Positions 1 to 35,308 of a stretch of 35,308 nucleotides of DNA are shown here, in pieces. The stretch covers positions 1 through 35,308 of the forward strand of contig JAFSBG010000101.1 in assembly GCA_017441945.1 (NCBI GenBank), given 5' to 3'. The DNA comes from Clostridia bacterium. Its GTDB lineage: Bacteria > Bacillota > Clostridia > Oscillospirales > Butyricicoccaceae. Under the pieces are notes generated by a model that saw nothing but the letters and a program-made list of their open reading frames with translations, did not search any database and was not told the DNA's origin. Position 1 is the stretch's first letter. Each line of letters opens with the position of its first letter. The translations under genes were made by a program, and so were the position numbers.

Positions 1-23
1 AGTTTAATCTTTTTCGTCAGTCT

Positions 24-51
24 AAAACAGTCCCTATGGGGCTGTTTTTTT
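24..51 (+). terminator. Intrinsic terminator of a gene left of the window
   Basis: Arms AAAACAG and CTGTTTT enclose a further TCCC/GGGG pairing and a 3-nt loop, followed by a T run. It probably ends a plus-strand gene that lies outside the window. It is symmetric enough to work in both directions. Confidence 0.75.
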
Positions 52-64
52 GTTGGGTTTTAAT

Positions 65-145
65 GCGGGAGGGCGCAGAGACCCTCCCCTACATTTATTT
101 TATCGTGGATTGTCTTGTAGGGGCGGGTTTCCACGCCCGCCCGCC
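65..145. repeat. GC-rich double-hairpin interspersed repeat
   Basis: Two hairpins are joined by an AT-rich spacer: GGGAGGG/CCCTCCC (67-73, 82-88) and GGGCGGG/CCCGCCC (121-127, 136-142). The same pair of modules recurs near 19437-19513 and 21377-21455, and single modules occur near 1853, 29004 and 29898. This is a dispersed non-coding repeat. Nothing else is seen before truA. Confidence 0.8.
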
Positions 146-153
146 TGATTGTT

Positions 154-885
154 TTAATAAAATACCTCGACAAGCTTGAGTCCCTGCGGAGGGAGAGTTT
201 GTCCTGCGTTTTCGCGGATTTTGGTTTCAAAGACCTTATCAATTACAGTTTCTTCCATTTTTCCGATGCCGATGTCATACAAGGTCCCCGAAATTATGCG
301 CACCATATTGTAAAGAAAGCCGCTGCCGTTGATTCTGATGGCTATAATGCCGTCATTTTCCGAAATATCTATCCATTTTATTGTTCTTACTGTGGATTTT
401 TTGGTTTTACCTGTGGAAAAGCCCTTGAAATCGTGGGTGCCGAGCAGTTTTTCTGCCGCATTGCGCATTATTTCAACATCAGGCTTGTTTTCGGATGCCC
501 ACACATATTTTCTCACGAAAACATCGGGCTTATCGACCGCAATGAGATATTCATAAGTCTTGGAAACTGCATTAAGACGGGCGTGGAAGCGGTCGTCTGC
601 CGTTTCGCACGACTTGACGAGGATATCCTCAGGCAGATATTTATTGAGATAAGCCTTGATTTCGCAAGGCGAAAGACTTGTTTCGCACTTGAAATTGGCT
701 GTCTGAGCAATGGCGTGGACGCCCGCATCGGTACGTCCCGATGCGTTGATTTCCACAGGGTGTGCACACATTCGGGAAAGCACATTTTCAAAGCGCTCCT
801 GCATTGTATTACTTGTGTTGCCCTGCTTCTGCCAGCCGTTATATTTTGAGCCGTCGTAGGAAACGACGATTTTGTAGTTTTTCAT
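154..885 (-). CDS. truA: tRNA pseudouridine(38-40) synthase TruA
   Basis: Converts uridines 38-40 of the tRNA anticodon arm to pseudouridine in the cytoplasm. The 243-residue product has the family length. It carries the family motif around residues 50-58 (GRTDAGVHA), whose aspartate D53 is the catalytic nucleophile. The N-terminal VSYDGSKYNGWQ segment and the later GSGFLYNMVR block are also typical. I start at ATG 885, not at an in-frame ATG 42 bases upstream, because a GAGGT Shine-Dalgarno sits just before 885 and family homology begins there. A sigma-A promoter lies at 916-944. The gene appears monocistronic, with only repeats downstream. Identification is secure. Confidence 0.96.
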   Translation of the reverse strand: MKNYKIVVSYDGSKYNGWQKQGNTSNTMQERFENVLSRMCAHPVEINASGRTDAGVHAIAQTANFKCETSLSPCEIKAYLNKYLPEDILVKSCETADDRFHARLNAVSKTYEYLIAVDKPDVFVRKYVWASENKPDVEIMRNAAEKLLGTHDFKGFSTGKTKKSTVRTIKWIDISENDGIIAIRINGSGFLYNMVRIISGTLYDIGIGKMEETVIDKVFETKIRENAGQTLPPQGLKLVEVFY

Positions 886-915
886 AAAATACCTCGAAAA
901 ATATTTCCATAGGAT

Positions 916-944
916 ATTATAACACATTATGCGAGGATAGACAA
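916..944 (-). promoter_or_regulatory. Sigma-A promoter of truA
   Basis: Read on the minus strand: -35 TTGTCT (939-944), a 17-bp spacer, and -10 TATAAT (916-921). It lies about 30 bases upstream of the truA start codon. Confidence 0.75.
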
Positions 945-984
945 GGTATTACTTGATACAATTAACCCCACCATTTATTTTACA

Positions 985-1035
985 ACCCCTCCACCATCTA
1001 CCGATGGTCCCCCTCCCATTACACAGGGGAGGCTA
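985..1035. repeat. CCTCC/GGAGG palindromic interspersed repeat
   Basis: Contains an ACCATC/GATGGT hairpin followed by CCCTCCC and GGGGAGG segments. Relatives recur near 4231, 14662, 21512, 22822, 26764, 27778, 29989, 30093 and 34496. Non-coding. Confidence 0.7.
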
Positions 1036-1052
1036 TTGGGGTGGAAAATATC

Positions 1053-1082
1053 AAAAAGCAGGCGGTGAAGCCTGCTTTTTTT
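1053..1082. terminator. Bidirectional intrinsic terminator
   Basis: An 11-bp stem (AAAAAGCAGGC / GCCTGCTTTTT) with a 6-nt loop and a T run on both strands. It sits immediately after the stop of the minus-strand DUF975 gene. Confidence 0.88.
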
Positions 1083-1809
1083 ATTCAAATGATGTATAAT
1101 TTTTCGTTGTGATATCCATATAGAATGCGGCTTCGGCGGCCTGTTTATATGGTACAATGAAAATATTTGCGATACCCAATGTAAACGCCGCAAGAAGGTC
1201 CCAGCCGATAAAGCTGAGGCGGAGGCAGAAAAGTCGCCATTTATTGCCCTGCATAAGCACCTTTGAAATCTCGATGGCTTCGCTCGCCTTGATATTCGGT
1301 GTTTCTGCAAGTATGTAGTTTGTCATTGCGTAGCTGTATGATGCCACAATGCCCGGAATAACAAACAGCAATGTCCAGAGGAAAATCCTTAAAGCCTTTG
1401 CAATCGCTGTACAGATTGCGCTTTTCCAGTAAGGGAAATATCTCAGCAGACTTTCGTAGTTAGGATTTGTATTATTCACAAGGTCAAGATTGAATCGCGC
1501 ATAGCCGACACCTGCAATACTGCCGAGCATAAATCTTAAAATCGCGTAAAAAATAGCCAGAACAGCAAATCCGCCTGCGATTATGCCTAATCCCTCAGGA
1601 ATAAAGCCGTGATTTGTGGAATAAATGGTATGGTCGCCTAAATAAACGCCGAAATTCGGGTGGTGCGCTTCAAAATTGATTTTGAATTCAATGCCTTCGC
1701 TGTTTACACCGCCGAGAAATGTGACAATGATGCACATTATAATTGCCATTACCCATTTGCTGCGCAAGGCGTTGAGGGCAATTCTGCGGAGTTCAGATGA
1801 TGTTCTCAT
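1081..1809 (-). CDS. DUF975 family integral membrane protein
   Basis: A 242-residue polytopic membrane protein of the DUF975 family, which has no established biochemical role. Features typical of the family are the N-terminal SSELRRIALNALRSKW amphipathic segment just before the first membrane helix, further hydrophobic segments near residues 75-100, 140-165 and 195-220, and the polar central stretch with YARFNLDLVN. A strong AAAGGAG Shine-Dalgarno precedes ATG 1809. Its stop runs into the bidirectional terminator, so it is probably transcribed alone. Family assignment is by motif recognition; the function is unknown. Confidence 0.85.
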   Translation of the reverse strand: MRTSSELRRIALNALRSKWVMAIIMCIIVTFLGGVNSEGIEFKINFEAHHPNFGVYLGDHTIYSTNHGFIPEGLGIIAGGFAVLAIFYAILRFMLGSIAGVGYARFNLDLVNNTNPNYESLLRYFPYWKSAICTAIAKALRIFLWTLLFVIPGIVASYSYAMTNYILAETPNIKASEAIEISKVLMQGNKWRLFCLRLSFIGWDLLAAFTLGIANIFIVPYKQAAEAAFYMDITTKNYTSFE

Positions 1810-1852
1810 AATTTTTCTCCTTTCTTATGGAGAGTTTGTTCTCCTCTGTATT

Positions 1853-1887
1853 TTAATGCGGACGGGCGTGGAAACCCGCCCCTACAT
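1853..1887. repeat. GGGCGTG hairpin, single module of the GC-rich repeat
   Basis: A GACGGGCGTGGAAACCCGCC-type hairpin followed by CCTACA. It is one half of the two-hairpin repeat at 65-145, in the opposite orientation. Confidence 0.7.
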
Positions 1888-1897
1888 ATTCAATAAA

Positions 1898-2695
1898 TTA
1901 AAGAGTGCCGAAGAAGTGAACGATGTTCATGTCTTCAATCATCTTGCTGCCGTGCTGGCCGTTACCGCCCGGGAGAAGATGCTGACCGTGGTCAGGGGAA
2001 TATGTGAGCAGAGTGCGTCTGCCGTTGGCATTCTTAATGAGAGCTTCGGCAATTCTCATATAGCCTTCGGCTTCGAGGGAAACCGCGTTAAGTCCCTGCT
2101 TGGATTCAGGACCGTATGCGTGAGCCGCATTGTCATAGTCGAATGTATGGATGCTGATGATGTCATACTTATCCTCTTCAATGAGCTTGAGTGCTCTTTC
2201 CTGCACTTCAACACCGCATTCTTCTTCGAAATAATCGAGATTTCTGCCTGCGAAAATGTGGAGGAATGTGGAGTCCTTCTGCGCAACGATGGCAACCTTC
2301 TTGCCCTGCTCAATCCACAAATCAAAGAGTGTTGTACATTCGAGCTTCGGACGGTCATAAGTCTTGATGCCGTGGCCTTCAGGGTCCATGCCTGTGTACA
2401 TAGTTGCGTGAGCAACAGGTGTAACCGACTCAACTGTGCTGAGGAAAGGCACAGACATATTGCTGTATTTATAGACAGGAGCGAAAAGATGTGTGTACTT
2501 CTGCCAGATATAGTGTCCCACAGCGTCAGCGTGATAGAGCACAACGCGGTCAGCCTTGCCGCCGAGACGCTCTTTGAGAATATCGGACACCCAGTTTATT
2601 GACGGCGCAAAATTTTCAGGCAATTCCATGCCCATACAGTCTGCAACGATACCGGAAAAATGCTTGAGACTAAAAAGATTGTAATGATCAGCCAT
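1898..2695 (-). CDS. Alkaline phosphatase superfamily / nucleotide pyrophosphatase-like hydrolase
   Basis: A 265-residue protein of the type I phosphodiesterase/nucleotide pyrophosphatase branch of the alkaline phosphatase superfamily, expected to hydrolyse a phospho- or sulfo-ester using two metals. Visible motifs: a first-strand aspartate in YHADAVG (D57), a nucleophile-loop motif with candidate T92 followed by TGMDPEGHGI, the FDYDNAAHAYGP aspartate/histidine pair, SPDHGQH, and a last histidine in GNGQHGS. It is shorter than most family members and has no signal peptide, so it is probably cytoplasmic. I start at ATG 2695 because a perfect AAAGGAG lies 7 bases upstream; the longer frame to 2758 lacks such a site. 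The substrate cannot be told from sequence. Confidence 0.85.
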   Translation of the reverse strand: MADHYNLFSLKHFSGIVADCMGMELPENFAPSINWVSDILKERLGGKADRVVLYHADAVGHYIWQKYTHLFAPVYKYSNMSVPFLSTVESVTPVAHATMYTGMDPEGHGIKTYDRPKLECTTLFDLWIEQGKKVAIVAQKDSTFLHIFAGRNLDYFEEECGVEVQERALKLIEEDKYDIISIHTFDYDNAAHAYGPESKQGLNAVSLEAEGYMRIAEALIKNANGRRTLLTYSPDHGQHLLPGGNGQHGSKMIEDMNIVHFFGTL

Positions 2696-2774
2696 GATTA
2701 TTCTCCTTTTGAGTAGTTTTATTAAGACAAATATATCATTTTTCAATCGACAAATCAAGACTTTTTCTTTTCTC

Positions 2775-2803
2775 TTGTAAAATGAAACGGAATGTATTAT
2801 AAT
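2775..2803 (+). promoter_or_regulatory. Sigma-A promoter for the M24 peptidase
   Basis: -35 TTGTAA (2775-2780), 17-bp spacer, -10 TATAAT (2798-2803). The start codon is at 2978, so the leader is about 165 nt and is almost filled by the palindromic element at 2821-2955. Confidence 0.7.
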
Positions 2804-2820
2804 GTTATCAAGATAAATAA

Positions 2821-2955
2821 AAGGCTTCTCCTTGAGGAGAGGCTCCGCGAAAGCGGTGGTGAGGTGGTGCCGAAGGCATATTAAATAAATGCTGCAACGC
2901 AGCTACACCTCATCCGTCACCTGCGGTGACACCTTCCCCTCGAGGGGAAGGCTAT
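2821..2955. repeat. MITE-like composite palindromic element in a 5' leader
   Basis: The two ends are imperfect inverted repeats of each other. The left end reads AGGCTTCTCCTTGAGGAGA, then a CCGC/GCGG hairpin, then GGTGAGGTG. The right end reads CACCTCATCCG, a TCACC/GGTGA hairpin, then CCTTCCCC/GGGGAAGG. The right half recurs at 8215-8263 and 23285-23338. No transposase is present. Confidence 0.75.
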
Positions 2956-2977
2956 TATCACATAAAGGAGAAATATT

Positions 2978-4216
2978 ATGCGTAAAGTAGTACCTCTCAA
3001 GAAACAGTATGAAATCATGGACAACTCTCTCAAGGTCCGTGTAAACACTATCATTCCTGAGATCATGCAGGAATACGGCTTCGATATGTGGATCGTGCTT
3101 TGCCGCGAATACAACGAAGACCCTATCTATCCTACAATGATCCCTGCTCTCTGCCTGACAGCACGCCGCCTTTCCTGCCTTGTTTTCACAATGAAGGACG
3201 GCAATTTCGTGCCATATAACTTCGGCAGACCTGACGGCAGAATCAACCAGATCTACACTCAGGGCTATGTAAACAAGGAGCTTTCCCAGCTCGAAGCTCT
3301 CGCAAAGTTCATCGAAGAATTCAAGCCAGAGAAGATCGGTATCAACACTTCTCTCGTTTCCGGCATGGGTGACGGTCTTTCTAAGCAGCTTTATGACGAT
3401 CTCTGCGCAGAACTTTCCGATGAATACATCGGCAAGCTCGCTTCCGCTTATGATCTTTCCACACGCTGGATCGAAACACGCACACCTGAGGAGCTTTCCC
3501 GCTATGACAGCATTTACCATCTTGCTATGGACATCTGCTGCGAAGCATTCTCCCGCAATGTTATTACTCCTGGTGTCACAACAACAACTGAAGTTGAAGA
3601 ATGGATCGCTCAGGAAATCAATAATCTCGGTCTCACATTCTGGTTCAGCCCTCATGTTGACCTTCAGCGCGAAGGTCTTCCTGGCACAGCAAACAGCGGC
3701 ATTATCATGCACGGCGACATTCTCCACTACGACGTAGGCATCAAGTATTTCGGCCTCTGCACAGACAGCCAGCGTCTCGCTTACGTCCTCAAGGAAGGCG
3801 AAACAGAAATCCCTGAATACATTCTCAAGGCTTTCGCAAAGACTTCCCGCTTCCAGGATATCGTATGCGAAGAGCATATTACAGGCAGAACAGGCAATGA
3901 TATTCTCAGAACTTCACTTGCAAGAGCCAAGGAAGAAGGCATCAATGCTATGCTTTACAACCACCCTGTCGGCTTCTTCGGCCACAGCGCAGGCACAGTA
4001 GTCGGCCTCTGGGATATGCAGGGCGGTATCGGCCTCAAGGGCGAATTCCCACTCCACAAGAACACTTGCTACGCTCTCGAGCTCAACACAGAAAGCGCTC
4101 TCAGTGAATGGGGCGGTCAGGTTGTTCGTTTCTCTGCTGAAGAAACTGTTTCCTTCACAGAAGACGGCAAGATGAACTATATGTTCCCAGGCAGAGACAA
4201 GATGTTCGCTATCTAA
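2978..4216 (+). CDS. M24 family metallopeptidase (Xaa-Pro aminopeptidase-like)
   Basis: A 412-residue cytoplasmic M24 ('pita-bread') peptidase, most like Xaa-Pro dipeptidases/aminopeptidases. Residues 1-165 form a creatinase-like N-terminal domain and the rest the catalytic domain. The five expected metal ligands are visible: D252 and D263 in the DVGIKYFGLCTDSQR segment, H336 in GHSAGT, E368 in ALELN, and E388 (or E389) in SAEETVSF. The start at ATG 2978 has AAAGGAG at ideal spacing. Codon choice is strongly biased towards C-ending and preferred codons, suggesting high expression. It is flanked by repeats, so likely monocistronic from the 2775 promoter. Exact peptide preference is not deducible. 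Confidence 0.9.
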   Translation: MRKVVPLKKQYEIMDNSLKVRVNTIIPEIMQEYGFDMWIVLCREYNEDPIYPTMIPALCLTARRLSCLVFTMKDGNFVPYNFGRPDGRINQIYTQGYVNKELSQLEALAKFIEEFKPEKIGINTSLVSGMGDGLSKQLYDDLCAELSDEYIGKLASAYDLSTRWIETRTPEELSRYDSIYHLAMDICCEAFSRNVITPGVTTTTEVEEWIAQEINNLGLTFWFSPHVDLQREGLPGTANSGIIMHGDILHYDVGIKYFGLCTDSQRLAYVLKEGETEIPEYILKAFAKTSRFQDIVCEEHITGRTGNDILRTSLARAKEEGINAMLYNHPVGFFGHSAGTVVGLWDMQGGIGLKGEFPLHKNTCYALELNTESALSEWGGQVVRFSAEETVSFTEDGKMNYMFPGRDKMFAI

Positions 4217-4230
4217 GATTTATTATTTTA

Positions 4231-4352
4231 CCCCCTCCTTGCCTCCCTCTGAGGAGGGAGGGGGACCATTCGCAGAATGGTGGAGGGAGAGACCTTTAAT
4301 AAATCAGCCTTCCGCTTCATTTCATTCAGCACCTCCTCTTACACAGGGGAGG
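4231..4352. repeat. Composite CCTCC/GGAGG palindromic element
   Basis: Left module GCCTCCCTCTGAGGAGGGAG with an ACCATTC/GAATGGT hairpin; right module ending in a CACCTCCT...AGGGGAGGC segment that is roughly inverted relative to the left. It fills most of the gap between the M24 gene and apbE. Non-coding. Confidence 0.7.
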
Positions 4353-4373
4353 CATTTTCAACTTTATTGAAAT

Positions 4374-4379
4374 TATAAT
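4374..4379 (+). promoter_or_regulatory. TATAAT box abutting the apbE start codon
   Basis: A consensus -10 hexamer ends 6 bases before ATG 4386. No convincing -35 lies 16-18 bases upstream (GGCATT at the expected place) and no Shine-Dalgarno lies before the ATG. If used, the transcript would be nearly leaderless. Confidence 0.35.
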
Positions 4380-4385
4380 AGACCT

Positions 4386-5369
4386 ATGAAAAAACGAATT
4401 TTACTCTTATTACTATGCTTATTCCTGCTTGGCGGCTGTCAAGGCAAAGAACTTTACTCCGCCCAGTATTACATGTATTTTGACACTTTAACTGAAATAA
4501 AATTCTATTCCTCCCCTGACAAGGAAGAAACCATTACGCAGGCTGTCGATTTTGCCCTTATGAACTACCATCAGCTCTGCGATATTTACAATGAACATCC
4601 CGGCGTGAACAACGTCTGCACCATAAATAATGCCAACGGCAAGGAGGTCGAAATCGACTCCGAGCTTATGGCTATACTGAAATTCGCCTGTGAAAATTAC
4701 GCTCTTGCCGATAAGAAGGTCTATATTGCGTCGGGCGCTGTCCTTTCACTGTGGCATGACGCAAGAAACGAAGGCACTTCCCTTCCTGATGAAGCGGCAC
4801 TCACCGAAGCGCTCAATCACTGCGATCCGTCCGATATTATTTTCGGTGAAAACACAGTCCGTCTTGCCGATAAAAATATGAGCCTTGATTTAGGCGCTGT
4901 TGCCAAGGGCTATGTTGCCGACATCATCAAGGATGTTATGATTAAAAACGGAGCCACAGCCGGCACAATAAATATGGGCGGCAATGTGGTCTGCTTTGGC
5001 GGCGCAAGCGAGGACAGGGATTATTTTGTGGCAGGCGTGCAGGACCCTCGCTCCAATGAGATTTGCGCCAAGGTAAAGGTCAGGGATGCCTCCCTCGTCA
5101 CAAGCGGTGACTATCAGCGCTTCTATGAGGTTGACGGTGTGAAATACCATCACATTATTGACCTTGAGACAGGCTATCCCGGAGGAGATTTTTCCAGCGT
5201 GACAGTTTTCCATGAAAGCTCAAAGGTTGCAGATTTATTGTCTACGGCCTTGTTTTTGTCGGATAAGGAGTCGGGTGAAGAGCTTGCCAGCAACTGGGAC
5301 GCCGAAGTGCTGTGGATAGATGCAGACGGCAATATGGAGTACACCGACGGTTTCCCGATTATGGAATAA
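4386..5369 (+). CDS. apbE: ApbE-family FAD:protein FMN transferase lipoprotein
   Basis: Predicted to attach FMN covalently to threonine residues of extracytoplasmic flavoproteins such as Rnf or Na+-NQR subunits. The 327-residue product starts with a lysine-rich hydrophobic signal and an LGGC lipobox, so C18 would be lipidated after cleavage. Family motifs follow in order: LDLGAVAKGYVADI, the GTINMGGNVVCFG FAD-binding stretch, HHIIDLETGYP (usually HIIDP.TG), and the C-terminal metal-binding SSKVADLLSTALF region. The length is normal. There is no clear ribosome binding site. A bidirectional terminator follows the stop. No Rnf genes are in the window, so the target flavoprotein is elsewhere. Confidence 0.92.
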   Translation: MKKRILLLLLCLFLLGGCQGKELYSAQYYMYFDTLTEIKFYSSPDKEETITQAVDFALMNYHQLCDIYNEHPGVNNVCTINNANGKEVEIDSELMAILKFACENYALADKKVYIASGAVLSLWHDARNEGTSLPDEAALTEALNHCDPSDIIFGENTVRLADKNMSLDLGAVAKGYVADIIKDVMIKNGATAGTINMGGNVVCFGGASEDRDYFVAGVQDPRSNEICAKVKVRDASLVTSGDYQRFYEVDGVKYHHIIDLETGYPGGDFSSVTVFHESSKVADLLSTALFLSDKESGEELASNWDAEVLWIDADGNMEYTDGFPIME

Positions 5370-5373
5370 TTAG

Positions 5374-5405
5374 AAAAAGCCACTCGATTGGGTGGCTTTT
5401 CTTTT
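5374..5405. terminator. Bidirectional intrinsic terminator after apbE
   Basis: Stem AAAAGCCAC (5375-5383) / GTGGCTTTT (5392-5400) with A and T runs on either side. It can serve plus-strand apbE and the minus-strand remnant that stops at 5404. Confidence 0.88.
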
Positions 5406-5673
5406 ATTTATAAATATTTTTTCCGGATTGGTAGACCTTTTCAAGATGGTAGGTTTCATTGATGAGTGGCGCGCCGTTTGTGCCGCCGCAGCCGCCTGCA
5501 AGGTACATACCCTTGTTATTGAAGCCGAGACAGCCATTGACCTGATGCTTGAGAAACGAAATCACTTCGACAGAGTTACCTGCATACTCCGCGCCCTTTT
5601 TGAAGCTTTCAACAAGCTGTGCAGTATTTCCACGCGATCTGCCACCGCCCTGGATGATGAAAATTTTCTTAAT
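5404..5673 (-). pseudogene. Internally deleted flavodoxin-fold NAD(P)H/FMN oxidoreductase remnant
   Basis: The frame encodes about 89 residues, against roughly 180-200 for the iron-sulfur-flavoprotein/NADPH-dependent FMN reductase family. The first half (KKIFIIQGGGRSRGNTAQLVE..., to VNGCLGFN) matches the family's N-terminal strand, phosphate loop (normally GSPR..GNT) and first part of the cysteine motif. It then jumps to a C-terminal tail (MYLAGGCGG...LEKVYQSGKNI) normally found over 100 residues later. A fine AAAGGAGG lies 6 bases upstream of codon ATT (5671-5673), exactly where the ATG should be, suggesting a lost start codon. It lies 58 bases downstream of the EamA gene on the same strand. 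Confidence 0.7.
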
Positions 5674-5731
5674 AATTATCCTCCTTTGTAAACTTCGGCA
5701 TACTGCTTTTACAAGACCACCTGAGGTAAAA

Positions 5732-6598
5732 TTATCCAAACAGCGCCATAACAATCGTTCCCACCGTCATGAGTGCAAGTCCGCACAGAGCCTTTCTGCT
5801 TAACTTTTCTTTGAATGCTATGTAGGAAAATCCTATTGACACCAGAATGCTCATTTTATCTATCGGTACGACTACGCTCACAGCGCCATTTTGTATGGCG
5901 TAATAATAGCACAGCCATGATGCGCCTGTGGCAATTCCCGAAAGGCATATAAACATCACTTCACGTCCGTCAAGCTTTTTTAAAAGCGGCTGTTTTCCTT
6001 TCATGAAAACAATTATCCACGCCATAACAAGCACTACTCCCGTGCGTATAGCCGTGCCAAGATTTGATTCTACACCCGAAATGCCTATTTTGCCAAGTAC
6101 AGATGTCAGTGCTGCAAAAACAGCCGAGCCGACGGCATATATGATGTATCCGTTGTCTGCCGCTTTGCTGCCGCTCTGTTTTTTCTCGACCATAAGCATA
6201 ACGCCGATTCCGAGCATCATTGTAGCAACAAGCTTTACAGCAAGGTTATCTGTTTCGCCAAAACAGATAATGGCAAGCAGGACAGTCAGCACTGTGCTCG
6301 ATTTATCGATCGGTACAACCTTATTTACATCGCCCATCGACAGCGCTTTGAAATAACATATCCAAGATGCCCCTGTTGCTGCTCCGGAAAGCACAAGAAA
6401 AATCAGGGACTTTGTCCCTATCTGAGTTATCGAATCGGCAGAGCCGACGACAAATACCATTATCCACGAAAAAATAAGCACAACTATTGTTCTTATAGCT
6501 GTCGCAACATCTGAATCTGTTTTTCTGATTCCGCACTTTGCGAGAATCGAAGTGAGTCCTGCAAAAATTGCCGAGCCGCATGCCGCTATCATCCACAT
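5732..6598 (-). CDS. EamA/DMT-family transporter
   Basis: A 288-residue inner-membrane transporter of the drug/metabolite transporter superfamily, built from two homologous EamA halves (about residues 1-140 and 150-288) of five helices each. The internal repeat is visible: GAATGASWICYFKAL...VVPIDKSS in the first half and GIATGASWLCYYYAI...VVPIDKMS in the second. Probably a small-molecule exporter; the substrate is unknown. ATG 6598 has AGGAGG upstream and overlaps the end of the MarR gene by 10 bases, so translation is coupled and MarR probably controls it. Confidence 0.9.
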   Translation of the reverse strand: MWMIAACGSAIFAGLTSILAKCGIRKTDSDVATAIRTIVVLIFSWIMVFVVGSADSITQIGTKSLIFLVLSGAATGASWICYFKALSMGDVNKVVPIDKSSTVLTVLLAIICFGETDNLAVKLVATMMLGIGVMLMVEKKQSGSKAADNGYIIYAVGSAVFAALTSVLGKIGISGVESNLGTAIRTGVVLVMAWIIVFMKGKQPLLKKLDGREVMFICLSGIATGASWLCYYYAIQNGAVSVVVPIDKMSILVSIGFSYIAFKEKLSRKALCGLALMTVGTIVMALFG

Positions 6599-7065
6599 AT
6601 TTCATCCTCCTGTTTCAAAAGCTTTATAACCTGAGAAAATCCTTTGCGGCTTTCCTCCTTTGAACGTGTGTAAAGAATATCCAGCAGGCGCGCAAACTCA
6701 TCCTGCTCATTTTCATTCAGTCCTTCAATCAGCCATTCATAAAATGCCGTCTCAACAGAGGTTTTGGAATGCTTGAGTTTTTCCGCCTTTTCAGTGGCAT
6801 ACAGAAACCTGCTCCGCCCATCTGACGGATTTTCTGTGCGTACAAGATAGCCCTTTTCCTCCAGACTCGCAACCCTGCGCGCTGTGGCGCCCTTGTCCAT
6901 ATTAAGTTCAGCACTTACCTCTTTCTGTGAAATACCAGGGCTGTGTCTGACAAGATGAATAAGGTCAAACTCACCTGTGCCTATTCCCTCTTCCCGCATC
7001 ATACGCACGGTAAGCTTGCCTGCTTCTCGTGCAATTTTTGTAATCTGTCTTTTTGTTTTATCCAT
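6589..7065 (-). CDS. MarR-family transcriptional regulator
   Basis: A 158-residue winged-helix repressor of the MarR family. The helix-turn-helix lies around residues 44-68 (GISQKEVSAELNMDKGATARRVASLEEKG), followed by a wing with the conserved DGRSR (D82-R86). I start at ATG 7065, which has AAAGGTG just upstream, not at the ATG 33 bases earlier. It is cotranscribed with the overlapping EamA exporter, a common arrangement in which a ligand-responsive repressor controls itself and an efflux pump. Its promoter carries an inverted repeat over the -10 box (7087-7119), fitting autorepression. Confidence 0.92.
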   Translation of the reverse strand: MDKTKRQITKIAREAGKLTVRMMREEGIGTGEFDLIHLVRHSPGISQKEVSAELNMDKGATARRVASLEEKGYLVRTENPSDGRSRFLYATEKAEKLKHSKTSVETAFYEWLIEGLNENEQDEFARLLDILYTRSKEESRKGFSQVIKLLKQEDEICG

Positions 7066-7086
7066 TTTATCACCTTTCAAAAATAG

Positions 7087-7119
7087 ATGTAGCATCAACT
7101 AATTCAGATTGTACTACAT
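7087..7119. promoter_or_regulatory. Candidate MarR operator (inverted repeat)
   Basis: Perfect arms ATGTAG (7087-7092) and CTACAT (7114-7119) flank 21 bases that contain the -10 box and transcription start. Position and symmetry suggest autorepression; binding is inferred. Confidence 0.5.
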
Positions 7120-7136
7120 TTATCTTATTTTGTCAA
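7108..7136 (-). promoter_or_regulatory. Sigma-A promoter of the marR-eamA operon
   Basis: Minus strand: -35 TTGACA (7131-7136), 17-bp spacer, -10 TACAAT (7108-7113). Near-consensus. Confidence 0.82.
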
Positions 7137-7137
7137 C

Positions 7138-7168
7138 AAAATTAAAGCCGCCCATTACGGACGGCTTT
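7138..7168 (-). terminator. Intrinsic terminator of the DUF2087 gene
   Basis: Minus-strand hairpin AAAGCCG / CGGCTTT (7144-7150, 7162-7168) followed by AATTTT. It begins 4 bases after the DUF2087 stop codon and sits just upstream of the marR promoter. Confidence 0.75.
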
Positions 7169-7171
7169 GTT

Positions 7172-7927
7172 TTATGATTTTTTCCAGTAGGATTTGCAGT
7201 CTTTACTGCGGTCGAGATAGCCGTATTCGATGAGATAACGGCGCATTGTGGCATAATCGTGCCAGATATCCTGCAGGATATCGTTGACCTCAGGCTCGGT
7301 GTACTGTTTTCCCGCTTCAAACTGCCCTGCGACCTTGCGAAGAATGACGATTTTCTTCTTTTTCTTTTTGGAAAAGACTTTGAGCTTTAATGGCTCGAGG
7401 CTGATAAAGACATTTTCGAGGATATTTTTCTCTTCCTGTTCGGTTATAACATAGCGTTCATCCACCATTTTCGCCCCCTCGTGCGGTGTTATAAGGTTGT
7501 CTTCACTTTTGCTCCTGCTGTTATTTTTTCCATTTTCTGCCAGTTCCCACAAGGCGAGAAAGGCTCTTGCACCTTTTGCGCGCTCACGGAACATAAAGCG
7601 CTGATGGCGCACAGTCGACGGAGTTATCCCCAGTTCTTTTGCGATATCGCTGTCGCTCATGCCATCGGCAAAAAGGCTTATCAGCTTTTTCTGGTTGTCT
7701 GTCAGCGAAAGATTTTTGCCGCCCATTTCAAAAATGCGTTCAAGGCGGTCGTCGTGATTTTCGGCGTGGATTTTCGCCATTTTCTGCGCATCGAAAAAGC
7801 GGTCACCGACTTTGAATATCTCACCCTTTTCAAATTCCATACCGCAGTAAATGCAGACAAATCTGTCGTCAAGCTCTGTGAATCCGTCCTTTGCGGTTTT
7901 GCCTGATAAATATTCGATGTTAGCCAT
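7172..7927 (-). CDS. DUF2087 transcriptional regulator with LuxR-type HTH
   Basis: A 251-residue probable DNA-binding regulator. Residues 22-60 hold a zinc-finger-like pattern (C25, C28, H54, H58). Residues about 75-118 form a LuxR/sigma-70-region-4-like helix-turn-helix (LTDNQKKLISLFADGMSD then SDIAKELGITPSTVRHQR). After a variable linker, residues about 175-245 form the DUF2087 domain (LKVFSKKKKKKIVILRKV then a YLIEYGYLDRSKDC tail). ATG 7927 is preceded by AGAGGTG; an in-frame ATG 9 bases earlier is less well placed. It has its own promoter and terminator, so it is monocistronic. Family known; target genes and ligand unknown. Confidence 0.85.
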   Translation of the reverse strand: MANIEYLSGKTAKDGFTELDDRFVCIYCGMEFEKGEIFKVGDRFFDAQKMAKIHAENHDDRLERIFEMGGKNLSLTDNQKKLISLFADGMSDSDIAKELGITPSTVRHQRFMFRERAKGARAFLALWELAENGKNNSRSKSEDNLITPHEGAKMVDERYVITEQEEKNILENVFISLEPLKLKVFSKKKKKKIVILRKVAGQFEAGKQYTEPEVNDILQDIWHDYATMRRYLIEYGYLDRSKDCKSYWKKS

Positions 7928-7951
7928 AATTATCACCTCTTTTGTAATTAT

Positions 7952-7980
7952 AGTTTATCACCGTTTATTTATTTTGTCAA
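7952..7980 (-). promoter_or_regulatory. Sigma-A promoter of the DUF2087 gene
   Basis: Minus strand: -35 TTGACA (7975-7980), 17-bp spacer, -10 TAAACT (7952-7957). A TATAAT overlaps just downstream (7947-7952) but at a 22-bp spacing. Confidence 0.65.
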
Positions 7981-8019
7981 CAAATTTATTTTATGTTTAT
8001 GGTTTATTGCATTTTTCAA

Positions 8020-8047
8020 GAGATTCTTCGCATACGCTCAGAATGAC
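8020..8047. repeat. GATTCTTCGC...AGAATGAC interspersed repeat
   Basis: Palindromic core ATTCT...AGAAT with the sequence GATTCTTCGC and CTCAGAATGAC. Further copies are at 14621-14650, 22889-22915 (degenerate) and 30164-30196. Non-coding. Confidence 0.75.
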
Positions 8048-8195
8048 ATATATCTGGCATTTTTATAATATACATTCACAAATATACCATGTGTCCATCG
8101 TAAATCCCACCACCAACATTCGTGGCGACGTGAAGCTAGTGCCGTTTACGGCGCCCCCTTCTCCTACTGAAGAAGGCTTTATTCGGACCGTCGGG

Positions 8196-8263
8196 GACGC
8201 CGATCCCTACAGGACACCTCATCCGCATCACTACGTTCAGCACCTTCCCCTCAAGGGGAAGGC
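8196..8263. repeat. CACCTCATCCG...CCTTCCCC palindromic repeat
   Basis: Contains a GTCGGGGACGCCGATCCCTAC module (like 21460-21482) followed by CACCTCATCCGC and a CCTTCCCC/GGGGAAGG hairpin. The second part matches the right half of the element at 2821-2955 and the copy at 23285-23338. The rest of the 7.93-8.32 kb gap shows no gene. Confidence 0.72.
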
Positions 8264-8274
8264 TAAAAAAGTTG

Positions 8275-8302
8275 AAAAGCCACCCCGGGTGGAGTGGCTT
8301 TT
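8275..8302 (-). terminator. Intrinsic terminator of hydCBA
   Basis: Arms AAAAGCCAC (8275-8283) and GTGGCTTTT (8294-8302), 14 bases downstream of the hydA stop codon, with a T run on the minus strand. Confidence 0.85.
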
Positions 8303-8316
8303 ATTGCTTATATATC

Positions 8317-10017
8317 TTACTTTACTCTTTTGTCAACATAAGTTCTGTGGAGCAATTCGTGAACCTTGCCCTTGAGAACGCCTGCGTAAAGACCTGCAAG
8401 AGTTGGGTTTTCTTCGGAGTACTTGAGGATACTCATCTTGTCTGCCTGATAGAGACCTTCGCCGCGCTTCTTCTTGATAGCCATTGTGCCGACAGGCTGA
8501 CCTGCGCCCGATACACAGCCACCAGGACAAGCCATAACTTCAACGAAGTGATAGAAACGCTTGCCTTCCTGCATTTCCTTGATGAGCTTTTCAGCATTTG
8601 CAAGACCGGAAACGATAGCAATCTTGATGACTGTTTCGCCAACTTCGATTTCTGTTTCCTTGATGCCGTCAAAGCCTCTTACGCCCTTGTATTCGAGAAC
8701 GCGGAGAGCTGCGCCGGACTTATCTTCAGAAACACGTCTGATAACAGCTTCTGTAACGCCGCCTGTTACACCGAAGATTACGCCTGCACCGGAGCCGATG
8801 CCGAATGGCTGGTCGATAACCTGTGGGTCGAGTTCATTGAACACGATACCTGCTTCCTTGATCATCTGACCAAGTTCCTGAGTTGTGAGAACGAAGTCAG
8901 TTGCAGGGCCCTGTTCGTCATTGAATTCAACGCGCTTTGCTTCGGATTTCTTTGCTGTACATGGCATGATAGCAACAGAAATAACCTTCTTGCCTTCATT
9001 CTTGTACTGTTCCTTGAGAACTGCGCCGAACATCTGCATTGGGGAACGGCATGTTGAAAGATGTGGAAGAAGCTCTGGGTGCTTTTCTTCAGCAAACTTT
9101 ACCCATGCAGGGCAGCAGGATGTGAAGAGAGGGAGCTTTTCAGGATTTTCAAGACGTGTGAGGAATTCGTTTGTTTCTTCAAGAACTGTAAGGTCAGCGC
9201 CTGTGATTGTATCGAATACCTTGTCAAAGCCAAGGCGACGGAGAGCCGCAACAACCTTGCCCATTACATCTTCGCCCGGCTTCATGCCGAACATCTGGCC
9301 GATACCAACACGGACAGCAGGAGCAACCTGAACGACAACCTTGCAGTTTCTGTCATAGATAGCATCCCATACTTCTGCAACGTCATTCTTGATTGTGATA
9401 GCGCCTGTTGGGCAGACTGCAGCACACTGACCGCAGCCGACACAGCTTGTTGTATTGATAGGATCGCCGAATGCAGGAGTGATCTTCATCTTGGAGCCAC
9501 GGCCTACAAAGTCGATAGCGCCGACAGCCATAACTTCTTCACAGACACGAACACAGTCGCCGCAGAGGATACACTTAGACATATCTCTTGTGATGGAAGC
9601 GGAAGAATCGTCGATTTCAGGAACTGTCTTGGAGTTTTCAAAACGAACATTATTTACACCATAGCGGCGTGCAAGCTCCTGGAGCTTACATGTGCCGTTC
9701 TGGTTACAAGTTGTACAGTCACGGCAGTGAGATGAAAGGAGGAGCTCCAGAATCATCTTTCTGTACTTTCTTACCTTTGGAGTATTAGTCCAGATTTCCA
9801 TACCGTCACGAGGAACGGAGGAACAGGAGGCTTCGATATCGCCCCATTTATTTTCAACTACGCACATACGGCAGGCGCCATAAGTGGAAAGCTCGGAGTG
9901 ATAGCAGAATGTAGGAAGGTCTATGCCTGCTTTGCGGATGACTTCCAGAATATTCTTTTCATTTTCAATAAGGACGGGCATACCGTCAATCATCATTGTC
10001 TTTGGCTTAGCACACAT
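8317..10017 (-). CDS. hydA: [FeFe]-hydrogenase catalytic subunit HydA
   Basis: Catalytic subunit of a cytoplasmic electron-bifurcating hydrogenase; it reduces protons or oxidises H2 at an H-cluster. The 566 residues contain a [2Fe-2S] domain (C38, C49, C52, C65), a His-ligated [4Fe-4S] site (H97, C101, C104, C110), two ferredoxin clusters (C149/C152/C155 and C192/C195/C198 with C202 and C159) and the H-cluster motifs TSCCPAW (299-305), MPCTAKKSE (351-359) and EVMACPGGCVSGAGQP (493-508). The last motif has GAGQP where GGGQP is usual. The product lacks the extra C-terminal [2Fe-2S] domain of some relatives. The start lies 3 bases after the hydB stop, with AAAGGAGG inside the hydB end. Codon bias suggests high expression. 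Confidence 0.96.
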   Translation of the reverse strand: MCAKPKTMMIDGMPVLIENEKNILEVIRKAGIDLPTFCYHSELSTYGACRMCVVENKWGDIEASCSSVPRDGMEIWTNTPKVRKYRKMILELLLSSHCRDCTTCNQNGTCKLQELARRYGVNNVRFENSKTVPEIDDSSASITRDMSKCILCGDCVRVCEEVMAVGAIDFVGRGSKMKITPAFGDPINTTSCVGCGQCAAVCPTGAITIKNDVAEVWDAIYDRNCKVVVQVAPAVRVGIGQMFGMKPGEDVMGKVVAALRRLGFDKVFDTITGADLTVLEETNEFLTRLENPEKLPLFTSCCPAWVKFAEEKHPELLPHLSTCRSPMQMFGAVLKEQYKNEGKKVISVAIMPCTAKKSEAKRVEFNDEQGPATDFVLTTQELGQMIKEAGIVFNELDPQVIDQPFGIGSGAGVIFGVTGGVTEAVIRRVSEDKSGAALRVLEYKGVRGFDGIKETEIEVGETVIKIAIVSGLANAEKLIKEMQEGKRFYHFVEVMACPGGCVSGAGQPVGTMAIKKKRGEGLYQADKMSILKYSEENPTLAGLYAGVLKGKVHELLHRTYVDKRVK

Positions 10018-10020
10018 AAT

Positions 10021-11892
10021 TTAAGCCTCCTTTATAGCCTTGAACGGACAGCCTTCGAGGCAGGCACCGCACTTGATACACTTGGACTGGTCGATTACAA
10101 ATGGCTTCTTGATTTCGCCGGAAATTGCATTTACAGGGCAGTTTCTTGCGCACTTGGAGCAGCCCTTACAGAGGTCAGGATCGATAACGATCTTCTTGAG
10201 AGCTGTGCAGGTCTTTGTCTTGCAGACCTTGTCCACGATGTGTTCCATATATTCCTCACGGAAGTTCTTGATTGTGGAAATAACAGGGGAAGGAGCTGTC
10301 TTGCCGAGACCGCAGAGAGCTGTGGAAGAAATTGTATCAGCAAGTTCCAAAAGAAGGTCGATGTCCTCAGGAACGCCCTTGCCTGCTACGATTCTTTCGA
10401 GGATTTCAAGCATACGCTTTGTGCCTTCACGGCATGGAACGCACTTACCGCACGATTCATTCTGTGTGAAGTTCATGAAGAAGCGGGCAACTTCAACCAT
10501 ACATGTATCATCGTCCATAACAACGAGACCGCCCGAGCCGATCATCGCGCCGACCTTCTTGAGGGAGTCAAAGTCGAGAGCGAGGTCGAGATTATTTTCG
10601 ATAAGGCAGCCGCCGGAAGGACCGCCGATCTGAACAGCCTTGAAGTTCTTGCCGTTTCTGATACCGCCGCCGATGTCATAGATGACTTCGCGAAGCTTAG
10701 TACCCATTGGAACTTCGATAAGACCTGTATTTACAACGTTACCTGTGAGAGCGAAAGCCTTTGTGCCAGGGCTCTTTTCAGGACCGATGGATTTATACCA
10801 GTTTGCGCCCTTTACGATGATAGGGGCAACGTTTGCATAAGTTTCAACATTGTTGAGAACTGTTGGCTTTGCGAAAAGGCCCTTTTCAACAGTTCTTGGA
10901 GGCTTAACTCTTGGCATACCTCTCTGACCTTCGATGGAAGCTGTCAGAGCAGAGCCTTCGCCGCAGACGAATGCGCCTGCGCCTCTGTTGATGTGCATAT
11001 CAAAGGAGAAATCTGTGCCGAGGATGTTCTTGCCGAGGATACCGACTTCGTACATCTGGTCGATAGCATTTCTCAATCTTTCGATAGCGAGAGGATACTC
11101 AGCGCGGACATAGATATAGCCTTCCTGAGCGCCGACAGCGATACCTGCGATCATCATGCCTTCGAGCATTCTGTGAGGGTCGCCTTCCATGATGGAACGG
11201 TCCATAAATGCGCCTGGGTCGCCTTCGTCACCGTTACATACGATGTACTTTGTGCCTTCAGGCTGATTATAAACCTGTCTCCACTTTCTGCCTGTAGGGA
11301 AACCGCCGCCGCCACGGCCGCGGAGATTGGAAAGCTCGATCTCCTGAATGATCTCTTCTCTTGTCATATCAAAGAGAGCCTTTTCAAGAGCCTTATAGCC
11401 GCCCGCTGCAAAATATTCATTGATGGATGTAGCGTCAATGTGACCGCAATGCTCGAGAGCAAGACGTGTCTGCTTCTTATAGAATGGAATTTCTTCCTGT
11501 TCCTTATAGAGGACGCCGTTCTGTGTATAACCGAGTCTGTCTATGTATTCGCCCTTGATGATTGTCTTTTCAACGATTTCTTCACAGTCCTCTGCCTTTA
11601 CCTTGACGTAAAGCCAGCCGTGAGGCTCGATTCTGACCAAAGGGCCCATTTCACAGAAACCGTGACAGCCGCTCTTCTTGAGGCCGACAACATCGCCGTG
11701 AGGGTCTTTTTCAAGCTCTACCGAGCAGTTGACGCCCTTTTCTTCCATGATGCGCTTGAGCTCAGCATAGATGCCCAATGCGCCGCCTGCCATACAGCCT
11801 GTACCGCAGCATACGAGAATCTTTCTCTCATGACCTGCAGCAGCTTCATATATTCTTCTGATATCAATAAGGTCCTGGCGAGATTTAAGCAT
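10021..11892 (-). CDS. hydB: Electron-bifurcating hydrogenase subunit HydB (NuoF-like)
   Basis: Flavin- and NADH-binding subunit that, with HydA and HydC, couples NAD(H), ferredoxin and H2. Of its 623 residues the N-terminus is a thioredoxin-like [2Fe-2S] domain (CCGTGCMAGG and GCHGFCEMG). The central NuoF core has the NADH/FMN glycine-rich loop GRGGGGFPTGRKW and the [4Fe-4S] motif CGKCVPCREGTKRM. The C-terminus is a two-cluster ferredoxin domain (CKGCSKCARNCP and CIKCGACLEGCP). I choose ATG 11892 because GAGGTG lies 6 bases before it; a GTG 9 bases upstream has no site. The start overlaps the hydC stop by 8 bases, implying coupled translation. Confidence 0.96.
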   Translation of the reverse strand: MLKSRQDLIDIRRIYEAAAGHERKILVCCGTGCMAGGALGIYAELKRIMEEKGVNCSVELEKDPHGDVVGLKKSGCHGFCEMGPLVRIEPHGWLYVKVKAEDCEEIVEKTIIKGEYIDRLGYTQNGVLYKEQEEIPFYKKQTRLALEHCGHIDATSINEYFAAGGYKALEKALFDMTREEIIQEIELSNLRGRGGGGFPTGRKWRQVYNQPEGTKYIVCNGDEGDPGAFMDRSIMEGDPHRMLEGMMIAGIAVGAQEGYIYVRAEYPLAIERLRNAIDQMYEVGILGKNILGTDFSFDMHINRGAGAFVCGEGSALTASIEGQRGMPRVKPPRTVEKGLFAKPTVLNNVETYANVAPIIVKGANWYKSIGPEKSPGTKAFALTGNVVNTGLIEVPMGTKLREVIYDIGGGIRNGKNFKAVQIGGPSGGCLIENNLDLALDFDSLKKVGAMIGSGGLVVMDDDTCMVEVARFFMNFTQNESCGKCVPCREGTKRMLEILERIVAGKGVPEDIDLLLELADTISSTALCGLGKTAPSPVISTIKNFREEYMEHIVDKVCKTKTCTALKKIVIDPDLCKGCSKCARNCPVNAISGEIKKPFVIDQSKCIKCGACLEGCPFKAIKEA

Positions 11893-12364
11893 TCTCTTCA
11901 CCTCTCAATTCGTCAATGATAGCCTGTGCTTTTTCAACAGTCATAGTCGGATGAACATGGTCATTTACAACGATTGCAGGAGCAAGACCGCAAGCGCCGA
12001 GACAGGATACTATTTCCACGGTGAAAAGCCCGTCATCAGATGTGTGCTTGCCGTTTGTGAGACCGAGTTCCTTTCTGAAATGCTCAAGAATAGGCACGGA
12101 TTTACGGACATGACACGCTGTACCGTCGCAAATCTTGATAACATACTTGCCCTTTGGCTCAAGGGAGAAGTTTTCATAGAAAGTTGCAACCGAATAAAGC
12201 TTAGCACAGCTTATGCCAAGCTTGTCTGCCACATACTGGAAGGATTCTTTAGGAATATAACGGTATTCTTCCTGAATATCCTGCAGTATGGCAATTGTTT
12301 TTGCCTGAGAATAATCGTTCTTCTCAAGGATCTTGTCTATAACGCCAAAATCTACTGTATTCAT
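11885..12364 (-). CDS. hydC: Electron-bifurcating hydrogenase subunit HydC (NuoE-like)
   Basis: A 159-residue thioredoxin-like [2Fe-2S] protein of the NuoE family, the electron-transfer subunit of the HydABC complex. The four cluster cysteines are C79 and C84 (CDGTACHVR) and C121 and C125 (CLGACGLAP). The N-terminal helical bundle (ILQDIQEEYRYIPKE and VATFYENFS) is typical. GGAGGT precedes ATG 12364. It is the first gene of the hydC-hydB-hydA operon, driven by the near-consensus promoter at 12410-12438, and overlaps hydB by 8 bases. Confidence 0.95.
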   Translation of the reverse strand: MNTVDFGVIDKILEKNDYSQAKTIAILQDIQEEYRYIPKESFQYVADKLGISCAKLYSVATFYENFSLEPKGKYVIKICDGTACHVRKSVPILEHFRKELGLTNGKHTSDDGLFTVEIVSCLGACGLAPAIVVNDHVHPTMTVEKAQAIIDELRGEENA

Positions 12365-12409
12365 ATTACCTCCGCCGTTTTGTTAGTTTTTTGTCATAAC
12401 CTTTTTATC

Positions 12410-12438
12410 ATTATACACCTTTTTTACTATAATTTCAA
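12410..12438 (-). promoter_or_regulatory. Sigma-A promoter of the hydCBA operon
   Basis: Minus strand: -35 TTGAAA (12433-12438), 17-bp spacer, consensus -10 TATAAT (12410-12415). The upstream DNA is very AT-rich, compatible with an UP element. Confidence 0.82.
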
Positions 12439-12526
12439 GGTTTATTTTTGTGTAAATTGACTTTTTCTATAAATTTTTTATTTATAGGCAAAACCTTAAT
12501 ATTTTTTTACAATATTATTTTTTTGC

Positions 12527-12556
12527 TTGATTATAACCGTTGTTATGTGCTAAAAT
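12527..12556 (+). promoter_or_regulatory. Probable promoter of the AI-2E-family gene
   Basis: -35 TTGATT (12527-12532), 18-bp spacer, -10 TAAAAT (12551-12556). The spacer begins with an inverted repeat ATAAC-CGTT-GTTAT (12533-12546) that could be an operator. Confidence 0.5.
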
Positions 12557-12592
12557 AAATATATAAGGATGGCACGAAAGCGAGGGATTCAA

Positions 12593-13666
12593 ATGAGATT
12601 TCACGAAAATAAACATATAAGCTTTTTTATTCTCGTCGGGTATGTCCTTGTTATTTTTTTCGGGCTGAAGTTTTTCTTCAATACCATTTTTCCATGGACT
12701 ATTCCGTTTATAATTTCCATAATAATGACAGGAATTATCGAAAAGCCTGTCAGCCAGCTTGAGCACAAAGGTGTGCCGAGAAAGGTGGCTGCTTTGGTGT
12801 GCACCTTATTATATATAACTATTTTCGGCACATTGATATATCTCATCGTGGCTGTCTGCATAAGTCAGGGCAGTGAGCTTATCGACTCTCTCCCCTCTCT
12901 CGCCCAGTCTTTATCTGCAACATTCGCCGAATTTTCCCAGAGGTTTGACAAGCTGTTTGCCGCTCTTCCTCTTGAAAAAATAGGCATCCGCATTTCCAGC
13001 CTCAACGACCTTATATCCTCTATCCAACTCCCTGATTTTTCGGCAGGTGCCATCGTCAGCCCGATTTTCAAGGTGGCTGGTTCCCTGCCTACAGTGCTTA
13101 TCTCCACAGTTTTCATCTTTGTTTCCACATATTTTATGACGAGTGAGCGCCGCACAATCGTGCGTTTTGTCAAAAAACAGCTTCCGCCAAAGGTGCTTGA
13201 GGTGCTTTTTGAAATAAGACATTTCCTCGTTTCTTCCGTGCTCAAATGGATAAAAGCTCAGTCGATAATCATCTGTATCACTTTCTGCGAGCTTCTCATC
13301 AGCTTCAGCATACAGAAAGTGCCGTACACCTTCCTTCTTGCAATGTGTATTGCCGTTATCGACGCCCTGCCGATTTTAGGTGTTGGCACAGTGCTCATTC
13401 CGTGGTCGATAGTCAGCCTGATAACCGGCGATTTCTTCCGCGCTGTCGGCATGATAGCCACATACGGCGTCGTGCTTGTGATACGCAACATGATAGAGCC
13501 GAAAATCGTCGGTATGCACATAGGACTTCACCCATTCGTCAGCCTGCTGTGTATCTATTTCGGCTACAGAATCGCAGGCTTCGGCGGAATGTTCCTTGTG
13601 CCTGTCGTCGTACTCCTCCTCTGCAAGCTGCAGGAGCTTGGGGTAATTAAGATTTATAATGAATGA
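12593..13666 (+). CDS. AI-2E family (PerM/TqsA-like) membrane transporter
   Basis: A 357-residue polytopic membrane protein of the AI-2E/PerM family, whose members export small molecules or exchange ions; the autoinducer-2 role applies to only a few. The N-terminus has two helices (residues about 8-30 and 35-45) and a third near 68-90. A long amphipathic extracytoplasmic segment follows, then the C-terminal helices with conserved DALPILGVGTVLIPW and GLHPFVSLLCIYFGYR stretches. I start at ATG 12593, preceded by GAGGG, not at ATG 12569, where the AAGG is too close. It stands divergent to hydC. The substrate is unknown. Confidence 0.88.
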   Translation: MRFHENKHISFFILVGYVLVIFFGLKFFFNTIFPWTIPFIISIIMTGIIEKPVSQLEHKGVPRKVAALVCTLLYITIFGTLIYLIVAVCISQGSELIDSLPSLAQSLSATFAEFSQRFDKLFAALPLEKIGIRISSLNDLISSIQLPDFSAGAIVSPIFKVAGSLPTVLISTVFIFVSTYFMTSERRTIVRFVKKQLPPKVLEVLFEIRHFLVSSVLKWIKAQSIIICITFCELLISFSIQKVPYTFLLAMCIAVIDALPILGVGTVLIPWSIVSLITGDFFRAVGMIATYGVVLVIRNMIEPKIVGMHIGLHPFVSLLCIYFGYRIAGFGGMFLVPVVVLLLCKLQELGVIKIYNE

Positions 13667-13680
13667 TAGGGTGTTATACT

Positions 13681-14544
13681 ATGAAAATTGTTAAAACAGA
13701 AAAAATTCAATTAAAAAATCATCCCGAAATAAAGGAAAGCTTAATTCAAAATTTTATTTTTGAAGATCCTTCTGTTTTAGGTCTAGGTGATCTTACACCT
13801 ATACAAAGAGAAAAAATTCAGCCTTCTGGTGGCAGATTGGATTTACTTTTTGCAGATGATGACGGCACACGATATGAAGTAGAAGTGCAATTGGGTGCTA
13901 CTGATCCAAGTCATATTATCCGTACAATAGAATATTGGGATAGCGAAAAGAAACGATATCCCCAGTATGACCATTGTGCAGTTATCATAGCTGAAGAAAT
14001 CACAGGAAGATTTATGAATGTTATTTCTCTATTTAATGGATCTATCCCTTTAATCGCACTACAACTTTCCGCATATAAACAAGGAGATGATATCTCGTTA
14101 GCTTTCACAAAAGTCCTTGACCGTATTTCTCTTGCCAGTGATGAAGATGAGCAATTTGAAGTTACTGATCGCAAGTACTGGGAAAATAAAAGTACTACAA
14201 AAATACTTAAAGAAATCGATCTTATTTTTTCTAGTGTGAAAGATTATACCGTTGGTTACGAATTAAAATACAACAAATTCTATATAGGTATGGCAAAAGA
14301 TGGAGTTTCCAAAAACTTTGTTATGTTCAGACCTAAAAAGAATTATCTGTACATAGTTTGCAAGGGTAACGAAAGTGATACACTAAAAAGCAAATTTGAT
14401 GATGCGAAACTTGACTTATCTTATAGTTCACGTTTCAAGGAATACAGCCTTCGTTTAAACGATTATAGTGAATACAAACAAAACAAAGAACTTATTGACT
14501 CCCTCATCAAGTCATCTATGGAATATTTTAACATTTCAGAATAG
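13681..14544 (+). CDS. Putative PD-(D/E)XK nuclease with DUF5655-like C-terminus
   Basis: A 287-residue protein of unknown role. The N-terminal half looks like a PD-(D/E)XK nuclease core: GGRLDLL (D54), strand YEVEVQ (E68 with Q70 in place of the usual lysine), then the conserved-looking SHIIRTIEYWDSEK. The C-terminal part (about 180-285) resembles DUF5655, a domain often found with such nuclease folds. Base and codon use is clearly more AT-rich than its neighbours, with many AAA, GAT and TTA codons, which suggests recent transfer. ATG 13681 is chosen over ATG 13663, which overlaps the previous stop; neither has a strong ribosome site. It ends in its own terminator. Defence or DNA-repair roles are possible but unproven. 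Confidence 0.6.
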   Translation: MKIVKTEKIQLKNHPEIKESLIQNFIFEDPSVLGLGDLTPIQREKIQPSGGRLDLLFADDDGTRYEVEVQLGATDPSHIIRTIEYWDSEKKRYPQYDHCAVIIAEEITGRFMNVISLFNGSIPLIALQLSAYKQGDDISLAFTKVLDRISLASDEDEQFEVTDRKYWENKSTTKILKEIDLIFSSVKDYTVGYELKYNKFYIGMAKDGVSKNFVMFRPKKNYLYIVCKGNESDTLKSKFDDAKLDLSYSSRFKEYSLRLNDYSEYKQNKELIDSLIKSSMEYFNISE

Positions 14545-14556
14545 CAAATGATATGT

Positions 14557-14587
14557 AAAAAGGCCACCTCAAAGGTGGTCTTTTTTG
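14557..14587 (+). terminator. Intrinsic terminator after the nuclease-like gene
   Basis: GGCCACCT / AGGTGGTC stem (one G-T pair) with a CAA loop, flanked by A5 and T6 runs. Confidence 0.88.
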
Positions 14588-14620
14588 TTGCGGCGGATAT
14601 CTATTGTGCTAACCGCATGA

Positions 14621-14711
14621 GATTCTTCGGCGATGTCTCAGAATGACAGGGTTTACCACTTGCCTCCCTCTGACGAGGGAGGTGGCACACGAAGTGTGAC
14701 GTAGGGAGAGA
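14621..14711. repeat. GATTCTTCGG repeat followed by CCTCC/GGAGG repeat
   Basis: A GATTCTTC...CTCAGAATGACAGG copy (14621-14650) is followed by a GCCTCCCTC/GAGGGAGG hairpin with a CACAC/GTGTG hairpin (14662-14711). The remaining bases to 14809 hold no gene that I can see. Confidence 0.72.
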
Positions 14712-14809
14712 CACCTATTCAGATGCATCGCAGATACCGCAATATTGCATAGCAACAATTCATGCGTAGCCAATTCATTCTCCTGCGGTGCCTCTGCGCC
14801 CGCCCGCTT

Positions 14810-15814
14810 TTATATCTCTCTTTTAATCTTCCCCTTAATCCACACCAGAGCAGGCATTATAACGCAGGGGAATATCAGGTAATACCGATAATTTTCCAGC
14901 CAGATAAATGCATCGGTCACACCGCCGAAAATCATCTGGGAAAGGGTGAACACGATGGCTGTCACTGCGCCGTAGCTTATTTCCCGCTTTGTGATTTCCG
15001 ACAGTGTGATTTTTACATATTCTTCCAGTAACGCTATCTTCATCAGCTTACAAAGGATAAACACTATTGAAATCAGAACTTCCATTCTCTGGAAAAAATC
15101 CCCGAGCCGCACAAGGCTTGCCACAGTATATGACGGAAAATACAGCGAGCCGACAAAGGGCCAGCCGAGCACCGCCAGATTTCTTATAAAAATCATGGCG
15201 ACAAACAGGGTCACGAATACTGTACCCCACAGGATACCCCTCTTTGCGTCCTTTTTTTCTGCCGACATTGCTATTGCAATTACCCCCGAAAAGCCTTCGG
15301 CAAAATAGAACATAAATGATGTGAAGCTGCCGTCAAGCAAGGGTTTTATGCCATTCTGAAGTAATGGCAGCAGGCTTTCAAAGTCCGATTGCTGTAAAGA
15401 TGCCAGCGAAGCTATCGTTATCAACAGGAAAACAATGGGAAAAATCACGCTCGCCAGCCGCCCCTGTGTCACGATTCCGCCGCGGCAGATTATATAAACT
15501 GTGGCGGCGATAAAGGCGGCAATTATGATATTGGGCGTTGCGATGAGTGTCATCTGGGAGATGAACATTGTGAAAAGGCTCATCGCTATGGCGGCAATAT
15601 AAACTGTGGCAAAAGTTGAAATTATTCTGAAAATCCGCCCGTTATTGCCGATTTTTATATATAAAATATTGAACAAAAACCCAACAGCACCGCCTGCAAG
15701 AAAGCTGAGATAATAGTCCCTGCCCGCTTCATTTGTGCCGCCTATCGTCGAGATACTGCCGAGGATAAAGAGGACATAAAGGCAGAAAGCCTGTCTTGCG
15801 GTCAGCTTTTTCAT
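14810..15814 (-). CDS. Spore germinant receptor B subunit (GerB family)
   Basis: A 334-residue polytopic protein of the endospore-germination permease family within the APC superfamily. GerB subunits bind germinants in the spore inner membrane together with GerA and GerC subunits. About ten hydrophobic segments are visible, starting with the typical KLTARQAFCLYVLFILGS and including the central FYFAEGFSGVIAIAMSAE region. ATG 15814 shares a base with the stop of the upstream 56-codon gene (TAATG) and has GGGGGAG in place, so it is the last gene of a tightly coupled gerA-gerC-small gene-gerB operon. Confidence 0.92.
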   Translation of the reverse strand: MKKLTARQAFCLYVLFILGSISTIGGTNEAGRDYYLSFLAGGAVGFLFNILYIKIGNNGRIFRIISTFATVYIAAIAMSLFTMFISQMTLIATPNIIIAAFIAATVYIICRGGIVTQGRLASVIFPIVFLLITIASLASLQQSDFESLLPLLQNGIKPLLDGSFTSFMFYFAEGFSGVIAIAMSAEKKDAKRGILWGTVFVTLFVAMIFIRNLAVLGWPFVGSLYFPSYTVASLVRLGDFFQRMEVLISIVFILCKLMKIALLEEYVKITLSEITKREISYGAVTAIVFTLSQMIFGGVTDAFIWLENYRYYLIFPCVIMPALVWIKGKIKREI

Positions 15815-15984
15815 TATGCTCCCCCTTTCAGCATTTCGGTCAGCTCGTTCATAGTGGGTACCTCAAGTCCCGTTGTCAATGCCAGCCCTAAAATCAACAG
15901 CGGTGCGAGTATCCACAGGTTTAACTTTCCTCTGTCACCTGTAAAAAACAGGGAATACAACAAAATTACTGCCAATGCTTTCAC
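15814..15984 (-). CDS. Small two-helix membrane protein in ger operon (GerD-like 'D subunit' candidate)
   Basis: A 56-residue reading frame between the gerC-like and gerB-like genes. It starts at GTG (15982-15984), which overlaps the gerC stop as GTGA; GGGG lies 6 bases upstream. It stops in TAATG, sharing one base with the gerB start. Residues 3-14 (ALAVILLYSLFF) and about 22-40 (NLWILAPLLILGLALTTGL) are hydrophobic and separated by a charged turn (GDRGK), followed by a short polar tail: a helical hairpin. In Bacillus, short two-helix 'D' proteins encoded with ger operons modulate receptor function; equivalence here is inferred from size, topology and position. Confidence 0.75.
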   Translation of the reverse strand: MKALAVILLYSLFFTGDRGKLNLWILAPLLILGLALTTGLEVPTMNELTEMLKGGA

Positions 15985-17081
15985 GATTTCCCCAGCTTTC
16001 TCAGCGTTCTGCCGCTGTCGATTATATCAAGGTCAAGGCTGATGTTGAAACGGGCTTCCTCATAAAGCTTCGGAAAGCTTTCCGCAAGAAAATCCTCAAG
16101 CTGAGGGTTATGCCTTATAAGCTGACGCTCGATGCCAAGCAGGTCTGTCTGCTTTAAATTATCCACAAACTGTCCCAGCTCATAACTTACATATTTTCCC
16201 AGTTCATTCTCCATTTCCTCAAGCTTGTGCCGCACGATCACAGAATCGTCCCCCGTCAGCTCAAGCACACCAAACTGGGCTTTTAAATCAATATCACACA
16301 GGATTTTCCCATTTTCCAGCCTCGGCTTTATATCGGCTTTTCGGCTTCGTATCTCAAAGGAAACAGGGCTTCCGCCCTCTCTTTCAAGGATAAAACCACC
16401 CCTTTCGCCGATATTTTCCAGAAGCATAAGATATTTTGTGTCGTCCTCATTGAGATTTCCCACAAGCTGCGCCTTTTTGAAAACGGCAAGGCTGCTCAGG
16501 TTTATATTTCCATTTTCTTCCATATTCACAATTGGCAGACAGCTATCCTTGCCCCGTTCAAAGCTGTCGGCAATAAAGCTGTAAAGCTCGATATTGGGCG
16601 TTATCGCCCTCTCCTCGTTGGCCTTGAGCATATCGGCAAGGACAAAGGAGCGGATGTCCCCCTCCTCGCTTTTGAAAAGCTCCTCACCGCTCATTCCCTC
16701 GGAAATAATCACATTCATTGTAAGCCGCATATCATTCTGCCGTGAAAAATAGTCTAAAATATCGCCAATTCCCTCTTTCGCCAGCTCGGAATCAATGGCA
16801 AGCACCTGGGCGTGACCGAAATAGAGCTTCTTGCCCGAAACGGCGGTGGCATTATCGATTGCCTGCGCCACCGTGTCACCCTCCATACCTGTGATCTTAG
16901 CCTTCATGCTCCTGTCGTCTGCCTTTGTGCCGACAATTTCAAAGGTCAGCTTATACCTCTGCTCAGTCCCCTTTGTCACATGAAGCCCCGAAACTATCGC
17001 CATGCTGTCGGTTTCGCGGTAGTCATAACAGCCGCTTAAAATAAGCAGAAACGGCAGTAAAAACAGTATTTTAATCCTCAT
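15981..17081 (-). CDS. Spore germinant receptor C subunit (Ger(x)C lipoprotein)
   Basis: A 366-residue lipoprotein of the Ger(x)C family, the peripheral subunit of a germinant receptor, anchored to the outer face of the spore inner membrane. The signal peptide ends in an LSGC lipobox followed by YDYRETDSMAIVSGLHV, a typical family start. Three-domain architecture is expected, and the hydrophilic body contains the usual YFSRQNDMR and GEELF segments. ATG 17081 overlaps the gerA stop by 11 bases, with GGGGGAG upstream. The C-terminus overlaps the start of the small gene. Confidence 0.93.
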   Translation of the reverse strand: MRIKILFLLPFLLILSGCYDYRETDSMAIVSGLHVTKGTEQRYKLTFEIVGTKADDRSMKAKITGMEGDTVAQAIDNATAVSGKKLYFGHAQVLAIDSELAKEGIGDILDYFSRQNDMRLTMNVIISEGMSGEELFKSEEGDIRSFVLADMLKANEERAITPNIELYSFIADSFERGKDSCLPIVNMEENGNINLSSLAVFKKAQLVGNLNEDDTKYLMLLENIGERGGFILEREGGSPVSFEIRSRKADIKPRLENGKILCDIDLKAQFGVLELTGDDSVIVRHKLEEMENELGKYVSYELGQFVDNLKQTDLLGIERQLIRHNPQLEDFLAESFPKLYEEARFNISLDLDIIDSGRTLRKLGKS

Positions 17082-18495
17082 TTTCTCCCCCTAAAAACCT
17101 GCCCGACCGCTTCATTCTGCTCCACGAAACGCGGATAAAGGAGTCCTCGCCCGATATTTTTCCAATAATAGGCACGCCGAAGGAATCGGTCGATGCAATA
17201 TAGGCAAACAGCCACAGCAGGCCAAAAATATAGCCGTAAAGCCCCATAAAGCTGGCGAGAATCATAAGAGTCAGCCGTGTGAAGGTTATCAGCGCCCGCA
17301 TATTGGGCAGCATCAGCCCTGTGATGCCCGAAACCGCCACCACGATTATCATAGGAGCAGAAACAAATCGGGCTTCGACAGCCGCCTGCCCCAATATCAA
17401 TGCGCCCACAATGCTCATCGTCTGCCCTATCACATCAGGGGTGCGTTTGCCTGCTTCGCGGAGTATATCGAAGCTTATGAGCAAGGCAAAGGCTTCAAGC
17501 ACAGTCGGCAACGGCACATTGTCCCGCGCCGCCGAAATCGAAAATAGCAATGGGCTTGGCAGCATTTCGGGGTGGTATGTTATCAGCGACATATAGACCG
17601 GCAGGGCGGATATCGCCACGAAAAACCCCATTATCCGTATCAGCCGTGAGAATGACGAGAAAAACGGGTTGGCATAGTAGTCTTCGGGCGATTGGAATTG
17701 TTCCATAAATATATACGGCATTGTCAGCACAACGGGAGTGCCGTCGACGATGAGAGCTACTCTGCCTTCGAGCAGGCGGGCGACGACTACATCAGGGCGC
17801 TCGGTTTTGCCCACAAGGTCCATAGGCGCGCCCTTTCGGTCGGTTATCATTTCTTCAATGTAATTTGAGTTTAAAATGCCGTCGATATCCACTTTTTTCA
17901 GCCGTTTTTTCAGCTCATTCACCACATTTTCATCGGCAATTCCGTCGATATAGCATACACAGCAGGTGGTTTTGCTGACTGTGCCAAGGGGCATAAAGGT
18001 GAACTTGAGCTTTTCGGTCCTTAGCCTGCGGCGAATGAGGGTGGTGCATTGCATAATGCCTTCTGTGAAGCCTTCTTTTGGACCTGTGACGATTTTTTCG
18101 CTTCCCGGCTCGGAAATTGAGCGGATGGTAAAGCCTTTTGTGTTGATGACGAGCGCCATATCCGTCCCTTCTGTCAGCACAACGGTGTCTCCGTAAAGGA
18201 CACCGCCAAAGATGTCCTCCATGGTTTTGCCGATTTTTATGTCGTTTGCGTGGAGGATTTTAGTTTTAAGGTCGGCAAGCTCGCTGCCGATTTCGATTTT
18301 TTCGTCCCACAGCGTAATCGGTTTGATTACCGAATCGTTGACGACAGGTGTTGACACCATGCCATCGCAGAAAAAGGCACAGCACCGCTGTCCCCGCTTT
18401 GTTTCAAGGGGACGGACGATGAATGTGCTGTCATTTTTGAAGATATCCTTGAGATATTTTATGTTTTCGTCGAGATTTTTCGATATTTTTTCCAT
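17071..18495 (-). CDS. Spore germinant receptor A subunit (GerA family)
   Basis: A 474-residue GerA-family subunit. A hydrophilic N-terminal domain (about 1-250) is followed by membrane helices in the C-terminal part. Family hallmarks are EERMITDRKGAPMD-like LVGKTERPDVVVARLLEGR, the PVYMSLITYHPEMLPSPLL motif and DNVPLPTVLEA. The frame also reads from GTG 18504, but ATG 18495 is preferred because GAGGTGG lies 5-6 bases upstream. It is the first gene of the ger operon and divergent from the MerR/TipA gene. Such operons are usually read by the forespore factor sigma-G; I see no convincing sigma-G promoter. Confidence 0.93.
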   Translation of the reverse strand: MEKISKNLDENIKYLKDIFKNDSTFIVRPLETKRGQRCCAFFCDGMVSTPVVNDSVIKPITLWDEKIEIGSELADLKTKILHANDIKIGKTMEDIFGGVLYGDTVVLTEGTDMALVINTKGFTIRSISEPGSEKIVTGPKEGFTEGIMQCTTLIRRRLRTEKLKFTFMPLGTVSKTTCCVCYIDGIADENVVNELKKRLKKVDIDGILNSNYIEEMITDRKGAPMDLVGKTERPDVVVARLLEGRVALIVDGTPVVLTMPYIFMEQFQSPEDYYANPFFSSFSRLIRIMGFFVAISALPVYMSLITYHPEMLPSPLLFSISAARDNVPLPTVLEAFALLISFDILREAGKRTPDVIGQTMSIVGALILGQAAVEARFVSAPMIIVVAVSGITGLMLPNMRALITFTRLTLMILASFMGLYGYIFGLLWLFAYIASTDSFGVPIIGKISGEDSFIRVSWSRMKRSGRFLGGENED

Positions 18496-18550
18496 TTTTG
18501 CCACCTCGGAAATATTTTTTCACAATTTGCAAAAATTATTCCAAAAACTA

Positions 18551-18581
18551 TTGACATTGACGCTACGTCATGGTTTATGAT
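18551..18581 (+). promoter_or_regulatory. MerR-type promoter with 19-bp spacer and central dyad
   Basis: -35 TTGACA (18551-18556) and -10 TATGAT (18576-18581) are 19 bp apart, longer than normal and characteristic of promoters activated by MerR-family proteins. The spacer holds the palindrome TGACG-CTA-CGTCA (18558-18570). It drives the MerR/TipA gene, suggesting autoactivation. Confidence 0.8.
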
Positions 18582-18655
18582 ATAGGTGTCGACAGGAAAA
18601 TACAGAGCCAAGGAACTGGATTTTTCATATCACTGTCACCCATGGGAGAAATATT

Positions 18656-19414
18656 ATGGAATACACTATCAAAGACATCTGCCGGATTTCGGGTCAGTCG
18701 GCGCGCACTATCCGTTATTACGACAAAATCGGTCTGCTGACGCCTGAGAAAATCCGCTCCAACGGCTACCGCATTTACACAGAGCGTCAGCTCGATATTT
18801 TGCAGCAGATTTTATTTTATCGTGAGCTGGATATGGAGCTTGAGCAGATAAAAAGCATAATTTACGATGAAAATTTCGATGCAAAGTCGGCTATTGAGGG
18901 GCATATTGCCGCTCTGAATGAGAAAAAGGCACGAATCGAGGGCATAATTGCCTCTGCCGAAAAGACTTTGCTCAGTATGAAAGGAGAATATAATATGTCA
19001 CAGAAGGAAAAATTTGAGGCCTTCAAGCGCGGTATTGTTGAAGAAAATAAGAAGAAATATGGAAAAGAAATAATTGAAAAATACGGTCAGGAGGCTGTGG
19101 ATAAATCCCACGAAATCATCCTTAACATGACTGAAAAGGAATATAAGGATGTGGAGGAGCTGACAAAGGACCTTAATTCGGCTCTGAAAATCGCCTTTGA
19201 AAAGGGCGACCCTGCATCAAGAGAAGCTCAGGCTGTCTGCCAGCTTCATAAGAAATGGCTGACATTTTACTGGGGCAAGTACACTCCTGAGATGCACGCA
19301 GGTGTGGCTGAAATGTATGTGCAGGACGAGAGATTTACCGCATATTATGATAAAATTGCCCCCGGCTGCGCGGTATTTTTAAGAGATGCTGTGAGGGTGT
19401 TTGTAGGGAAGTAA
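18656..19414 (+). CDS. TipA-like MerR-family multidrug-responsive activator
   Basis: A 252-residue regulator. Residues 1-70 are a MerR winged-helix DNA-binding domain (RTIRYYDKIGLLTP, GYRIYTERQLDILQQI), 75-110 a dimerisation coiled coil, and 115-252 a TipAS-type antibiotic-recognition domain (KKWLTFYWGKYTPEMHAGVAEMYVQDERF). TipA proteins bind peptide antibiotics and activate their own promoter. GGGAGA precedes ATG 18656. A second strong site (AAAGGAG, 18980-18986) precedes in-frame ATG 18995, codon 114, which would yield a free 139-residue ligand-binding domain, as known for Streptomyces TipAS. No efflux gene is adjacent, so it may regulate only itself or distant genes. Confidence 0.92.
   Translation: MEYTIKDICRISGQSARTIRYYDKIGLLTPEKIRSNGYRIYTERQLDILQQILFYRELDMELEQIKSIIYDENFDAKSAIEGHIAALNEKKARIEGIIASAEKTLLSMKGEYNMSQKEKFEAFKRGIVEENKKKYGKEIIEKYGQEAVDKSHEIILNMTEKEYKDVEELTKDLNSALKIAFEKGDPASREAQAVCQLHKKWLTFYWGKYTPEMHAGVAEMYVQDERFTAYYDKIAPGCAVFLRDAVRVFVGK
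18980..18997 (+). promoter_or_regulatory. Internal ribosome binding site and ATG for a TipAS-like short form
   Basis: AAAGGAG at 18980-18986, 8-nt spacer, ATG at 18995-18997, in frame with the MerR/TipA gene and exactly at the start of the ligand-binding domain. It is stronger than the site of the full-length start. Confidence 0.7.
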
Positions 19415-19436
19415 ACAATATATGTATCATATTCCG

Positions 19437-19513
19437 GCGGGAGGGCACAGAGACCCTCCCCTACAGTATGTGTTATAAATCAATCGTAGAGGCGGGTTTC
19501 CAAGCCCGCCCGT
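19437..19513. repeat. GC-rich double-hairpin interspersed repeat
   Basis: GGGAGGG/CCCTCCC hairpin, an AT-rich spacer, then GGCGGG/CCCGCC. This is the same design and near-identical wording as 65-145 and 21377-21455. Confidence 0.8.
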
Positions 19514-19525
19514 ATTATATCATGC

Positions 19526-19554
19526 AAAAAAGAGCAGATTTCTCTGCTCTTTTT
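19526..19554. terminator. Bidirectional intrinsic terminator
   Basis: A 12-bp stem AAAAAGAGCAGA / TCTGCTCTTTTT with a 4-nt loop. It lies 2 bases past the stop of the minus-strand fragment gene and also faces the plus-strand MerR gene. Confidence 0.88.
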
Positions 19555-19555
19555 G

Positions 19556-19882
19556 TTATTTTATGGAGTTTTTCAGGGTTTCGATGGAGTTTTTATCCAC
19601 AACGCCCTTGTTATGGCTGACATTCACCAATGAAAGCGCCGCTGTGTTTGCGCAGGCAGTATTTCCGGTTTTATCCATAATCACCACAGGGACGGAATCG
19701 GAAATCTCGTTGAGCACATAAGCCTCAGGGCTTGTCTTTTCGGCGAGAGTGCATTCGTCAAAGCCCTTGCCGACGAGCCAGTGGTCCTTGCCGTAATTGC
19801 CCTTTTTCAGCTCACCCTGCATACGGCTGATGATGTCATAGTGGGATGCCGCGCCTTCGAGTGAAACATAATTCTTGTTCAT
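19556..19882 (-). pseudogene. Stand-alone fragment of a YtcJ-type amidohydrolase
   Basis: Encodes 108 residues resembling an inner segment of the YtcJ/amidohydrolase-3 family: an ISRMQGELKK helix, WLVGKGFDE (like family WI.G.GWD), then SDSVPVVIMDKTGNTACANTAAL (like PV.l....GH...NS.AL). Family members are about 500 residues. The N-terminal beta-sandwich, the HxH metal motif and all later ligands are absent, so it cannot be a working amidohydrolase. Yet it has a good start (ATG 19882 with AAAAGGAG), an intact frame and its own terminator. It may be a decayed remnant or a domesticated small protein. Frame extension upstream to 19954 shows no homology. Confidence 0.6.
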
Positions 19883-19957
19883 AATTTTCTCCTTTTCGGT
19901 TTTGTGGATAGTTTGCCCCGAATGTGAAAAATTATGCAGAGAATTTTCATTCACCTA

Positions 19958-19987
19958 TTGACAAAATAATATTATATGGCGTATAAT
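19958..19987 (+). promoter_or_regulatory. Promoter of the padR operon
   Basis: -35 TTGACA (19958-19963), 18-bp spacer, consensus -10 TATAAT (19982-19987), 27 bases before the PadR start codon. Confidence 0.85.
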
Positions 19988-19992
19988 ATTAT
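19966..19992. promoter_or_regulatory. Candidate PadR operator, 11-bp perfect inverted repeat
   Basis: ATAATATTATA (19966-19976), 5-nt spacer TGGCG, TATAATATTAT (19982-19992). It covers the spacer and the -10 box, so a bound dimer would block transcription. PadR self-binding is inferred from position. Confidence 0.7.
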
Positions 19993-20013
19993 CAAAAATA
20001 AAGGAGGTGCAAA

Positions 20014-20334
20014 ATGTCATTTGGATTGACCAGTCAGATGCTTGATGCCTGTGTGCTGGCTGTGGTTGCCCGCGAAGATGTTTACGGATATGTGCTGACA
20101 CAGAATATCCGCGCTATCGTCGATATTTCCGAAAGTACACTTTACCCTGTTTTGCGCAGACTCCAGAAAGACGGTCTGCTCGAAACTTACGACCAGCCAT
20201 TTAACGGCAGAAACCGCAGATTTTATTCAATAACTGAAAGCGGAAGAAACAAACTTGCAGAATATCTTGACGAATGGAAAATGTATAAGACAAATCTTGA
20301 CACTATTCTTACAGGAGGTAGCACTCATGAATAA
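20014..20334 (+). CDS. PadR-family transcriptional regulator
   Basis: A 106-residue PadR repressor: winged helix-turn-helix (about residues 8-80) with the typical LAVVAREDVYGYVLTQNI, ESTLYPVLRRLQKDGLLE and NRRFYSITESGRNKL motifs, and a short C-terminal dimerisation helix. AAAGGAGG precedes ATG 20014. Its last 8 bases overlap the next gene, so the two form a coupled operon. PadR next to a HAAS/DUF1700-DUF4097 protein is a common Firmicute pairing, usually linked to envelope stress. Autoregulation is suggested by the palindrome at 19966-19992. Confidence 0.93.
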   Translation: MSFGLTSQMLDACVLAVVAREDVYGYVLTQNIRAIVDISESTLYPVLRRLQKDGLLETYDQPFNGRNRRFYSITESGRNKLAEYLDEWKMYKTNLDTILTGGSTHE

Positions 20335-21277
20335 AGAAATATTTATCAGACGGCTTAGAGACGCCCTTTCTCCCCTTTCCGATGAAGAAATTGAAAACGC
20401 TGTCCAATATTATGAGGAATATTTCGCCGATGCCGGCGAGGAAAACGAAGCTGATGTAATAAGCGCTCTCGGCTCGCCTGAGGCTCTTGCTGAAAATATA
20501 ATCCGTGAAGCAGGTCAGCCTGTGCCTGTGGATACAAGTACCGAAAAGGGCGATTTCAACGCTGTCAATATCAAAACCATTGCAGCTCGCATTGAGTTCA
20601 TTCCTTCTGACCATTATGGCTATGAGTTTGAAGAATCGACCAATTGCACTATTGAGCACGGCATTGCTAATGGAGTTCTGACTGTAAGAGAGCGCAAGTC
20701 TGGAGGGCTGCTGTCGCTTTTCGGCATCACATCTCGCGGCTTTGTAAAGGTGTATTTCAAGGCAGGCACGCTGTTTGACTTTATCAATCTTTCTGCCGTA
20801 GCCGGCAGTTTAACTCTTGAAAACATCAAGGCTCTCACCTCTGATATATCGCTTACTTCGGGTGGACTTAAAACCGAAAGCTGTGATCTGGGCGCATGTA
20901 CGATAACGCAAGTCAGCGGCAGTATGCGAAGTGAAAATTGCCGCTTTGCCGGGTTGAATATCCACAGTGTTTCGGGCAGCACACACATAGAAAATGCTGT
21001 TATGGGCAATATTGTGATGAAAAACACCAGCGGAAGCATTAAAATCAGCGGTAACGCCGACGGAGATATCGAGATAAGGTCGGTTTCCGGCAGTATCAAG
21101 CTGATGCTTGAGGGCAAGGCTGATGATTACAGAAAGTCATTCAAGATGACTTCCGGCTCCTGTCATATCGGCGGTATGAAGATAAAAGGCGGTTACACCG
21201 AGCTTTCCGACAGGGAATTTCTCCACACCATGACTCTCAGCACAGTCAGCGGCAGTATTAAAATTGATTTCAGATAA
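20327..21277 (+). CDS. HAAS (DUF1700) plus DUF4097 protein
   Basis: A 316-residue protein. Residues 1-65 form the HAAS/DUF1700 helical domain (IFIRRLRDALSPLSDEEIENAVQYYEEYF, ALGSPEALAENII), which usually interacts with PadR-like partners. After a short linker, residues about 80-316 form a DUF4097 repeat domain, a beta-solenoid with recurring 'VSGSI/TSGSIKI' turns. Most such proteins have membrane helices between the domains; none is visible here, so it may be cytoplasmic. ATG 20327 is preceded by AGGAGG and overlaps the PadR stop by 8 bases; the longer frame start at 20255 lies inside padR and is rejected. Confidence 0.85.
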   Translation: MNKEIFIRRLRDALSPLSDEEIENAVQYYEEYFADAGEENEADVISALGSPEALAENIIREAGQPVPVDTSTEKGDFNAVNIKTIAARIEFIPSDHYGYEFEESTNCTIEHGIANGVLTVRERKSGGLLSLFGITSRGFVKVYFKAGTLFDFINLSAVAGSLTLENIKALTSDISLTSGGLKTESCDLGACTITQVSGSMRSENCRFAGLNIHSVSGSTHIENAVMGNIVMKNTSGSIKISGNADGDIEIRSVSGSIKLMLEGKADDYRKSFKMTSGSCHIGGMKIKGGYTELSDREFLHTMTLSTVSGSIKIDFR

Positions 21278-21281
21278 AAGA

Positions 21282-21314
21282 AAAAGCACTCTGTTCAGGA
21301 GTGCTTTTATTTTT
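21282..21314 (+). terminator. Intrinsic terminator of the padR operon
   Basis: A 10-bp perfect stem AAAAGCACTC (21282-21291) / GAGTGCTTTT (21299-21308), followed by a T-rich tail. Confidence 0.9.
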
Positions 21315-21376
21315 CATAAACAATCCCTCCGTCTTCCTTTGTTTTTTACTTTTCACTATTTACTTATAACTTTTTC

Positions 21377-21482
21377 TGCGGGAGGGCGCAGAGACCCTCC
21401 CCTACACGGGTTGTTTTAAGGCTTGTTTGTAGGGGCGGGTTTCCATGCCCGCCCGCGGTGCGTCGGGGACGCCGCACCCTAC
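21377..21482. repeat. GC-rich double-hairpin repeat plus GTCGGGGACGCC module
   Basis: GGGAGGG/CCCTCCC and GGGCGGG/CCCGCCC hairpins as at 65-145, followed directly by a GGTGCGTCGGGGACGCCGCACC palindromic module and CCTACA. Together with 21512-21619 it fills the 370-base gap between the padR operon and gpsA; no gene is seen there. Confidence 0.78.
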
Positions 21483-21511
21483 ACAGATTGTGCGTTTGCG
21501 GGACGTTGTTG

Positions 21512-21560
21512 AATCCCTCCACCATTCTCCGAATGGTCCCCCTCCCTTTAGGCAAGGGAG
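21512..21560. repeat. CCTCC/GGAGG palindromic repeat
   Basis: An ACCATTC/GAATGGT hairpin between CCCTCC segments, then CCCTCCCTTT...AAGGGAGG. Same family as 985-1035 and 4231-4352. Confidence 0.7.
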
Positions 21561-21591
21561 GCAACCGTACCCTACGGATTGTTTGGACACT

Positions 21592-21619
21592 AAAAAGCCT
21601 CCCCTTGCACAGGGGAGGC
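21592..21619 (-). terminator. Repeat-derived terminator of gpsA
   Basis: Read on the minus strand, GCCTCCCC (from 21619) pairs with GGGGAGGC and is followed by TTTTT. The hairpin belongs to the CCTCC repeat family but sits 30 bases after the gpsA stop and has all features of an intrinsic terminator. Confidence 0.7.
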
Positions 21620-21649
21620 GTGAGAGACTCGAGAGCCTTTGATTTAAAA

Positions 21650-22675
21650 TTATTCTTCCCAGGAGAGGTGCTTATTCCATGTTTCAGAGAATTCTCCCTT
21701 TCTCTGGCGGCTGAGAAGCTCGGAAGCCACTTCATTAAGAGGCATATCCTCATAAAGAAGCTTATACATATAGTCGGAAATCGGAAGGTCGAGATTCTTG
21801 TCCTTTGCAAGATGATGGACAGCTTCGGCAGCGAAGAAGCCTTCGCAGACAGCGCCAACCTTTTCGATAGCTTCCTGAGGCTTATAGCCCTTGCCTAAAA
21901 GCAAGCCCATACGGCGATTTCTCGAATGGTCGGAAACACAGGTTACGATAAGGTCGCCTGTGCCCGAAAGACCGCTGAATGTTTCAGGATTGCCGCCCAT
22001 TGCAACGCCGAAACGAGCCATTTCCATAATGCCGCGTGTCATAAGCATTGCCTTTGTGTTATCGCCAAAGCCCATACCGTCAGAGATACCGACAGCGAGA
22101 GCCATAATATTCTTCATAGCGCCGCCAAGCTCTGCGCCTACCACATCAGGGGATGTGTAAACTCTGAACCAGTTGTTCATATAGATATTCTGAACAAACT
22201 CGGCAGCCTTTTTGCTCTTTGATGCGGCAACGACAGCTGTCGGCACACCGCGTGAAACTTCTTCCGCATGGGAAGGACCTGTCACAACAACGATGTTGTT
22301 TTCAGGAAGCTCGCGCTGGAGAGTGTCAGCAAGGAGGCAGTAGCCGTTTTCCTTGTCGAAGCCCTTGGAAAGGAGCACAAGAGTCTGTTCCTTTGTGATG
22401 AAAGGTCTGATATTTCTCGCTGTGCTTGCAACACCGAAGGACGGAACAGCAACAACGATAAGGTCTGCGCCCTTTACACAGGAGATATCTGTTGTGATAT
22501 TGATATTTTCAGGGAGCTTTACACCAGGGAGAAGCTTTTCATTGCCGCCTTCAGCTTTGAGAAGCTCAGCTTCCGATTCGAGGAAGCACCAGAGTGTGAT
22601 GTCGTGACCGTTTTTATTGAGCAGGACGGTGTTGGCAAGACCCCAGCCGCCGCTGCCTAAAATTGTGATTTTCAT
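21650..22675 (-). CDS. gpsA: NAD(P)+-dependent glycerol-3-phosphate dehydrogenase GpsA
   Basis: Reduces dihydroxyacetone phosphate to sn-glycerol-3-phosphate, the backbone for phospholipids. The 341-residue product has the N-terminal Rossmann loop GSGGWG (7-12), the VTGPSHAEEV motif, the catalytic-lysine region GAELGGAMKNIMALAVGI and the SGTGDLIVTC stretch, all standard for the family. I start at ATG 22675, where AGAGGT lies upstream and the Rossmann fold begins at once; the frame extends 63 bases further but into repeats. It belongs functionally with plsY, der and the DUF512 gene, although a hairpin array and a multi-hairpin element now separate it from plsY. Confidence 0.96.
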   Translation of the reverse strand: MKITILGSGGWGLANTVLLNKNGHDITLWCFLESEAELLKAEGGNEKLLPGVKLPENINITTDISCVKGADLIVVAVPSFGVASTARNIRPFITKEQTLVLLSKGFDKENGYCLLADTLQRELPENNIVVVTGPSHAEEVSRGVPTAVVAASKSKKAAEFVQNIYMNNWFRVYTSPDVVGAELGGAMKNIMALAVGISDGMGFGDNTKAMLMTRGIMEMARFGVAMGGNPETFSGLSGTGDLIVTCVSDHSRNRRMGLLLGKGYKPQEAIEKVGAVCEGFFAAEAVHHLAKDKNLDLPISDYMYKLLYEDMPLNEVASELLSRQRKGEFSETWNKHLSWEE

Positions 22676-22703
22676 TTTCAGTACCTCTGAAATTGTAAAT
22701 AAT

Positions 22704-22791
22704 GTCACCTTTGGTGACGCGATATATTTGCAGAGCAAATACGATATATAAATGCGATATGTCCTGTAGACGCGATATATTTCTGCGAAAT
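22704..22791 (-). repeat. ATATCG-linked hairpin array upstream of gpsA
   Basis: In gene sense (minus), small hairpins are separated by ATATCG linkers. In plus coordinates they are ATTTC/GAAAT (22779-22791), GTC/GAC (22761-22771), ATTTGC/GCAAAT (22726-22740, loop AGA) and GTCACC/GGTGAC (22704-22718, loop TTT). The last hairpin ends about 15 bases before the gpsA ribosome site. It is the most degenerate of three such arrays. Confidence 0.75.
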
Positions 22792-22821
22792 ACTAAAGTG
22801 TGAGTCGCATTGAAATAAAAT

Positions 22822-22915
22822 TCTCTCCCTCCGCCCTTTGGGCACCTCCCTCCTCAGAGGGAGGCGAGATGGATTGTGCAAACCGCAGGAAATTCTTCGC
22901 TTCGAAATGATAGGA
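22822..22915. repeat. CCTCC/GGAGG repeat followed by degenerate GATTCTTCGC repeat
   Basis: CTCCCTCCGCCC/GGGC hairpin and CTCCCTCC...GGGAGGCGAG (22822-22867), then AAATTCTTCGCTTCGAAATGA (22889-22909). Confidence 0.65.
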
Positions 22916-22948
22916 AGTTTTCAGTCTTCACCTTGAGGTAAAAACTGT

Positions 22949-23262
22949 GGGGAAACTTGCGATTTAATCGAGTTTTCCCCAGAGGTGTAACCCACCCCAG
23001 TCTGTCCATTTGTGAGGAACGAACCAATTTACCCTAACGAGCAGGCTCGTTAGGGAACCCACAAGATTAAATAGGGTGCGGTGGCACTCGCCACCGGTCG
23101 CGCACTCGGCGCTCCTATGGGAGTCCAGAGTGCCCTCTGGTCCCGTGATCAAACTGCGTGGACCAGTTTGGGCATTTTGCTTCTTTTGTGCAAGCATAAA
23201 GAAGTCGTCGAAGACACTCCACGCCTTGCGCGTGGCGAGAAGTCTTGCGTTTTAATTAAAAC
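22949..23262. other. Multi-hairpin non-coding element between plsY and gpsA
   Basis: At least seven perfect or near-perfect inverted repeats in about 315 bases: GGGGAAACT/AGTTTTCCCC (22949-22980); CCCTAACGAGC/GCTCGTTAGGG (23032-23055, 11 bp); GGTGGC/GCCACC (23080-23095); CCAGAG/CTCTGG (23125-23140); CAAACT/AGTTTG (23150-23170); CTTCTTT/AAAGAAG (23180-23204); CCACGC/GCGTGG (23219-23235); and the palindrome GTTTTAATTAAAAC (23249-23262). A short minus-strand frame (22964-23197, 77 codons) has no homology I recognise. It may be a structured RNA or a dispersed repeat; which strand is transcribed is unknown. Confidence 0.6.
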
Positions 23263-23284
23263 TTTAAGTTGCAAATAAGATTCA

Positions 23285-23338
23285 AGACACCTCATCCGTC
23301 ACACTTTGTGTGACACCTTCCCCTCAAGGGGAAGGCTA
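23285..23338. repeat. CACCTCATCCG...CCTTCCCC palindromic repeat
   Basis: CACCTCATCCG, hairpin TCACAC/GTGTGA, then CCTTCCCC/GGGGAAGG. It matches the right half of the element at 2821-2955. It lies 4 bases beyond the plsY stop and may act as its terminator. Confidence 0.75.
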
Positions 23339-23342
23339 TATG

Positions 23343-23969
23343 CTACTTCTTCTCAACGTCCTTGAGGAGCTTTGCCTTGAAGTCTATCTTCGATTCTGTA
23401 CCATTGATAAGACGCTTGATGTTGCTTCTGTGAAGCCAGAAAAGATATGCTGCAAGGCAGGTGAAATATACCAGCAGGACAGGGTCGCTGCCGTAGTTGA
23501 TGAAAATATAAATCCACGCTGTGATGATGGCGCAGAATGTGCCTATCGAAATCATCTTTGTGGAAAGGAAGCCTATTGCGAACAGAAGAAGCACAGGGAA
23601 TGTCATCTTCCAGTCGAACATAAGCAGGATAGCCAGCGAGCAGGCTACGCCCTTGCCACCCTTGAAGCCATAGAAAATCGGCTTTGCATGGCCGATGACG
23701 GCGAATGTGCCTGCGATGATGACAGGATATTCAATGCCCACCCATTTTGCAATGAGGATAGGAACGACAACTTTTAAAACGTCACCGAGAAGCACCACAA
23801 CAGCCTTTTTTGCGCCCAATGTACGGAGAGTATTTGATGCGCCGGCGTTGCCCGAGCCGTAATTTCTTACGTCGATGCCGTAAAGGACTTTTGAAATAAA
23901 AATGGATGTGCTGAACGAGCCGCAAAGATAGGAAAAAATTATGACAAACGCATATTTTAAAACTTCCAT
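23343..23969 (-). CDS. plsY: Acyl-phosphate:glycerol-3-phosphate acyltransferase PlsY
   Basis: An inner-membrane enzyme that moves the acyl group from acyl-phosphate to glycerol-3-phosphate, giving lysophosphatidic acid. The 208-residue protein has the N-terminal GSFSTSIFISK helix, the conserved loop YGSGNAGASNTLRTLG (37-52) and the second loop GFKGGKGVA (101-109), with about five to seven membrane helices. The start lies only 1 base after the der stop (AGGAG inside the der end), so translation is coupled. The substrate is made by the nearby gpsA product. Confidence 0.96.
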   Translation of the reverse strand: MEVLKYAFVIIFSYLCGSFSTSIFISKVLYGIDVRNYGSGNAGASNTLRTLGAKKAVVVLLGDVLKVVVPILIAKWVGIEYPVIIAGTFAVIGHAKPIFYGFKGGKGVACSLAILLMFDWKMTFPVLLLFAIGFLSTKMISIGTFCAIITAWIYIFINYGSDPVLLVYFTCLAAYLFWLHRSNIKRLINGTESKIDFKAKLLKDVEKK

Positions 23970-23970
23970 A

Positions 23971-25299
23971 TTACTCCTGTTCCCCTCTCTGTCTTACTAT
24001 CATTTTGATAGGTGTACCCTTGAAGCCATAGACATCTCTGATGCGGTTTTCAAGGTAGCGGAGATAGGAATAGTGGAATAACTTTGCGTCGTTGCAGAAG
24101 CATACGAATGTTGGCGGCTTTACGCCGATCTGAGTCATATAGTAGACCTTGAGGCGCTTGCCCTTGTCTGTAGGAGGCTGAACTCTTGTTGTAGCCTCGG
24201 CCAGGATGCTGTTGAGCTGGCCTGTTGTGATACGGGTGTTGTTCTGCTCATAGACTTCGTTGATGATTGGATAGAGATTATCGACTCTCTGGCCTGTCAT
24301 AGCGGAGATGAACACGATTGGAGCGTAAGGCATATATGCCAGCTCTGTTCTGATCTTGTTTTCAAATTCTTTCTGGGTACCTGTTTCCTTTTCGATAAGG
24401 TCCCACTTGTTTACAGCTATAATGCAAGCCTTGCCGTTGTCGTGGGCATAGCCTGCGATCTTTGTATCCTGATCTGTGATGCCGTCGACAGCGTCGATCA
24501 TAATTACGCATACGTCTGCGCGCTCAATGGACATCATAGCTCTCATAACAGAGAACTTTTCAACAGATTCCTCAACCTTGCTCTTTCGTCTGATACCTGC
24601 TGTATCGACGAAGGTGTACTTGCCGTACTTGTTGTCGATGTCTGTGTCGATAGAGTCGCGTGTTGTGCCCGCTACATTGGAGACGATAACGCGCTTTTCG
24701 CCGCTGATTCTGTTGATAAGGGAGGATTTGCCTGCGTTAGGCTTGCCGATAACGGCAACATTGATGCGTTCTTCCTTTTCCTCTTCCTCAAAGGCATCCT
24801 TCGGGAAATACTTGAAGCATTCGTCAAGAAGGTCGCCTGTGCCGTAGCCGTGGAGGGAGGAAATGCCGATAGGGTCGCCCATACCGAGGTTGTAGAACTC
24901 ATAGAACTCTGCCGGTGGGTGGCCTGGGGCATCCATCTTGTTGACAGCTAAAACTATAGGCTTCTTGCTCTTTTTGAGCATTGTGCCAACTTCTTCGTCG
25001 GCGGCTGTCACGCCTGTTTTAAGGTCTGTGATAAAAATAATAACATCGGCATGGTCGATAGCGATGAGAGCCTGTTCACGCATGAACTTCAAAATCTCAT
25101 CGTCTGTTCTCGGCTCGATACCGCCTGTGTCAATAACTCTGAAAGGAATGTTTCTCCATTCCGCGTCGGCGTAGATACGGTCGCGTGTCACGCCCGGTCT
25201 GTCTTCTACGATGGCATATCGCTTTTCTGTTATACGGTTAAAGAGAGCACTCTTGCCTACGTTAGGACGGCCGATAATTGCTACTACAGGTTTTGCCAT
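23971..25299 (-). CDS. der: Ribosome biogenesis GTPase Der (EngA)
   Basis: A double-GTPase needed for assembly of the 50S ribosomal subunit. The 442 residues hold two G domains and a C-terminal KH-like domain. G domain 1: GRPNVGKS (10-17), DTGG (57-60), NKMD (120-123). G domain 2: GKPNAGKS (185-192), DTAG (232-235), NKWD near residue 297. The C-terminal KH-like domain ends in the expected KGTPIKMIVRQR. AAAGAGG precedes ATG 25299. The DUF512 gene ends 15 bases upstream and plsY begins 1 base downstream, as in many Firmicutes. Confidence 0.97.
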   Translation of the reverse strand: MAKPVVAIIGRPNVGKSALFNRITEKRYAIVEDRPGVTRDRIYADAEWRNIPFRVIDTGGIEPRTDDEILKFMREQALIAIDHADVIIFITDLKTGVTAADEEVGTMLKKSKKPIVLAVNKMDAPGHPPAEFYEFYNLGMGDPIGISSLHGYGTGDLLDECFKYFPKDAFEEEEKEERINVAVIGKPNAGKSSLINRISGEKRVIVSNVAGTTRDSIDTDIDNKYGKYTFVDTAGIRRKSKVEESVEKFSVMRAMMSIERADVCVIMIDAVDGITDQDTKIAGYAHDNGKACIIAVNKWDLIEKETGTQKEFENKIRTELAYMPYAPIVFISAMTGQRVDNLYPIINEVYEQNNTRITTGQLNSILAEATTRVQPPTDKGKRLKVYYMTQIGVKPPTFVCFCNDAKLFHYSYLRYLENRIRDVYGFKGTPIKMIVRQRGEQE

Positions 25300-25314
25300 A
25301 TATAACCTCTTTTC

Positions 25315-26613
25315 TTACAAATTTGCCAGGGTATTTACAAACTGCGCGCCGTCGATTTCGCACACAGTTATCTTGATGTCAAGTTCTTTTTCAATCTCCT
25401 CAAGTGTCACATCGTCAAGGAAAACAGTTTCGCCGTGACGGAGCATGACAACAGGGAGAAGTACATTCTTGTGGCAGTCGGCATTTTTAAGCTGTGAAAT
25501 AATATCACGGCCTGTTACAAGACCGGCAACCGTTACATTTTCGCCGTAGAAATCGTTCCTGATTCCCACAGTATTACATTCTAAATTATGCCATTTATTT
25601 CGGCAATAGTCAAGCATTTTCTCCATAAAAGGGGCGGCATCCATGCCTGTAACCACTGTGAATGGAGTTTTCGGTGTATTTTCTTCATAGTCGAGCTCAT
25701 CCTTCAGCTGATCCTCAAAAAGCGGCATGAGACCGACGCCGTTGTCGAGCTGTTCAAAATCCATATAATAGTCCACATCAGGGAATGGCAGATTTGCCTT
25801 GATGTAGAATTCGTCGGAGGCGTGGACGAGAGCTTCGCCGTGCTTTTCTTCGTTTTCCTTACGGAAGGAGTCGATGATTTCAATGCACTGGCGTGCGCAT
25901 TTTTCGTCCATCGGTGTGAGAGGATAAAGACCTTCTCTGTGCTTTGTAAGTCCGACAGGCACACAGGCGATGGAAGATACGCTTGGGTATAAATCGGACA
26001 GGTCACGGAGTGTCTTTTTAAGGTTTTCGCCGTCGTTTACGCCCGGACAGACGACAATCTGTGTCTTGATGTCAAGCCCTGCTTCGGCGAAGGTTTTAAG
26101 GTGACGGAGGGCATCGCCTGCAAAGCGGTTGCCCAGCATGAGCTTGCGCAGCTCAGGGTCTGTTGTATGGACAGAAATATTGAGAGGTGAGAAATGCATC
26201 TTGACGATTCTTTCTGCATCCTTGTCGGAGATATTTGTCAGGGAGATATAGTTGCCCACAAGGAAAGAAAGGCGCGCATCGTCGTCCTTGAAGTAAATTG
26301 TCTCTCTCATGCCCTTTGGATTCTGGTCGATGAAGCAGAAAATGCACTTGTTGTAGCAGCTCTTCTGCTCGTCCATAAGATATGTTTCAAAATTGAGACC
26401 GATATATTCGCCCTCATCCTTTTTTATATTGAAATGCAGCTTTTCGCCCTCTCGTTCAACTTCTATATCAAGCTTGTCATCATAGGTATAGAACTGATAA
26501 TCGAAAACATCTTCGATGCGGTGCTTGTTGACAGAAAGCAGAATATCCCCTGCTCTGATGCCCGCCTTTTCAGCAAAGCTGCCGTTGTCTACCGAGATTA
26601 TCTGTGCGCTCAT
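25315..26613 (-). CDS. DUF512 / PDZ-radical SAM family protein
   Basis: A 432-residue putative radical SAM enzyme of unknown substrate. The N-terminal 60 residues are a PDZ-like domain (SFAEKAGIRAGDILLSVN). They are followed by the cluster motif C86-x3-C90-x2-C93 in SCYNKCIFCFIDQNPKG and a TIM-barrel-like middle; the C-terminal DUF512 domain follows. The family is conserved in Clostridia next to der and plsY, as here. AAGGAGG precedes ATG 26613. The immediate upstream DNA is the hairpin array 26632-26752, whose last hairpin ends 5 bases before the ribosome site. No classical promoter was recognised. Confidence 0.9.
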   Translation of the reverse strand: MSAQIISVDNGSFAEKAGIRAGDILLSVNKHRIEDVFDYQFYTYDDKLDIEVEREGEKLHFNIKKDEGEYIGLNFETYLMDEQKSCYNKCIFCFIDQNPKGMRETIYFKDDDARLSFLVGNYISLTNISDKDAERIVKMHFSPLNISVHTTDPELRKLMLGNRFAGDALRHLKTFAEAGLDIKTQIVVCPGVNDGENLKKTLRDLSDLYPSVSSIACVPVGLTKHREGLYPLTPMDEKCARQCIEIIDSFRKENEEKHGEALVHASDEFYIKANLPFPDVDYYMDFEQLDNGVGLMPLFEDQLKDELDYEENTPKTPFTVVTGMDAAPFMEKMLDYCRNKWHNLECNTVGIRNDFYGENVTVAGLVTGRDIISQLKNADCHKNVLLPVVMLRHGETVFLDDVTLEEIEKELDIKITVCEIDGAQFVNTLANL

Positions 26614-26631
26614 GTGTTTCCTCCTTACAGG

Positions 26632-26752
26632 TTTTGCTTACGCAAAAACGATATAACGCCTGTGCGTTACGATATGCTGCCATGCAGCACGATATTCGCC
26701 TTGCGGCGAGCGATATGTTTGCTGTGCAAACATTGATGTGTGATAAATCACA
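26632..26752 (-). repeat. ATATCG-linked hairpin array upstream of the DUF512 gene
   Basis: Six hairpins; the five nearest the gene are joined by ATATCG (read in gene sense). Plus coordinates: TTTTGC/GCAAAA (26632-26647), TAACGC/GCGTTA (26654-26669), TGCTGC/GCAGCA (26675-26689), TCGCC/GGCGA (26696-26709), ATGTTTGC/GCAAACAT (26715-26733), TGTGAT/ATCACA (26739-26752). Stem sequences differ, but every one of the five linked units closes its 3-4-nt loop with GC...GC or CC...GG, and the unit length is about 20 bases. Confidence 0.85.
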
Positions 26753-26763
26753 TTGAATAGATC

Positions 26764-26815
26764 AACAACCCCTCCGTCACACATTTGTGTGACACCGCCC
26801 CTTACACAGGGGAGG
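26764..26815. repeat. CCTCC/GGAGG palindromic repeat
   Basis: ACCCCTCCG, hairpin TCACACA/TGTGTGA, then GCCCCTTACACAGGGGAGG. Same family as 985-1035. Confidence 0.7.
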
Positions 26816-26850
26816 ATATTGGGTCCTCTGTTTGCATGGACTGATTTCTT

Positions 26851-26885
26851 AAAAAAAATAGAGGAGAAAAACGCTTCCTCCTCTA
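26851..26885 (-). terminator. Intrinsic terminator of rpmF
   Basis: On the minus strand AGAGGAG pairs with CTCCTCT (26860-26866, 26878-26884) and is followed by a long run TATTTTTTTT. It lies 16 bases after the rpmF stop. Confidence 0.85.
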
Positions 26886-26900
26886 CCTTCATTGTGATAA

Positions 26901-27083
26901 TTATTCAGCAACTTCAATAACCTTACGGCCGCCGTATGTGCCGCAAGCCTTACATGCTCTGTGTGGAAGAACATACTCACCACATGTTGGGCACTTTACG
27001 ATGCCTGGCATGTCGAGCTTCCAATGTGAACTTCTTCTCAAATCTCTTCTCTGTCTGCTGACTTTTCTCTTTGGTACTGCCAT
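26901..27083 (-). CDS. rpmF: 50S ribosomal protein L32 (zinc-ribbon form)
   Basis: A 60-residue ribosomal protein with the N-terminal MAVPKRKVSRQRRDLRRS signature and a zinc ribbon C31-x2-C34 / C44-x2-C47. AGGAGG precedes ATG 27083. It follows yceD by 46 bases in the standard yceD-rpmF order and ends at a clear terminator. All four cysteines are kept, so this is the zinc-binding version. Confidence 0.97.
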   Translation of the reverse strand: MAVPKRKVSRQRRDLRRSSHWKLDMPGIVKCPTCGEYVLPHRACKACGTYGGRKVIEVAE

Positions 27084-27129
27084 GGTCCTACACCTCCTGT
27101 ATTTATGAAGCTATTTTTAAATTATTTTT

Positions 27130-27633
27130 TTATTTCTTTAAAAGCTCTGCGAGCTTTGCAAGCCTTGGGTCGATCTCTCTTGTTTCGCAAGAGCAGGTCG
27201 TTTCATTTAAATCGCATCCGCACTTAGGGCAAAGACCTTTGCAGTCTTCCTTGCACAGATATGCGATATCGATATCCATAATAATATCAGGCACGATGAT
27301 ATCGTCTGTTTCGATCTCCTCACTGCCTGCGTAGTACATTCCTTCTGTCTCCTGCCCTTCATCTTCACTTTCTGTGCTGATGAGGTAATGCATTTCCTGA
27401 GTTTTATCCACAGTAAACTCCTTCATGCATCGTGCGCAATGAACTGTCAGTGTAAATTCGGCTTTGGCATCAAACGTTACCACGCCTGCTCTGTCTTCAA
27501 TGACACCACTTACCTTTATTGGGGCTTGAAAAGGAAACTCATAGTTGACATTTTCGCCAGATAAATCTATACTATATTCAAAAGACTTTGAATGTGTCTG
27601 GCTCTGCGCCAGAGACTTAAGACTGATTAACAT
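27130..27633 (-). CDS. yceD: YceD/DUF177 family protein (large-subunit rRNA accumulation)
   Basis: A 167-residue DUF177 protein. Family members help 23S rRNA accumulate and are normally cotranscribed with rpmF, as here. The family core CARCMKEF (C66, C69) is present, and the C-terminus has an extra cysteine-rich segment (CKEDCKGLCPKCGCDLNE) that is typical. I start at ATG 27633 because AAGGTGG lies 6 bases upstream; the longer frame to 27690 runs through the promoter at 27662-27690 and is rejected. Confidence 0.9.
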   Translation of the reverse strand: MLISLKSLAQSQTHSKSFEYSIDLSGENVNYEFPFQAPIKVSGVIEDRAGVVTFDAKAEFTLTVHCARCMKEFTVDKTQEMHYLISTESEDEGQETEGMYYAGSEEIETDDIIVPDIIMDIDIAYLCKEDCKGLCPKCGCDLNETTCSCETREIDPRLAKLAELLKK

Positions 27634-27661
27634 ATTGCACCACCTTATTGATACAAAGAGT

Positions 27662-27690
27662 ATTATAATCGTTTTGACCCGTTTTGTCAA
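27662..27690 (-). promoter_or_regulatory. Sigma-A promoter of yceD-rpmF
   Basis: Minus strand: -35 TTGACA (27685-27690), 17-bp spacer, -10 TATAAT (27662-27667). Full consensus. Confidence 0.88.
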
Positions 27691-27777
27691 GATTTATTTT
27701 ATACTTTTTGTAATTAAATTTTGGATTTGGGAAAATATGGAATAAGCATTTATAATTTACAATCCCCACTGTCTGTA

Positions 27778-27826
27778 AGCCTCCTTTGATTCAAGGGAGG
27801 GGGACCACAAAGTGGTGGAGGGATTA
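27778..27826. repeat. CCTCC/GGAGG palindromic repeat
   Basis: GCCTCCTTTGATTCAAGGGAGG with a CCAC/GTGG hairpin and GGAGGGATTA. It is part of the gap between the yceD promoter and the rluC-like gene, which is otherwise filled by the hairpin array at 27837-27953. Confidence 0.7.
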
Positions 27827-27836
27827 TATTATTAAA

Positions 27837-27953
27837 TGTGACTTGTCACACCTCATCGTTCCGCAGGAACATATCGCTCGCCGTCAGGCGAATATCGCAC
27901 TGCTCAGCAGTATATCGGGTGCGTAAGCACATATCACTTTTGCGTCAGCAAAA
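27837..27953 (+). repeat. ATATCG-linked hairpin array upstream of the rluC-like gene
   Basis: Hairpins in order: TGTGAC/GTCACA (27837-27850), GTTCC/GGAAC (27858-27870), TCGCC/GGCGA (27878-27891), ACTGC/GCAGT (27899-27911), GTGC/GCAC (27919-27930), TTTTGC/GCAAAA (27938-27953). Linkers are ATATCG, ATATCG, ATATCG and ATATCA. The first hairpin is followed by CACCTCATC, a motif of the other repeat family. The last hairpin ends 4 bases before AAAGGAG of the next gene. Confidence 0.85.
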
Positions 27954-27970
27954 ATATAAAGGAGCCTATT

Positions 27971-28927
27971 ATGAAATCTTTTACAATATCTAAAAACGAC
28001 AGCGGACAGCGCCTTGACAAATTCGTTCTCAAGGTCTGCCCTTCCCTGCCGACTTCACAACTCTATAAATATATACGCTTAAAACGCATAAAAGTCAATG
28101 GAAAAAAATGTGAAATCGCATATAAATTGGCTGTGAACGACCTTGTCGAGATGTATATCAACGATGAATTCTTCGAAAAACCTGACGAAAACACAGTTTT
28201 TATGAAGATAGATCCGAAACTGGACATTGTTTTCGAAGATGAAAATATTTTGCTGGTCGACAAAAAAGTCGGCATGGTTGTCCACGAGGACGACGACGGC
28301 ACTACTGATACATTAATAAATAATATAAAGGCATATCTTTACAAAAAGGGCGAGTGGGACCCTGAGAAGGAAAACAGCTTCACGCCGTCCTTGTGTAACC
28401 GCATCGACCGCGGCACAGGCGGCATTGTAATTGCGGCAAAAACTGCTGCCGCCCTCCGCATTATGAATGAGAAAATAAAAAACCGTGAAATGGAGAAATA
28501 TTATCTCCTGCTCTGCTTCGGCAAGTTCAATAAGAACAACGGCACTGTGAAAAACTTCCTCTTAAAAGACGAAAAGCAGAATAAGGTCTTTGCTTACAAC
28601 AGCCCTAAACCGGGGGCAAAGACGGCTGTTACACACTACAAAGTTCTCGGCTACAAAAAGGGTATATCCCTTGTGGAATGCCGTCTGGAGACCGGCAGAA
28701 CCCACCAGATTCGCGTTCACATGGCAGGCCTCGGCCATCCTCTCGTCGGCGATACAAAGTACGGCACAAACAAGCAGAATCAGGGCTATCCATATAAAAA
28801 TCAATGTCTCTATTCCTATAAGCTTGGCTTTGACTTTGAAGGCGACAGCGGCGAGCTCGAGTACCTCAAGGGCAGAGAGTTCACAGCCGAAAATATTTAT
28901 TTTATGGAATTTTTTGAAAAACTTTAA
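27971..28927 (+). CDS. RluC/RluD-family 23S rRNA pseudouridine synthase
   Basis: A 318-residue pseudouridine synthase: N-terminal S4 RNA-binding domain (about 10-60, SGQRLDKFVLKVCPSLPTSQ) followed by the RluA-type catalytic domain. The catalytic aspartate is D146 in CNRIDRGTGG (usual form HRLD..TSG). The later LETGRTHQIRVHMAGLGHPLVGDTKYG region is a strong family match. AAAGGAG precedes ATG 27971. The TSG serine is glycine here. Whether the target matches RluC or RluD sites is not clear. The upstream leader is the hairpin array. Confidence 0.92.
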   Translation: MKSFTISKNDSGQRLDKFVLKVCPSLPTSQLYKYIRLKRIKVNGKKCEIAYKLAVNDLVEMYINDEFFEKPDENTVFMKIDPKLDIVFEDENILLVDKKVGMVVHEDDDGTTDTLINNIKAYLYKKGEWDPEKENSFTPSLCNRIDRGTGGIVIAAKTAAALRIMNEKIKNREMEKYYLLLCFGKFNKNNGTVKNFLLKDEKQNKVFAYNSPKPGAKTAVTHYKVLGYKKGISLVECRLETGRTHQIRVHMAGLGHPLVGDTKYGTNKQNQGYPYKNQCLYSYKLGFDFEGDSGELEYLKGREFTAENIYFMEFFEKL

Positions 28928-28984
28928 AAAACTTGTCCTGTTTTGGCATAACAGATTGTCTTATATATAGAACAAACAAAAAGC

Positions 28985-29056
28985 CTCCCCGTGTGCACTA
29001 TCCAATGTAGGGGAGGCGTTCCGCCTCCCGCGGGCGGGGTGACCCCGCCCCTACAA
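28985..29056. repeat. GC-rich hairpin repeats before the sigma-factor gene
   Basis: A GCCTCCCC...GGGGAGGC hairpin (28983-29019 region), a GAGGCGTTCCGCCTC hairpin and a GGGCGGGGTGACCCCGCCC hairpin, ending in CTACA. It relates to the families at 65-145 and 985-1035. It lies 18 bases before the ribosome site of the sigma-factor gene. Confidence 0.72.
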
Positions 29057-29088
29057 ATATTTCACCACCTACGAAAGGAGGTATTCCT

Positions 29089-29631
29089 TTGCTTTTTCGT
29101 ATACCATTCGGACTTTCTCTTTCCGTTTCACAGCAGGATATGCTGCACAGGCTTTACACCGAATATGCCTCCCTCATGCTGAAGGCGGCGAAAAGCATCC
29201 TCAAAGACGACCACAAGGCAGACGATGCCCTTTCGGAAAGCTTCATGCGTGTGCTGAACAATCTGAATACTATAGAGCATCTTGCGCCCAATCAGGTCAA
29301 AAAATATATGCTCATCGTGGCGAAAAACGTCTGCTTCAATATGCTTAAAAAGGAAAAGGGCGTGGATAATATAGATGAGCTCAATCTTTCGGTGCAGTCG
29401 GTAGAAAACGATGTCATCGGCCGTGACGGAGAAAACCGTGTGCTTGCCATTGTAAAATCTCTGCCCGATATTTACCGCGACGCCATTTATCTTAATCTTG
29501 TCCTCGACCTTTCCACAAAGGAAACGGCGGAATCTCTCGGCATAAGTACCGAAAATGTTCGCAAACGAGTGTGGCGCGGCAAGAGGATGCTGAAAGAAAT
29601 GCTGAAAAAGGAGGGTTTCGACTATGAGTAA
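29089..29631 (+). CDS. ECF-type RNA polymerase sigma factor
   Basis: A 180-residue sigma-70-family factor of the extracytoplasmic-function type: region 2 at about residues 18-80 (LHRLYTEYASLMLKAAKSIL, DDHKADDALSESFMRVL) and region 4 at about 124-178 (SLPDIYRDAIYLNLVLDLSTKETAESL, ENVRKRVWRGKRML). It starts at TTG 29089, with AAAGGAGG ending 7 bases upstream (29074-29081), the only well-placed site. Its last 8 bases overlap the next gene, a probable anti-sigma factor. Confidence 0.9.
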   Translation: MLFRIPFGLSLSVSQQDMLHRLYTEYASLMLKAAKSILKDDHKADDALSESFMRVLNNLNTIEHLAPNQVKKYMLIVAKNVCFNMLKKEKGVDNIDELNLSVQSVENDVIGRDGENRVLAIVKSLPDIYRDAIYLNLVLDLSTKETAESLGISTENVRKRVWRGKRMLKEMLKKEGFDYE

Positions 29632-29893
29632 AAGTTTTAAGGAAAGTATTATAGAAAAGGCTTTTGACCGAGCCTACGAAGATGAGATCCTGCTTTTTTC
29701 CGAGCAGAAAGTGGCGGCAGATACCAATTTTGACAGGGAGTTCAAGGATACTATTCTCCCGCAGGCAAACCGCATGAACAAGTATTACACAAAGGTTTTC
29801 GGTCTGGTTTTAAGAAAATCCACATTCTATAACCTGCTGATTTGTTTTGTGACGGTGGCGTTCATTCTTATTATGATAGCTCTGTTTGCATAG
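29624..29893 (+). CDS. Small single-pass membrane protein, candidate minimal anti-sigma factor
   Basis: An 89-residue protein of unrecognised family. Residues 1-67 are charged and helical with many Lys/Glu (SFKESIIEKAFDRAYEDEIL), and residues 69-89 form one membrane helix that ends the protein. The start codon overlaps the sigma-factor stop (ATGAGTAA), with AAGGAGG in the sigma end, so the two are translated together. That position and topology (cytoplasmic helix plus membrane anchor) fit an anti-sigma factor; related clostridial anti-sigma proteins usually carry a large extracytoplasmic sensor, absent here. It may be truncated by the repeat that follows or be a natural minimal form. Confidence 0.65.
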   Translation: MSKSFKESIIEKAFDRAYEDEILLFSEQKVAADTNFDREFKDTILPQANRMNKYYTKVFGLVLRKSTFYNLLICFVTVAFILIMIALFA

Positions 29894-29897
29894 TTTT

Positions 29898-30136
29898 ACG
29901 GGAGGGCGCAGAGCCCCTCCCCTACAGCTTATATTTCGTGGAACAGCTTGCAGGTGCCCCCGGTGAGGGCGAGGTAAAAAAAATTTTAAGCCTCCTTCGG
30001 GTCGAGGGAGGTGTCACGCAGTGACGGAGGGAGCGAAATCCATTTAATCCGCCCATGACATTTTGATTAAATAGACGGGCTGTGCCCTACACCCCTCCGC
30101 CCCGTTGGGGCACCTCCCCTTAACAATGGGAGGCAA
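29898..30136. repeat. Cluster of palindromic repeats
   Basis: Holds GGGAGGGCGC...CCCTCCC (29898-29927), a CCTCCTTCGGGTCGAGGGAGG plus TCACG/CGTGA module (29989-30033), an AGACGGGCTGTGCCCTACA module (30071-30092) and a CCCTCCG/CCCC...GGGGCACCTCCCC module (30093-30136). No gene is seen in 29894-30500 apart from these, the repeat at 30164, a terminator and the pot promoter. Confidence 0.7.
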
Positions 30137-30163
30137 TAATAAGCTTACGCCATTGTGGTTGAA

Positions 30164-30196
30164 AGATTCTTCGCGTGCGCTTTGGAATGACATAGC
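30164..30196. repeat. GATTCTTCGC...GAATGACA interspersed repeat
   Basis: GATTCTTCGCGTGCGC then TTTGGAATGACA; same family as 8020-8047 and 14621-14650. Confidence 0.72.
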
Positions 30197-30241
30197 GGGG
30201 CGGCTCTGTTTGCATAATCTCGCAATAATTCATTATACCTA

Positions 30242-30276
30242 TAACGGATGTTTTATTAAACATCCGTTAATTTTTT
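30242..30276 (+). terminator. Strong intrinsic terminator
   Basis: A 12-bp perfect stem TAACGGATGTTT (30242-30253) / AAACATCCGTTA (30258-30269), 4-nt loop, T6 run. It is the first strong terminator after the sigma-factor operon and insulates the pot promoter. Confidence 0.9.
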
Positions 30277-30394
30277 CGTCAAAGTCAAAAGTGAGTATTT
30301 CAGAGCAAAAAGGAGCAAAAAAGAGCTTTTGAAAGCAAACCCAAAAGCGGATAAAAAAGCTTCAAAAAAAGTATGACTTTTTCTGCAAAAATCC

Positions 30395-30423
30395 TTGACA
30401 TTTGTGTGTTTTTTGTATATATT
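30395..30423 (+). promoter_or_regulatory. Sigma-A promoter of the pot operon
   Basis: -35 TTGACA (30395-30400), 17-bp T-rich spacer, -10 TATATT (30418-30423). Confidence 0.82.
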
Positions 30424-30441
30424 TTAGTTATTATAATTATT

Positions 30442-30463
30442 ATGCCGTAGTGCGGCATTTTTT
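30442..30463 (+). terminator. Leader hairpin with T run, possible attenuator of potABCD
   Basis: ATGCCG/CGGCAT stem with TAGTG loop followed by T6, starting about 12 bases after the expected transcription start and 38 bases before potA. A second small hairpin CCGC-TTT-GCGG follows (30473-30483). It may be an attenuator or a 5'-end stabiliser. Confidence 0.5.
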
Positions 30464-30500
30464 ATAAAGTACTCCGCTTTGCGGGAAAGAGTGGTGGGAA

Positions 30501-31553
30501 ATGAAAGACAATCTCATTCGCCTTGAAAATATAAGCATGAGCTATGGCGAGAAACAAGTTCTTAAATCCATCAACCTGGACGTAAGAGATAAAGAGTTTA
30601 TCACATTCTTAGGCCCTTCCGGTTGTGGTAAAACAACAACTTTACGTATTATCGGCGGCTTTGAACACCAGACATCCGGTAACGTATACTTTGACGGACA
30701 GCTTATAAATGACGTTCCGCCTCACAAGAGACAGCTCAATACTGTTTTCCAGAAATACGCACTTTTCACACACCTTAATGTGTATGACAATATCGCTTTC
30801 GGTCTTCGCATCAGCAAGACTCCTGAGCATGAAATAAAAGAAAGAGTCCAGAAAATGCTTTCCATGGTCAACCTTTCCGGCTATGAAAAGCGCGCTGTAA
30901 CCTCCCTCTCGGGCGGTGAACAGCAGAGAATCGCCATCGCAAGAGCTTTAGTCAATCATCCAAGAGTTCTTCTTCTCGACGAGCCTCTCGGCGCTCTCGA
31001 CTTAAAACTCAGAAAAGAAATGCAGACAGAGCTTAAAGCTATCCAGCAGGCTCTCGGCATCACATTTATCTTCGTAACTCACGACCAGGAAGAAGCTCTC
31101 ACAATGAGTGACACTGTCGTTGTTATGAAGGGCGGCAAGATCCAGCAGATAGGCACTCCTATCGGCATCTACAATGAACCTGTAAACGCTTTCGTTGCCG
31201 ACTTTATCGGCGAAAGCAACATCATTGACGGTATTATGAACGAAGACTATGTCTGCACATTCGGCGGCAAGACTTTCGACTGCACAGACTGCGGCTTTGC
31301 CAAGAACGAGCCTGTCGACGTTGTTATCCGTCCAGAAGATTTCCGCATGGTTATGCCTCGTGAGGAAATTATTTGCGGCATCGTTGAGAACATCGTATTC
31401 AAGGGTGTTCACTACGAAATGCACGTAAAATCGGGCGAGATCACATATCTCGTTCATTCGACAATTCCTGAGGTCGTCGGCACATTTGTCGGCCTTGAAG
31501 TCGAGCCTTTCGACATTCATATCATGAAGAAATCGCAACCGGAGGAAAACTAA
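30501..31553 (+). CDS. potA: Spermidine/putrescine ABC transporter ATPase PotA
   Basis: ATP-hydrolysing subunit of a polyamine importer. The 350 residues show Walker A GPSGCGKT (38-45), a Q-loop near residue 84, the signature LSGGEQQ (136-142), Walker B VLLLDEP (156-162), the H-loop [10 protein letters not shown], and a C-terminal TOBE-type regulatory domain from about 240. ATG 30501 has only a weak GGTGGG ribosome site. First gene of potABCD, 1 base before potB. The leader has a terminator-like hairpin that may modulate expression. Confidence 0.95.
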
Positions 31554-31554
31554 A

Positions 31555-32388
31555 TTGAAAAAATTCCGTATTGCGGCGCTGCCTTTTGCCGTATACGCCG
31601 GCATTTTTATCGTAGCACCGATCATTCTCATTTTTATGTACTCTTTCCAGGGTGCAGGCGGCGAGTTCACGCTTGAGAATTTCACACGATTCTTCAATTT
31701 CTCCGATCCTACATACCTGAAGGTTTTATGGCGCTCCATCTATCTGGCCGCCATCAGTACAGTGATATGTCTCCTCCTCGGATACCCTATGGCTTACATA
31801 CTTTCCAAGCTGCCTAACCGTATCCGCGGCATTCTCTCCTTCCTTTTCGTCCTTCCTATGTGGATGAACTTCCTTCTCCGCACATACGCATGGATGACAC
31901 TTCTGGAAAGAACAGGCATCATCAATACATTCCTTTCAAATCTCGGTCTTCCTACATGGGATATTATGTATACACAGGGCGCTGTTATCCTCGGCAATGT
32001 ATATAACTTCCTGCCGTTTATGATTCTCCCTATCTACAATGTTCTCATCAAGATCGACAAAAGCGTTCTGGAAGCTTCGGCTGACCTTGGCGGCAACGGC
32101 TCTGTCACATTCCGCAAGGTTATCTTCCCGCTTTCCATTCCGGGCGTTATCTCCGGCATCTCTATGACATTTATGCCGGCTGTCACAACATTCGTTATCT
32201 CCAAGCTGCTGGGCGGCGGTCAGAATGCTCTCATCGGCGACCTTATCGAAAATCAGTTCAAGGTCACAGGCGACTGGGGCTTCGGCTCTGCAATGAGCGT
32301 TATCCTCATGGTTCTCATTCTTGCAGCAATGCAGATCATGCAGCGCTATGAAGATGAAAATGACGGTTCGGGAGGTGTGCTTCTCTAA
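31555..32388 (+). CDS. potB: Spermidine/putrescine ABC transporter permease PotB
   Basis: A 277-residue membrane permease with about six helices, of the MetI-like inner-membrane type. The ATPase-contacting EAA loop is visible as LEASADLGGNGSVTFRKVIFPLSIPG. Translation begins at TTG 31555, with GGAGG in the last codons of potA. Its stop codon shares one base with the potC ATG (TAATG), so production of the two permease halves is coupled. Confidence 0.95.
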   Translation: MKKFRIAALPFAVYAGIFIVAPIILIFMYSFQGAGGEFTLENFTRFFNFSDPTYLKVLWRSIYLAAISTVICLLLGYPMAYILSKLPNRIRGILSFLFVLPMWMNFLLRTYAWMTLLERTGIINTFLSNLGLPTWDIMYTQGAVILGNVYNFLPFMILPIYNVLIKIDKSVLEASADLGGNGSVTFRKVIFPLSIPGVISGISMTFMPAVTTFVISKLLGGGQNALIGDLIENQFKVTGDWGFGSAMSVILMVLILAAMQIMQRYEDENDGSGGVLL

Positions 32389-33179
32389 TGAAAAAGAAAC
32401 TCTCTCCTCTCTCCATCATCTATTCGTGCCTGATATTCGTGTTCCTTTACGCGCCTATCGCGGTACTCATTATCTACTCCTTCAATGCCTCCAAGTCAAG
32501 AGGTACATGGGGTGGATTTTCCCTCAAGTGGTACGCTGAGCTGTTCTCCAACAGCGACATTATGTCGGCTCTTGTAACCACACTTACGATCGCTGTCATC
32601 TCTGCTGCAGTTTCTGTAGTAATCGGTACAGCGGCGGCTGTCGGCATTTATTATTCCAAGCGCAGAACAAAGGCTCTGCTCACAAGCGCAGCCAATATTC
32701 CGATGCTCAATGCCGATATTGTAACAGGTATTTCCCTCCTCCTTCTCTTCACATTCCTGAAGATAGATCTGGGTTATATCACAATTCTTCTTGCACACAT
32801 CACATTCAATATTCCATATGTAATATTGTCTGTTATGCCTAAGCTTCGCCAGCTCGACAAGAACGCTTATGAAGCGGCTATCGACCTTGGCGCAACTCCT
32901 CTCAGAGCGTTCTTCAGCGTTATCATTCCTGAGATCTCCCCTGGTATCGTAACAGGCGCTATTCTGGCGTTTACAATGTCTATCGACGACTTTGTAATTT
33001 CCTTCTTTACAACAGGCGGCGGTGTTTCCACACTCTCCATCGAGATCTATACAATGGCAAAGCGCGGTATCAAGCCTGAGATCAACGCTCTTTCGGCAAT
33101 CATGTTCCTCGTTGTTATGACACTTCTCATCATCGTCAACGTGCGTTCAAGCAATGCTGAAAAGAAGCGCGAACAATAA
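32388..33179 (+). CDS. potC: Spermidine/putrescine ABC transporter permease PotC
   Basis: A 263-residue permease, partner of PotB, with about six membrane helices and the EAA loop YEAAIDLGATPLRAFFSVIIPEISPG. The helix IYSCLIFVFLYAPIAVLIIYSFN at the N-terminus is typical. The start overlaps the potB stop by one base, with a GGGAGG site just upstream. A 229-base gap separates it from potD. Confidence 0.95.
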   Translation: MKKKLSPLSIIYSCLIFVFLYAPIAVLIIYSFNASKSRGTWGGFSLKWYAELFSNSDIMSALVTTLTIAVISAAVSVVIGTAAAVGIYYSKRRTKALLTSAANIPMLNADIVTGISLLLLFTFLKIDLGYITILLAHITFNIPYVILSVMPKLRQLDKNAYEAAIDLGATPLRAFFSVIIPEISPGIVTGAILAFTMSIDDFVISFFTTGGGVSTLSIEIYTMAKRGIKPEINALSAIMFLVVMTLLIIVNVRSSNAEKKREQ

Positions 33180-33408
33180 GCAACCACCGATTCAACCTAT
33201 GCACGTTCTGCGATGGCTCTTTTTCCGGCATTTATGCTCAAAAATCCTCGTTAAGGCACAAAGCCTTGCCTGCGGCTTTTGAACATTCTGCCAAAAAAAT
33301 ATCTCATCGCCCAACGCACCTCGGTCAAATCAGCGGTCGCTGAAAATACAAAATAACGGCATCCACTTTTACAAAACATTTTTTATTTTTAAAAGGAGAA
33401 TTACTGAA
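33180..33408 (+). other. potC-potD intercistronic region with alternative hairpins
   Basis: No gene seen. Two mutually exclusive stems share bases: AAGGC/GCCTT (33253-33267) and AAAGCC/GGCTTT (33260-33279); the second ends in TTTTG. Further on lies CAGCG/CGCTG (33331-33342). No promoter was recognised, so potD is probably read through from potA. The region may tune the amount of potD mRNA. Confidence 0.45.
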
Positions 33409-34434
33409 TTGAAAAAAATCTTTGCTCTTACACTCATCACTGCAATGCTTTTCTCTCTTGCAGGTTGTTCCTCGGAAGATGTTCCGACTCTTACTGTTTA
33501 CAACTGGGGCGATTATATTGGTGACGGTGTTATCGAACAGTTCGAAGAAGAATTCGGCTGTAAGGTAAACTATGAGATGTTTGACCAGAATGAAGATATG
33601 TACACAAAGATCACAAAGGCAGGCGGCGAATACGACGTTGTTATTCCTTCCGAATATATGATCGAAAGAATGATCAACGAAGGCCTTCTTGCTGAGCTCA
33701 ACCACGAAAATATCCCTAATATGGCAAATCTTTCCGATTATGTTCTCGACAGAGATTTTGACCTCGGCAACAAGTATTCCGTTCCTTATATGTGGGGTAC
33801 AGTAGGTATCGTTTACAACAAGACAATGGTAAACGGCGAGATCACAAGCTGGAATGACCTTTGGGATCCACAGTACGAAGGGCAGATTTTTATGATGAAC
33901 AGCGTCCGTGACTCTATGGCTGTTGCGCTTATGACTCTCGGTCTTGACCCTAACACAAGAGAACAGGCTGACATCGAAGCAGCTCAGGCAAAGCTCATTG
34001 AGCAGAAGCCTCTCGTTCTCGCTTACACAGGCGACGAAGTAAAGGACAAGATGATCGCAGGCGAAGCTGCTATGGCAGTTATCTACTCGGGCGACGCTGC
34101 TAACATCCTTATGGAAAACGAAGACCTGGTTTATGTTCTCCCTGAAGAAGGCACAAACCTCTGGTTTGACAATATGTGTATCCTCAAGGATTCCGAACAG
34201 AAAGAACTTGCTGAAAAGTTCATCAACTTCATGTGTGAAAAGGAAATCTGCGAGATCAACCGCGACTATATCTGCTATAACACACCACATCAGGAAGTAT
34301 GGGATTCTCTCGACGAAGAAACTCTCCACACATATCCTGACGCAGATGTAATTGAAAAGTGCTTCATCTATAAGGATCTCGGCGAAATGGCAAAGGTCTA
34401 CGACGAAATGTGGACTAAGATCATGGTCAACTAA
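33409..34434 (+). CDS. potD: Spermidine/putrescine-binding lipoprotein PotD
   Basis: Extracytoplasmic polyamine-binding protein that feeds PotBC. The 341 residues begin with a signal peptide and LAGC lipobox (C20 lipidated), then the PotD/PotF-type start TLTVYNWGDYIGDGVIEQFEEEFG. The substrate-site YDVVIPSEYMIERM and the IVYNKTMVNGEITSWNDLWDP stretch are also typical. The start is TTG 33409, preceded by AAAGGAG. Strong preferred-codon use suggests high expression. It is the last gene of the operon and is followed by a terminator. Confidence 0.96.
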   Translation: MKKIFALTLITAMLFSLAGCSSEDVPTLTVYNWGDYIGDGVIEQFEEEFGCKVNYEMFDQNEDMYTKITKAGGEYDVVIPSEYMIERMINEGLLAELNHENIPNMANLSDYVLDRDFDLGNKYSVPYMWGTVGIVYNKTMVNGEITSWNDLWDPQYEGQIFMMNSVRDSMAVALMTLGLDPNTREQADIEAAQAKLIEQKPLVLAYTGDEVKDKMIAGEAAMAVIYSGDAANILMENEDLVYVLPEEGTNLWFDNMCILKDSEQKELAEKFINFMCEKEICEINRDYICYNTPHQEVWDSLDEETLHTYPDADVIEKCFIYKDLGEMAKVYDEMWTKIMVN

Positions 34435-34455
34435 TTTGGTGATTTAATTACATAA

Positions 34456-34485
34456 GAAAAAGCCACTCAATCGAGTGGCTTTTTT
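34456..34485 (+). terminator. Intrinsic terminator of potABCD
   Basis: A 12-bp stem AAAAAGCCACTC / GAGTGGCTTTTT with a 4-nt loop and T run. The arms nearly equal those of the terminator after apbE. Confidence 0.92.
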
Positions 34486-34495
34486 CACATTTTAA

Positions 34496-34546
34496 GCCTC
34501 CCCTGTGCAAGGGGAGGGGGACCGCCGTAAGGTGGTGGAGGGGTTG
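34496..34546. repeat. CCTCC/GGAGG palindromic repeat
   Basis: GCCTCCCCTGTGCAAGGGGAGG followed by an ACCGCC/GGTGGT hairpin and GGAGGGG. It lies just past the bactofilin-like gene and could terminate it. Confidence 0.72.
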
Positions 34547-34559
34547 TTATAAAATCTCT

Positions 34560-35213
34560 TTACATCATCTCAACCTTGCCGATTTCACAGCCTTCGCCGA
34601 TAGTGATATTTTTGCCCTTTACGACGTCTGCAATGACATTTTCAAGGTAGATTTCATCGCCGATGATTTCGCCCACTGTGATAACGCCTGCATCGTGTCT
34701 GTTTGTGAGATTTTTAGGAAGATATTCCGGAGCAATCTTGATTTTAGCGCATTCAATGCTGCCGATATTGAGCTTTGCGCCGCCTTCGATGCTGATTTCA
34801 AGCTCCTTTGCTTTGAGCTTGCCGTCGCAGTAGATCATGCCGATTACCGAAACATTTTCAGCTTCGATGTCGCTTTCGCACTTGACGCTGCCGCGTACGA
34901 CCATATTTTCAGCCTTGAGATTAGCACAGCTCAGGCTGCCCATGATTTTCGATTCGCCTGTGATAGTGACCGACTTGTCGCACTTGAGTGAGCCGGAAAT
35001 ATCAACACCGCCCGCCTTCATATCATTTTCAAAATAAGATGAGCCGGAAACCTTTACAAGGCCGCTGCAGCTTACTGTCTTGCTCTCGAATTTGCCCGAA
35101 ACTTCAAGACCTGTACAATTTACAACCCCTGTTGCAGTTGCTCTGCCGCTGATTTTGATATTCTTATAAGACCCTGGGAAAATTGTGCCTCTGCCGGCGA
35201 TATTCATATCCAT
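34560..35213 (-). CDS. Bactofilin-like polymer-forming protein
   Basis: A 217-residue protein made almost wholly of short beta-strand turns with alternating hydrophobic residues (KISGRATATGVVNCTGLEVSGKF and similar), a right-handed beta-helix expected of bactofilin/DUF583 proteins. Several turns carry cysteine (VNC, VSC, LKC, LSC, VKC, IYC), spaced about 17-20 residues apart, which is unusually regular. Bactofilins polymerise without nucleotide and scaffold envelope processes; no membrane segment is visible. AAAGGAG precedes ATG 35213 and a promoter lies at 35250-35278. The family is recognised by pattern, so a related beta-helical family remains possible. Confidence 0.75.
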   Translation of the reverse strand: MDMNIAGRGTIFPGSYKNIKISGRATATGVVNCTGLEVSGKFESKTVSCSGLVKVSGSSYFENDMKAGGVDISGSLKCDKSVTITGESKIMGSLSCANLKAENMVVRGSVKCESDIEAENVSVIGMIYCDGKLKAKELEISIEGGAKLNIGSIECAKIKIAPEYLPKNLTNRHDAGVITVGEIIGDEIYLENVIADVVKGKNITIGEGCEIGKVEMM

Positions 35214-35249
35214 AGTATTTTCTCCTTTTGATTTTGCTCTTTGCTATAA

Positions 35250-35278
35250 ATTATAGCTCAAATCACAATTTTTATCAA
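35250..35278 (-). promoter_or_regulatory. Sigma-A promoter of the bactofilin-like gene
   Basis: Minus strand: -35 TTGATA (35273-35278), 17-bp spacer, -10 TATAAT (35250-35255). Confidence 0.82.
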
Positions 35279-35291
35279 GAGAATAATAATA

Positions 35292-35308
35292 AAAAGCTGC
35301 CCAACCGA
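35292..35308 (-). terminator. Partial terminator cut by the window end
   Basis: The minus strand reads GGGCAGCTTTTTATTATT, the descending arm and T run of a hairpin whose other arm lies beyond the window. It suggests a minus-strand gene ending just outside. Confidence 0.45.

Follow-up and report, generated by a model that had tools for sequence, protein, structure and literature searches.

The window analysed here, a stretch of 35,308 nucleotides from a member of the Clostridia, contains a gene for a PDZ - radical SAM - DUF512 protein (25315..26613, - strand) and, outside that gene, an element built of short hairpins that we call copy A (26632..26760, + strand). Copy A consists of five hairpins, H1-H5, four (A/G)CGATAT linkers and a 3' module, TTGATGTGTGATAAATCACATTGAATAG. 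On the + strand, H1 (TTTTGC-TTAC-GCAAAA, 26632..26647) starts 6 bases from CCTCCT at 26620-26625, the complement of the DUF512 ribosome site, and is followed by H2 (AACGC-CTGT-GCGTT, 26655-26668), H3 (GCTGC-CAT-GCAGC, 26676-26688), H4 (TCGCC-TTGC-GGCGA, 26696-26709) and H5 (GTTTGC-TGT-GCAAAC, 26717..26731). The linkers, in order ACGATAT, ACGATAT, ACGATAT and GCGATAT, occupy 26648..26716 (+) together with H2, H3 and H4, and CGATAT starts at 26649, 26670, 26690 and 26711. The 3' module (26733..26760, +) carries a sixth hairpin, H6 (TGTGA-TAAA-TCACA, 26739-26752), joined to the row by a linker unlike (A/G)CGATAT, and directly after it lies a second dispersed repeat, F2 (CCCCTCC..GTCACACATTTGTGTGAC..GGGGAGG, 26769..26815, +). 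CGATAT is found 50 times in the window against 16.9 expected. Read in the sense of the DUF512 gene, the reverse complement of the + strand, the linker becomes ATATCG, and a first-pass annotation had described five hairpins joined by ATATCG at a period of about 20 bases. This description was confirmed by the four linkers at 20-21 bases; the 3-4 nt loops that it gave also hold, while the arms of H1-H5, all of them perfect, are 5-6 bp long and do not reach the upper end of the 5-8 bp it had reported. The folding energy of copy A is, taken alone, weakly unusual (z -1.75), and no promoter or terminator of its own is visible at copy A.

The row in copy A is one of about 55 copies of a dispersed modular repeat in the genome, not a leader peculiar to the DUF512 gene. 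Two of the others lie in the window: copy B (27831..27953, - strand), beside the ribosome site of a pseudouridine synthase gene (27971-28927, + strand), and copy C (22704..22825, + strand), in which the third hairpin is replaced by a constant ATAAATG and whose array is identical to that of the sister genome G001. In the source genome (G000; 2.26 Mb, 184 contigs) a strict triple-linker pattern gave 48 matches, with 0 for a reversed-pattern control, and parsing yielded 56 arrays, including one or two chance GATAT runs inside genes; the copies themselves sit outside genes. Exactly four linkers, that is, five hairpins, are present in 70 of the 89 distinct arrays of the genus. Across the genome arrays, 80% of 138 internal units have a perfect stem that is 4 bp or longer, as opposed to 6.7% of shuffled units (maximum 11.6%), which upholds the earlier claim that fold and linker are constant while the stem sequence is free. 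The 156 perfect triloop hairpins comprise 121 distinct sequences, and 20 units carry the constant ATAAATG instead of a hairpin.

The two DNA strands of the arrays are not structurally equivalent. Perfect triloops read on the GCGATAT strand are TTC (35), TGC (28), TTT (23) and TGT (11), as against GAA (0), GCA (0), AAA (6) and ACA (2), and stem mismatches are A.C in nine cases and G.T in one (two-sided binomial, about 0.02), an A.C mismatch corresponding to a G.T wobble on the other strand. Both biases point to the ATATCG strand, which the first-pass annotation had read, as the structurally favoured, folding strand. C(GAA)G and C(GCA)G are the loops that occur most often on this strand, and GNA loops closed by G-C pairs form extraordinarily stable DNA mini-hairpins (PMC4686876); the loop and wobble biases are compatible with both RNA and single-stranded DNA. 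Loop inversion at the hairpins, a candidate prompted by CTTTG/CAAAG pairs, was ruled out by the strand-biased loops (TTC 35, GAA 0).

The H1 end of the arrays abuts a gene, either past a stop codon (23 arrays) or where a gene of opposite orientation begins (32); gene calls near the arrays were made with a simple codon-usage script, and a few of these neighbours are probably misassigned. In 19 of the 23 stop-abutting arrays the first linker begins 15-22 bases past the stop codon, and at the other end of the arrays further repeats follow at variable distance. For just 32 of 55 arrays does the favoured strand coincide with the mRNA strand of the gene that they abut. The arrays thus obey no orientation rule, and the fixed gene orientation that had been expected gives way to a mixture (32 and 23 arrays). 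Intrinsic terminators were considered and rejected, as only 2 weak sites were detected where 1.0 is expected and their tails are not T runs. Elsewhere in the window, around the start of a YceD gene (27545-27690), sigma-70 type promoter matches were noted on both strands, 12/12 on the - strand and 11/12 on the + strand.

Most arrays close with a 3' module of the form GGTGT-hairpin-ATTTAATAG. The same GGTGT-hairpin module ends arrays built on the linkers ATGAATTG, GATTACATAC, GCTAAATT and GTGAAAT/ATGAAAT, so that arrays of several linker types belong to one superfamily. Two dispersed repeats, F2 (CTCCCTC type) and F3 (GTAGGG type), often directly follow the module. At one locus (L107:805-1007) two arrays lie head to head in both G000 and G001, and a second sister genome, G002, keeps just two inverted 3' modules there (L079:7291); module and array are therefore separable. 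With regard to the terminal inverted repeats of MITEs, the genome copies are one-armed, and of 19 two-armed GCGATAT elements from named gut and rumen Clostridia, 11 have an inverted copy of their outermost arm in the centre, where about 0.01 is expected. The centre copy could pair locally or across half of the element, a use that we infer. The source genome also has a TGATAT-linked two-armed array, CCGTTCC..GGAACGG, with the arm repeated in its centre (L100:9320-9464), and a similar TGATAT-type two-armed array lies beside Gut-1 in another family (L054:~1800-2000).

Gut-1 was described from human gut metagenomes and put down as a likely non-coding RNA (Weinberg et al. 2010, PMC2864571); Rfam files it (RF01706) as type 'Gene; sRNA'. 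The Gut-1 covariance model matches copy A at 26646-26721, and full-length alignment of the model (1-77) scores 33.7 bits on copy A and 32.0 on copy B, with a cut-off of 50. It finds 23 places in the source genome, two of them above the cut-off (62.4 and 59.9 bits) at loci other than copies A and B. Across the order, the model matched in 126 of 295 genomes and 70 of 149 genera sampled, with up to at least 15 copies per genome, and in 0 of the 20 listed genomes from other genera of the window's family; the distribution is thus patchy. In other families, a two-armed element about 270 bp long is present at the best-scoring loci. In 17 of 20 such loci (L049-L059 and L061-L066, one per genome, from different families) a tRNA or tmRNA gene lies just 5' of the element and, where both ends are readable, that gene ends about 30 bases before it with a terminator between. 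The genes concerned include those for tRNA Tyr, Trp, Gln, Pro, Val, Leu, His, Gly and Ser, as well as tmRNA, and despite these differing tRNAs the adjoining element is about 85-98% identical among most of the genomes. The Gut-1 relatives look more like mobile DNA than small RNA.

Comparison of G000 with its sister genomes G001 (about 95% identical) and G002 (about 85%) revealed turnover of the arrays; all are draft genomes, and at the main sites an array was called absent from contigs that align on both flanks. At the copy A site, G002 has no array and G001 has a ATGAATTG-type array, followed by the 3' module, mostly common to it and G000, and by F2, common to both. The orthologous DUF512 genes therefore do not share the 5'-leader that the first-pass annotation had assigned to this gene. 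G001 covers 32 of the sites: the array is shared at 26, a ATGAATTG-type array stands in its place at 3, there is none at 2, and at one (site 38) G001 has lost H2-H4 between linkers; with 26 of 32 sites shared at 95% identity, movement is not fast. Of seven sites, only one, that of copy B, is common to G002. There H4-H6 are kept in G002 while H2 and H3 are entirely different hairpins, and in another array a unit present once in G001 is found in G000 as three identical copies in tandem. The larger changes to arrays go by whole units, swapped or deleted at the linkers. Alignment of the sister genomes revealed indels, with no target-site duplication and no clean empty site, every polymorphic site being a repeat mosaic.

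Smaller changes were followed in 22 arrays of equal size shared by G000 and G001. Stems contain 13 one-sided changes and 2 double changes, and about five hairpins have been replaced, indicating that compensatory change does not maintain the pairing on this time scale; the covariation anticipated among orthologous stems did not appear over these arrays, none of which is the copy A site. Divergence is 1.82% in stems, 2.6% in loops and 0.19% in linkers (the last figure biased by detection), compared with 4.96% in the left flank, which is mostly coding, and 7.46% in the right 100 bases. The slow stem and loop divergence, which is to be read with the fetching of the G001 regions for containing arrays in mind, suggests constraint or homogenisation rather than junk, both being possible.

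The genome encodes at least five RAYT-like proteins. Inside four of the coding sequences (L031:1459-1953, L032:1279-1782, L033:1228-1842 and L034:1252-1800, on C180, C162, C102 and C30 of the source genome) an inverted pair of REP-like hairpins, GTAGGG... and ...CCCTAC, was observed about 150 bases apart, that is, a REPIN within a transposase gene. The hairpin of the L034 gene has 11 exact recurrences in the fetched loci of the genus, a number that may include the gene itself. The L031 gene, for its part, lies between two nearly identical terminator hairpins (ACCACCTTTTACAGGTGGTCTTTTT, L031:1440-1990), as if inserted with duplication. A pattern scan of viral contigs for a viral origin of the arrays returned 120 stretches from very diverse records, probably chance given the size of the collection, and this candidate was dropped.

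We favour, with moderate confidence, a reading in which the array is one of the dispersed copies of a Gut-1-like hairpin element, modular and non-autonomous, that moves or recombines at the DNA level. Its copies are numerous and near-fixed in layout, are polymorphic for presence, and have swapped hairpins and lost or duplicated units; an enzyme, a single-stranded intermediate and a choice of target would complete the picture by inference. Each copy would comprise about five short hairpins, a type-specific 7-nt linker, here GCGATAT, and the closing shared 3' module, and would spread and be remodelled as DNA. During replication or transfer, the ATATCG strand may fold as single-stranded DNA into hairpins with C(GNA)G-type triloops, whose shape, along with the unpaired linker, could be recognised by an enzyme that leaves the stem unread. 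Hairpin cassettes may then be traded at the linkers, which would act as points of exchange. The array beside the DUF512 gene is probably a passenger, which may incidentally be transcribed in the leader.

Other explanations place the function of the array in RNA. The one originally proposed, a DUF512 5'-leader in which ATATCG platforms serve to bind a protein or to slow ribosomes, suits an array that lies directly upstream of the ribosome site in DUF512 sense and whose favoured folding strand is ATATCG. As a gene-specific device it is largely refuted and now barely credible, given that neither sister genome has an array of this type at the DUF512 gene, one having a different type and the other none, that about 55 copies lie beside unrelated genes in both orientations, and that stem changes are mostly one-sided. 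A general RNA-level element that benefits transcripts and is for that reason retained at gene borders, such as an mRNA stabiliser, a processing site or a terminator, is unlikely, but does better. It would account for H1 starting a few bases from a stop codon in 19 of 23 arrays or else abutting a ribosome site, for shared arrays diverging more slowly (1.82%) than flanking coding DNA (4.96%), and for the strand-biased loops. It sits poorly with a favoured strand that matches the mRNA of the abutted gene in 32 of 55 arrays only, with the lack of a T run (2 terminator-like sites, 1.0 expected) and with the turnover of sites, and tight gene spacing may merely reflect insertion into short gaps. Gut-1 and its relatives might instead be small non-coding RNAs in their own right, in line with the Rfam classification ('Gene; sRNA') and with the original assessment (Weinberg et al. 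2010, PMC2864571). We find this very improbable for elements that occur as dozens of diverged copies per genome, whose orthologous copies swap hairpins, whose best-scoring representatives begin only past a tRNA terminator, and which at copy A have no visible promoter or terminator of their own.

The remaining alternative also operates on DNA: the arrays would be a REP/REPIN family driven by the RAYT (Y1 HUH) transposases of the genome. Besides the presence of the RAYT-like genes, it is favoured by the structure of REPs, which are hairpins with a 5' guide tetranucleotide, GTAG or GTGG (PMC6006769), and by co-occurrence, since a RAYT profile matched 41 of 126 genomes with Gut-1 and 24 of 169 without it in a set of 295 (P 2e-4, with no phylogenetic correction). 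RAYT is nevertheless absent from 85 of the 126 Gut-1 genomes, and Y1 transposases as a whole (PF01797) are not associated with Gut-1 (P 0.23). The REP guide is absent 5' of the hairpins, where the linker is GCGATAT, no GATAT arrays were seen beside the three RAYT genes inspected, and a different, GTAG-tagged repeat fits the RAYTs of this genome better than the GCGATAT arrays do. These observations make a RAYT driver improbable, and no mobilising enzyme for the array element was found.

If these repeats are DNA elements, as in the reading that we prefer, an Rfam 'small RNA' family needs to be re-filed, and automated structured-RNA searches in these genomes will keep yielding false regulators. 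Gut-1-type repeats occupy many intergenic regions in Clostridia of the gut and rumen, but hardly any literature deals with them, and we found nothing specific on such arrays beyond Gut-1. The combination of free stems, fixed linkers and strand-biased triloops would offer a natural system for sequence-independent recognition of hairpin shape by an enzyme. As a tentative and rather doubtful extension, the Gut-1 superfamily might constitute a new kind of mobile element made of sequence-free hairpin cassettes, in which reading is confined to the unpaired linker and the fold of one strand, different linkers correspond to different enzyme specificities, cassettes are exchanged at the linkers as single-stranded DNA, and one lineage targets the 3' side of tRNA and tmRNA genes.

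Among known systems, Gut-1 (RF01706) has, like the arrays described here, short hairpins in tandem that are free in their stems and joined by a constant unpaired linker of 7 nt. The arrays differ from it in having (A/G)CGATAT in place of the GTGAAAT (GUGAAAU) linker, in scoring below the curated cut-off, and in being one-armed, with a shared 3' module and no adjoining tRNA gene. REP, REPIN and BIME sequences with their RAYTs (PMC3116915, PMC6006769) are likewise intergenic palindromes arranged in mosaics, with a hairpin and a short 5' single-stranded guide; the present arrays have no GTAG/GTGG guide, their palindrome is not conserved, and their hairpins form co-oriented rows instead of inverted pairs. 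The repetitive and double hairpin elements of mitochondria (PMC2800124) also invade the spaces between genes, sometimes in tandem, but they belong to an organelle and have no linker family, and in sponges their stems are kept while loops vary, whereas here the stems vary. By architecture alone, the arrays resemble the BOX elements of pneumococci (PMC3049150), which are modular, high-copy, intergenic and MITE-like, fold into hairpins, and combine conserved ends with a variable inner module and nesting with other repeats. BOX modules, however, keep their sequence, whereas in the arrays nearly every hairpin differs and the linkers alone are fixed.
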